From: a virus
IMG/VR virus record: IMGVR_UViG_3300023082_000027
Location: 1-33,283 of that record
Reading direction: 5' to 3' (one strand)
Length of the DNA: 33,283 nt
In this document: positions 1 to 33,283 of the stretch, piece by piece
How positions within the stretch are numbered: the stretch's first letter is position 1
Layout: every line of letters starts with the position of its first letter
Position numbers and translations under genes: made by a program
Notes under the pieces: generated by a model
Database searches by the model: none
What the model was told of the DNA's origin: nothing
Seen by the model: the letters and a program-made list of their open reading frames with translations, nothing else

Positions 1-936
1 GAGTCGCGGTCGCTGTCGTATGTCGTCACCATCGAGCCTCCGCCCCTCCCGGGCACGCTGTCGATTGCCTACATGGTCGCCAAGCAGTGGTACGTGCTGC
101 GCGACGAAGGCGGCGGGCAGATTCGCGGTGCGGATACGGGCTACGGAGCGGGGAACCTGAACCCGACCACAGGCACGGTCGCCGTCACGCTCGGAGCACT
201 GCCAGACGTGGGCAGCGAGATCATCTACCAGTGGGTGGAGCCTGCCACGGCGAAGTCCTCCAACGAACTTACGCTGGAGAATGACGGCAAGCTGTTCTGG
301 CCCATCAACTCTGACGGGCTCGTGTCGGAAGAAGACGGCTCCAAGCCCATCACCCCGGGCGCCTTGTCCTTGGCCTGGATGCGCGCAGGCGTCATGCGCA
401 CCGCCACCGACAACGGCTTGGGCGGGCTCGTGGGCGACGCTACCGGCACGGTCAACTACGCCAAGGGCAAGATGCGGGTGTCGTTCAATGAGCTGCCGGC
501 CAAGGGCACTTCCGTCCAGTTGACGCTCACCACGAATGCGACGGCACCCATCACCGACACGCCGGTGGCGGGGGTCGGCAACTTCGGCCTCACGGGGATC
601 AAGCCGCGCAGTATCTCCTTCGGTCTCACGCCCACGTTGGAGCTGAACCGCGCAGGAGCCGGATGGGTGGCCGGGTCGGTGCCGCTCGCGCGCAGCTGCT
701 TTGATGACGGGGCCGGCAAGCTGCTGATGCGCACCTCCTTGGGAGGCTGGGGCTACTACGATGATTCTGAGTATGTCCAGATCGGCACTGTGGACTACAC
801 CACGGGGGATTACGTCATCTTTGGCGAAGTCATCCTGCCACCGGGCTCGCGCTCGCTGTACAACTTCATCGGCTTCGACAACTTCTTCGAGATTCAGCAG
901 AAATTCAGCTTCGGCATCTACAACACACTCGCCTAA
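1..936 (+). CDS. Phage tail structural protein, 5' end cut by window edge
   Basis: The reading frame is open from the first base, so the Met codon at 73 is internal and the true start lies left of the window. The visible 311 codons are beta-rich, Gly/Thr/Val-rich and have no membrane segment. Short units ending in motifs such as GTVNY, GTVDYTTG and TGTVAV recur, and a related unit (VNYTTGVA) occurs in the next gene, which suggests shared beta modules. The C-terminus is aromatic-rich. It sits first in a run of tail genes separated by about 10 bases, with a purine-rich ribosome site serving the next gene. I infer a tail-tip or distal tail component; the exact role is unknown. Confidence 0.75.
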   Translation, partial: ESRSLSYVVTIEPPPLPGTLSIAYMVAKQWYVLRDEGGGQIRGADTGYGAGNLNPTTGTVAVTLGALPDVGSEIIYQWVEPATAKSSNELTLENDGKLFWPINSDGLVSEEDGSKPITPGALSLAWMRAGVMRTATDNGLGGLVGDATGTVNYAKGKMRVSFNELPAKGTSVQLTLTTNATAPITDTPVAGVGNFGLTGIKPRSISFGLTPTLELNRAGAGWVAGSVPLARSCFDDGAGKLLMRTSLGGWGYYDDSEYVQIGTVDYTTGDYVIFGEVILPPGSRSLYNFIGFDNFFEIQQKFSFGIYNTLA

Positions 937-947
937 AGGAAACCCAA

Positions 948-2573
948 ATGGACATCGTTGTCAACCCCTCCTTCGCGGGCAACTTCCGGCAGCGCCTGGA
1001 CACCTACACCCAGGTGCTCATGTCCACGGTGGGCCGGCTCACGTTCCCGTCACCGACCATCACAGGTCGCGCGGCAGGCGCCGGAGTCGGCACCGTGGGC
1101 TCCGTCACCGCAGACGTGAACGCGCTGGTCATGCGCACGAACGTGGCCAACGCCTTCAGCCTGTCGGGCGTCCGCTTCAGCCGGGGCGCTGAAGAGTACG
1201 TGGTGAAGTCTGACGGCTCCCTCCAGATCAACCCCAGCCCGGTCACGGGCAACGGCACCACGGTCGGCTCGATGACCCCGGCTCAGGGTTACATCCAGCT
1301 CGACGCTTGGGCCGCTGATTCGTCGCCAATCATCAACAACTGGCGGGCAGTGGCGGCAGCGCCCGTCAACGGCGCCAACTCGCCGTATGGGACGTACCTG
1401 GTGACGTTCCGCACCGCAGTCGCTCCCTTGCGGACCGGCTCCATGAGCATCCTGGGCAACATGCGTGACGGCACGACCTTCAACGTGGTGGCGGACTCCA
1501 ACGGCTACATCAACACGCCGCGCATCAAGGGTCGCGTCAACTACACCACGGGCGTCGCCAAGATCGTCGGCGTCACGCCTACGGGCGCGGGCGGTCAGAC
1601 GCAATCTGACTTGTCGTTCCTGGGCATTCCCGGCCTGACCTTGGCCTACATCGACTTGATCGAGCAGGAGAGCTTGCGGTACAACGCGGTGGCCTACAGC
1701 TACCTGCCACTGGACAGCGAACTGCTCGGCATCGACCCGGTGCGGCTCCCCAGCGACGGCCGGGTGCCCATCTTCCGTCCCGGCGAGCTGGCAGTGGTAG
1801 GGCACACCGCGATGACCTCACCTGTGACGGCGGTCAACGGCGGAACGATCAGCGCAGGGCGGGTGCGTCTGTCACGCGCGCGGATCATCGGCAACAACGG
1901 GGTCGCCATCCCCTCCGGCTACACGGAGAACCTGGAGACTGGCGTCATCACGTTCACCAACGTCGCCGGGTGGTCGCAGCCGGTCCGGCTTGAGCACCGT
2001 ATCGAGGACATGGGCCTGATGCGCGATGCGCAGATTGACGGGCGCATCACCTTCACCCGGCCGCTCACCCACAACTACCCGCCAGGATCGTTCGTATCCA
2101 GCGCGCTCCGGTCGCCCGACCTGAAGGCACGTGTGCGGCTCATCTTCGACCAGCAGGCCTGGGACAACGTGTCGTTCCTGGACACCGTGGTGGGCAACCC
2201 GGCCGGAGCGACTTACAACAGCGCGGCCTACCCCATCGAGGTGACGAACGCAGGCGCCTACACTGAAGAGTGGGTGTTCAAGTTCAAGTCCAACCAAGCC
2301 TTCGACATCATCGGAGAGCACGTGGGCAACATCGGTGAGGGCAGCATCCTGACGGTGACTTCCCCCATCAATGACGTGACCGGCGAACCATACTTCACGA
2401 TTCCAGTAGAAGGGTGGGGGTCCGGTTGGTCGTCTGGCAATATTTTGCGCGTCTCTACTGTTGGAGCGATGTTCCCGGTGTGGATGGTCCGCACCACGCA
2501 GCAGGGACCGGAAAATGCTGCTGATTACTCTTTCCTCACAATCGTTCGCGGCGACGTGGACAACCCTCTGTAA
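948..2573 (+). CDS. Large phage tail-tip structural protein
   Basis: A 541-residue soluble beta-rich protein. An AAAGGAAA ribosome site precedes the ATG. Around residues 325-385 it has the segment ENLETGVITF followed by LEHRIEDMG and GRITFTRPLTHNYPPGSFVSSAL-type sequence, a pattern I associate with conserved siphovirus tail proteins. An internal VNYTTGVAKI unit resembles units of the preceding gene. The C-terminal part ends in short aromatic beta segments. Its position between other tail genes and upstream of the hub-like gene fits a baseplate or tail-tip role. No enzymatic motif is visible. The structural assignment is firm; the specific role is inferred. Confidence 0.75.
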   Translation: MDIVVNPSFAGNFRQRLDTYTQVLMSTVGRLTFPSPTITGRAAGAGVGTVGSVTADVNALVMRTNVANAFSLSGVRFSRGAEEYVVKSDGSLQINPSPVTGNGTTVGSMTPAQGYIQLDAWAADSSPIINNWRAVAAAPVNGANSPYGTYLVTFRTAVAPLRTGSMSILGNMRDGTTFNVVADSNGYINTPRIKGRVNYTTGVAKIVGVTPTGAGGQTQSDLSFLGIPGLTLAYIDLIEQESLRYNAVAYSYLPLDSELLGIDPVRLPSDGRVPIFRPGELAVVGHTAMTSPVTAVNGGTISAGRVRLSRARIIGNNGVAIPSGYTENLETGVITFTNVAGWSQPVRLEHRIEDMGLMRDAQIDGRITFTRPLTHNYPPGSFVSSALRSPDLKARVRLIFDQQAWDNVSFLDTVVGNPAGATYNSAAYPIEVTNAGAYTEEWVFKFKSNQAFDIIGEHVGNIGEGSILTVTSPINDVTGEPYFTIPVEGWGSGWSSGNILRVSTVGAMFPVWMVRTTQQGPENAADYSFLTIVRGDVDNPL

Positions 2574-2585
2574 AGGCACTTCACC

Positions 2586-3863
2586 ATGACTTCTGTTGTC
2601 GACACCTCTGTCAAGATTTTCACGGACCAGATGGCCAACGCGCCGGTCCTCACCAAGACGGCCGGCTCACTCACCGCCCTGCTCGACGCCTGCCTGGTGA
2701 CCGGCTTCGACACCAAGGCCGCGACCTCCCTCACGGTGGTGGACGGAGTTGCCACCCTCGCGCACGCAGGCACGCATGCGGCCATCCCGGATGCGGTCAT
2801 CCTGGTGTCGGGTGTGACCGGCGCCCTGACCGCCCTGAACGGCGAGCAGAAGGTGACGGCCAAGGGCGCAGGCACCGTGAGTTTCGCCACCGCAGCCGCC
2901 AACGGGACGGCCGCAGGCACGATCAGCTTCAAGATGGCTCCGGCCGGCTGGGAGATTGTCTACACCGCCACGGACGTGCGCGTGTACCGCTCGCTGGACC
3001 CCGCCAGCTCCAAGATGCTCATTCGCATCGACGACACGGGCTCCAACAGCCAGCCGGGTCACGCCCGGTTCCGCATGTTCGAGACCATGACGAGCATCGA
3101 CGCGGGCACGAACCCCATCCCCTCAGAAGCGGAGTTGAACGGCATCGGCAACCCGATGGACAACCGGGGAGGCTACTGGGCCAAGGGCTACTCGCCTGAC
3201 GCTGGCACCCGGCCCATTCCGTGGTCGGTCTTCGCGGACTCCCGGCTGTTCTACTACGCGCCATCACCGTATGCGGCGGAGTCGGACAGCTACCAGAACC
3301 GCGTCCAGGGCAACCTGTACGGCTTTGGCGACATGAAGGTCAAGCGCCTCAGCGGCGACCCTTGGGCCGTGGCTGTAGCGGGCGGGCGCATGATGTCGGA
3401 CGCTCAGAGCTACCACGAACAAGGCACGTTCAACGATTCACGCGCAGACTACAGCTCAATCTGGATTGCGCGCGACTTCAGCGGGTTGGGCGGGTCGGTC
3501 AGGATGCGGTCGTGGGCTTACGGGTACAAGAGCGACGGCATCAGCGGCAGCTCCATTGACCCGTTCGGACCGTTCCCAAGTCGCGTCGATGGCTCACTGA
3601 TGTACAGCCCCCGCTACTTGGGCAAGCGCACGCCGGTGGACCCCACGGACTACGCGCCCCGATGCGACGTGCCGGGTGTGTACCACATCCTTCAAGGCAA
3701 CTGCTATCCGGCTCTGGGCCGGGGCACCCGTGTTCCGGGCACGGGGGCTACCGCAGGCCGCACCTTGTACTGCCAACCATGCGGCAGCACGACAACTGAC
3801 CCGATCAGCTCGCCCTCCGCTGTGGGCGTTTCGCTGATCGACGTTACGGGACCGTGGCGGTGA
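2586..3863 (+). CDS. Phage tail protein, conserved siphovirus type
   Basis: A 425-residue protein starting 12 bases after the previous stop, behind an AAAGG ribosome site. The N-terminal region (about 1-60) carries KIFTDQMANAPVLTKTAGSL, then LLDACLVTGF, a pattern recurrent in phage tail proteins. Residues 65-115 form a Gly/Ala/Thr-rich beta segment with LNGEQKV. Residues 118-160 contain APAGWEIVYTATD, the RVYRS segment and LIRIDDTG. The rest is Tyr/Gly/Pro-rich with several cysteines near the C-terminus (DVPGVYHILQGNCYP, CQPCGS). It overlaps the next gene by four bases. It is probably a tail-tip or receptor-proximal component; the function is not proven. Confidence 0.75.
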   Translation: MTSVVDTSVKIFTDQMANAPVLTKTAGSLTALLDACLVTGFDTKAATSLTVVDGVATLAHAGTHAAIPDAVILVSGVTGALTALNGEQKVTAKGAGTVSFATAAANGTAAGTISFKMAPAGWEIVYTATDVRVYRSLDPASSKMLIRIDDTGSNSQPGHARFRMFETMTSIDAGTNPIPSEAELNGIGNPMDNRGGYWAKGYSPDAGTRPIPWSVFADSRLFYYAPSPYAAESDSYQNRVQGNLYGFGDMKVKRLSGDPWAVAVAGGRMMSDAQSYHEQGTFNDSRADYSSIWIARDFSGLGGSVRMRSWAYGYKSDGISGSSIDPFGPFPSRVDGSLMYSPRYLGKRTPVDPTDYAPRCDVPGVYHILQGNCYPALGRGTRVPGTGATAGRTLYCQPCGSTTTDPISSPSAVGVSLIDVTGPWR

Positions 3864-5239
3864 GCGCGCACCGCTATTGGCGGGTGACGGCGCGCGGGTT
3901 GCCGGGCGGCTTCTCCTTGTCGGAGCTGGCGTTGGCCGCTACCGGGGCAGCGCTGGACGGCTTGCTCACGCCGGCATCTGACGTGGCTCCTGTGTCGGGC
4001 TCGCTAGACAGCTTGGTGGACGGTTCGGCCGCGTCTGCGGTCGTGTTCGGCGTTCAGGAGGTCCAATTCAAGTACGACTTGGGCGCCTCTCACCAAGTGG
4101 ACAATCTGATCGTCGGCAGCGGCCCATCGGGCGACGTGCCTGATTTGGGCTTGGCTTGGTCCGACGATGACGTGGTGTACGTCGGGGAGCGCGAATACTT
4201 CGCCCCACTCTATCCAGGCCCAAACTCTTTCGTGGAGCAGGGCGACGGTAGCAGCTGGAACAAGCAGATCACCTTCAATTCGTCGGTGTCGATTGATTCG
4301 GGCAATCCGTCCGTGGCTCGCCCTTCGAGTTACACCGTTGTCGGTCAAGTCGTGGACAGGGCTGAGGGCAAGAAGCTGGTGGAGTTCGTGTGGTTGGAGT
4401 CAACGGGCAGCAACCAATACACGGGCTTCGGCAACGAGCAGTATTCCAAAAACTACTACACGTCAGTGCCGGGTTCCGCCCCCGGAGGCTCCAACATGGA
4501 TGCCTCCTACCGCCTCCAAGACGGTCAGCGCTACAGCAACGGCGGCTTCACTTCTTACGGAGCCCCCTTTGCTGTGGGGGATGTGATTGGCATGGGCGTG
4601 GACTTCGACGCGCGCACCGTCACGATGTACAAGAACGGCGTGTCCCAAGGCGTCTTCCACGACATGTTGCCGACCGGACCAATCTACCCGGTGGTGTTCA
4701 ACACCGGCTCCTCCCCCACCTCTGTTCAGTTGCGCGTGGGCAACCCGCTGTTCCCGATTGACGGCTACACCGACTGGGCGCCGTCCCTCGCCCTGAAGTC
4801 GCGCGGCTGGCGAGTTGACGGAACGGCTTTCATGTCGAGCTGGCCCAGCACGTTCCGCCAACAGCCCTGGGACGGCTTTGCGTCGGCGATGAAAGAGGTG
4901 GCGATCATGACGCAGGGCGGTGGACCTCTCAACGCCATCCCGTACACTGGCGCGCCGGGTCAGCCCTTCTACCCGCCATCGTGGGAGTACGGGCGCGGGT
5001 TCATCGCCAACACCGTCAAGAAGAAGGGCGACCCGGTCAACCTTCCGCTGCGGCGCAAGGTGCGGTGCTATCGGGAGACTGACGGCGTGATGGTGGGCGA
5101 GACGTTCAGTGACGCGGCGGGCAACTACCGCTTCGACTGGCTGCTGACCGCCTACAAGTACACGGTGGTCTCATACGACTATGAGCACACCTTCCGCGCG
5201 GCCGTCGCTGACAACCTGTCACCGGAGCTGATGACATGA
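3860..5239 (+). CDS. Tail protein with discoidin-like, SPRY-like and C-terminal adapter domains
   Basis: About 459 residues. I prefer the GTG at 3860 because it forms a GTGA overlap with the upstream stop and lies 8 bases from GGGA; a GTG at 3854 is also possible. Residues 1-115 look like a beta-sandwich (HRYWRVTARG at the start). Residues about 120-300 resemble a SPRY/B30.2 fold, with GDVIGMGVDFDARTVTMYKN as the signature strand pair. The last 75 residues (LPLRRKVRCYRE, FSDAAGNYRFDW, YKYTVVSYDYEH) match a C-terminal domain frequent in phage tail proteins. SPRY folds bind protein or glycan ligands, so host-surface binding is a reasonable inference. Confidence 0.78.
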   Translation: MSAHRYWRVTARGLPGGFSLSELALAATGAALDGLLTPASDVAPVSGSLDSLVDGSAASAVVFGVQEVQFKYDLGASHQVDNLIVGSGPSGDVPDLGLAWSDDDVVYVGEREYFAPLYPGPNSFVEQGDGSSWNKQITFNSSVSIDSGNPSVARPSSYTVVGQVVDRAEGKKLVEFVWLESTGSNQYTGFGNEQYSKNYYTSVPGSAPGGSNMDASYRLQDGQRYSNGGFTSYGAPFAVGDVIGMGVDFDARTVTMYKNGVSQGVFHDMLPTGPIYPVVFNTGSSPTSVQLRVGNPLFPIDGYTDWAPSLALKSRGWRVDGTAFMSSWPSTFRQQPWDGFASAMKEVAIMTQGGGPLNAIPYTGAPGQPFYPPSWEYGRGFIANTVKKKGDPVNLPLRRKVRCYRETDGVMVGETFSDAAGNYRFDWLLTAYKYTVVSYDYEHTFRAAVADNLSPELMT

Positions 5240-5634
5240 GGGTCGATGTATCGGCGTACCACAACGCCTTCCGCCTGCTGGGGACGCGCGCAGCAATGGA
5301 CACCGGCCCCGGCGCGGCCACCATCGAGATTTACGCTGAGGAGGTCAGCGGCGGATCGCCCACGGGCTCGCCCCCGTTGGTCGTCATCGTGCTCGCTAAG
5401 CCCAGCGCCACGATTGGCTCAGACGGCAAGCTGCTGCTCATCCAGGCCGACTTGGCCGGCGACCTGATCATGGTCACGGGCGCAGCGGCCGGGGCTCGCT
5501 TCAAGGGCGCCAATGACGAGTGGATCATGGACACTGACGTGGGCCTGGAGGCAAGCGACGCAGCCGTGCGGCTCCCCACGTTGGCGCTCTATGCGGGTGG
5601 CCGGTGCCCGCTCGCGCCTAGCAAGATCGGCTGA
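5236..5634 (+). CDS. Small tail-module protein of unknown function
   Basis: A 132-residue protein whose ATG overlaps the previous stop (ATGA). It opens with MRVDVSAYHNAFRLLGTRA, then has several short beta-prone stretches rich in Ala/Gly/Ile/Val and a predicted acidic patch near DEWIMDTDVG. No signal peptide, membrane segment or enzyme motif is visible. Its place between a tail-tip protein and the hub-like gene, without a gap on either side, implies a structural or assembly role. I do not recognise a specific family. Confidence 0.7.
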   Translation: MRVDVSAYHNAFRLLGTRAAMDTGPGAATIEIYAEEVSGGSPTGSPPLVVIVLAKPSATIGSDGKLLLIQADLAGDLIMVTGAAAGARFKGANDEWIMDTDVGLEASDAAVRLPTLALYAGGRCPLAPSKIG

Positions 5635-5636
5635 CA

Positions 5637-7745
5637 GTGTCCGCAGAACTCATCTTCAGTGGTGCGCCGTCCTTGGACGGCTCTTTATTGTTCGGAGGGG
5701 ACGACGCCAAGCCGCCGTTCGTGCCGGAGCCATACGTGCCCAACGCGGCGCTGGTGTTCAAGGAGCCTGCCGCTGTCGATGGGTCGCTGTTGTTCGGATA
5801 CGAGAATGAAGAGGAGGACGAAGAAAAGCCCGGGGTGCCGTATGAGCCCAGCGGCGCACTGCTGTTCGATCACCCGGCAGTCACGACCGGGGAGCTGGTG
5901 TTTGAGTTGGAGCCGGCACCGGAGGGCTCCGAAGGCGCGAACATCCCCGTCGCAGTGTCGCTCAGCCTCCCGGGGCCGACCGTCGAAGTGCGCATTGCGC
6001 TCAGCGTCCCGGTCACAGCGGACTTCGTGCTGCCGGGGCCGTCCGTCGATGTTCACGCCGTGTACGTCAGCGGCGCAGCTCGCCCGCTGGTTGCCCGCGC
6101 GCTCGCCCGCTACCAGGACGCCGACCCGCAATATGAGCGCTTCGCGGCGATGTGGCAGGACAGCACTCACTTCCAGGTGGGCGCTGAGGTCGTGTTCGAG
6201 AAAGCTGACCCGCTCCCCACCGCAGCCGAATTGGGCTGGCAGGACGCCATCAGGATCGGCCGGGAGGGCGTAGACGTTCGCTATCAGGACGGCGACCGCC
6301 TCCACGTCGATGCCAAGTACAGCTTCCAGGACGCCATCCGTGTCGGCCGGGAGGGTCTGCTGTCGCGGTATCAAGTCGGCCTCCAGCACCGCTTGGCCAC
6401 GCAGTTCCGCTATCAAGACGGCTTGCGCAACCGGGGCGAGCAGTACGCGGTGGACTACCAAGAGGCCAAGCACTTGCCCGGCATCAACGTGCTGTCGCGC
6501 TCTAGCCACGGCGCGCTCATGGAGCTGGGATGGTCCACGCGGTACCAAGAAGGCAAGCAGCCGGACCCCGGCATGTACGTGCGTCCGCCCAAGCCGGTGG
6601 ACCCGGAGCCGACCTGCTACGTGCCGAGCCCCGCGCTGTTGTTCGAGTATCCGTGGGACGGCTCTGCCGCCCTGCTCTTCATTTGCGATCACGATGGCGC
6701 AGTGGACCCGGGCGAGCCCGGTGAGACAGTCGTCATCCCTGTCAAGAGGGTCTACATTTTGGACAACGAAGTCTCACTCACCCGGGCCGACAACGGCACG
6801 GTCATCAAGGCGCTCAGCATCGGGTTGTCGCTCGATGTCGGGTCGTGGACATGGAGCTTCAACGCTGCCATCCCGCCCTACTACCTGGACGACCTCCAGC
6901 GGTCCAGCCCGGGTGTCCCGGTGGAGCTGCTGGCGAAGATCAACGGTCAGACCGTCCGCGTCATCGTGGAGGACATGAACCGCGAGCGCACCTGGGAGTC
7001 GAAGGTGCTGCGCGTCACGGGCCGGGGCGTCTCCGCGCTCTTGTCCTCGCCGTTCGCGCCGGTCCTCAACTTCGGCAGCGACATCGACATGACCATGGAG
7101 CAGCTGGCCAACGATGTCCTGACCGACAACGGGGCGCCCATCGGCTGGGACGTGGACTGGAAGCTGGAGGACTGGTTGGTGCCGGGTGGCGTCTTCCGCG
7201 CTGACGGCACGTACATGGACGCGCTGAACCAGATCGCCACGGCCGCAGGCGGATACGTCCAGCCGCACATGACGCAGCGCACCCTCAAGTTCCTGAAGAA
7301 GTACCCCACGCTGCCTTGGAACTGGGCGAGCGCCACGCCGGACTTCGAGTTGCCCGCCGACGCGGTCACGGTCGAAGGAATTCAGTGGACTACAAAGCCA
7401 GTGTATAACCGCGTGTTCGTGTCCGGGATGCAGGGTGGTGTGGCCGTAGACGCTGCGCGCGCAGGAACCGATGGTCTGAGTGTGGCGCCGGGCATCGTAG
7501 ACCCACTGATCACGGACGTGATCGGCGGTCGCGCACGGGCTGAGCCGGTCTTCGCGGACGGCGGCGAGCAAACCCTGGTCCGCGTCCGCACTCCGGTCTT
7601 CCCTGCCAGCGGCCTGATCGTGCCGGGCAAGCTGGTCCGCTACGTGGACGAAGGGGTGGTGCGGATCGGACTCAGCCGCGCACTCAGCGTGGAGGCGTCG
7701 CAAGAGGAGTCGTGGCAAACAATCGAGGTAGAGACACATGCGTAA
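5637..7745 (+). CDS. Repeat-rich tail hub/central fibre-like protein
   Basis: A 702-residue protein starting at GTG two bases after the previous stop. It has three parts. Residues 1-105 hold short repeats of the type ALxF..P..DGSLLFG, and one more copy near 335 (PALLFEYPWDGSAALLF). Residues about 155-310 hold irregular repeats with RYQDG, WQDA, FQDA and RYQEGK cores, including two near-identical QDAIR(I/V)GREG units. Residues from about 360 to the end (VKRVYILDNEVSLTRADN, LSLDVGSWTWSFNA, LMDALNQI-type helix, VYNRVFVSG) look like the globular hub domain of phage tail baseplates. I infer that it forms the central tail tip; the repeats may be an elongated linker. Confidence 0.75.
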   Translation: MSAELIFSGAPSLDGSLLFGGDDAKPPFVPEPYVPNAALVFKEPAAVDGSLLFGYENEEEDEEKPGVPYEPSGALLFDHPAVTTGELVFELEPAPEGSEGANIPVAVSLSLPGPTVEVRIALSVPVTADFVLPGPSVDVHAVYVSGAARPLVARALARYQDADPQYERFAAMWQDSTHFQVGAEVVFEKADPLPTAAELGWQDAIRIGREGVDVRYQDGDRLHVDAKYSFQDAIRVGREGLLSRYQVGLQHRLATQFRYQDGLRNRGEQYAVDYQEAKHLPGINVLSRSSHGALMELGWSTRYQEGKQPDPGMYVRPPKPVDPEPTCYVPSPALLFEYPWDGSAALLFICDHDGAVDPGEPGETVVIPVKRVYILDNEVSLTRADNGTVIKALSIGLSLDVGSWTWSFNAAIPPYYLDDLQRSSPGVPVELLAKINGQTVRVIVEDMNRERTWESKVLRVTGRGVSALLSSPFAPVLNFGSDIDMTMEQLANDVLTDNGAPIGWDVDWKLEDWLVPGGVFRADGTYMDALNQIATAAGGYVQPHMTQRTLKFLKKYPTLPWNWASATPDFELPADAVTVEGIQWTTKPVYNRVFVSGMQGGVAVDAARAGTDGLSVAPGIVDPLITDVIGGRARAEPVFADGGEQTLVRVRTPVFPASGLIVPGKLVRYVDEGVVRIGLSRALSVEASQEESWQTIEVETHA

Positions 7746-7959
7746 CTTGCTTACCCAACTGCGGGAGGTCATCGGCACCCCGCGCCTGGAGGTCGCCACG
7801 GTACTTGCCGTGGATGGCTCGGCCATCACGGTACAGCTCAGTGGCGGCGGCATACAATCCGTGCGTGGTTTCGCCACGCTCGGCTCTAAGGTTTATGTGA
7901 GAGACGGAGTGGTGGAAGGCGACGCACCCGACCTGACCGTGTACCCCATCGACATCTAG
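7738..7959 (+). CDS. Small beta-rich tail accessory protein
   Basis: A 73-residue protein that overlaps the hub-like gene by 8 bases. After a helical start (MRNLLTQLREVIGTP) it is mostly beta: VATVLAVDGSAITVQLSGG, then VRGFATLGSKVYVRDG and a DAPDLTVYPIDI tail. This resembles the small OB-like proteins often encoded next to the hub in siphoviruses. The context supports a tail or baseplate accessory. No catalytic motif is seen. Confidence 0.65.
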   Translation: MRNLLTQLREVIGTPRLEVATVLAVDGSAITVQLSGGGIQSVRGFATLGSKVYVRDGVVEGDAPDLTVYPIDI

Positions 7960-7967
7960 GACACCTG

Positions 7968-8384
7968 ATGACTCCCATTCCGCCTCTGCCTCCGCCACCG
8001 CCGTCCATCGACCCGGTCAGCGCCATCATCGCCGTGCTGGCCGCGTTCCTCAGCCCCGCCGTTGCCCACGTGATGGGGGCATATGCCGTCATCTTCATCG
8101 CAGCCGCGCTCGGCTCAGGATGGGCTCTGATGCGGCGTGAGAAAGGCTCCCTTGCCGGCGCCATCGGCTTCATCGCCCTGCTCACCTTCACCACTACCTT
8201 GATCACAGTGGGCGCTGCCGAAGCTGCCAACAAGTGGATCAAGCTCGACTCCATCAACTACCTGTTGGCCCCCATCGCGCTGATCGTGGCGGGCATCGGG
8301 CAAGACTGGCCCAGCGTCGGGCCGTACTTCGTCAAGAAGATGGTGGACTTCCTGACGCGCAGCAAATCTGGAGAGCAACAATGA
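7968..8384 (+). CDS. Multi-spanning membrane protein, candidate holin
   Basis: A 138-residue protein with a proline-rich N-terminus (PIPPLPPPPPSIDP). Hydrophobic stretches lie at about 17-34, 36-54, 62-86 and 96-112, so three or four membrane segments are likely. A basic-tipped C-terminus (FVKKMVDFLTRSKSGEQQ) follows. It lies at the end of the tail genes, immediately before a second membrane protein and the endolysin, which is the usual place for holin-type genes. The next gene overlaps its stop (ATGA). Holin function is inferred from topology and position only; a channel or scaffold role in the lysis cassette is also possible. Confidence 0.6.
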   Translation: MTPIPPLPPPPPSIDPVSAIIAVLAAFLSPAVAHVMGAYAVIFIAAALGSGWALMRREKGSLAGAIGFIALLTFTTTLITVGAAEAANKWIKLDSINYLLAPIALIVAGIGQDWPSVGPYFVKKMVDFLTRSKSGEQQ

Positions 8385-8911
8385 GTACCGCAGCAATCCC
8401 AACCGGCCCCAACAAGCCCGAAGTCGTGTCTGTCATCATTCAACAGGCTGACTCCAACTACCTCTTCATCACGGGGGTGACGGGCTTCTCAGACACCAAG
8501 ATGATGCTGAACGTCGCGGTGGCCGTGGTGGCGCTGTTCTTGGCCGGCGTGTGCGTCTGCCGCATGAACGCGCTCAGTCCGAAGCTCCACAAGCTGAAGG
8601 TGCGGATGCACTACCTGCTGGTGTTCGCCGGGGGTCTGTGCCTCGCCGGTGCGCCTTGGTTCTGGCCGAAGTATCCGCGCATCGGCACTCTCATTTTCGT
8701 ACTCACCGTGGTGGTCAGCATGCTGCTCTCCACGACTGAATGGCGACGTGGCCCGCCTGATTCGGCCAGGACAGACTCAACACCACTACAGAAGGAGTTT
8801 TGCTATGATGACTCGTGCCCCGGCCGGCTGGCTTGCTATCTTGCAAGCGTGCGGCGTCGATTCCAATACGGCTGGACGTTGGTCCGGCATCTTTTCAGAG
8901 GTACTCATTGA
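8381..8911 (+). CDS. Three-span membrane protein, candidate holin or antiholin
   Basis: A 176-residue protein starting at the ATG that overlaps the previous stop; the open frame extends further left, but no supported start exists there. Hydrophobic segments lie at about 42-60, 77-95 and 101-117. The short loop between the first two is basic (LSPKLHKLKVRM). Its last 35 codons overlap the endolysin gene by 107 bases in another frame. That tail (residues about 142-176) is Arg/Cys-rich and may be non-conserved overprinted sequence. Together with the upstream membrane protein it forms a likely holin pair; which one makes the lethal hole cannot be told from sequence. Confidence 0.55.
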   Translation: MSTAAIPTGPNKPEVVSVIIQQADSNYLFITGVTGFSDTKMMLNVAVAVVALFLAGVCVCRMNALSPKLHKLKVRMHYLLVFAGGLCLAGAPWFWPKYPRIGTLIFVLTVVVSMLLSTTEWRRGPPDSARTDSTPLQKEFCYDDSCPGRLACYLASVRRRFQYGWTLVRHLFRGTH

Positions 8912-9431
8912 CGGGTGCTTCAGCAGCGGGGAGCGCGAGCTGCCCGACTTCCTGGGGAACATCCTGGTGGAGTCCCAGCGGCTCACCCGCCTGGTCGAAG
9001 ACCTCACGTACACCACGCCGCAACGCCTCATGGCTGTGTGGCCTTCGCGCTTCAAGAGCATCGAGCAGGCGACCCCGTACCTGCGCAACCCCAAGAAGCT
9101 CGCTGACTTCGTGTACGGATCGCGCCTGGGCAACATCAACGGCGACGGCTTCACGTACCGGGGCAGCGGCCTCGTGATGGTGACCGGCTTGGACAACTTC
9201 AAGTCCGTGGAGCGCATCACCGGGTATCCGGTCGTGGCCCAGCCTGAGCTGCTGCGTCAGCCGCTGCCCGCGCTGAAGCTGTCGCTGGCTTGGTGGGAGG
9301 GTAAGGTGCCGGACGAAGTGATGGGCAACCGTCGCAAGGTCCGCAAGGCGGTGAACGGCGGCGACATCGGCTTGGCCGAAGTGATCGCCATGACGGCCAA
9401 GGTGGAGCGCGCCCTGGCGCAGTACCCGTAA
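8805..9431 (+). CDS. Endolysin, GH19 (chitinase/lysozyme-like) family
   Basis: A 208-residue peptidoglycan-degrading enzyme. The start at 8805 is chosen because GAAGGAG lies 8 bases upstream; the frame is open further left but inside the membrane-protein gene. The segment LPDFLGNILVES, then EDLTYTTPQRLMAVWPSRF, matches the GH19 core, with Glu56 at the position of the general-acid Glu (the usual HE is VE here). GDGFTYRGSGLVMVTGLDNF is the second family signature, and LPALKLSLAWW follows. No signal peptide is seen, so release probably needs a holin. It is followed directly by spanin genes. Confidence 0.85.
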   Translation: MMTRAPAGWLAILQACGVDSNTAGRWSGIFSEVLIDGCFSSGERELPDFLGNILVESQRLTRLVEDLTYTTPQRLMAVWPSRFKSIEQATPYLRNPKKLADFVYGSRLGNINGDGFTYRGSGLVMVTGLDNFKSVERITGYPVVAQPELLRQPLPALKLSLAWWEGKVPDEVMGNRRKVRKAVNGGDIGLAEVIAMTAKVERALAQYP

Positions 9432-9967
9432 TGATCACCAGTCGCGTCTACATGATCGCCGGTGGCCTGCTGCTCGCAGGTGCTGCCGTAGCGTACCACC
9501 TTGGGGTAGTGTCTGACCTCAAGGTCGAAGTGGCTCAGGCGCAGTCAGCGACGGCCACAGCCGACAAGAAGCTCAGCGACCGGATCGCGGCGGAGGCCAC
9601 CACCGTGGCGGCTGCTGTGACGAAGGCGCTGAAGACGGAGCGCGAAGACCGCGAAACTCAACAAAGGAAACTCGATGATCTCGAAGCTGCGAAGAAACGT
9701 GTTGATGGTGAGCTTGCTGCTGCTCGTGAGCGCCTGTACAACCTCGCCAAATCAACCCCCGCCCCCTCCGGTCCAGGTCGTGGAGACGTGCCCAGCACCG
9801 CTCCCTCTGCCAGCCGAGTACAAGAAGCCAGTGCCGGTGGACTATCACCTGCGGACAGAGCGCTTGTTGACGGATTACTTCAAGTCGCGGCCGACGCAAA
9901 CGCCGACGCAGCCGCCCGCAACTTCGTCTCCGATCAATACCAAGTGAGCTGCCAACGTGTCCAGTGA
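9431..9967 (+). CDS. Rz: Inner-membrane spanin (Rz-like)
   Basis: A 178-residue protein. Its ATG overlaps the endolysin stop (TAATG). One N-terminal membrane segment (about residues 5-25) is followed by a long periplasmic helix with heptad-like pattern from about 30 to 105 (QAQSATATADKKLSDRIAAE onward), and then a Pro/Ser/Ala-rich and helical C-terminus. This is the arrangement of Rz-type i-spanins, which join with an outer-membrane lipoprotein to fuse the two membranes at the end of lysis. The lipoprotein partner is encoded inside this gene in the +1 frame, as in lambda-type nested spanins. The call rests on topology and context. Confidence 0.8.
   Translation: MITSRVYMIAGGLLLAGAAVAYHLGVVSDLKVEVAQAQSATATADKKLSDRIAAEATTVAAAVTKALKTEREDRETQQRKLDDLEAAKKRVDGELAAARERLYNLAKSTPAPSGPGRGDVPSTAPSASRVQEASAGGLSPADRALVDGLLQVAADANADAAARNFVSDQYQVSCQRVQ
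9675..9947 (+). CDS. Rz1: Outer-membrane spanin lipoprotein (Rz1-like), nested in Rz
   Basis: A 90-residue protein entirely inside the Rz-like gene in the +1 frame. An AAAGGAAA ribosome site lies 4-11 bases upstream of the ATG. It has basic residues, a hydrophobic core (VLMVSLLLLVSAC) and a lipobox ending at Cys21, then a proline-rich mature part (PPPPPVQVVETCPAP) that is typical of Rz1. It probably tethers to the outer membrane and binds the Rz C-terminus. The nested layout and the lipobox together make this a firm call. Confidence 0.82.
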   Translation: MISKLRRNVLMVSLLLLVSACTTSPNQPPPPPVQVVETCPAPLPLPAEYKKPVPVDYHLRTERLLTDYFKSRPTQTPTQPPATSSPINTK

Positions 9968-10178
9968 CAACCTCGACTTCGCCACGGAACTTGCTCAGCG
10001 CGAGCGGGACCACGCGGCGACGATCCGCAAGCCTGTGTTGGTGCGGACCGGAAAGTGTAAAGCCTGCGAAGCTCCCTTGGAAGCCTCGCAGGCTTTGTTC
10101 TGCGACAAGGACTGTGAGCAGGACTACTTGCGTTTGCGCCGCTCACTGACCATAGCGGGTCGCGCTATCCCTGGTTGA
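9957..10178 (+). CDS. Small zinc-finger protein
   Basis: A 73-residue protein with a GTG start that overlaps the end of the Rz-like gene. After a short charged helix it carries a four-cysteine motif, CKAC then FCDKDC (C-x2-C and C-x3-C), followed by YLRLRRS. The pattern suggests a small zinc ribbon. Such proteins are common near phage lysis cassettes but their role is unknown to me. It is the last plus-strand gene and its end overlaps the end of the convergent minus-strand gene by 14 bases. Confidence 0.65.
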   Translation: MSSDNLDFATELAQRERDHAATIRKPVLVRTGKCKACEAPLEASQALFCDKDCEQDYLRLRRSLTIAGRAIPG

Positions 10179-10668
10179 CGTAGCCTCGCCCGGGTTCCGC
10201 GCCCGTGGCAGGGTCGGTCACCAGTCGGCGCTGCACCGGGATCACCTCCATGCCCTGCGCCTCCTGAATCAAACCGTCGATCAGGTCCATGGCGAACTGG
10301 AGGCGGCTGGCGTCCTCATACCAGGTGTCCATCAGCTCGCACACCATGCCCTCGTTGGCCGTCAGGCCGTTCGTCTCCGCGTAGGCGTACATGTCGACGC
10401 GCGGCCACGCCAGCAGGCAGACGTTGTTGGCGACGCTGTGGACGTGGGTTTCCACGCCGTGAGCGGCCACCACCTCGATCAGCTTCTGGAGGAAGTGCTT
10501 GGCCTTGTTCAAGTCCTCCAGTCCATTCTTCTTGCGCCAGCGGGTGACGTACTTGGACACTTGGCCCTCGAAGTAGCCCAGGCCGTTCGCGGCGACCATG
10601 TCCCAGTGCTGGATGGCCACGCCCTTGTAGTGCTTGCCACCGACTTGTGTTTCATTCGCCAAAGACAT
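10165..10668 (-). CDS. DUF3310-like phage protein
   Basis: A 167-residue protein. The N-terminal 65 residues contain QVGGKHYKGVAIQHWD, then GYFEGQVSKYVTRWRKKNG and LEDLNKAKHFLQKLIE, the hallmark sequence of the DUF3310 family, which is common in phage DNA-metabolism regions. The C-terminal 100 residues are a helical extension without a known motif. Its biochemical role is unsettled, although some relatives are annotated as nucleotide kinases. It is the last gene of the minus-strand operon and overlaps the HD-domain gene by 17 bases, which ties it to nucleotide metabolism by context. Confidence 0.75.
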   Translation of the reverse strand: MSLANETQVGGKHYKGVAIQHWDMVAANGLGYFEGQVSKYVTRWRKKNGLEDLNKAKHFLQKLIEVVAAHGVETHVHSVANNVCLLAWPRVDMYAYAETNGLTANEGMVCELMDTWYEDASRLQFAMDLIDGLIQEAQGMEVIPVQRRLVTDPATGAEPGRGYVNQG

Positions 10669-11227
10669 TTGTGTACTCGCTTCTCAGTTGGTTGTAAATT
10701 GCCGCGCTCACGGGAGTGTGATCGACGGCTTCCAGCCAGCAGAGGTAGTTGAAGAACCCCTCCTGGATGTCGCGGTTGCCCCGGCGCAACTCGAAGGCGG
10801 CGAACATCGCACCCTCCAGCATGTCGCACATCTTGAGCAGTTTCGTTTCAGCCGGCGTGAGCTCAGGAATGACCAAGCCAAGTTCCGCCATGAAGGCGTC
10901 CTCCAGCTCGTCAAACCTCCCCTTCACGCCCGCCAACTTCTTCGTCGGCCCCGGCACGTCGCCGAACTTGCGCTCAGCGGTGTCGTGCATCAGGGCGGCG
11001 ACCAGCAGATTGCGAGACGCCATCGAGTCCAGCAGCAGGATCAGCTGCATGACGCTGTAGGTGTGCTCGCCCACGCTCTGGATGTGTAGTGTGGGCTCCG
11101 TGTGCCAGCGCTTCGTTCGTGCCGACGATTCCAGGTAGCGCAGCAGCCTGAGCTGCCCCCGGCTGAGGGCCGACCCATCGTGGTTGACGAAGGCCGGCGC
11201 CACGCGCATGTCGATGCCGGTGCTCAC
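10652..11227 (-). CDS. HD-domain nucleotide phosphohydrolase, YfbR-like
   Basis: A 191-residue protein. The GTG at 11227 overlaps the stop of the thymidylate-synthase-like gene (GTGA), which is preferred to the upstream in-frame start lying inside that gene. HD metal ligands are visible as His55 (SVGEHTYSV), His81-Asp82 (ALMHDTAERKFGDVPGP) and Asp135 (KMCDMLEGA), and Arg40-Trp41 match the RW pair of YfbR. The YfbR family removes 5'-phosphate from deoxynucleoside monophosphates. In this operon an attractive inference is destruction of dTMP, so that host thymidylate does not compete with the modified precursor. Confidence 0.78.
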   Translation of the reverse strand: MSTGIDMRVAPAFVNHDGSALSRGQLRLLRYLESSARTKRWHTEPTLHIQSVGEHTYSVMQLILLLDSMASRNLLVAALMHDTAERKFGDVPGPTKKLAGVKGRFDELEDAFMAELGLVIPELTPAETKLLKMCDMLEGAMFAAFELRRGNRDIQEGFFNYLCWLEAVDHTPVSAAIYNQLRSEYTNVFGE

Positions 11228-12324
11228 TTCGCTGCTGCCTTGGCCGCGCGAGCCTTGCCACGGTTGTCGAACCAGGTCTGGCACGCCCACACCCAGTCCT
11301 GCGCCGCGATCTCAGGGCAGTCCTCCCAGAGCGTCTGGATGTCGTCGCCGGCCTTGTAGCGCGCGTGAAGGCGCATCATCGGCACCGCCACCTCGCTGAA
11401 GAAGGGCAGGGTGAAGTCGTTGGACTCGCCCAGCGGGTCGGTCACGAAGGCTTCGCACTGGCGCAGCCACTCCAGCGGGTCATCGATGTGGCTGATGATC
11501 GGGTACGGCGACACCTCGATGTCGTACACGCTGTCATCGACAATCTTGACGGACCAGCCATCCCGGCTGTGGGTGCTGGTGTCGATCAAGCGCTGGACAT
11601 CCGGCCGGTCGATGTAGGCGTGGTAGTTGTTGCTGAACTGGTGGTACACGCCCAGCGGCATGCGGATCGCGCCGGCCACGAACTCGTGGAGCATCGACAT
11701 GTGGACCACGTTGGCCCCGTAGGCGCCCCAGACGACATCGTTGGAGCGGTTCAGGACCGTCATGTCCAGGTGTCCCCGGGTGCCGTCGAAGTAAATCTGC
11801 GTGTTGCAGGGCACGTCCTTCGCCGTCTTGCCGCCGATGCCCGCCACTCCGGGGATCATGTCGCCAACCGGCCCCCACATCGTGACCACGGCGCGGCGCG
11901 TCTTCGGGTCGGAGCGGAGCTGGTCGATGACCTCCAGCAGCTGGTCGAAGCCGAAGTGCTTGCGCCAGCGGTAGCCGTAGGCGCCCCACTGGAGGCCATC
12001 GTCAGCAAAGGCTTCCATCTGCTTGGCGAAGTTGGACACCATGGCGACTTCGTTGCGGCCGGCCAGCATCCACAGCGACTCGAACAGGTGGAAGAAGGGG
12101 TTGGCGTCGCGCTTGGCGTTCATGATGACGCGCTGGCGCGGGTGGCTGTAGGTCGTAATGACGGGAGCCGGGGCCACGAGCACGCGGCCGTTGCGGCTGT
12201 CGTTGATCTCGCCGGCCACCTTCAGCCAGTAAAGGCCGTCCACCAGCGCCTGGTCGGGGCTGTTGGCGACGATCACACGGGGCGCGCGGAAAGCCGGCCC
12301 CAGGTTTGCTTGTGCTTGGTTCAT
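11224..12324 (-). CDS. Thymidylate-synthase-fold enzyme, probable dUMP hydroxymethylase
   Basis: A 366-residue protein with the thymidylate synthase fold: RDANPFFHLFESLWMLAGR, the catalytic loop DVPCNTQIYF, LNRSNDVVWGAYGANVVHMS and SNNYHAY. The catalytic Cys, the Arg and Asp of the RSxD motif, and the HxY near the end of the core are all present. Asn replaces the His that follows the catalytic Cys in classical synthases. An Asn is kept at the position that selects the uracil ring, arguing for dUMP rather than dCMP as substrate. In a 5-hmdU hypermodification operon the likely reaction is hydroxymethylation of dUMP using methylene-tetrahydrofolate, but ordinary dTMP synthesis cannot be excluded by sequence alone. 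Confidence 0.82.
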   Translation of the reverse strand: MNQAQANLGPAFRAPRVIVANSPDQALVDGLYWLKVAGEINDSRNGRVLVAPAPVITTYSHPRQRVIMNAKRDANPFFHLFESLWMLAGRNEVAMVSNFAKQMEAFADDGLQWGAYGYRWRKHFGFDQLLEVIDQLRSDPKTRRAVVTMWGPVGDMIPGVAGIGGKTAKDVPCNTQIYFDGTRGHLDMTVLNRSNDVVWGAYGANVVHMSMLHEFVAGAIRMPLGVYHQFSNNYHAYIDRPDVQRLIDTSTHSRDGWSVKIVDDSVYDIEVSPYPIISHIDDPLEWLRQCEAFVTDPLGESNDFTLPFFSEVAVPMMRLHARYKAGDDIQTLWEDCPEIAAQDWVWACQTWFDNRGKARAAKAAAK

Positions 12325-12339
12325 GAGTGACAGGGTCTT

Positions 12340-12822
12340 TCAGCGGAGGGAGGGGTGGAGGAACGTGGACAGGTCAGCGGCCTTCCAGCCGGCCGGCTTC
12401 AGCACCTTGCCGGTGTCGGGGTCGCGGTGGAACGTGCCGTCAGGGAACTTCTTGGCCCAGTTGGCCAGCGCCACGCCGTGGTTGTAGGCGCCGTGGAGGT
12501 CGGAGCCCATGGCCGCGCTCGCGCCAATGGTGACCCAGAGCAGGTCAGCGTCGCCGTCCAGAAGCTCTTCAGCCATGTCGGGGTCTTCCATCGCGGCCTT
12601 GACGTGCGCGTCGGTGTCGCTGTCGCCGGCCTTCATGGCGTTGCCCAGGCCGATGAGGCGCACGGTCAGGTCGTTCTTGCCGAACACGGCCACCAGCTTC
12701 TCGGCCAGCTCCTCGCACTGCATGCCCATGTAGAAGGTCAGCTGGCGCACGTTGGGTTCTGCGCCGTGTGGAATCTGTTGCGTCTCTGCGAACCAGTCGC
12801 GGGTCTGTTTGATTTCGCTCAT
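12340..12822 (-). CDS. MazG-like nucleotide pyrophosphohydrolase
   Basis: A 160-residue all-alpha protein. I chose the ATG that overlaps the upstream stop (ATGA). The metal-binding signature is EE-x2-E at residues 37-41 (MQCEELAEKL) and E-x2-D-x3-D at about 86-93 (EELLDGDADLLW). The C-terminal segment (ANWAKKFPDGTFHRD, then KVLKPAGWKAADL) is typical of phage MazG-like proteins. The family converts dNTPs to dNMPs plus pyrophosphate. Placed next to the hydroxymethylase, it could supply dUMP from dUTP or remove dTTP. The substrate is not readable from sequence. Confidence 0.78.
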   Translation of the reverse strand: MSEIKQTRDWFAETQQIPHGAEPNVRQLTFYMGMQCEELAEKLVAVFGKNDLTVRLIGLGNAMKAGDSDTDAHVKAAMEDPDMAEELLDGDADLLWVTIGASAAMGSDLHGAYNHGVALANWAKKFPDGTFHRDPDTGKVLKPAGWKAADLSTFLHPSLR

Positions 12823-13676
12823 TTGTCGATGCTCCGTTGCTTGGGTTGGTACTTGCTCCGGGACGTACCCCGGCGCCACTTGCTGTACTCACAGAGGCAG
12901 TTCTGTAAGTCCTGACCCGTGATCGGGCCAAGGGTCTTGAGGTACGGTGCCACCTCGTTTTGGAACACTGCGAAGGCAGCGCGCCACGTTTGCTCAGTCC
13001 ACTTCGCGTCTGGGTGGCCGGCTTCGACCCAGCTCAGCCCCTTCATCGAGCCGGGGCCGGAGGTCGCCCACGTCATGAAGTCAGGCGCTTGGCCCAGCGG
13101 GCCGTCAGCGTACTTCGTGTCTGCGACCACTTGGCCGGCCATGAAGCTCCCCATGTCACGGCACTTGACCAGCCGCTTGTGGAAGGCGTCCAGGGTGTCG
13201 CCCTCCTTCGGGCGAAGCTCTTTGCGGGCGTCCCACATGGGCTGAAGGACGCGCTCAGCCAGATACGCCGCCTTGGTACCGCCGTGGTGAGCGTCCGCGT
13301 GGATCATGTAGGCGCCAGTGAACACCTTCTCCCCGCGCTCACGCCGTCCATCCATCGCAGCGACGAAGCGCCCAGACATCCACGGCACCGGGTAGCCAAT
13401 CTCGGCCAGAGACGGCCACCAGTTCACGAGGCGGGCCACGACCATGGCGAACCACACGTCAGGCTCGCGCGAGTGCGGAGCCAGCCAGTGTTCGTGGATG
13501 AGACGTGACTCACGGTCGTCGTTGCGCCGCACGTTACAGAAGCGGTACGTGGCCAGCACCGGGTCTTTGGTCCATGGCGGTACGTGACCGGCCTCCTTGC
13601 GCACGCGGATGCGCTCGCGCTCCAGGACGAAGCGGGCGAACAGCTTGAGCTCAGCGGCCTTGAAGCGGTTGGTCAT
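12819..13676 (-). CDS. 5-hmdU DNA kinase-type helical domain protein (hypermodification)
   Basis: A 285-residue helical protein. The N-terminal third contains LERERIRVRKEAG, then PPWTKDPVLATYRFCNVRR (residues 33-51) and WFAMVVARLVNWWP, matching what I recall as the 5-hmdU DNA kinase helical-domain family (first described as thymine pyrophosphorylase clade 1). This family co-occurs with P-loop 5-hmdU kinases in phages with hypermodified thymidine. The C-terminal part has KWRRGTSRSKYQPKQ and is basic, as expected of a DNA-acting protein. It is locked into the operon by ATGA overlaps on both sides. The exact catalytic contribution is unclear. Confidence 0.78.
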   Translation of the reverse strand: MTNRFKAAELKLFARFVLERERIRVRKEAGHVPPWTKDPVLATYRFCNVRRNDDRESRLIHEHWLAPHSREPDVWFAMVVARLVNWWPSLAEIGYPVPWMSGRFVAAMDGRRERGEKVFTGAYMIHADAHHGGTKAAYLAERVLQPMWDARKELRPKEGDTLDAFHKRLVKCRDMGSFMAGQVVADTKYADGPLGQAPDFMTWATSGPGSMKGLSWVEAGHPDAKWTEQTWRAAFAVFQNEVAPYLKTLGPITGQDLQNCLCEYSKWRRGTSRSKYQPKQRSIDK

Positions 13677-13960
13677 GCGGGCCTCCCTTCGGAGCGCGGC
13701 AGGACGACCGGACCGCTGTCACGCACGCCCTTCGACCGGATCGAGGCTACGCCGTTCGTGTGAACGTCGCTGGGGCGCCAGGTGTAGCCGCACTGACCGC
13801 AGAGGTGCGAGCGGTGGGGCGGGTTGGTCCACGGCTGCTCGTTGCGAGCCAGCTTCTCCAGCACCGTTTCTTCGCCGTCAGGCGCGTCGATGTGCTGGAC
13901 GCCGCAGCACGGGCAGAACAGGATGATGTCGACAACGATGTTGCCAAGATCGCGGAACAT
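13673..13960 (-). CDS. Small zinc-ribbon phage protein
   Basis: A 95-residue protein. The ATG at 13960 is preferred because it shares bases with the kinase stop (TGATG); the longer open frame to the right is inside the kinase gene. Two cysteine pairs form a zinc ribbon: FCPCCGVQHIDAP and HLCGQCGYTWRPSDV, joined by PWTNPPHRSH. This compact pattern recurs in many phages of Proteobacteria, but no function is established that I know of. Its position between two DNA-modification genes makes a DNA-binding accessory role possible. Confidence 0.72.
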   Translation of the reverse strand: MFRDLGNIVVDIILFCPCCGVQHIDAPDGEETVLEKLARNEQPWTNPPHRSHLCGQCGYTWRPSDVHTNGVASIRSKGVRDSGPVVLPRSEGRPA

Positions 13961-14556
13961 CAGATTGGCTCCTTCATCAGCTTGACGCCGAACAGCTTGA
14001 ACACGTCCTTGGCCGGGGTGAGGTGGCTGATCACCGCCGTCTTGCGGGGGCCGATGGTGCCGACCATCCCCATGTCCAGCTTGCGGCGCAGGCGGTCGAT
14101 GGTGTCCCACTTGGCGTTGACGTTCGTGAAGTCAATCAGCGGGTCGGCGCCACGGACGGCGCGGCGGGTGTTTACGCGCTGGCGGCACTTCTCCACCGGG
14201 GTGTCCATGAACGCCCAGATGAAGTCGTTGCCGAAGCGTTCCGACTGCGCGCCGATGTGACCGAAGGTCGTGGACAGCAACGCGCCCTCGAACAGCACGT
14301 GGCTGAAGCGCTCCAGACCGAATTCGACCAGCGGCCAGATGCGCGCGAAGGGCTGAACGGCGTCGCAGCCACCACACGCAGTTTCGTAGGGGCCGACGAT
14401 GAACAGCTGCTCCTTGTTGGGGAGCAGAGTGGTGTAGCCAATCGGCTTCTTCTGGCCGTCTTGCATGACCCGCTCTGCGCCGTACTTGGCCATGACGCGG
14501 GTGACGGTCGTGCTCTTGCCAGAACCGTGGGTGCCGTTGAGGCGAACGATTGTCAT
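13960..14556 (-). CDS. P-loop kinase, probable 5-hydroxymethyl-dU DNA kinase
   Basis: A 198-residue P-loop kinase. The Walker A motif GTHGSGKST spans residues 8-16. HVLFEGALLS lies at the Walker B position and a basic lid-like segment (CRQRVNTRRAVRG) follows. The start has GGAGAAG upstream and overlaps the previous stop. In phages with thymidine hypermodification, P-loop kinases phosphorylate 5-hydroxymethyluracil within DNA to create the leaving group for amino-acid transfer. The co-operonic transferase, helical kinase-type protein and hydroxymethylase strongly support this assignment. A nucleotide monophosphate kinase acting on hm-dUMP is the main alternative. Confidence 0.8.
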   Translation of the reverse strand: MTIVRLNGTHGSGKSTTVTRVMAKYGAERVMQDGQKKPIGYTTLLPNKEQLFIVGPYETACGGCDAVQPFARIWPLVEFGLERFSHVLFEGALLSTTFGHIGAQSERFGNDFIWAFMDTPVEKCRQRVNTRRAVRGADPLIDFTNVNAKWDTIDRLRRKLDMGMVGTIGPRKTAVISHLTPAKDVFKLFGVKLMKEPI

Positions 14557-14759
14557 TTGGCTTCTCCAATCTTGTTGGGCATGTTGTAATACGCCTTGGA
14601 GTCGGTCGCCGGGATGACGACTTGGACGCACTCGGCGGAGGTCGCCCCGCGCTTGACGAAGACGGCGCGGGCACGCTCGCAGCTGGCCATGTCGGCCATC
14701 GGCGGCACCGGGTTGAGCGTGCCCAGCCCGTAGTACACGAGTATGTAGACAACGATCAT
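14553..14759 (-). CDS. Small unknown protein with hydrophobic N-terminus
   Basis: A 68-residue protein with ATGA overlaps at both ends. It starts with a short hydrophobic stretch (MIVVYILVYYGLG, with no charge) that could be a membrane anchor. A soluble part contains two cysteines, MASCERARAVFVKRG and TSAECVQVVIP. I recognise no family. Tight coupling to the flavin enzyme and the kinase suggests it is translated in fixed ratio with them. Confidence 0.55.
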   Translation of the reverse strand: MIVVYILVYYGLGTLNPVPPMADMASCERARAVFVKRGATSAECVQVVIPATDSKAYYNMPNKIGEAK

Positions 14760-14977
14760 GGCTTGCGTAGCTCCACGAAGGGTTGGAGGGCTTCGGCGAA
14801 GGCTTCGGCGTTGGTGATGAGGGACTCCGTGATGGCATCCATCTCATAGTCGTTGACTGACATACCGTGAACCAGATCGCGGACAGCACCCTGGATGCTG
14901 GCGAGGTAGGCTTGCTGCTTCGCCTTGAGGCGCACCAGCTCAGCCACTTCGGCTTCGGTGAGGCGTTCAGCGGCCAT
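14756..14977 (-). CDS. Small helical unknown protein
   Basis: A 73-residue protein that is almost entirely helical: LTEAEVAELVRLKAKQQAYL, then a second helix around DAITESLITNAEAFAEALQP. The ATG start overlaps the flavin-enzyme gene by 11 bases and its stop overlaps the next start. It has no cysteine motif, no membrane segment and no family I recognise. By position it may be a small subunit or adaptor in the modification pathway. Confidence 0.55.
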   Translation of the reverse strand: MAAERLTEAEVAELVRLKAKQQAYLASIQGAVRDLVHGMSVNDYEMDAITESLITNAEAFAEALQPFVELRKP

Positions 14978-15806
14978 TGAGCTGACGCACGAAGCGCTCC
15001 GCTTGCCACGCCGCCAACACGGTGCCGTTCTTGGCTCCTCCGGTGCTGACCCACGTGTTGGGGTGGACCTTCTCGAAGAAGCCGGCCTTGTGCCCTTCGA
15101 CGTAGGGGCGCGCGCCCACGAACACCTTCTTGCCCGCCACTGGGAGCCCGAACAGGTCCACGGCGCGGCCCAGGGTCGTCTCGATGCGCTGCGCCGACTC
15201 CTTGCGCCACGTCTGCTCGATCAGCGCGGTGCCGTCGCCCATCCACACCTCCTTCTTGGTCATGTTGAAGGCGACCGCTTGACGGTACGGGGCATACACG
15301 CTGATCCGGGGCTCAGCGAGCTGCGCGCGGACGCGGACTGAAGCACCCCACAGGCCACGGATCGTCGGCATGGTAGCGAGTGAACCTGACCACACGCCGG
15401 CTGCGATCAGCACCTTACCCTTGAGGCGGTCCGGCTTGAAGTCGGGCGAAGTCTCCACGTCCACCCAGCCGTTGCCGACCGCCACCACCTTGCCAACGAT
15501 GTCGGCGGGCACCAGGATGTCGGCGGGGTCTACCCGGGACGCCTTGAAGCTCTTGATCATGTTGGTCTGGAACACCACCGGGTGGACGGTGTAGAGCTGG
15601 GCAAGGACGGCCATGGCCGCTTCGGCCGTGTCCTTGCCCAGTGAGCTCAGCCACGAAGGAGCCAGCACACACCCGGAGGCGAGGCTGGCTGCGTTGGCTT
15701 CGTTGTTGCTCACTACGGTGACGGAGTGGCCGTGCGCCCGCGCGAGGGTGGCGGCAATCGAGCCGAACAGCCCGTTGCCGACGATGATGACGTTGTGCTT
15801 AGCCAC
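14967..15806 (-). CDS. FAD-dependent DAO-family enzyme, predicted aminoacyl-thymidine trimming enzyme
   Basis: A 279-residue flavoprotein starting at GTG behind GAAAGG and overlapping the transferase gene by 8 bases. The dinucleotide-binding motif GNGLFG (G10-x-G12-x2-G15) is followed by a strand ending VTVVSN. KVLIAAGVWSG and the C-terminal TGGAKNGTVLAAW match the D-amino-acid/glycine oxidase fold. It is shorter than typical members (about 370), so peripheral elements are missing. In characterised thymidine hypermodification pathways, flavin enzymes convert a glycine attached to the thymine methyl into an aminomethyl group. The neighbouring transferase makes this the most likely role. The exact chemistry is an inference. 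Confidence 0.8.
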   Translation of the reverse strand: MAKHNVIIVGNGLFGSIAATLARAHGHSVTVVSNNEANAASLASGCVLAPSWLSSLGKDTAEAAMAVLAQLYTVHPVVFQTNMIKSFKASRVDPADILVPADIVGKVVAVGNGWVDVETSPDFKPDRLKGKVLIAAGVWSGSLATMPTIRGLWGASVRVRAQLAEPRISVYAPYRQAVAFNMTKKEVWMGDGTALIEQTWRKESAQRIETTLGRAVDLFGLPVAGKKVFVGARPYVEGHKAGFFEKVHPNTWVSTGGAKNGTVLAAWQAERFVRQLNGR

Positions 15807-16695
15807 TGATGCCTTTCGAGAGTTGTTGGGCCAGGTCGCCCCAGCCCTTGAGCCCGTGAACGATCTCACGGGTGTCCTTGCCCACCGGGTAGTGACCCTT
15901 GATGTGGGACTTGTACTTGCAGAAAATCGTCTCAATCTCCTGGATGTTGAGGGCGCGCTTCAGACCCGGCAGGGAGCCGACCTTGTGGCGCTTGTTGAAG
16001 GTCTTGATGTAGTAGGCGACGCTCTGGCTGATCTCCTCCGGCACAACGGGGTACGTCCAAGGCTTCGCCTCATACGCGGCGCGCTCGCCAGCGTCCAGGA
16101 TGCCGCCGGAGCCCATCCACTCCAGATAACCGACCGCTGCGCCTTGTGTCGGGTCTTTGTACATGTTCAGCGAGCAGTTGTCGAAGTTGACGCCGTAGCC
16201 CAGCACGCGCTCCGCCATGTCCGCGATCTTGAACGACATCCACGGACCGAAGCCCGGGTGAGACTCCACGTTGCGGGCCACGCTGGCAAACGACAAGTTG
16301 TCGCGCTCCGCTTGATGCGCGCCGGTCATGCCTTCGACGGCCGCAGAGGCTGTCTTGTACTTGACTCTGAGGTAGGCCATGGGGCCGGTCGCGTTCGCAG
16401 CGCGGAAGTGGCGACGCTCTGCGCCCCGGGGCCAAGGCTTCGTCGCCTGCGGAGGCGCCTTGGGGTGGGCCACCTCGTTGACTGCGGCCTGCGTCATCAG
16501 CTCCCAGAACTTCTTGGGGGTAGTGCCGCGCTCCGCGATGAAGGACGCGGTGCCCAGAGAGTAGAAGCACCAGTAAGCCAGGCACAGGCGGTCCAGGGTG
16601 GCCGAATCGAGCGAGGCGGAATTCATGGCGAGGTAGACCGGGTCAAGGTCGCCGCTCTTGAGCAGCTTGTCGCCAAACGTGATGATGGTTTCCAT
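15799..16695 (-). CDS. Amino acid:DNA transferase (alpha-glutamyl/putrescinyl-thymine pyrophosphorylase type)
   Basis: A 298-residue helical protein with GGAG 8 bases before the ATG. Signature segments are LCLAYWCFYSLGTASFIAE (residues 37-55), WPRGAERRHFR (88-98) and HPGFGPWMSFKIADM (146-160), which I recognise as the clade of amino acid:DNA transferases. These enzymes displace the activated phosphate on 5-hydroxymethyl-dU in DNA with the amine of an amino acid. It is the first gene of the modification operon, directly followed by the flavin enzyme. The amino acid used cannot be read from sequence; glycine is favoured by the flavin partner. Confidence 0.82.
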   Translation of the reverse strand: METIITFGDKLLKSGDLDPVYLAMNSASLDSATLDRLCLAYWCFYSLGTASFIAERGTTPKKFWELMTQAAVNEVAHPKAPPQATKPWPRGAERRHFRAANATGPMAYLRVKYKTASAAVEGMTGAHQAERDNLSFASVARNVESHPGFGPWMSFKIADMAERVLGYGVNFDNCSLNMYKDPTQGAAVGYLEWMGSGGILDAGERAAYEAKPWTYPVVPEEISQSVAYYIKTFNKRHKVGSLPGLKRALNIQEIETIFCKYKSHIKGHYPVGKDTREIVHGLKGWGDLAQQLSKGISG

Positions 16696-16707
16696 TTGTC
16701 AGCTCCG

Positions 16708-16736
16708 AAAATGACAACGGGGCGTTACGCGCCCCG
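16708..16736 (-). terminator. Probable rho-independent terminator
   Basis: A 7-bp perfect stem CGGGGCG/CGCCCCG (16718-16724 with 16730-16736) encloses the loop TTACG. Read on the minus strand it is followed by TTGTCATTTT. It lies just after the Lys/Ala-rich gene and before the transferase start, so it probably attenuates entry into the modification operon. The weak T tract makes it an imperfect terminator. Confidence 0.55.
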
Positions 16737-16762
16737 TGGTCTGGTTGGTTGAGGGATGTGGT

Positions 16763-17686
16763 TTAGACCGGAACGAAGATTTCCCAGTACACGCAGTCAG
16801 CCACCTTCACACGGGCCTTGCCGGGGTCGCGGCCCAGCGACACCATCTTGTCAGCGATCTGCTGGCGGGTGAAGGTCTTCATCTTCACGGCTTCTTCGAC
16901 ATAGGCGGCAGTCTCGCCACGGCGTGCGGCGGTCGCGTCGGCCACCTTCAGCTTTTCGTCGTTGGCAGCGCGGACCGGGGGAGCCTTGGCGCTGGTGGCT
17001 GCGTTCTTGGCCGGCGGCTTCGCGCCCGACACCACGGTGGCGATGCCGTTCTTGGCAGGCGTCTTGGCAGCTGCGTTCTTGGCCGGAGCCGTCTTGGCAG
17101 CGGGGGTCTTCGCGGCCGGGGTCTTCGCAGCGGGCTTGTTCGGCGCGGCCACGGGCGTCTTGCTGATGGTGCCCTTGCCGGCAGGTGCGCCGGATGCTGC
17201 GGCGGTCTTCTTTGCGGGAGCGGTTTTTGCGGTAGCCATTTCGATGTCCTTGGTAGGTTGAGGAAGTTTGGGAGTGAGATTGTATACCGTCAAAGGGTCT
17301 TTGACGATAGCCTTCAGGTGATCCCGCACCTTGGGGTCGATTTCCCGATACTTGCCGGCTTCGAGGTAGACCTCAGCAGCGCGGCGAACGGGGTATTCTG
17401 AGAATTCTTCCCAGTCCGCGCGGAACTCGCGCAGGTGGGCTTTCTCCAGGGCCATCGAGGCCATGGGGATGAAGTAGGCGTGCGTGTCGTCGGTCTTGAC
17501 ACGGATGCACGAATAGGACTGGCCGATGCGGCGGCAGACGGCGGCTGGCAGCGTCTCCAGCTCCTTCGCGTCCCGGGCCTCCTTGGCCAGTCGGGCGTTG
17601 CGGGCGTCCACGGACTCCGTGAGCTTGATCTTGGTGACGGCGGGGGCGACCTTCTTGGCCGCGACCTTCTTGGCCGGCGCCTTCAC
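16763..17686 (-). CDS. Conserved N-terminal domain fused to Lys/Ala/Pro-rich histone H1-like tail
   Basis: A 307-residue protein with a GTG start that overlaps the previous stop (GTGA). Residues 1-25 are Lys/Ala-rich. Residues 26-140 form a charged domain with VCRRIGQSYSCIRVKTDDTH and EFRADWEEFSEYPVRRAAE. Residues 155-240 are low complexity, with repeats of the kind PAAKT and PAKN, resembling AlgP or histone H1 tails. The last 60 residues contain MKTFTRQQIADKMVSLGRD. An internal ATG at 17239 sits behind AAGGA and could start a separate 158-residue product covering the tail. A nucleic-acid-binding role is inferred from the charge. Confidence 0.6.
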   Translation of the reverse strand: MKAPAKKVAAKKVAPAVTKIKLTESVDARNARLAKEARDAKELETLPAAVCRRIGQSYSCIRVKTDDTHAYFIPMASMALEKAHLREFRADWEEFSEYPVRRAAEVYLEAGKYREIDPKVRDHLKAIVKDPLTVYNLTPKLPQPTKDIEMATAKTAPAKKTAAASGAPAGKGTISKTPVAAPNKPAAKTPAAKTPAAKTAPAKNAAAKTPAKNGIATVVSGAKPPAKNAATSAKAPPVRAANDEKLKVADATAARRGETAAYVEEAVKMKTFTRQQIADKMVSLGRDPGKARVKVADCVYWEIFVPV

Positions 17687-17874
17687 TTCGACACCTCAGC
17701 GCGGGTGAGGATGTGGGTGACCGCCGTGAGCGGGGTTTCGTGGAACTTCAGGCCGCTGACCTGACCGGCGCACTTGGCGCGGATTGCCTCCATGACCTTG
17801 GCCATGAGGGCGTCTTGCGGGGCGGCGAAGGAGACCAGCGCTTTGTCGCGGGTCTTGACTGTCAGGTAAATCAT
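17683..17874 (-). CDS. Small unknown protein
   Basis: A 63-residue protein, MIYLTVKTRDKALVSF at the start, then a helix (DALMAKVMEAIRAKCAG) and a beta-rich end. It overlaps the following GTG by four bases and is the first gene after the 280-base intergenic element and a putative promoter. No family is recognised. Its small size and leading position are typical of phage early proteins. Confidence 0.6.
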   Translation of the reverse strand: MIYLTVKTRDKALVSFAAPQDALMAKVMEAIRAKCAGQVSGLKFHETPLTAVTHILTRAEVSK

Positions 17875-17919
17875 TTGGTCGGCTCCAGGTGAGGTGCGCC
17901 AGTTACGAAGCGCGGTGGA

Positions 17920-17925
17920 AGTATA
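17920..17925 (-). promoter_or_regulatory. Possible -10 box (TATACT) of a minus-strand promoter
   Basis: TATACT on the minus strand lies about 45 bases before the start of the 63-residue protein gene. The surrounding CAGAA, CG and CACCGC blocks resemble those around a second TATACT at 28039-28044. No good -35 hexamer is seen at the ideal distance (GTGAGA is 19 bases upstream), so the call is tentative. Confidence 0.3.
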
Positions 17926-18040
17926 CGGCGAATCTCGATTCTGTTCTCACACTCTCAGTAAGTCTAGCCATACCCAACCGCGGTGGAGGGGCTTGTTGAG
18001 AGCGACCCTGCCGGAGCGCCAGCCGGTACAGGTGGCCTTT

Positions 18041-18137
18041 GTAGGCGCAATTATTATTGAGAGGTCCATACCTTGGCCTGGGCAGCGCGTCAAATTGGCC
18101 TACGCACGTTCTAGCCAGCAGATAAGGAGCCTCTCAA
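18041..18137. repeat. Copy 1 of paralogous intergenic element with interleaved inverted repeats
   Basis: Conserved blocks TAGGCGCAA (18042), TTGAGAGGTCCA (18057) and AAATTGGC (18092) recur in copy 2 (31279, 31294, 31329) with identical 15- and 35-base spacing. Here GTAGGCGCAATT (18041-18052) can pair, with one bulge, with AATTGGCCTAC (18093-18103). TTGAGAGG (18057-18064) pairs with CCTCTCAA (18130-18137). The order arm1, arm2, arm1', arm2' is that of a pseudoknot. It may act as DNA sites or as structured RNA; strand unknown. Confidence 0.55.
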
Positions 18138-18147
18138 ATAGCGCCTT
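18124..18147 (-). terminator. Imperfect hairpin after the helicase gene
   Basis: AAGGAGC and GCGCCTT flank a 10-base loop, pairing at six of seven positions, just beyond the helicase stop on the minus strand. Sequence and location correspond to the stronger terminator after the dCTP deaminase gene. No T tract is present, so termination would be weak. It overlaps one arm of the element described above. Confidence 0.35.
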
Positions 18148-18154
18148 TTGGTTA

Positions 18155-19654
18155 TTAGTCGTCCACGCGCTTCTTCGTCTTGAGGGCGTCCAGCAACATC
18201 TTCTGGGTCTTGTGTTTGCGCCGCAGGGCGTAGTACACCGACTCCTCCACGCTGTCCCGGGCCATCATGTGGTACACGTGGATGTGGCTCGCGTCGTTGC
18301 CCTGCCGGCGCAGTCGCCGGTTGAGCTGGTCGTAGTCCTCATAGTTCCACGTGAGCGTGAACCAGCAGACGTGCTTGGCGTGCGACTCCTGGAGGTTCAG
18401 GCCCAGGCTGATCGAGGCCGGGTGGCCGAACAGCAGCGGTATCTCGCCCCGATTCCAGGCCGCTTCGATCACGGTGCCCTTCTTGGTGGACACCCCGCCA
18501 CCGATGTAGGGCGTGTCGGGGAACCTGGCCAGCAGCTTCTCCAGGTCATGGTGGAAGTCGTAGGCCACCAGCAGCTGCTGCCCTTGGAGCTCAGCCACGA
18601 GGTCTTCTAGCAGGTCCAGCTTCACATCGTGGATGTTGACCCACTCCTTGTTGGCCTTGCCGACCTTCTGAAGCCCCGTGAGCGGGTCCAGGTCGCTGAG
18701 GTAGATCGCGCCGGAGGCCATCTGACGGCACTTGGAGGACGCGGACGCTGCGTTGGCTGCGGTGACCAGGTCGGCCTCCACCATCGTCAGGAATTGAACC
18801 TCCATTTCCTCGTACTGGGCGCGGGCCTTCTCCGGCAGATCGAACTTGATCACGTGGTCCAGCTGCTTGGGCAGCTTCAAGTAGTCCTCCGCCTCCATGC
18901 GCAGGGCGAGCGGCCGCAGTCGGGCGTAGATGTCCTGGTCAGCGCCCTCCTTTAGCCTCCAGTTGTAGCCCATGTCGTCGGTCGGCAGGAAGTACTGGTG
19001 CCGGTAGTGCGTCACGAATGGGCCCAGCGTCCGGCCTTCGTCCAGCACGAAGCACTGACCAAAGAGGTCCAGCAGGCCGTTCGCGGCCGGGGAGCCGGTG
19101 AGCCCCCACTTGATCAGGAACTTCTTCAGCCACGGCTTGATCAGCGTGTAGCGAAGGCTGTTGCTGTTCTTCATCTTGGACAGCTCATCCCATATGAGGG
19201 CGTTGACGTGCTTCATCAGCGCCTTGCCGTCCTCCGTCATCCGGTAGCTCCACGCCTTGCCGACCCGGACGCGGGTGAAGAGCTTCGCCAGCCCTTCGTA
19301 GTTGACCACGTAGAAGTCGTGCTGCTCGCGGCACAGTTTGCTGAAGTCCTTGCCGTGGAGCACAACCAGGTCCAGCTCCTTGAAGTCCTCCCACTTGTCC
19401 AGCTCCTTTGGCCAGGTGGTCGTCGCCGGCCGGAGCGGCGCCACGATGAGCGCGCCCAGCATCACGCCCTCCTTGAGCAGCACCTTACTTGCGGCGACGC
19501 TGATGGAGGTCTTGCCTAGCCCTGGATCCAGAAACAACGCTGCTGAAAAGTGATCGAGCAAGAACTTGACGGCTCTTTTTTGGTACTGGTGCGGCGTCCA
19601 GCGCGGCTTTGACGGCGGCAAGCGCTTCTTCACGGTTGTCATGGACTTGGACAT
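18155..19654 (-). CDS. SNF2-type DNA helicase/ATPase
   Basis: A 499-residue superfamily 2 enzyme. The Q-motif-like start TPHQYQKRAVKFLLD is followed by Walker A (DPGLGKTS, residues 43-50), IWDELSK as the DExx motif (D156-E157), WGLTGSPAANGLLDLFGQ as motif III, and a C-terminal half with SLGLNLQ and DQLNRRLRRQGN as motifs V and VI. Such phage helicases remodel DNA or protein-DNA complexes during replication or recombination. The gene overlaps the VRR-NUC gene by 170 bases out of frame, or by 158 if Met5 is the start. The helicase motifs begin too early for a much later start. Confidence 0.85.
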   Translation of the reverse strand: MSKSMTTVKKRLPPSKPRWTPHQYQKRAVKFLLDHFSAALFLDPGLGKTSISVAASKVLLKEGVMLGALIVAPLRPATTTWPKELDKWEDFKELDLVVLHGKDFSKLCREQHDFYVVNYEGLAKLFTRVRVGKAWSYRMTEDGKALMKHVNALIWDELSKMKNSNSLRYTLIKPWLKKFLIKWGLTGSPAANGLLDLFGQCFVLDEGRTLGPFVTHYRHQYFLPTDDMGYNWRLKEGADQDIYARLRPLALRMEAEDYLKLPKQLDHVIKFDLPEKARAQYEEMEVQFLTMVEADLVTAANAASASSKCRQMASGAIYLSDLDPLTGLQKVGKANKEWVNIHDVKLDLLEDLVAELQGQQLLVAYDFHHDLEKLLARFPDTPYIGGGVSTKKGTVIEAAWNRGEIPLLFGHPASISLGLNLQESHAKHVCWFTLTWNYEDYDQLNRRLRRQGNDASHIHVYHMMARDSVEESVYYALRRKHKTQKMLLDALKTKKRVDD

Positions 19655-19868
19655 CGTATCCTCTGTGTAGCAGTTGGGCGTGCCGGAGCACTTGGTGTGG
19701 GTCGGGCTTCTCGCCCGGGGCTTTGAATTCTATGAGCAGTGGCGTGACTGGAATCCAGAATATCTGGTCAGGGTCGCCGCCCTGCCCCAGCTTGCTGGAC
19801 TCCACGCCGTACAGCTTGAGTGCGCGCTCACACACCCAGCGTTCAATGGGGGCTTCTAAGCCGGGCAT
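19485..19868 (-). CDS. VRR-NUC domain nuclease
   Basis: A 127-residue protein. The ATG at 19868 overlaps the acetyltransferase end by 13 bases. The VRR-NUC core is seen as GGDPDQIFWIP (D32, D34), LLIEFKAPG (E47-x-K49), HQVLRHAQLLHRGYDVQV (Q59) and EEALAAVKAAL. The family is a PD-(D/E)XK nuclease found in phages and in FAN1. Residues beyond about 95 (KKSRQVLARSLF to the end) lie inside the helicase gene in another frame and look unconserved. It is commonly paired with a SNF2 helicase in phages, so a joint replication-repair role is likely. Confidence 0.78.
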   Translation of the reverse strand: MPGLEAPIERWVCERALKLYGVESSKLGQGGDPDQIFWIPVTPLLIEFKAPGEKPDPHQVLRHAQLLHRGYDVQVHDNREEALAAVKAALDAAPVPKKSRQVLARSLFSSVVSGSRARQDLHQRRRK

Positions 19869-20242
19869 CTGAGCACCATTTCGTGTTGGTAGTTCGTGCG
19901 GGCGTAGGGGACCGGCCTGAAGCCGTGACGCCTGTACAGCGCCTCCAGCTCCTGGATGGTCGGCCGGCGCACGGAATGATGGCCAGAGCGCTTCGGGCCG
20001 TAGGGGCTTGCATACAGCCACAGGTCGGCCCCTTCGCCTGCCGCGTAGGCCACGGCGGTTTCGATCAGGGTGTGGCTCCAGCCGAGCCCTCTGCGTAGCG
20101 GGTGGACGTACAGCTCAGTCAGGAACAGGAGCGGCACGCCCTTCCGCTGAACCGACCGGAGCACGGCGGGGTCGGTGACGGGGCGCACGGTGACTTCGCC
20201 AATGAAGCCCCCGGCGCCTACGGTCCAGCGGACTGGGTTCAC
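19856..20242 (-). CDS. GNAT-family N-acetyltransferase
   Basis: A 128-residue protein with a GTG start that overlaps the exonuclease stop (GTGA). The acetyl-CoA pocket motif is in FLTELYVHPLRRGLGWSHTL (R51-G-L-G54 region). GADLWLYASPYG and ELEALYRRHGFRPV are the usual later strand and helix. The substrate is unknown. In the PaMx11-type pathway an acetyltransferase caps the aminomethyl group on thymine, so this gene is a candidate for the same step even though it is about 3 kb from the modification operon. Acetylation of a protein or small molecule is an equal possibility. Confidence 0.75.
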   Translation of the reverse strand: MNPVRWTVGAGGFIGEVTVRPVTDPAVLRSVQRKGVPLLFLTELYVHPLRRGLGWSHTLIETAVAYAAGEGADLWLYASPYGPKRSGHHSVRRPTIQELEALYRRHGFRPVPYARTNYQHEMVLRCPA

Positions 20243-20784
20243 AGCTTCAGCGTCGGGTGGAGGCGCAGCAGCTCGATGGCGTGCGTGGCTTGGCTGATCG
20301 CGTCATCCAAGGCGTTGTGGTGGACGCCGATGCGCACCAGCTTCGGTCCTGGGGCGATGTTCTTCAGCGTCCGGTAGCAGCGCCCGCTCCAGTTGCCCCA
20401 GCCCTGCTTGCGGCCCAGCGCGGAGTAGGCCACCGCCATGATCGGGTTGTCGAAGTCGGCCCCGTTGCCCCAGACCTTCACGCTGGTGTTCTGCTTGATG
20501 AAGGCGTCGAAAGCATCCAGCGCGGCATCCAGGGTGGGCGCCTTCTTCGCTGCTGCGGCCTTGAGCACCTTCTGCGCGGCCGGACCCTGGCGCTTCCACC
20601 AGTCGATGGTCTCCGGGTCTTCCCACAGGCCGGCCTCCTCGCAGCTCTTGCGGCTGATCGGCGTGTAGAAGGCGTTGGCGGTGTCCACGCCCTCCTCCGT
20701 GTCGAAGTAAACGGCGCCAATCGAGAGGATCGCGCACCCCGGGACGGTGCCCAGGGTTTCCAAGTCAACCATGATGTTCTTCAT
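20239..20784 (-). CDS. DnaQ-like 3'-5' exonuclease (exonuclease VIII-type)
   Basis: A 181-residue enzyme. The ATG at 20784 is chosen because MKNIMVDLETLG begins the fold directly; the frame is open for 20 more codons. Exonuclease motifs are D7-x-E9 (VDLETLG), D112 (GNGADFDNPIM) and H156-x-A-x2-D161 (HNALDDAISQ). The segment RISRKSCEE-like and WEDPETIDWWKRQ is the part that distinguishes the RecE-C/exonuclease VIII-like 3'-5' group. It probably degrades DNA ends in replication or recombination. It stands between the RecB/Cas4-like nuclease and the acetyltransferase. Confidence 0.8.
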   Translation of the reverse strand: MKNIMVDLETLGTVPGCAILSIGAVYFDTEEGVDTANAFYTPISRKSCEEAGLWEDPETIDWWKRQGPAAQKVLKAAAAKKAPTLDAALDAFDAFIKQNTSVKVWGNGADFDNPIMAVAYSALGRKQGWGNWSGRCYRTLKNIAPGPKLVRIGVHHNALDDAISQATHAIELLRLHPTLKL

Positions 20785-20847
20785 TTGTATCTTTCGTGTC
20801 GTGTTGCGAAGGTGTGAGCGGTCGAAGCCCTGAGCGACGACCATGGT

Positions 20848-21837
20848 TCAGTACGCGCAGAGGCCGGGACCGCCCGCCTCAGCCTTCTTCGTCTGGCCAT
20901 ACCAGCAGAAGCCGCAGGTGCCGTTGGGCCGTGGCGGGAAGTTGGTGTCAGACATCATCGGCTTGACGCGCTTCGACCACTCCCCCTTCAGGCGCTTCAA
21001 GTCGGCCTTCGTGAACACCAGCTCCTCACCTCGTGGCGGGTACTGGTCGCCGCTGTCCAGGTACAGCAGGCGCGGCTTGATCTTCGGGTTCTCAGCGCCG
21101 GTCATCAGGAGTGCGGCCAAGGCGTACAGCTCCAGCTGCTCCATGTACTCCGCGTTCTTGTAGGCCGACATCTTGCCGGTCTTGTAGTCCGTGACGTACA
21201 GCACCTCACCTTCTTCGTAGTGGGCGCTGTCCAGCTTGATGCGCACCCAGCACTCAGCCCAGTTGTTCCACTCCGTCTCGTTCCACTCGATGTCGAAGGC
21301 CCAGTTGTCCTCCACGATCATTGGCAGCTTCTTCTCCTTGTACATCTTGCGCATCTTGTTGAACTCATCCTTGAACGTGGCCAAGGACGGCGGGAGCTTC
21401 GCCAGCGTGCCCTTCACGTAGGCTTCAGCCTCGTTGTGGACCGCAATCCCCCGTTCCAGGTGGACGCTCCCCGGCTCCTTCACCTTCTCGATGTGCTTCA
21501 GGCGGCACTTCAGTGGGCACGTCTTGTAGTCGCTGTACCGGCTGAACGACCAGCTGGTCATCGGCTTGACGCGCGGCCGGGGCGGGATTACCACCTTGGG
21601 CTTCGGCTCCACTGCCGGCCCCTTCGGGCGACCGAAGGCTGCGATGGCCATCGCTGGCTTGACCGGTGTACGTTTGACCGGCGCGCCAGCCGGTGCCCCA
21701 GCCTTCTTTGGGGATGGTGTAGCCGGGCGGGCGACCCGGGGCTTGGTCACCCCAGCTCCCAAACCTGTGGGCTTGGTTTTCATACCGAAGTCCGGGACGA
21801 AGGGCTGTGCGGGCTTTTTCTTTGGAGCGGTTGCCAT
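20848..21837 (-). CDS. RecB/Cas4-like PD-(D/E)XK nuclease with Lys/Pro-rich leader
   Basis: A 329-residue protein. Residues 1-92 are a Lys/Pro/Ala-rich linker. The nuclease core follows: SFSRYSDYKTCPLKC, GIAVHNEAEAY (H134), D203, VTDYKTG (D217-x-K219) and QLELYA (Q234). Cys107 plus Cys308, Cys311 and Cys327 at the C-terminus give the spacing seen in iron-sulfur nucleases of the Cas4/AddB type. Such enzymes process DNA ends with a helicase. The ATG at 21837 is preferred by the linker composition; Met93 is an alternative that would remove the linker. Its 5' end overlaps the next gene out of frame by 413 bases. Confidence 0.8.
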   Translation of the reverse strand: MATAPKKKPAQPFVPDFGMKTKPTGLGAGVTKPRVARPATPSPKKAGAPAGAPVKRTPVKPAMAIAAFGRPKGPAVEPKPKVVIPPRPRVKPMTSWSFSRYSDYKTCPLKCRLKHIEKVKEPGSVHLERGIAVHNEAEAYVKGTLAKLPPSLATFKDEFNKMRKMYKEKKLPMIVEDNWAFDIEWNETEWNNWAECWVRIKLDSAHYEEGEVLYVTDYKTGKMSAYKNAEYMEQLELYALAALLMTGAENPKIKPRLLYLDSGDQYPPRGEELVFTKADLKRLKGEWSKRVKPMMSDTNFPPRPNGTCGFCWYGQTKKAEAGGPGLCAY

Positions 21838-22111
21838 CTGACTTTTCCTTGAGGTGGTAGTGGAACGTGTAGCGCGGGATGCGGGTGATGGGGATGAGCT
21901 TCTTGCGACAGAACTCCTCCACCACCCACGACGCATACGGGATGTTGGCGAAGTCGAAGTCACCGGTGGTGAGGAACAGGTCGATGATCTCGCGGGCAAG
22001 CGCGCGGCGCATGGGCTCCGCGTCCTTGCGGGGCAGCGTGTCGCTGGTCACCGTGACTCGGCCATCGCCGTAGAACTTGGTGTCAATGAATCGCTGATCG
22101 TACTTAGTCAT
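21425..22111 (-). CDS. Conserved small protein with overprinted C-terminal extension
   Basis: The ATG lies 8 bases inside the end of the polymerase gene. Residues 1-93 look like a real protein (FIDTKFYGDGRVTVTSDTL, RALAREIIDLFLTTGDFDF, then VVEEFCRKKLIPI). From about residue 92 onward the frame runs inside the nuclease gene and becomes Gly/Pro/Arg/Gln-rich without pattern, reaching a stop only at residue 228. So the functional part may be about 95 residues with a neutral tail, unless a frameshift joins it to the nuclease. Family not recognised. Confidence 0.5.
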   Translation of the reverse strand: MTKYDQRFIDTKFYGDGRVTVTSDTLPRKDAEPMRRALAREIIDLFLTTGDFDFANIPYASWVVEEFCRKKLIPITRIPRYTFHYHLKEKSDGNRSKEKARTALRPGLRYENQAHRFGSWGDQAPGRPPGYTIPKEGWGTGWRAGQTYTGQASDGHRSLRSPEGAGSGAEAQGGNPAPAARQADDQLVVQPVQRLQDVPTEVPPEAHREGEGAGERPPGTGDCGPQRG

Positions 22112-24038
22112 GGCGCGTCCACTTGCTGAGGTCGGGCTTGGGCTCCTTGAGCTTCTCCATGTCCGCCCAGTTGGGGCCAAACTCGCCGTCCGACATCATG
22201 GGCAGATCGAACTCGACCGACATCATGCACTCGCGCAGCTTGAGCATTTCCTTCTTGAAGATGCCCTTGGGCGAGCTGATGTTGATTTCGTCGTGGACGG
22301 TCATGACAAACCGGGCTTCGTGGTCGATGGAGTCGTACCTGATCAGCGCCTCCTTCGTGCAGTCGGCCGCGCTACCTTGGATGAGGTAGTTGAGCAGCTT
22401 GTACTCGAAGGTGCGCAGGCGACCGTCGATCACCTTTGGCTCCTCGCAGTAGTACATGCGCCCGCCCCAGGTCGTGATCGGCTGGCCGTTGCGCCCACGA
22501 GACTTCACCAGCTTGTCCAGCTCCTTCAGGCCGGGGAGCGCGCTGAACTGAGCGTTGCGGAAGCTCTGAATCTCCTTGACGTCGCGCATCAGCTTCTCGG
22601 CCATGGAGCCCACGCCCTGCCCGTAGATGAGCCCGAAGTTCAGTGTCTTGATCGGGGTACGCGGCAGCTCGATGCCCAGCAGCTCCCGGATCGCGTCCTG
22701 AACGAACTTGTGAACGTCCAGCATCGGGTTGTCTTGGTACGCCTCCATGAGCAGGCCGTCCTCGAAGTGGCCCAGAATGCGCAACTCCTGCTGGTTGTAA
22801 TCTCGCCGGCCCCACCAGTGCGTCGGCTTGTCCGGGAGGAGGTACTTGCGCATCAGCGGTAGGTGCGGCAAGCCCTTCACGAAGTCTGGGTGGCTCCAGC
22901 CGTCGCCCTTGTCCTCGAAGTCCTTGGCCACTGCCATGAAGTTGGGGCTGCTCGATAGCCGGCCGGTCCGCGCGCCTGCGTCACGGTCGTTGCGGGTCTG
23001 GTTCCAGCCGGCGTAGAGCATGCCGCCCGACTCGCTTGCGGTCCTGATCCACGGCCGGTAGTACGTCTGCAGGCAGGTGGCCAGCTTGTTGCGGTAGCCC
23101 AGCGCCTGGAAGACCTTCTTGTTGTGGAAGTGGAAGGGCTTGAGCACCTTCTTGTTCATCGACTTCAGGCCGCTGGGCGTGAGCGTCCACTCCGTGATGA
23201 TGCCCTCCCGGTCCAGGACGGCGGACAGGTCGCGGTCCTTCTCGAAGTCCAGCTCAGGCTCCTTGAGAGTCTTGCGCAGCCACTTCTCGATGTCCAGCAT
23301 GGCCTTCTCATACACCGGCACGTCGCGCTCCAAGCCTGCCAAGTCGGCCTTCATGCCTTCGCGCTCGTTGCGCAGCAGGATCGGCATGAGGTTGATCTCA
23401 CGGCGGTACGCTTCGAGCATGCCCGCGTCGGCCACCATGTCCCACATGAGCTCAAAGAGCTTCTCAGTGCGGGTCACGTCGCCGTCCGCGTAGGCGCCGA
23501 CCAGCTTGCCCGGGGCGAGACTGATCCACGCGCCGAAGTTGCCCTTGGTGATGCGGACGTTGGGAGGCAGGAGGCCGTCTGCCTTCAGCTCCTTCTGGTG
23601 CTCCATGAGCCACTCAGCTACCGCGTCACGCTCCCCGGGCGGCATGTCCAGCCACTTCTCGGCGGAGGGCTTGAGCCCTAGATTGAAGCTGTGCGGGTCA
23701 AGCAGGAACAGCAGGAACTGCGTGTCCTCGATGCGGTCTGGGTCCAGGTACACGTCCATGAGCCCCATGCGCTCCTGAGCCACGTCAACGTCAAACTTCG
23801 AGTTGTGGAACAGGAGGGATTCGCTGGAGGTCCAGGCGTCACGAAGCACGCCCGCAGCGTGCTCCTTGGTACAGTTGTTTTCGATGGGATGTCCCCAGGC
23901 CCAGTACTTGGTCGCCTTCTTCCCGGGGTACTTGATGCTGAAGCCTACGGGCTCCGGGGGATAGCGCGGGCGGTCGTCAATCGCTGCCGTCTCGAAGTCG
24001 ATGACGATTGGCTTGGGGCGCTTGAACTTCTTTGCCAT
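22104..24038 (-). CDS. Family A DNA polymerase with 3'-5' exonuclease domain
   Basis: A 644-residue polymerase with AAGGAG before the ATG. The proofreading domain has D14-x-E16 (VIDFETA), N79 to D83 (HNSKFDVD) and Y183-x3-D187. Polymerase motif A is RDYNQQELRILG (412-422). Motif B is R460/K464 with FGLIYGQG, carrying Phe468 at the position that in E. coli pol I is Phe762. Motif C is MTVHDEI (H582-D583-E584). There is no 5'-3' exonuclease domain. It is expected to copy the phage genome and therefore to accept hydroxymethyl-dUTP if the modification scheme is right. Confidence 0.92.
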   Translation of the reverse strand: MAKKFKRPKPIVIDFETAAIDDRPRYPPEPVGFSIKYPGKKATKYWAWGHPIENNCTKEHAAGVLRDAWTSSESLLFHNSKFDVDVAQERMGLMDVYLDPDRIEDTQFLLFLLDPHSFNLGLKPSAEKWLDMPPGERDAVAEWLMEHQKELKADGLLPPNVRITKGNFGAWISLAPGKLVGAYADGDVTRTEKLFELMWDMVADAGMLEAYRREINLMPILLRNEREGMKADLAGLERDVPVYEKAMLDIEKWLRKTLKEPELDFEKDRDLSAVLDREGIITEWTLTPSGLKSMNKKVLKPFHFHNKKVFQALGYRNKLATCLQTYYRPWIRTASESGGMLYAGWNQTRNDRDAGARTGRLSSSPNFMAVAKDFEDKGDGWSHPDFVKGLPHLPLMRKYLLPDKPTHWWGRRDYNQQELRILGHFEDGLLMEAYQDNPMLDVHKFVQDAIRELLGIELPRTPIKTLNFGLIYGQGVGSMAEKLMRDVKEIQSFRNAQFSALPGLKELDKLVKSRGRNGQPITTWGGRMYYCEEPKVIDGRLRTFEYKLLNYLIQGSAADCTKEALIRYDSIDHEARFVMTVHDEINISSPKGIFKKEMLKLRECMMSVEFDLPMMSDGEFGPNWADMEKLKEPKPDLSKWTRHD

Positions 24039-24048
24039 ATGGCTCCTT

Positions 24049-24084
24049 GAGAAACGAGAAACCCCGCGCTGGTGAGGCGCGGGG
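24049..24084 (-). terminator. Rho-independent terminator
   Basis: Perfect 8-bp stem CCCCGCGC/GCGCGGGG (24062-24069 with 24077-24084), loop TGGTGAG. On the minus strand it is followed by TTTCTCGTTTCTC. It separates the exported-protein gene from the polymerase gene, where transcription probably drops or attenuates. Confidence 0.65.
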
Positions 24085-24090
24085 CGGAGG

Positions 24091-25302
24091 TCACTTGCAG
24101 ATCGGAGCTGGCGCCGGCTTGCGGCGGATCACCTTGCGCTTCGGTTGGATGATCGGCTCGCACTGAGGTGCCGGGGTGAAGATGATCGGCTGCTGGATCG
24201 GCTTCTGCTCCACGATCACTTCCGGCATCAGCTTGTAGGCTTCGCACTCCTCCGTCCAAGCGTAGGAGCCGAACTGTTGGAGCTGGCCGGACGCAGACCC
24301 GCCGCCCTGGGCGCCTTGGCCGTTGGACCCGAAGCCCCCGATGCTCAGTGAGGCGCCTGTGGACGTGCCGATGATGTACATGGCCCGGTTGACGCGCTCG
24401 CCGTACATCACCTCACCGCGCTGATAGAAGCCACGGATGGGGCGCTTGTACTCGTCAACTGGGTATTCGGCCGTGAACGTCTCGCCCTGGAGCACGTCTT
24501 GCTGCCCGCCCCAGATGCCGAAGCGCTTGCCCACGATGTCCTTGGCCACCAGCTCCTTCAGCGGTCCGCAGGAGCCCATGACGATGACCATGTTGGCCGC
24601 TGCCAGAGGCGCAGCGGTCTGGCCGTGAACGACCGGAGCCCACACGGTCGTCTTGGAGCTGTAGTTGGTCGTGCTGCGGTCGGCCGCGTCCACGCTCGTG
24701 AGGGTGCGGTTGTTCGATCCGGCGCCCGCGCCCGCTCCGTTGCCTGCGCTCGTGTTCTGGCGCGAGGTGTTCGTGCCGTTCGCCGTCGCGGCCTGCTGCT
24801 GCCCTTGGCCCTGGGCGTTGCGCTGATCGCCGCCCGTCACCGCGTTGGCGGAGTTGCCGGAGCGGTCGATGCCCTGCTGCTGACCGTTGATGCCCAGGTT
24901 CGTGCCGTTGGAGGTCGCCGTGCTTGGCCCGGTGGTCGCGCTGCTCGTGGATGGTCCGGTGGTCAGGTTGCCCACGGTGCCGGTGTTGCTCTGACCGTTG
25001 GACGCCGCACCGCCTGCGCTGTTGTTGCCCAAGGCGAGGTTCGCCCCCAGTGCGTTGCTAGTCGTGTTGGGGTTGATGTTCGGATTGATCTGCGTCCGCG
25101 TGTCCACCACGTTGCCCAGGTCGTTGCCGTTCTGGTTGGCGGAGGGATTCACCTGGGTGCTGGTGCTGGACGCCTTGCTGGCGTCGATGTCCCCGATGTT
25201 CTGGAGCGTCCCCGTGGAGTCGTTCCCGATGGTCTGGGTGGGTTGCGCGTGAGCAGAGCCCAGTGCGAGGAGGACGGCCAGGGTGATGATCGACTTGTTC
25301 AT
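24091..25302 (-). CDS. Exported Asn/Gln/Gly/Ser-rich protein
   Basis: A 403-residue protein. The ATG at 25302 begins a classic Sec signal peptide, MNKSIITLAVLLALGSAHA, with cleavage predicted before Q20. Residues 20-205 are low complexity (Asn, Gln, Gly, Ser, Thr) with no charged clusters. Residues about 215-360 look folded (VIVMGSCGPLKELVAKDIVG, GKRFGIWGG, RPIRGFYQRGEVMYGERVN), and the C-terminus is Pro/Lys-rich with several cysteines. No anchor is seen, so it is likely periplasmic. It sits alone between two terminator-like hairpins. The function is unknown; a role at the cell surface, such as blocking re-infection, is only conjecture. Confidence 0.72.
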   Translation of the reverse strand: MNKSIITLAVLLALGSAHAQPTQTIGNDSTGTLQNIGDIDASKASSTSTQVNPSANQNGNDLGNVVDTRTQINPNINPNTTSNALGANLALGNNSAGGAASNGQSNTGTVGNLTTGPSTSSATTGPSTATSNGTNLGINGQQQGIDRSGNSANAVTGGDQRNAQGQGQQQAATANGTNTSRQNTSAGNGAGAGAGSNNRTLTSVDAADRSTTNYSSKTTVWAPVVHGQTAAPLAAANMVIVMGSCGPLKELVAKDIVGKRFGIWGGQQDVLQGETFTAEYPVDEYKRPIRGFYQRGEVMYGERVNRAMYIIGTSTGASLSIGGFGSNGQGAQGGGSASGQLQQFGSYAWTEECEAYKLMPEVIVEQKPIQQPIIFTPAPQCEPIIQPKRKVIRRKPAPAPICK

Positions 25303-25321
25303 GATGTTTACTCTTTGAAGT

Positions 25322-25385
25322 GCCCCGGTGATGTCGGCCACCGGGGCTAAGCCGTTAAAGGCAGGTGGGGCCGTTACGCAGCCCC
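25322..25385 (-). terminator. Two tandem hairpins between genes
   Basis: Hairpin 1: GCCCCGGTG (25322-25330) with CACCGGGGC (25339-25347), 9 bp. Hairpin 2: GGGGC (25367-25371) with GCCCC (25381-25385), loop CGTTACGCA. Neither has a good T tract on the minus strand, so they may slow or process transcripts between the cysteine-containing protein gene and the exported protein gene. Confidence 0.45.
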
Positions 25386-25395
25386 GGGGTCAGGT

Positions 25396-26334
25396 TCAGA
25401 ACTTTCCGCGCTTCGCCGGTGCGGCCTGCTTGGCGCTTGCGCCCTTCTTCATCGCTTGGGCCAGTCGGCCGGTCGGCTTGACGGGCTTCGACTGCTCCAG
25501 GTCAGCCTGCTTCGGGTACGGGCCAAGCAACGTCGCCATCGCTTCGGTCGTCTTCTTCTGCATCGCGTCCCAGGTGTCCTGGTCGAAGTTGATCAGCTCC
25601 TCGAACTCGAACGTGAGCACGTACTGGCTCTTGGGGTCCGGCTGGATGCCGAGCTTACACACCACGCCCCAGTACGGTCGGCCCATGTCGTCGGCCACGC
25701 TGTTGACGAACTTGCCCCAGTTGCGGGTGGACATGACCGGCACGTTGAGCATACGCACTTCGGCGTCAGCAAGGGCTTCGGCGCTTTCCAGGCCGTCTTC
25801 CGTGATGAGCGCCAAGCGGCGGATGTTCTTGCACGCCTTGCCCCGGCCGACATCGGCGGAGCCCATGCGGTTGGCCCAGCAGCCGTTGCACGGGTTGCCG
25901 TTGGCGCCAGCTTCGTTGGGGTCGTCTTGGCCTTGCGGGTTTTCGGCCTCAGCGTGCGCCGCCATCGTGTCTTCGGGCTTGTCGTCTTCGTTCTTGGGGT
26001 CGTTGAAGGCGTAGCAGTCGGGCACGGTCGGCTTGCTGGGGTCGAAGGCACCGGTGTAGAACTGGTTTTCGTGGAGCGCGCCGATGACGATACAGCGCAG
26101 CTCGTCACCGATGTCTTCGCCATCCAGGGACAGCGTACCGCCACGGGTGCCGATCTTCTTGAAGGAGCCAAAGGGCACCTCCTGCTTGGCCACCTTCTTG
26201 GCGCGCATCGCCATTTCTTCTTCCCAGTTCGTCAGCGCGCGGCTGGTGCTGGGCGCTGCGGCCTTCGCCACTGCGGTCTTCTTCGCGGGAGCAGCCGGGG
26301 TCTTGGCTGCGGGGGTCTTCTTCGATACTGGCAT
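25396..26334 (-). CDS. Conserved phage protein, possible single-strand DNA-binding role
   Basis: A 312-residue protein. Residues 1-35 are Lys/Ala/Pro-rich. The core holds FGSFKKIGTRGGTLSLDGED, DELRCIVIGALHENQFYTG and a cysteine group (PDCYAF, then NPCNGCW and GKACKN) that may bind zinc. PQADLEQSKPVKPTGRLAQ leads to a basic C-terminus. I do not recognise a named family, but proteins of this appearance are common beside phage replication genes. Its position next to the polymerase and the abundance-type leader support a DNA-binding function as an inference. Confidence 0.5.
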   Translation of the reverse strand: MPVSKKTPAAKTPAAPAKKTAVAKAAAPSTSRALTNWEEEMAMRAKKVAKQEVPFGSFKKIGTRGGTLSLDGEDIGDELRCIVIGALHENQFYTGAFDPSKPTVPDCYAFNDPKNEDDKPEDTMAAHAEAENPQGQDDPNEAGANGNPCNGCWANRMGSADVGRGKACKNIRRLALITEDGLESAEALADAEVRMLNVPVMSTRNWGKFVNSVADDMGRPYWGVVCKLGIQPDPKSQYVLTFEFEELINFDQDTWDAMQKKTTEAMATLLGPYPKQADLEQSKPVKPTGRLAQAMKKGASAKQAAPAKRGKF

Positions 26335-26401
26335 TTGGAATCCTAAAGTGAACAGAGTGTTGGTGCGGCGTGTTGGGCGCTACGCCGTGAGCGGGTGAGG
26401 T

Positions 26402-27070
26402 CTAGTTGTCGTTGCTTAGTTGATGCTCCTGTACGTGCCACTCAGGGGCTGGGCCAGTCCAGCTCCCGGGCGGGATCATGATGTTGTACCAGCGGCGGTT
26501 GGACGCCACCGTGTCGTAGAAGCCGTCCTCAGCGACGCGCATGTGGTGCGGGATACCCAGGGGCGTCTCCGACCAGTCTGCCGCCGATGCGCACAGGCTC
26601 CAAGGCATGACCTCCAGCGTCCAGATCGCGGGAGCGGCCGGGTGGCGGGCTCCGAAGCGGCGCTGGTGCTGGTCGGTCGTGGCTGCTGCGTGTTGCCAGA
26701 GCCAGTTGTAGTTGCCGCCGGTCTGAATCACCCAGTCCTCTTCAGGCTGGTGCTGGTACTTCAGAGGGGCCGGGACGCGCTGCTTGAACAGACTCCACTC
26801 CACGTCACCGGACTCGCCGGGGAACATCGCCTTGCGGGGGACGAAGGGCTGGCCGTTGCGCGACTCAGCCGTGGAGGGTCCGTGGACAAACCAGCCAATC
26901 CAAGGGGTGGGCGTCATCGGCCCATCGAGCGGAGCAGACCACTGGCTGTCCAGGCTGTGCCAAGCACTGGCCAACAGAGCCGCCATGACGAAGGGCATCG
27001 CCTTGACGTGCTTGTCGCACAGGTACTCCGCCGCCTTGACGGGGTCGTGATCGAGCATCCAGAGGTTCAT
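26402..27070 (-). CDS. Conserved phage protein with DKHV motif
   Basis: A 222-residue protein starting MNLWMLDHDPVKAAEYLCDK, followed by HVKAMPF. This opening (LDxDPxxAAxxxCDKHV) recurs in many phage proteins, but I know of no established function. The middle is Trp/Pro-rich (WIGWFVHGPSTAESRNGQ) and contains NYNWLWQHAAATTDQHQRRF. Conserved His/Cys/Asp residues could form a metal site. It overlaps the upstream gene by four bases. Confidence 0.65.
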   Translation of the reverse strand: MNLWMLDHDPVKAAEYLCDKHVKAMPFVMAALLASAWHSLDSQWSAPLDGPMTPTPWIGWFVHGPSTAESRNGQPFVPRKAMFPGESGDVEWSLFKQRVPAPLKYQHQPEEDWVIQTGGNYNWLWQHAAATTDQHQRRFGARHPAAPAIWTLEVMPWSLCASAADWSETPLGIPHHMRVAEDGFYDTVASNRRWYNIMIPPGSWTGPAPEWHVQEHQLSNDN

Positions 27071-27435
27071 GAGCGCAGGCTCCCTTCGGGGTAGTAGCGG
27101 TGGCTGGTGGGCGCGACCGGGAAGGCGAAGGCGCGGCCGGAGTCGGCCTTGATGATCAGCCTGCGGTACTTGCTGGCGCGCGCCGGTATGGTCGGCTGCT
27201 TGAGGGCGGTCGCCATGAGCGACACCCTGAAGAACGTCTCCAGCGCCTTCGGGTCCGGTTTCTCGCCAGCCTCGATGATGTGGACAATCTCGCCCTTGAA
27301 CACGCGGGCGTTGGCGAAGACTTCGTACACATCGACGCGCTGACCAAGGCGAAGCTCTGTCAGCTCGCCCTTGGGCACGTTGTTGGTTGCTACGCGGGCG
27401 CTGTGCTGCGCCTTGTACATGCCGTGGGCGGTCAT
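27067..27435 (-). CDS. Unknown protein, 122 residues
   Basis: The ATG at 27435 begins the supported region, three bases past the upstream stop; the frame is open further right inside another gene. The protein has a basic N-terminus, a beta-prone central part (RLGQRVDVYEVFANARVFKG, EIVHIIEAG) and an end rich in Ala, Arg and Pro. The beta content suggests a small nucleic-acid- or protein-binding fold. No family is recognised. Confidence 0.55.
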   Translation of the reverse strand: MTAHGMYKAQHSARVATNNVPKGELTELRLGQRVDVYEVFANARVFKGEIVHIIEAGEKPDPKALETFFRVSLMATALKQPTIPARASKYRRLIIKADSGRAFAFPVAPTSHRYYPEGSLRS

Positions 27436-27437
27436 GA

Positions 27438-27974
27438 TCAGAGCTTGTTCAGGCTGATGGTCTTGACCTCGAAGGGCTCGACCCCGGGGATGGACTTGCC
27501 CGCGTCCCACATTTCCTTGACAGTGGCTTCGCCCAGCCGGCGCTGAAGCAGGCTGAACACGCCCGGATTCTTCTTGCCATTGGCCAGGATGTACGCCTGA
27601 ATCTTGTCCCAGTCCTGCGCCTGCGGAATGGTCTTGCTGGCAACCGTCGCGCGAGCGACCTTGCCGGCGATGCCCGTGGCCGCGCTCTTGGGGAGGTTTT
27701 GGATGAGGTGCTCCACCAGCAGCGCCTCCTTGGCCTTCAGCTCCTCCACGACCTTGTTCTGGGCGTAGCGGTCCTGGCGGATCGTGTACAGCATGTCTGC
27801 GCACTCGGCCATGGACTTGGGGAGCTTCGAGGAGCCCTTGGCGGCTGGCGCCTTCTTCGCGGCAGGCTCCTTGAGGAGCGCGGCCACGGGCTTCTTTGCG
27901 CCCGGTTGAACGGGCTTCTTGACGGCTGGTTTGCTTGTCGGCTTGGGTGTCGGGGTTTTCTTGGCGGTGGCCAT
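27438..27974 (-). CDS. Lys/Ala-rich leader plus coiled-coil phage protein
   Basis: A 178-residue protein. Residues 1-50 are Lys/Ala/Pro-rich. Residues 55-95 form a charged helix (LYTIRQDRYAQNKVVEELKA, then EALLVEHLIQNLP). The rest contains GIAGKVARATVASKTIP and DWDKIQAYILANGKKN. The helix followed by a short beta unit resembles Gam-like or host-nuclease-inhibitor-type proteins of phages, which is a loose comparison. The 5' leader contains an 18-base sequence also found before another gene, and a TATACT box. Confidence 0.5.
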   Translation of the reverse strand: MATAKKTPTPKPTSKPAVKKPVQPGAKKPVAALLKEPAAKKAPAAKGSSKLPKSMAECADMLYTIRQDRYAQNKVVEELKAKEALLVEHLIQNLPKSAATGIAGKVARATVASKTIPQAQDWDKIQAYILANGKKNPGVFSLLQRRLGEATVKEMWDAGKSIPGVEPFEVKTISLNKL

Positions 27975-28038
27975 GTTACGGTTTCCTACAGTGAACAGAG
28001 TATCAGTCCATGAAGCCGGGACTGCGACGGCGGTGAGG

Positions 28039-28044
28039 AGTATA
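28039..28044 (-). promoter_or_regulatory. Possible -10 box (TATACT) of a minus-strand promoter
   Basis: TATACT on the minus strand lies about 65 bases before the start of the coiled-coil protein gene. It shares flanking bases (CAGAA, CG, CACCGC) with the TATACT at 17920-17925. A TAGACA stands 19 bases upstream, which is longer than the ideal 17, so the match is suggestive only. Confidence 0.3.
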
Positions 28045-28066
28045 GCGGTGCGGTTCTGCGTTGTGT

Positions 28067-28288
28067 CTAGCCCTCCTTCGTGGTGGGGAGCGTGATGCGG
28101 AGGCAGTCCGGGAAGTCCCAGTCAGCCTGAATCCCGAACATGCGCCAGCACTCGATTTCCAAGAGGGTGTCTTGGTGCATCTGCGCGGCCATCGTGGCTA
28201 CCGCGTAGCTCTGGCGCATGAAGGCGTCCGTGTCGATGACGAAGGCTTTGCGCGGAGCGTCCTTGCGGTAGCGGTCACTCATGGCCAC
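28067..28288 (-). CDS. Small unknown protein, 73 residues
   Basis: The GTG at 28288 has GGGGAA with 5-base spacing; an ATG six bases further in is the alternative. The sequence is MSDRYRKDAPRKAFVIDTD, then a helix (AVATMAAQMHQDTLLEIECW) and a DWDFPDCLRITLP end. It overlaps the preceding gene by 14 bases. Nothing recognisable is present; the acidic Trp-rich end is the only notable feature. Confidence 0.55.
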   Translation of the reverse strand: MAMSDRYRKDAPRKAFVIDTDAFMRQSYAVATMAAQMHQDTLLEIECWRMFGIQADWDFPDCLRITLPTTKEG

Positions 28289-28826
28289 GGTACTTCCCCT
28301 TGCGCTTCAGTCGGGCCTTCTCGCGCTCCGCCATGTACAGCGTGTTGACCTGGAGCCGGAGGCAGTCGCCTTCGATCTTGGGCAGCGTCTCCCAGTAGGC
28401 GCCGGAGCGCGTGTCTGCGAAGCCGGCCTTGCCCTCGAAGGCGGAGCCGATGTTGACGCCCTTGGACGGTCGGTTGGCCATCATGGCCACTTGGTCTGCG
28501 ACGGACATTGTTGCCACGATGCGTTTCTCCAGGTTGCTGTAGTCCGCGCTGACGGCTGTCTGCGGGTCGTTGCGCCGGTTCGTGACCGGCTGAGAGTAGG
28601 GCCACGGAGGAGGGGCCGGGAGGCTGCGCCCTGTAGTCGGGCGTGACTTCACTCGCTCCGCGCGCAGCTCGATGGCATTCCGGCTGCGCCCGTGCGCCTC
28701 CGCGATCTGAGTGTGGGTCATTCCGCGCGCCAGCTCGGCAAGCAGGCGGTCGTCCTCCTCCGGCGACCACGGAGCCCCGGTGCGGGCGCCCGGGATGCTT
28801 GGACGGCGGTGTTGGTACTTGCTCAC
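28275..28826 (-). CDS. Helix-turn-helix (GcrA/Myb-like) DNA-binding protein
   Basis: A 183-residue protein. The GTG at 28826 overlaps the previous stop (GTGA). Residues 19-62 form a helix-turn-helix of the type PWSPEEDDRLLAELARGMTH, then TQIAEAHGRSRNAIELRAER, as in GcrA or SANT-like domains. A proline-rich linker follows, then a C-terminal domain with SADYSNLEKRIVATMSVAD and a Lys/Arg-rich helix (AEREKARLKRKGKYRG). A regulatory or DNA-binding role is likely; no target is visible. Confidence 0.65.
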   Translation of the reverse strand: MSKYQHRRPSIPGARTGAPWSPEEDDRLLAELARGMTHTQIAEAHGRSRNAIELRAERVKSRPTTGRSLPAPPPWPYSQPVTNRRNDPQTAVSADYSNLEKRIVATMSVADQVAMMANRPSKGVNIGSAFEGKAGFADTRSGAYWETLPKIEGDCLRLQVNTLYMAEREKARLKRKGKYRGHE

Positions 28827-29044
28827 GACTTGTCCTTGATGAGTTGAAGAGCTTTGTGGCAGGCGACTTCGGTGGTGTCCTCGAAGTCTCCAATCTGTTG
28901 GTGGTGCTCGTTGAACACCGCATACTTGCCCTCCATCGGGAAGTACACGCAACGAGTGCCGAACGGAAGGCGGGCGCGAGCGTCGAATTGGCGCTTGATG
29001 TACGCCGCCAGCTCGCTGTCCGGCGCTCCGTTGTAGCACCTCAC
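28823..29044 (-). CDS. Small unknown protein after DNA ligase
   Basis: A 73-residue protein whose GTG start overlaps the ligase stop (GTGA). It has a helix (ELAAYIKRQFDARARLPFGT), then beta strands (RCVYFPMEGKYAVFNEH) and a C-terminal helix (VACHKALQLIKDKS). The compact alpha/beta pattern looks like a folded domain but I recognise no family. Translational coupling to the ligase suggests a role in DNA metabolism. Confidence 0.6.
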   Translation of the reverse strand: MRCYNGAPDSELAAYIKRQFDARARLPFGTRCVYFPMEGKYAVFNEHHQQIGDFEDTTEVACHKALQLIKDKS

Positions 29045-29976
29045 ATGTCCTCCGCGCCACGGAAGTCTGCGAAGATGGGGAACTGGGGCTTGTCGAAGGT
29101 CTTGGGCGTCTTGCCGTGCTTGAACTTGACGATGCGATCCAAGAGGGTCTTGCGGACGGCCCACAGGTCGGCGCGCTGCTTGGCGGTCCAGCCGTTGCCA
29201 ATGTCGAACTCCACGCCCTTCCAGCGACCGTTGACGCCCACCACCTGGAGGGAGCCGAGCACGCCCTTGCCGACCTTCCCGGCCTTCGCGCTGCTGCGCT
29301 TCGTGCGGCCCAATTCGTCCTTGGTAGCTTCGTTGGTGTTCTCCGTCTGCTCTGTGTAGCCGATGATCCGCGCCTCCGCGTCTTGCCGGCGCTTGAGCTT
29401 GGAGCAGTAGCCCTCCGCCACGGTGGCGCGCGGCTCGGCTCCGCCTTGCTTGTACGGGCCGTTGGGCGAGCGGGTCATCACACCCTCATAGCCTTCATCG
29501 AGCCACTTGGCCTCCAGCTTCAGCAGCTCCGCTTCGCTCTTGACCAGCACCTGTTGCACGATGACGACCCGGGCTGGCAGGCGCGTGCGGCGGGCCAGGA
29601 GGTTGTCCAGGCGCTGCTCGAAGGGCAGGTTGTCGGCCGGATAGCTGAAGTCATCGAACACATAGAAGCGCACGTCAGGCTCGCCCTTCGCTGCGGTGAC
29701 GCCTGAGCTGGTGCGCTGCAGCGGGTCGTTGCGCACGTCACCCACGACCAGCTCGCCGTCCAGGCCCACCAGGTTCACGTCCCCAAAGAGCGCCTGCGTG
29801 AAGATGTTGCGGATGGGCTTGTTGTTCTTGCTGAGCAGGCACGGGTCCAGGAACTCGTTGAGTTGGACCGTGGCGCGGTAGCCGTCCAGCTTAGGCGACG
29901 CCCACAGCGGGTACTTGAGCTTGGACACGTCGCCTTCGAGGTCGGCGGCGCGCATGGGGGTGATGAGTTTGCTCAC
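29041..29976 (-). CDS. ATP-dependent DNA ligase
   Basis: A 311-residue ligase with a GTG start behind AAGGAG, overlapping the previous stop. The nucleotidyltransferase lysine is K29 in SPKLDGYRA (motif I, KxDGxR). LVGLDGELVVGD is motif III, GYEGVMTRSP is motif IV and CSKLKRRQDAEARIIGY is motif V. An OB-type C-terminal domain follows (LGSLQVVGVNGRWKGVEF). It is a minimal phage ligase that seals nicks during replication and repair. No zinc finger or BRCT part is seen. Confidence 0.9.
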   Translation of the reverse strand: MSKLITPMRAADLEGDVSKLKYPLWASPKLDGYRATVQLNEFLDPCLLSKNNKPIRNIFTQALFGDVNLVGLDGELVVGDVRNDPLQRTSSGVTAAKGEPDVRFYVFDDFSYPADNLPFEQRLDNLLARRTRLPARVVIVQQVLVKSEAELLKLEAKWLDEGYEGVMTRSPNGPYKQGGAEPRATVAEGYCSKLKRRQDAEARIIGYTEQTENTNEATKDELGRTKRSSAKAGKVGKGVLGSLQVVGVNGRWKGVEFDIGNGWTAKQRADLWAVRKTLLDRIVKFKHGKTPKTFDKPQFPIFADFRGAEDM

Positions 29977-30158
29977 AGGAGGGCTCCTTGAAGTTCAGTG
30001 GCGGCACCCTTGGTGCCGGGAAGACCGCGCACGCCCTTGCGGAGAGCTTCGGCGCGAGCGTTGAGGATCGCGTGGTCAGGGGACTTGGCCGTGACCTCGC
30101 ATTTGAATACCAGCCGCTCACTGTGCGGGCAGGTCAGTTTGACGGTGTACTTGTTCAT
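29973..30158 (-). CDS. Small unknown protein, 61 residues
   Basis: The ATG has AAGGAACC upstream; the frame extends further right but without support. The sequence MNKYTVKLTCPHSERLVFKC is beta-like with two cysteines, followed by a basic helix (HAILNARAEALRKGVRG). It precedes ligase by four overlapping bases. A small DNA-binding or regulatory protein is possible, but nothing specific is seen. Confidence 0.55.
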   Translation of the reverse strand: MNKYTVKLTCPHSERLVFKCEVTAKSPDHAILNARAEALRKGVRGLPGTKGAATELQGALL

Positions 30159-30181
30159 GTCGGTTCCTTGAGAGCTAAGAA

Positions 30182-30208
30182 GCCCCGGAGCGTTACGCAC
30201 CCCGGGGC
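30182..30208 (-). terminator. Hairpin terminator with GCGTAACGC in the loop
   Basis: A 7-bp GCCCCGG/CCGGGGC stem (30182-30188 with 30202-30208) encloses a loop containing GCGTTACGC, itself self-complementary. On the minus strand it is followed by TTCTTAGCTCT. It lies after the zinc-ribbon protein gene and is similar to the hairpins at 16718 and 25367. Confidence 0.55.
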
Positions 30209-30226
30209 GGTTGAGAGTCTAACGCC

Positions 30227-31135
30227 TTACGCGGCCTTGCGCGAGCGCTTCGGAGCGGCAGCGAAGGCTGCGCGGATCGCCTCAGCCACGTCTGCCGGGA
30301 CGTAGCGACCCTTGACCTGGAAGCGGCCCAGGCGGTCGGGGCCGGTGAAGGGGACTCCGCCGATGGTGCCGGTGAACGCCGTGCCGGAGGGCGTGCAGCC
30401 CAGACCCTTGTCGCCCACGGTGATCTTGCCACTGGGAGCCGGCTTGACAGCCTTCTTGACCGGGGCTGCGACGATGTTCTTGGCCTTCGCCTTCTTGGCA
30501 GGAGCCGGGGCCGGCTCGGCTTCGAGGGTCGCCAGGTGGGCACGGACTTCCGGGAACAGCTTGTTGCTGGGGTTGCGGCTGTCCAGCACCTTGAGCAAGC
30601 CGGTGATGTCGCCCTTCGAGCCGTAGAAGGTGCCGTTGTCGCTCAGGTGATTCTCCTCGCCGGCCAGATCGTAGCAGACGGTGCAGAGGCCCACGTGCTC
30701 GTTGTCGCCCTGGCCGGTGGAGCGGGTCTTGTGACCGCAGCACTTGCATTCGTACAGGCCGGTGCCCTTCTGGAAGCGGCTGTTGCGAGCGGCCTTGGGG
30801 GAGGTCTTCACCAGCTTCAGCATCGGGCCGGTGCCGCCCAGGTTCATGACTAGCTTCTTCGCCGGGGCCGGCTTCTCCTCCGGCATCACGAACTGCGAGC
30901 GGCCGTGTTCGTCAAAGCGGAAGTGCGACACGTTGACAATCTTGTCGGGGGCGGTGTCGTGGCGCAGCGTGACCTGGGCAGTGACGGCTTCGGCGCCGAA
31001 GGCTGCGGCCTGCTTGTCCAGGACCTGCTGGTGCTGGAGGGCCATCACCGACTGGCGGGCGTAGTCCTTCAGCGGGCCGGTCCAGACAACTGCGCCGGAC
31101 TTGTTCATGATCACTGCGGTGTAGACGTTCTTCAT
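30227..31135 (-). CDS. Conserved phage protein with central zinc ribbon and Lys/Ala-rich linker
   Basis: A 302-residue protein. Residues 1-75 form an N-terminal alpha/beta domain (VYTAVIMNKSGAVVWTGPLK). A zinc ribbon at about residues 128-153 (YECKCCGHKTRSTGQG with C-x2-C, then GLCTVCYDLAGEEN) recurs in phages of Proteobacteria. A Pro/Ala/Lys linker leads to a C-terminal beta part (GFTGPDRLGRF-like). It has no recognised function. The start is an ATG 16 bases past a weak ribosome site and follows a promoter-containing intergenic region, suggesting an early, strongly expressed gene. Confidence 0.6.
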   Translation of the reverse strand: MKNVYTAVIMNKSGAVVWTGPLKDYARQSVMALQHQQVLDKQAAAFGAEAVTAQVTLRHDTAPDKIVNVSHFRFDEHGRSQFVMPEEKPAPAKKLVMNLGGTGPMLKLVKTSPKAARNSRFQKGTGLYECKCCGHKTRSTGQGDNEHVGLCTVCYDLAGEENHLSDNGTFYGSKGDITGLLKVLDSRNPSNKLFPEVRAHLATLEAEPAPAPAKKAKAKNIVAAPVKKAVKPAPSGKITVGDKGLGCTPSGTAFTGTIGGVPFTGPDRLGRFQVKGRYVPADVAEAIRAAFAAAPKRSRKAA

Positions 31136-31191
31136 GGGGTGCTTTCAAACAGAGGTTACAGAGGCCAGCGGTTGCTGGTAGCCCGATTCTG

Positions 31192-31219
31192 ACTGGTATG
31201 GTTTTCAGCGTCTACCAGT
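31192..31219. promoter_or_regulatory. Inverted repeat, operator-like
   Basis: ACTGGTA (31192-31198) and TACCAGT (31213-31219) are a perfect 7-base inverted repeat. A further GCTGGTAG stands at 31173-31180. The site is 57-84 bases upstream of the start of the zinc-ribbon protein gene on the minus strand, where a repressor or activator would act. No experimental support. Confidence 0.35.
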
Positions 31220-31271
31220 ACCCGACTACAACAAAGGGTCATTGTTGCCGGAAGGCCAACGAATACACACA

Positions 31272-31367
31272 AATTGTCTAGGCGCAACGATTGTTGAGAG
31301 GTCCAGGGCGTCGGCTGAGCAACCCCTGAAATTGGCTCCTGCGCAATCCTAGACAATTCTCAACAAT
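31272..31367. repeat. Copy 2 of paralogous intergenic element with interleaved inverted repeats
   Basis: AATTGTCTAGG (31272-31282) pairs perfectly with CCTAGACAATT (31348-31358). ATTGTTGAGA (31290-31299) pairs perfectly with TCTCAACAAT (31358-31367). The arms are interleaved, as in a pseudoknot. The conserved blocks TAGGCGCAA, TTGAGAGGTCCA and AAATTGGC match copy 1 at the same spacing. The pairing sequences differ from copy 1 while the interleaved order is kept, which looks like selection on structure or on paired binding sites. Confidence 0.6.
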
Positions 31368-31371
31368 ATAA

Positions 31372-31391
31372 AAGCCGCTCAAAAGCGGCTT
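31372..31391 (-). terminator. Rho-independent terminator after dCTP deaminase gene
   Basis: Perfect 8-bp stem AAGCCGCT/AGCGGCTT with loop CAAA. On the minus strand it is followed by TTTATATT. It is the cleanest terminator in the window and closes the right-hand gene group (right edge to dCTP deaminase). Confidence 0.75.
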
Positions 31392-31408
31392 GTCTGGTTA
31401 TAAGGCGG

Positions 31409-32041
31409 TCAGCGTTTGCGGCGACCGGGCGGAGGCGGAGGAGGCGGTGCCGGGGGTGGCGGGGTCACGGCCGGCTTCGCTGCTTGGCTCGTGCGGTCCT
31501 GGTTGTAGGCGCCCCGCTCTGCGTAGCTTCGCTCAGCCGGGACCGGCGCATGGCGGTGGAAGATCATCTGGCCGACCTTGTCACCCGCGTAGAGCGCCAG
31601 CACGTGCTGCTGCGTGATGTTGTGAAGTTCCAGGGTCAGCGCCGACCCGTGCCAGCCGGGGTCGCACCACACCGCCAGGGCGTGACTGAGGCCCATGCGC
31701 GCCACGCTGCTCTTCAGCCTGAACTCCGCGCTGAGGGTCAGCGGCAGGTTGAACGTCTCCAGCGTCTGCGCCAGGATGAACTGGCCGGGGTAGAGCAGGA
31801 AGGGCTCGGCGCCCTCCTCCGACCGATCCTGAAGCCGCACCTCATCGAAGGCCAACGACTCCCTGGCGCCCAGCTCCACCACCGGGTACGACAACTCCTC
31901 CGGTCGCTCGTGCTCGACAAGGATGGTGCCGCCCAGGCGAACGTCGATGCTGGACCCGTTGATGTTCGCGTCCGGCACGTTCGTCATCACGTTGCGCTGG
32001 ACGACTTCCAGGCGCAGTTCCTTGTAGCTGAGGAGGCTCAC
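31409..32041 (-). CDS. dcd: dCTP deaminase
   Basis: A 210-residue enzyme of the dUTPase/dCTP deaminase fold, with a GTG start overlapping the previous stop. Visible motifs are INGSSIDVRLGG, YPGQFILAQTLETFNLP, RLKSSVARMGL with S111 and R115, and HALAVWCDPGWHG followed by TLELHN with E138, positions that coincide with the catalytic Ser111, Arg115 and Glu138 of E. coli Dcd. It turns dCTP into dUTP, supplying dUMP for the hydroxymethylase in this genome. The C-terminus has an added polyproline tail and basic end. A bifunctional dCTP deaminase/dUTPase is possible but not shown. Confidence 0.85.
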   Translation of the reverse strand: MSLLSYKELRLEVVQRNVMTNVPDANINGSSIDVRLGGTILVEHERPEELSYPVVELGARESLAFDEVRLQDRSEEGAEPFLLYPGQFILAQTLETFNLPLTLSAEFRLKSSVARMGLSHALAVWCDPGWHGSALTLELHNITQQHVLALYAGDKVGQMIFHRHAPVPAERSYAERGAYNQDRTSQAAKPAVTPPPPAPPPPPPPGRRKR

Positions 32042-32340
32042 AGCACCACCTCTTGGCGGAAGGTGAAGCGGTGGGTGCGGCCCCGGTACGTGAGCAGGAC
32101 CGGCCGGGGAGCGACAATACGGGCGTCAGCGAGCGCAAGCATCACGTTGCTGGGGCGCAGGTCGCTCACCAGGTCGTACTTGTCCTGGTTGATCTGCTCC
32201 TGGGTCGGGCCTCGCAGTTGGAGGCTCCGGCCCTGGGTGTCGCGCACCTTGAAGTCGGTGTCCACGCGCTCGCGGCGCAGGGTCGTGACGAAGCGCGGGC
32301 GCGCCTTGTCGTGGAGGCTGAATTGCTTAGCGGTATCCAT
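32038..32340 (-). CDS. Unknown protein, 100 residues
   Basis: A 100-residue protein starting at ATG, with a GTGA overlap into the deaminase gene. It is basic and beta-rich (ARPRFVTTLRRERVDTDFKV, then APRPVLLTYRGRTHRFTF) with a helical middle (QEQINQDKYDLVSDL). No cysteine motif, signal peptide or family is recognised. Coupling to the deaminase suggests a nucleotide-metabolism accessory. Confidence 0.55.
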   Translation of the reverse strand: MDTAKQFSLHDKARPRFVTTLRRERVDTDFKVRDTQGRSLQLRGPTQEQINQDKYDLVSDLRPSNVMLALADARIVAPRPVLLTYRGRTHRFTFRQEVVL

Positions 32341-32680
32341 GGTGCGGGTTCCTCCAGCCGGGTGCGGCCAAGTAGTTGCGATGCGGGATGACGTACACCG
32401 GCTGAATCACCGGTGCCGGGGTGCTGACCGTCACGTTGTTGACGATCACCACGTTGGGTGCGCGCTCGACGCGCGGCTGAGGGGTCGGCGCGTAGGGGTC
32501 CGGGTACGGTGACGGGTAGACCGCTGCCACGGTGTTGTCCACTATGTAGACCCGGGCGCCAATCGGCTTGTCACTGTACACGTCGCCAGCGCGGTAGATG
32601 TCCTGGGCGCGAACGGAGCACGCCACCATGGCGGTGACGATCCCGATTGCGACCAGTGCGGCTTTGAAGTTGTTTGTCAT
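32327..32680 (-). CDS. Exported proline-rich protein
   Basis: A 117-residue protein with an N-terminal signal sequence, MTNNFKAALVAIGIVTAMVA, then CSVRAQ. Cleavage may occur at VRAQ, or the Cys may be a weak lipobox (MVAC), in which case it would be a lipoprotein. The mature part is Pro/Tyr/Val-rich (YPSPYPDPYAPTPQPR) and ends HRNYLAAPGWRNPHHGYR. No domain is recognised. Its function is unknown; it is the second exported protein in the early region. Confidence 0.6.
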   Translation of the reverse strand: MTNNFKAALVAIGIVTAMVACSVRAQDIYRAGDVYSDKPIGARVYIVDNTVAAVYPSPYPDPYAPTPQPRVERAPNVVIVNNVTVSTPAPVIQPVYVIPHRNYLAAPGWRNPHHGYR

Positions 32681-32700
32681 GTCGGCTCCTGTTTGACGCT

Positions 32701-33003
32701 CTATCCTACCTCTTCAATACAATCCGCGACAAGCCTCAACAAAGAGCGAGCGGCCTCAGCCTTCGCCGCCTCCTCCGTGGTGAACTTGAGCACGCGGTCC
32801 TTGCCCATGATGAGCGGCATGTACAGCTCCAAGGTGAAGGGCTTCGCCAGCGGAGGGGAGTTGCGCGGCCTGCGCGGGTTCGCCCCTTCGTTGATGACGC
32901 CTGCCACCTTGCGCAGACCGTACCGCCCCTGGACCATGCCAACTTCCCCGTGGGGGACGCGCGGCATGATGGACCACTCGATTGTCTTGCAGATCACTGG
33001 CAT
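32701..33003 (-). CDS. Unknown protein, 100 residues
   Basis: The ATG at 33003 has GGAGGGTCAGG upstream, a strong ribosome site, and overlaps the J-domain gene by 10 bases. The sequence has WSIMPRVPHGEVGMVQGRYG, RPRNSPPLAKPFTLELYMPL and a C-terminal helix (AAKAEAARSLLRLVADCIEE). No family is recognised. The pairing with a J-domain protein at the same operon end suggests an early role. Confidence 0.6.
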   Translation of the reverse strand: MPVICKTIEWSIMPRVPHGEVGMVQGRYGLRKVAGVINEGANPRRPRNSPPLAKPFTLELYMPLIMGKDRVLKFTTEEAAKAEAARSLLRLVADCIEEVG

Positions 33004-33283
33004 CCTGACCCTCCACAGGTTGGGCACGGTTGGAGCACCTTGGTCTTGAAGCCCTTCTGCTTGTAGACCTGACCGATGCCCCGGCACGTGGCGCACTGAG
33101 TCGCCTTGACCTTGTTGGCGGCATCGTACTTGCGGCGCTTGTCGGGGTCGCTGAGGACGGCGTATGCCCCGTTGACCCGGCTCATGAGGTCGTGGGAGTC
33201 GCCCAGCGCGCAGCGGTCCGGGTGAAACAGGCGCGCGGCTTGAAGCCACGCTGCCCGGATCGCCGGCCACTGAGCGCCCACGG
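32994..33283 (-). CDS. J-domain/zinc-finger (DnaJ-like) protein, 5' end cut by window edge
   Basis: The frame is open to the last base, so the gene probably begins beyond the window; the GTG near the edge would omit the start of the J domain. The visible part carries RAAWLQAARLFHPDRC, with the HPD motif, then NGAYAVLSDPDKRRKYDAAN. A cysteine-rich finger follows (CATCRGIGQV, then CPTCGGSGC), matching the CxxCxGxG zinc finger of DnaJ. Such proteins recruit Hsp70. In a phage this may redirect the host chaperone for replication or assembly. Confidence 0.8.
   Translation of the reverse strand, partial: VGAQWPAIRAAWLQAARLFHPDRCALGDSHDLMSRVNGAYAVLSDPDKRRKYDAANKVKATQCATCRGIGQVYKQKGFKTKVLQPCPTCGGSGCQ

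Follow-up and report, generated by a model that had tools for sequence, protein, structure and literature searches.

Results

Organization of the operon

The window, that is, the complete stretch of 33,283 nucleotides analyzed here, is a 33-kb fragment of a phage genome that carries eleven genes on the minus strand, running from position 16695 to position 10165, and the measurement of their junctions indicates a single tight operon. From the first gene to the last, the successive overlaps are 8, 11, 4, 4, 1, 4, 4, −15, 4 and 17 nt; nine of the ten junctions overlap, and the original prediction of eleven overlapping genes has to be amended only at the junction between the MazG-like gene and the gene of the thymidylate synthase (TS) fold, which are separated by 15 nt. 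All the core frames are intact and near full length. Promoter and Rfam scans gave no match above chance, and a nearest-DNA search over the operon found no named phage that is close at the DNA level.

The first gene (15799..16695) encodes a protein of the amino acid:DNA transferase family (ADDT, aGPT-Pplase2) that matched PF18724 above its curated cut-off in a Pfam profile search (E = 1.5e-14). Compared by sequence with the PDB it matched, over its full length, the solved PaMx11 'Glycinyltransferase' 8z2m (4.5e-50), and also 25qc (2.3e-52), and it is 37% identical to gp46 of phage PaMx11 and 38% to its counterpart in the M6-like phage MP1412; it is therefore a predicted glycine transferase. The second gene (14967..15806) encodes a FAD enzyme (DAO/FAD family, PF01266, 1e-12 in the Pfam profile search) which aligns over its full length with the solved PaMx11 'Flavin-dependent lyase' of PDB entries 8z2o and 8z79 (6e-48), and is 37% identical to gp47 of PaMx11 and 41% to the protein of phage Sonora. 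The PDB glycinyltransferase and flavin-dependent lyase sequences agree with PaMx11 gp46 and gp47, respectively. An IMG/VR scan with the FAD protein of the window as single query gave no match; in the sibling loci that have a FAD lyase, its gene is found close to that of the ADDT.

Two small ORFs of 73 and 68 residues (14756..14977 and 14553..14759) follow, for which neither a family match among the Pfam and PHROG profiles nor a homologue in related loci was found. Together they fill the slot that the acetyltransferase gp48 occupies in PaMx11. As additional groups are frequently attached to the base in the ADDT systems known so far, these ORFs may have a tailoring role that escapes detection.

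The next three genes encode a P-loop kinase (13960..14556), a CxxC-rich, zinc-ribbon-like small protein (13673..13960) and the helical protein HMUDK_hel (aGPT-Pplase1; 12819..13676). The kinase shows the P-loop GTHGSGKST, is 34% identical to PaMx11 gp49 (1e-22), and matched PF18748 with an E-value of 1.1e-5 and 25.4 bits, below the curated cut-off of 27; the kinase of PaMx11 itself scores even lower with this profile (18.1 bits). HMUDK_hel matched PF18723 (1.7e-35), is 32% identical to the Sonora protein (3e-35), and is homologous to PaMx11 gp50. Both families expected of a 5-hmdU DNA kinase and its helical partner are hence present, though PF18748 stays below its cut-off, and together they point to this activity. 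The CxxC-rich protein, with the motifs CPCCG and CGQCG, matched phrog_14118 (6e-5) and no Pfam family.

The distal part of the operon includes the genes for the MazG-like protein (12340..12822), the TS-fold enzyme (11224..12324), an HD-domain 5'-deoxynucleotidase (10652..11227) and a DUF3310 protein (10165..10668), the last being the conserved final gene of the cassette. The MazG-like protein has no Pfam match and its AlphaFold model is weak (pLDDT 58); its assignment, already proposed from the reading frames, is a tentative one, made by a match to phrog_671, 'nucleotide pyrophosphohydrolase' (6.7e-17). The HD protein is YfbR-like (PF12917, 2.1e-7), is 37% identical to PaMx11 gp52, and is predicted to remove dTMP, whereas the DUF3310 protein (PF11753, 2e-7) is a homologue of PaMx11 gp53 and MP1412 gp19. 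The TS-fold enzyme matched thymidylate synthase (PF00303, 7.5e-16) and phrog_5131 (2e-108). It keeps the catalytic residue C173 and the uracil-type residue N205, and the cysteine and the asparagine at these positions are kept in 79 of 79 TS-fold proteins of sibling loci. The Trp pair of TS is absent; at the position of TS W83 there is F/Y, as in the CMP hydroxymethylase MilA, and there is Asn where MilA has Asp. The active site is thus hydroxymethylase-like and of the uracil type, and the protein is a predicted dUMP 5-hydroxymethylase.

In summary of the family assignments made beforehand, profiles place the ADDT, the P-loop kinase, HMUDK_hel, the TS-fold and the HD protein, along with the FAD enzyme, inside the families known from hypermodification; the two small ORFs, the CxxC-rich ORF and the DUF3310 gene had not been named. 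The idea of a complete operon covering all the steps is accurate only in part: the set is nearly complete, but it lacks an operonic acetyltransferase, no hmdUMP kinase was found for the pathway, and the record is fragmentary.

Comparison with named phages

The core of the operon is collinear with gp46-47-49-50-51-52-53 of PaMx11 (NC_028770), in which the genes for the ADDT, flavin lyase, kinase, helical protein, TS-fold enzyme, HD protein and DUF3310 protein follow in the same order. The FAD gene of PaMx11 is separated from its kinase gene by the acetyltransferase gp48, and that of the window by the two small ORFs; the window has the CxxC-rich ORF and the MazG gene in addition. The two phages belong to different lineages, their polymerases being only 24% identical. 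Stenotrophomonas phage Sonora (MZ326860) shares the ADDT, FAD lyase, kinase, helical protein and TS-fold enzyme, also without the acetyltransferase, and neither PF00583 nor PF13508 matched a GNAT in its complete genome; it differs in having Nmad5 in the place of MazG, in the absence of the HD gene and in a distant polymerase.

The operon of the Pseudomonas M6 type (M6, MP1412, SN1), whose base is 5-NedU, shows the same order of the ADDT, kinase, helical, TS-fold and HD backbone; however, where the window has the flavin lyase, its tailoring slot carries two enzymes, one of the PLP and one of the radical SAM type, and the place of MazG is taken by Nmad5. The composition of M6-like cassettes has been described (PMC9476957). 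Tailoring of the M6 type was discarded for the window, as no homologue of MP1412 gp11 or gp12 (PLP, radical SAM) was present among its ORFs.

The Stenotrophomonas phages AXL_3 and ctUtU524 share with the window the replication block, including a polymerase 43-45% identical, the PDDEXK nuclease and the SNF2 helicase, as well as a TS-fold gene downstream of this block. In contrast, no ADDT cassette was detected in them, and their TS-fold enzyme has Asp, the cytosine type, at the N205 position.

Relatives in IMG/VR

The gene order of the operon was recovered repeatedly in IMG/VR loci. Since the matches to PaMx11 are full-length and in the same order, and this order recurs in IMG/VR, a chance origin of the operon is excluded. 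Four loci (L005, L023, L029 and L116) belong to the lineage of the window and likewise lack an operonic GNAT, which is kept by most of the other relatives of this lineage. The FAD lyases of L005, L023 and L029 are 51-62% identical to that of the window. The two small ORFs are missing from all four, and in L116 another, long ORF separates the FAD gene from that of the kinase. The MazG-like protein was found in only L005 and L023 of these four, and is also conserved in L024. In many sibling operons an amidoligase-like gene replaces the acetyltransferase; L096 and L012 are examples of loci with such a protein. No match to a PF12224-like amidoligase such as those beside the FAD lyase was found in the window record, and an amidoligase-capped variant was rejected for it.

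The acetyltransferase slot and an unlinked GNAT

A tblastn search with PaMx11 gp48 gave no match in the operon up to E = 10. Scans of the whole record with PF00583 and PF13508 identified a single GNAT, encoded away from the operon on the minus strand (19856..20242, PF13508, 3.6e-6), between the exonuclease and SNF2 helicase genes; these searches rule out a hidden operonic acetyltransferase. Matches to this GNAT in the ADDT-less loci L120, L129, L131 and L140 were out of frame over the exonuclease gene, and only that of L122 stands.

Discussion

A probable pathway from glycine to 5-aminomethyl-dU

We consider, with a probability of about 0.7, that this is a thymidine-hypermodification operon of a tailed phage and of the PaMx11 type, in which glycine leads to a 5-aminomethyl group. 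The families, their order, the orthology to PaMx11 and the key TS residues are directly observed; the chemistry is assigned by homology to named phages at 30-44% identity, and follows reactions reportedly described by Lee in 2018 and 2022 and by Wen in 2024. The TS-fold enzyme would produce 5-hydroxymethyl-dUMP while the HD nucleotidase and the MazG-like enzyme would deplete dTMP and dTTP; host kinases would then convert 5-hydroxymethyl-dUMP to the triphosphate, and 5-hmdU would enter the DNA through the family A polymerase of the phage. Once the DNA is replicated, part of the 5-hmdU would be pyrophosphorylated by the P-loop kinase and its helical partner, glycine would displace the pyrophosphate through the action of the ADDT, and the flavin-dependent lyase should cleave the resulting N-alpha-glycyl-thymidine to leave 5-aminomethyl-dU (5-NmdU). 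The lyase of PaMx11 is reported to remove most of the added amino acid, and given the match to this enzyme, the expected base is 5-NmdU. The original prediction of a modified thymine is supported by the profile searches, which could have refuted it by placing the proteins outside the hypermodification families, with the refinement that no intact amino acid is expected on the base.

The probable fate of the amine

Because there is no operonic acetyltransferase, the amine would most likely be left free, as a cationic group in the major groove that could block restriction and other nucleases, and the end product is probably uncapped 5-NmdU. The fuller proposal, that free-amine 5-aminomethyl-dU is the final base of this genome and that the capping acetyltransferase was lost in its sub-lineage and kept or replaced in its siblings, is a tentative one, to which we give slightly less than even odds. 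No candidate for a capping enzyme other than the unlinked GNAT is present in the record; this protein could acetylate the amine to 5-acetylaminomethyl-dU, the end product of PaMx11. Its slot holds a GNAT in five of five genomes without the operonic one, it is missing from the cytosine-type relatives AXL_3 and ctUtU524, and in L115 the slot is occupied by a protein of the Mom family, a family of DNA-modification enzymes. Against this, it coexists with the operonic GNAT in L025, L027, L033 and L006/L007, a good homologue (4e-20) is found in L122, a locus with a TAGT glycosyltransferase whose stretch, as far as it was read, contains no FAD lyase, and the unlinked GNAT shows no similarity to the operonic acetyltransferases at E<1e-4. 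This distribution argues against a dedicated capping role, and we regard acetylation by this GNAT as unlikely. A capping enzyme could also be encoded outside the 33-kb fragment.

That the installed amino acid stays on the base, as the original prediction implied, the FAD enzyme being inactive as a lyase or otherwise employed, would fit with the fact that the amino acid used varies between ADDT families. It seems improbable given that the FAD protein is homologous over its full length to a characterized lyase and keeps company with the ADDT in the siblings that have it, and that the flavin-binding GxGxFG, W52, APY (172-174), GDG (190-192), RP (233-234) and K259 show a conservation of at least 90% among 38 relatives. 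Less probable still is a decayed, non-functional remnant, or an operon that makes only 5-hmdU; the missing acetyltransferase, the insertion of small unique ORFs and the fragmentary record might suggest it, whereas the intact, overlapping core frames, with conserved motifs and collinear with PaMx11, speak against it.

A pathway of this type has already been characterized; what is new is the phage, unrelated to PaMx11 by its polymerase, to whose lineage the glycine-to-5-aminomethyl pathway is extended, and an operon without the gene for the capping step. If the amine is free, this DNA may bear a bare positive charge on a minimally tailored, cationic thymine, and such a naturally uncapped version would serve as a comparison for what the acetyl cap contributes to the evasion of restriction.

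A proposed exchangeable tailoring slot

The tailoring slots compared include PLP and radical SAM enzymes, a FAD lyase alone, a FAD lyase with an acetyltransferase, and a FAD lyase with an amidoligase-like enzyme. This suggests a conserved backbone, formed by the predicted transferase, kinase, helical protein and hydroxymethylase, with a slot whose tailoring enzymes can be exchanged. In the nearest relative as judged by the helicase, the whole decorating half appears to have been exchanged for a TAGT glycosyltransferase.

Organization of the operon and predicted pathway

The window, an entire virus record in IMG/VR (33,283 bases, GC content ~64%), is probably a fragment; no tRNA genes were found along its length. 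Tail and lysis functions are encoded on the plus strand, and the minus strand carries the genes for replication and modification. Gene calls place eleven minus-strand genes in an operon running from 16695 to 10165, and measurement of its junctions revealed that nine of ten overlap, by 1-17 nt, the MazG and TS genes being separated by 15 nt. The original prediction of a thymidine-hypermodification operon was correct in that the operon is real and its named genes were assigned to the same families by Pfam and PHROGs. The kinase falls slightly under the curated Pfam cut-off, its P-loop is clear, and the kinase of phage PaMx11 itself scores lower on the same model. Directly upstream, an Ala/Lys/Pro-rich, histone-like repetitive protein (16763-17686, minus strand) is kept across the lineage and matched no family. 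A GC-rich hairpin with an 8-bp stem (16717-16737, minus strand) lies ~22 nt 5' of the start of the amino acid:DNA transferase (ADDT) gene; hairpins of this kind are no more numerous in this region than in shuffled sequences.

In a sequence search of the PDB, the first two operon products hit PaMx11 enzymes of known structure: for ADDT these were 8z2m/8z2n, named 'Glycinyltransferase' (E = 4.5e-50), and for the FAD protein 8z2o/8z79, 'Flavin-dependent lyase' (6e-48); these entry sequences agree with PaMx11 gp46 and gp47. All the gp46-gp53 products except the acetyltransferase have counterparts in the window, in identical order and with identities of 32-44%. The window operon represents a new version of the PaMx11-type pathway. 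In the likely route, dUMP would be converted to 5-hm-dUMP and incorporated in DNA, where the base would be pyrophosphorylated, receive glycine and, by flavin-dependent cleavage, yield 5-aminomethyl-dU (5-NmdU), at which the pathway probably ends, the chemistry being predicted at every step. This chemistry was reportedly established by Lee et al. (2018/2022) and Wen et al. (2024). An M6-like cassette (PMC9476957) and the kinase step (PMC6449724) have been described.

Absence of the operonic acetyltransferase

A tblastn search of the window with the PaMx11 acetyltransferase, gp48, returned nothing up to E=10. PF00583 and PF13508 scans detected a single GNAT across the record; it lies at 19856-20242, flanked by the exonuclease and SNF2 helicase genes. 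Among the IMG/VR loci mapped (18 FAD-lyase, 80 ADDT), the lineage of the window was defined by a shared upstream block of polymerase, nuclease and helicase. In this lineage, an operonic GNAT is present, in three different positions, in L006/L007, L008, L009, L024-L027 (under the Pfam cut-off in L024-L026), L033, L034 and L035, and absent from the window, L005, L023, L029 and L116. A concatenated ADDT+FAD tree recovered the lineage with 100% support and the group without GNAT nested within it, with only 60% support of its own (L116 is not in the tree). Given this nesting, loss of the cap, once or more, is the simpler reading.

The chance that the amine is left free on the DNA base is roughly even (about 0.48). 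That the unlinked GNAT acetylates it is improbable: this gene is present in all five genomes without operonic GNAT and could do so, but it also occurs alongside the operonic enzyme in L025, L027, L033 and L006/L007, as well as in L122, where the stretch read encodes a TAGT glycosyltransferase but no FAD lyase, and it does not resemble the operonic acetyltransferases at E<1e-4.

The TS-fold enzyme

Alignment with a true TS (6auj) and the CMP hydroxymethylase MilA (5b6d) revealed that the window enzyme retains the catalytic Cys, no longer has the tryptophan pair of TS, which is replaced by Met103/Phe106 (Ile/Tyr in MilA), and carries Asn205 in the position of an Asp of MilA. In the sibling loci, this Asn is kept in 79/79 TS-fold proteins, Phe or Tyr occupies the W83 position in 79/79, and Trp occurs in none at the W80 column as counted, a column offset by one position from one alignment to the other. 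Because of these features, the enzyme fits, as judged from sequence, a dUMP hydroxymethylase. AXL_3 and ctUtU524, the nearest named relatives by polymerase, encode a TS-fold protein in the comparable region that has Asp at the Asn205 position, and these putative enzymes fit dCMP hydroxymethylases; no ADDT cassette was detected within the stretches read. The Asp type suggests that systems modifying cytosine and thymine have been exchanged for one another. A dCTP deaminase-like protein (31409-32041, minus strand; PF22769, 4e-30) may supply dUMP to the hydroxymethylase.

Modularity and amidoligase-like genes

The related locus L115 (73% helicase identity with the window) retains MazG, TS-fold, HD and DUF3310 genes; a TAGT glycosyltransferase (L115:7735-8514; PF20691, 3.4e-24) occupies the place of the ADDT-to-helical-protein genes, and ADDT had no match in the L115 record. 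Since the downstream genes are kept and the upstream ones replaced, production of 5-hmdU appears to fall to the downstream half of the operon and its decoration to the upstream half. A Mom-family protein (L115:4124-4714) takes the slot of the unlinked GNAT. In L122, a TAGT glycosyltransferase (L122:15190-16002) likewise stands in place of the ADDT-FAD-kinase-helical genes.

An amidoligase-like gene lies close to the FAD gene in 14 distinct FAD-lyase loci (L012:6684-7622, L018:8860-9825, L096:4449-5357, L040:11843-12772 and ten others), and PF12224 was matched by 9/9 members tested (best 4.4e-6). The predicted structure (pLDDT 92.9) resembles ligases of the glutathione synthetase/glutamine synthetase type; TM-scores are low, the best query TM being 0.46. 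The gene occurs in none of 13 FAD loci with an operonic GNAT versus 14 of 28 without (n=41; Fisher p = 0.001, ignoring relatedness). This suggests that the enzyme ligates an acid to the 5-NmdU amine, possibly as amino-acid capping. To our knowledge, this has not been described; one literature search listed none among the titles and abstracts displayed. Low-molecular-weight phosphatase-family genes (PF01451; L012:7618-8076, L018:10516-11073) lie within amidoligase-type operons, and an FkbM-type methyltransferase (L021:9543-10238), possibly acting on the base, in the kinase/helical interval of an ADDT-FAD operon.

What the first reader, a model, noticed from the sequence alone, without database searches (positions are those of the whole stretch)
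14967..16695. Flavin enzyme directly coupled to the amino acid:DNA transferase: predicted aminomethyl-type thymine
The flavin gene overlaps the transferase gene by 8 bases and has a GxGxxG motif and a DAO-type C-terminus, but at 279 residues is about 90 shorter than typical DAO enzymes. In known pathways a flavin enzyme reduces an attached glycine to 5-aminomethyl-dU. No radical SAM enzyme or PLP decarboxylase is seen in the window, so a M6- or ViI-type end product is less likely unless those genes lie outside it.
Basis: partly seen in the sequence, partly recalled or inferred. Interest (0 to 1): 0.85.

Follow-up and report, generated by a model that had tools for sequence, protein, structure and literature searches.

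The report
Phage enzymes making aminomethyl-thymine DNA
This uncultured phage carries a set of genes, already known from Pseudomonas phage PaMx11, that attaches glycine to a modified thymine in its DNA and then trims it with a flavin enzyme to leave an aminomethyl group; the one notable difference is that the gene that normally caps that amine is missing from the cluster.

Summary
In detail: a 279-aa flavin protein (14967-15806, minus strand, GTG start) overlaps an amino acid:DNA transferase (15799-16695) by 8 bp, inside a thymine-hypermodification operon. Its identity is firm. The flavin protein matches PDB 8z2o/8z79, the N-alpha-glycinylthymidine FAD-dependent lyase gp47 of Pseudomonas phage PaMx11, by sequence (E 6e-48) and by predicted structure (Z 34.8, 1.6 A over 265 residues). 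The transferase matches PDB 8z2m, a glycinyltransferase (E 4.5e-50). No radical SAM or PLP enzyme of the M6 pathway is present; across 73 distinct ADDT loci, flavin lyase and radical SAM/PLP never co-occur (37, 23, 0 both; Fisher p = 4e-10). Unlike PaMx11, the window has no acetyltransferase in the cluster. Its only GNAT lies 3.2 kb away, lacks the acetyltransferase motif, and occurs in relatives that also have the real one. Best prediction: 5-aminomethyl-dU, probably uncapped. New member of a known kind. Side finding outside the window: a glutamine-synthetase-fold amidoligase replaces the acetyltransferase in many related clusters.

The parts
15799..16695 (-). Amino acid:DNA transferase (ADDT), predicted glycinyltransferase
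   Evidence: PF18724 E=1.5e-14; PDB 8z2m Glycinyltransferase E=4.5e-50; 36.6% to PaMx11 gp46 and 36.9% to M6 gp51
14967..15806 (-). FAD-dependent N-alpha-glycinylthymidine lyase, 279 aa, 8 bp overlap with ADDT
   Evidence: PDB 8z2o/8z79 E=6e-48; AlphaFold2 model pLDDT 93.7 matches 8z79 at Z 34.8, 1.6 A over 265 aa; PF01266
14756..14977 (-). 73-aa ORF in the place where PaMx11 has its acetyltransferase; not a GNAT
   Evidence: Only a sub-cut-off DUF896 hit, E=0.0084
14553..14759 (-). 68-aa ORF, no family
   Evidence: No Pfam hit
13960..14556 (-). 5-hmdU DNA kinase (P-loop; GTHGSGKST), not a terminase despite the PHROG name
   Evidence: PF18748 HMUDK_HMUD1 E=1.4e-5, just under cut-off; 35.8% to PaMx11 gp49; alignment
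13673..13960 (-). 95-aa CxxC protein between the kinase and its helical partner, where L015/L024/L026 have an acetyltransferase; not a GNAT
   Evidence: No significant Pfam hit
12819..13676 (-). 5-hmdU DNA kinase helical-domain protein (HMUDK_hel)
   Evidence: PF18723 E=1.7e-35
12340..12879 (-). MazG-like nucleotide pyrophosphohydrolase
   Evidence: phrog_671 E=4.3e-18
11224..12324 (-). Thymidylate-synthase homologue, predicted dUMP hydroxymethylase (catalytic Cys in PCN, as in PaMx11 and M6)
   Evidence: PF00303 E=7.5e-16; 44% to the PaMx11 homologue; alignment
10652..11290 (-). HD/YfbR-like 5'-deoxynucleotidase
   Evidence: PF12917 E=3.2e-7
19856..20242 (-). Small GNAT-fold protein beside a VRR-NUC nuclease; judged not to be the capping acetyltransferase
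   Evidence: PF13508 E=3.6e-6; co-occurs with a true AcT in L015/L016
31409..32041 (-). dCTP-deaminase-like protein, possible dUMP supply
   Evidence: phrog_1663 E=9.6e-42

Best explanation
This is a thymine-hypermodification pathway of the PaMx11 type. Inferred steps: a thymidylate-synthase homologue makes 5-hydroxymethyl-dUMP, which enters DNA; the split 5-hmdU DNA kinase (P-loop protein plus helical partner) phosphorylates the hydroxymethyl group; the ADDT displaces the phosphate with the amino group of glycine, giving N-alpha-glycinylthymidine; the flavin protein oxidises the glycine N-C(alpha) bond to an imine that hydrolyses (glyoxylate leaves), leaving 5-aminomethyl-dU (5-NmdU). With no acetyltransferase in the cluster, the likely final base is 5-NmdU with a free amine. 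Shown here: family membership, fold, operon, conserved residues, absence of alternative tailoring genes from the window. Inferred: substrates, chemistry, final product.
For: Sequence match of the flavin protein to the PaMx11 gp47 lyase, E 6e-48; predicted structure, Z 34.8 to 8z79 against 22-24 for ThiO-type glycine oxidases and CmiS2; transferase match to glycinyltransferase 8z2m; same gene set as PaMx11: ADDT, FAD, kinase, helical partner, TS, HD, DUF3310; conserved Arg233 aligns with the Arg of GLRP in glycine oxidase 7cyx; no radical SAM or PLP; exclusion of flavin lyase and radical SAM/PLP in 73 distinct loci, p = 4e-10; no PaMx11-type AcT in the window.
Against: Only 37% identity to gp47, so substrate drift is possible. 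The record is a 33-kb linear fragment, so a capping gene could lie outside it. A GNAT is present at 19856-20242. The nearest flavin-protein relative (L015, 63% identical) carries an AcT between the kinase genes.
Confidence: 0.82

Rival explanations
1. Same pathway, but the amine is capped: the small GNAT at 19856-20242, or a gene outside the fragment, acylates 5-NmdU, giving 5-AcNmdU or a relative.
For: A GNAT is present in the window. PaMx11 and many relatives carry an AcT in the cluster, and the window's clade has AcT or another GNAT in some members. The window is incomplete.
Against: The window GNAT lacks the A(K/R)xSxYTKDF region conserved in the AcT family. It sits beside a nuclease gene 3.2 kb from the ADDT and is syntenic also in L015/L016, which have a true AcT as well. 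In the relatives mapped the recognised caps lie inside the modification cluster, and this cluster is complete in the window.
Confidence: 0.25
2. The flavin protein has changed substrate (another N-linked amino acid, or an opine- or sarcosine-like group), so the product is not 5-aminomethyl-dU.
For: Identity to the characterised enzyme is only 37%, and flavin-protein clade membership is distinct from the PaMx11 clade (tree supports 99/98).
Against: The DAO-type active-site residues invariant across both clades are all kept. The partner transferase is equally close to the PaMx11 and M6 enzymes. The 8-bp gene overlap argues for paired evolution.
Confidence: 0.1
3. M6- or ViI-type product (aminoethyl or aminoethoxymethyl) made with tailoring genes outside the window.
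For: The record is a fragment, and the ADDT is as close to M6 gp51 (36.9%) as to PaMx11 gp46 (36.6%).
Against: No locus with a flavin lyase carries radical SAM or PLP genes (0 of 37; 0 of 60 clusters). In M6 the PLP and radical SAM genes directly follow the ADDT; here that place holds the flavin gene.
Confidence: 0.02

Closest known systems
Pseudomonas phage PaMx11 gp46-gp47 pathway (glycinyltransferase 8z2m/8z2n; N-alpha-GlyT FAD-dependent lyase 8z2o/8z79)
   Same: Same enzyme families, gene order ADDT-FAD-kinase-helical partner-TS-HD-DUF3310, start/stop overlap of ADDT and FAD genes, protein lengths and fold
   Different: 36-44% protein identity; no acetyltransferase (gp48) between FAD and kinase; a MazG-like gene before TS; two small ORFs after FAD
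Uncultured viral contigs L014, L020, L021, L025 (IMG/VR)
   Same: Flavin proteins 55-63% identical, same operon and upstream genes (SNF2, VRR-NUC, small GNAT, Lys/Ala-rich protein), no recognised cap in the cluster
   Different: Different small ORFs between FAD and the helical partner; L021 carries extra genes
Stenotrophomonas phage Sonora
   Same: ADDT, FAD, kinase, helical partner and TS with no acetyltransferase
   Different: 41% identical flavin protein on a long branch; carries an Nmad5 protein
Pseudomonas phage M6 (radical SAM / PLP branch)
   Same: ADDT, kinase pair, TS, HD protein
   Different: Tailoring by PLP and radical SAM enzymes instead of a flavin lyase
ThiO glycine oxidase and MnmC oxidase domain
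   Same: DAO fold and likely the same oxidative removal of a glycine-type carbon unit (Z about 23 to 1ng3)
   Different: NCBIfam ThiO score 35 against cut-off 251, MnmC 15 against 174; 80-90 aa longer; other substrates

Membership tests
N-alpha-glycinylthymidine FAD-dependent lyase (PaMx11 gp47 family) | Full-length sequence homology to gp47 | tested here: met
   E 6e-48 over residues 3-276
N-alpha-glycinylthymidine FAD-dependent lyase (PaMx11 gp47 family) | Same compact DAO fold as 8z2o/8z79 | tested here: met
   Model pLDDT 93.7; Z 34.8, 1.6 A, 265 aligned, about 10 Z units above the next fold
N-alpha-glycinylthymidine FAD-dependent lyase (PaMx11 gp47 family) | FAD-binding GxGxxG and family-invariant residues | tested here: met
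   30 invariant columns shared with gp47, including G10/G12/G15, D191, R233, K259
N-alpha-glycinylthymidine FAD-dependent lyase (PaMx11 gp47 family) | Adjacent ADDT and 5-hmdU DNA kinase genes, without radical SAM/PLP | tested here: met
N-alpha-glycinylthymidine FAD-dependent lyase (PaMx11 gp47 family) | Enzymatic conversion of N-alpha-GlyT DNA to 5-NmdU | not testable with these tools
   Needs assay
Amino acid:DNA transferase (PF18724) | Score above the curated cut-off | tested here: met
   54.7 bits against 26.2
Amino acid:DNA transferase (PF18724) | Uses glycine | not testable with these tools
   Closest solved relatives include glycinyltransferase 8z2m; specificity inferred
PaMx11-type 5-acetylaminomethyl-dU pathway (complete) | GNAT acetyltransferase inside the modification cluster | tested here: not met
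   No PaMx11-type AcT hit in the window; ORFs between FAD and helical partner are not GNATs. The whole genome cannot be tested: fragment
M6-type 5-NedU pathway | Radical SAM and PLP enzymes beside the ADDT | tested here: not met
   PF04055 absent; M6 gp52/gp53 give no hit
ThiO glycine oxidase (equivalog) | Score above the NCBIfam equivalog cut-off | tested here: not met
   35.1 against 250.8 bits

The most novel reading that the evidence does not exclude
This phage belongs to a lineage that leaves 5-aminomethyl-dU uncapped, so its genomic DNA carries free, positively charged primary amines on thymine, in contrast to the acetyl-capped base made by PaMx11-type clusters; the cap (acetyltransferase, other GNAT, amidoligase or none) is a swappable module on a fixed glycine-plus-lyase core.
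Probability: 0.55. Interest if true: 0.45.

Novelty: new member of a known kind. Interest (0 to 1): 0.36.

Why it matters
It extends the experimentally characterised PaMx11 glycine/flavin-lyase branch to a distinct clade of uncultured phages. It also gives a testable rule for reading the end product from gene content: flavin lyase and radical SAM/PLP are mutually exclusive branches, and acetyltransferase and amidoligase are mutually exclusive caps in the loci surveyed. A natural uncapped 5-NmdU genome would show whether the free amine alone protects against restriction and would be a source of DNA with addressable amines.

Tried and rejected
(1) The search for related loci with the single flavin protein found nothing; the 8-member alignment found 27 loci. 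(2) The GNAT at 19856-20242 as replacement acetyltransferase: rejected as unlikely, because it is syntenic in relatives that also carry an AcT and lacks the AcT motif. (3) The small ORFs 14756-14977, 14553-14759 and 13673-13960 as hidden caps: no GNAT or other enzyme match. (4) A shortened substrate domain as a special feature: rejected, since the relatives and 8z2o have the same length. (5) Reading the ORF at 12819-13676 as a second ADDT (my first guess from memory): wrong, it is HMUDK_hel. (6) The primary papers on the pathway (doi 10.1093/nar/gkab781, PMC11472151, PMC5889632) are not in the held library; their content is used only through PDB titles, the citation in PMC11946847 and my own knowledge, marked as such. 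(7) A genome-contig scan gave one locus with a PaMx11-like cluster including AcT in a gammaproteobacterial MAG: no host for the window.

Full report
WHAT IS THERE. The window is a 33,283-bp linear IMG/VR virus record, 64% GC. On the minus strand lies a nearly continuous operon running from a replication block to 10.2 kb. The finding's two genes are real: the ADDT gene 15799-16695 (298 aa) and the flavin gene 14967-15806 (279 aa, GTG start), overlapping by 8 bp. The GTG is preceded by GAAAGG, and codon-position GC is the same as in neighbouring genes.

IDENTITY OF THE PAIR. Pfam gives DAO (PF01266, 1e-12) for the flavin protein and ADDT (PF18724, 1.5e-14) for the transferase. Against all solved structures, the flavin protein matches only one family strongly: 8z2o and 8z79, 'Flavin-dependent lyase', E 6e-48. 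The transferase matches 8z2m 'Glycinyltransferase' (4.5e-50) and 25qc (2.3e-52). An AlphaFold2 model of the flavin protein from 20 relatives (pLDDT 93.7) superposes on 8z79, titled '5-N-alpha-glycinylthymidine FAD-dependent lyase gp47/NGTO from Pseudomonas phage PaMx11', with Z 34.8 and 1.6 A over 265 residues. The next folds, CmiS2 and ThiO-type glycine oxidases, score Z 22-24. NCBIfam equivalog cut-offs for ThiO and MnmC are not reached.

SURROUNDINGS. The window holds the full tool set: thymidylate-synthase homologue (11224-12324), MazG-like protein (12340-12879), 5-hmdU kinase helical protein (12819-13676), 5-hmdU kinase P-loop protein (13960-14556), HD/YfbR nucleotidase (10652-11290), DUF3310 (10165-10668) and a dCTP-deaminase-like protein (31409-32041). 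PaMx11 gp46-gp53 are all found in the same order by tblastn, at 32-44% identity, except gp48, the acetyltransferase, which gives no credible hit. M6's PLP and radical SAM enzymes give no hit either, and PF04055 is absent.

RELATIVES. Searching viral contigs with the flavin family gave 27 loci, 14 of them 49-63% identical at the best segment to the query family of the window. A tree puts the window protein in a clade of uncultured phages separate from the PaMx11 clade (99/98 support; the branching inside the clade is open). Searching with the ADDT family gave 80 further loci. Among distinct ADDT loci from that search with enough downstream sequence, 37 have the flavin lyase, 23 have PLP and/or radical SAM, none has both and 13 have neither (Fisher p = 4e-10). 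Over all 98 clusters the counts are 60, 23, 0 and 15 (this second set is enriched for flavin loci by the way they were fetched). The loci are related by descent, so the p-value overstates independence, but no exception was found (one radical SAM locus, L092, has a 42-bit DAO hit, below the threshold used).

THE CAP. In PaMx11 the 5-aminomethyl base is then acetylated (own knowledge of Lee et al., doi 10.1093/nar/gkab781, not held). Among 60 flavin clusters, 22 have a PaMx11-family acetyltransferase (between FAD and kinase, or between the two kinase genes), 3 have a different GNAT between ADDT and FAD, 16 have an amidoligase, and 19, plus the window, have no recognised cap in the cluster. In that last group L036/L037 carry yet another GNAT after FAD that the models did not count, so 'no recognised cap' is an upper bound. 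The window's three small ORFs in the two usual cap positions are not GNATs. Its only GNAT (19856-20242) lies beside a VRR-NUC nuclease, lacks the YTKDF region of the acetyltransferases, and has syntenic counterparts in L014, L020, L021 and L025 (no AcT) and in L015 and L016 (with AcT). It is therefore probably unrelated to capping.

MECHANISM. Shown: families, fold, conserved residues, operon, missing alternatives. From established knowledge: the TS homologue supplies 5-hmdUMP, the kinase makes 5-phosphomethyl-dU in DNA, ADDT installs glycine through its amino group, and gp47-type enzymes give 5-NmdU. Inferred here: the flavin protein removes the two-carbon unit by oxidation of the N-C(alpha) bond followed by hydrolysis, as glycine oxidase and the MnmC oxidase domain do. 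The invariant Arg233 aligns with the GLRP arginine of glycine oxidase.

NOVELTY. Both enzyme steps and their combination are known from PaMx11, including crystal structures. The window is a new, diverged member with a cap-less cluster, and cap-less clusters also exist in phage Sonora and other contigs. I therefore call it a new member of a known kind.

SIDE FINDING. The amidoligase in 16 flavin clusters and 4 radical SAM/PLP clusters has PF12224 motifs (best E 4.4e-6) and a predicted glutamine-synthetase/glutamate-cysteine-ligase fold (pLDDT 94.8; Z about 10 to YbdK, GshA and GS). It travels with a low-molecular-weight phosphatase and is fused to it in L056. It never co-occurs with the acetyltransferase (p = 0.006). 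Homologues sit beside 7-deazaguanine genes: a 7-cyano-7-deazaguanine reductase in Vibrio phage 2.275.O, and a QueE-like radical SAM protein in L046 (judged by eye from the sequence). The common factor is a base with a primary amine, so an ATP-dependent carboxylate-amine ligase capping the amine is a reasonable, untested hypothesis. I found no paper describing it in the held library, which does not show that it is unpublished.

Noticed in passing
L004:11477-12430, L038:4449-5357, L033:9131-10033 and most of L043-L073 (not in the window): A glutamine-synthetase-fold amidoligase with a low-molecular-weight phosphatase (fused in L056:5977-7341) takes the place of the acetyltransferase in 16 flavin-lyase clusters and occurs in 4 radical SAM/PLP clusters; it never co-occurs with the acetyltransferase. 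Possibly an unrecognised ATP-dependent cap on amine-bearing thymines.
   Followed up: partly
L153:5875-6987 (Vibrio phage 2.275.O) and L046:5998-6945: Amidoligase homologues beside 7-deazaguanine biosynthesis genes (7-cyano-7-deazaguanine reductase; QueE-like protein), that is, beside another pathway that can make an aminomethyl base.
   Followed up: partly
L019:6397-7002, L022:4883-5479, L027:317-871: A second kind of GNAT lies between ADDT and the flavin gene in three close relatives (PF00583, E 1e-6 to 2e-5), unlike the PaMx11-type acetyltransferase.
   Followed up: partly
window 16763-17686 (-): Lys/Ala/Pro-rich repeat protein just upstream of the ADDT, conserved in position in the window's clade; PaMx11 and Sonora have a DUF3489 protein in the same place.
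   Followed up: no
window 13960-14556 (-): The 5-hmdU DNA kinase falls in PHROG 800, named 'terminase small subunit', and is so annotated in PaMx11, Ab18 and M6; the name looks like a propagated misannotation.
   Followed up: partly
L021:9245-9949 and L019:8641-9294: Relatives carry further unrelated insertions between the kinase genes (a methyltransferase-like protein in L021, a DnaJ-like protein in L019, judged by eye from the sequences), showing that this is a hot spot for gene gain.
   Followed up: no
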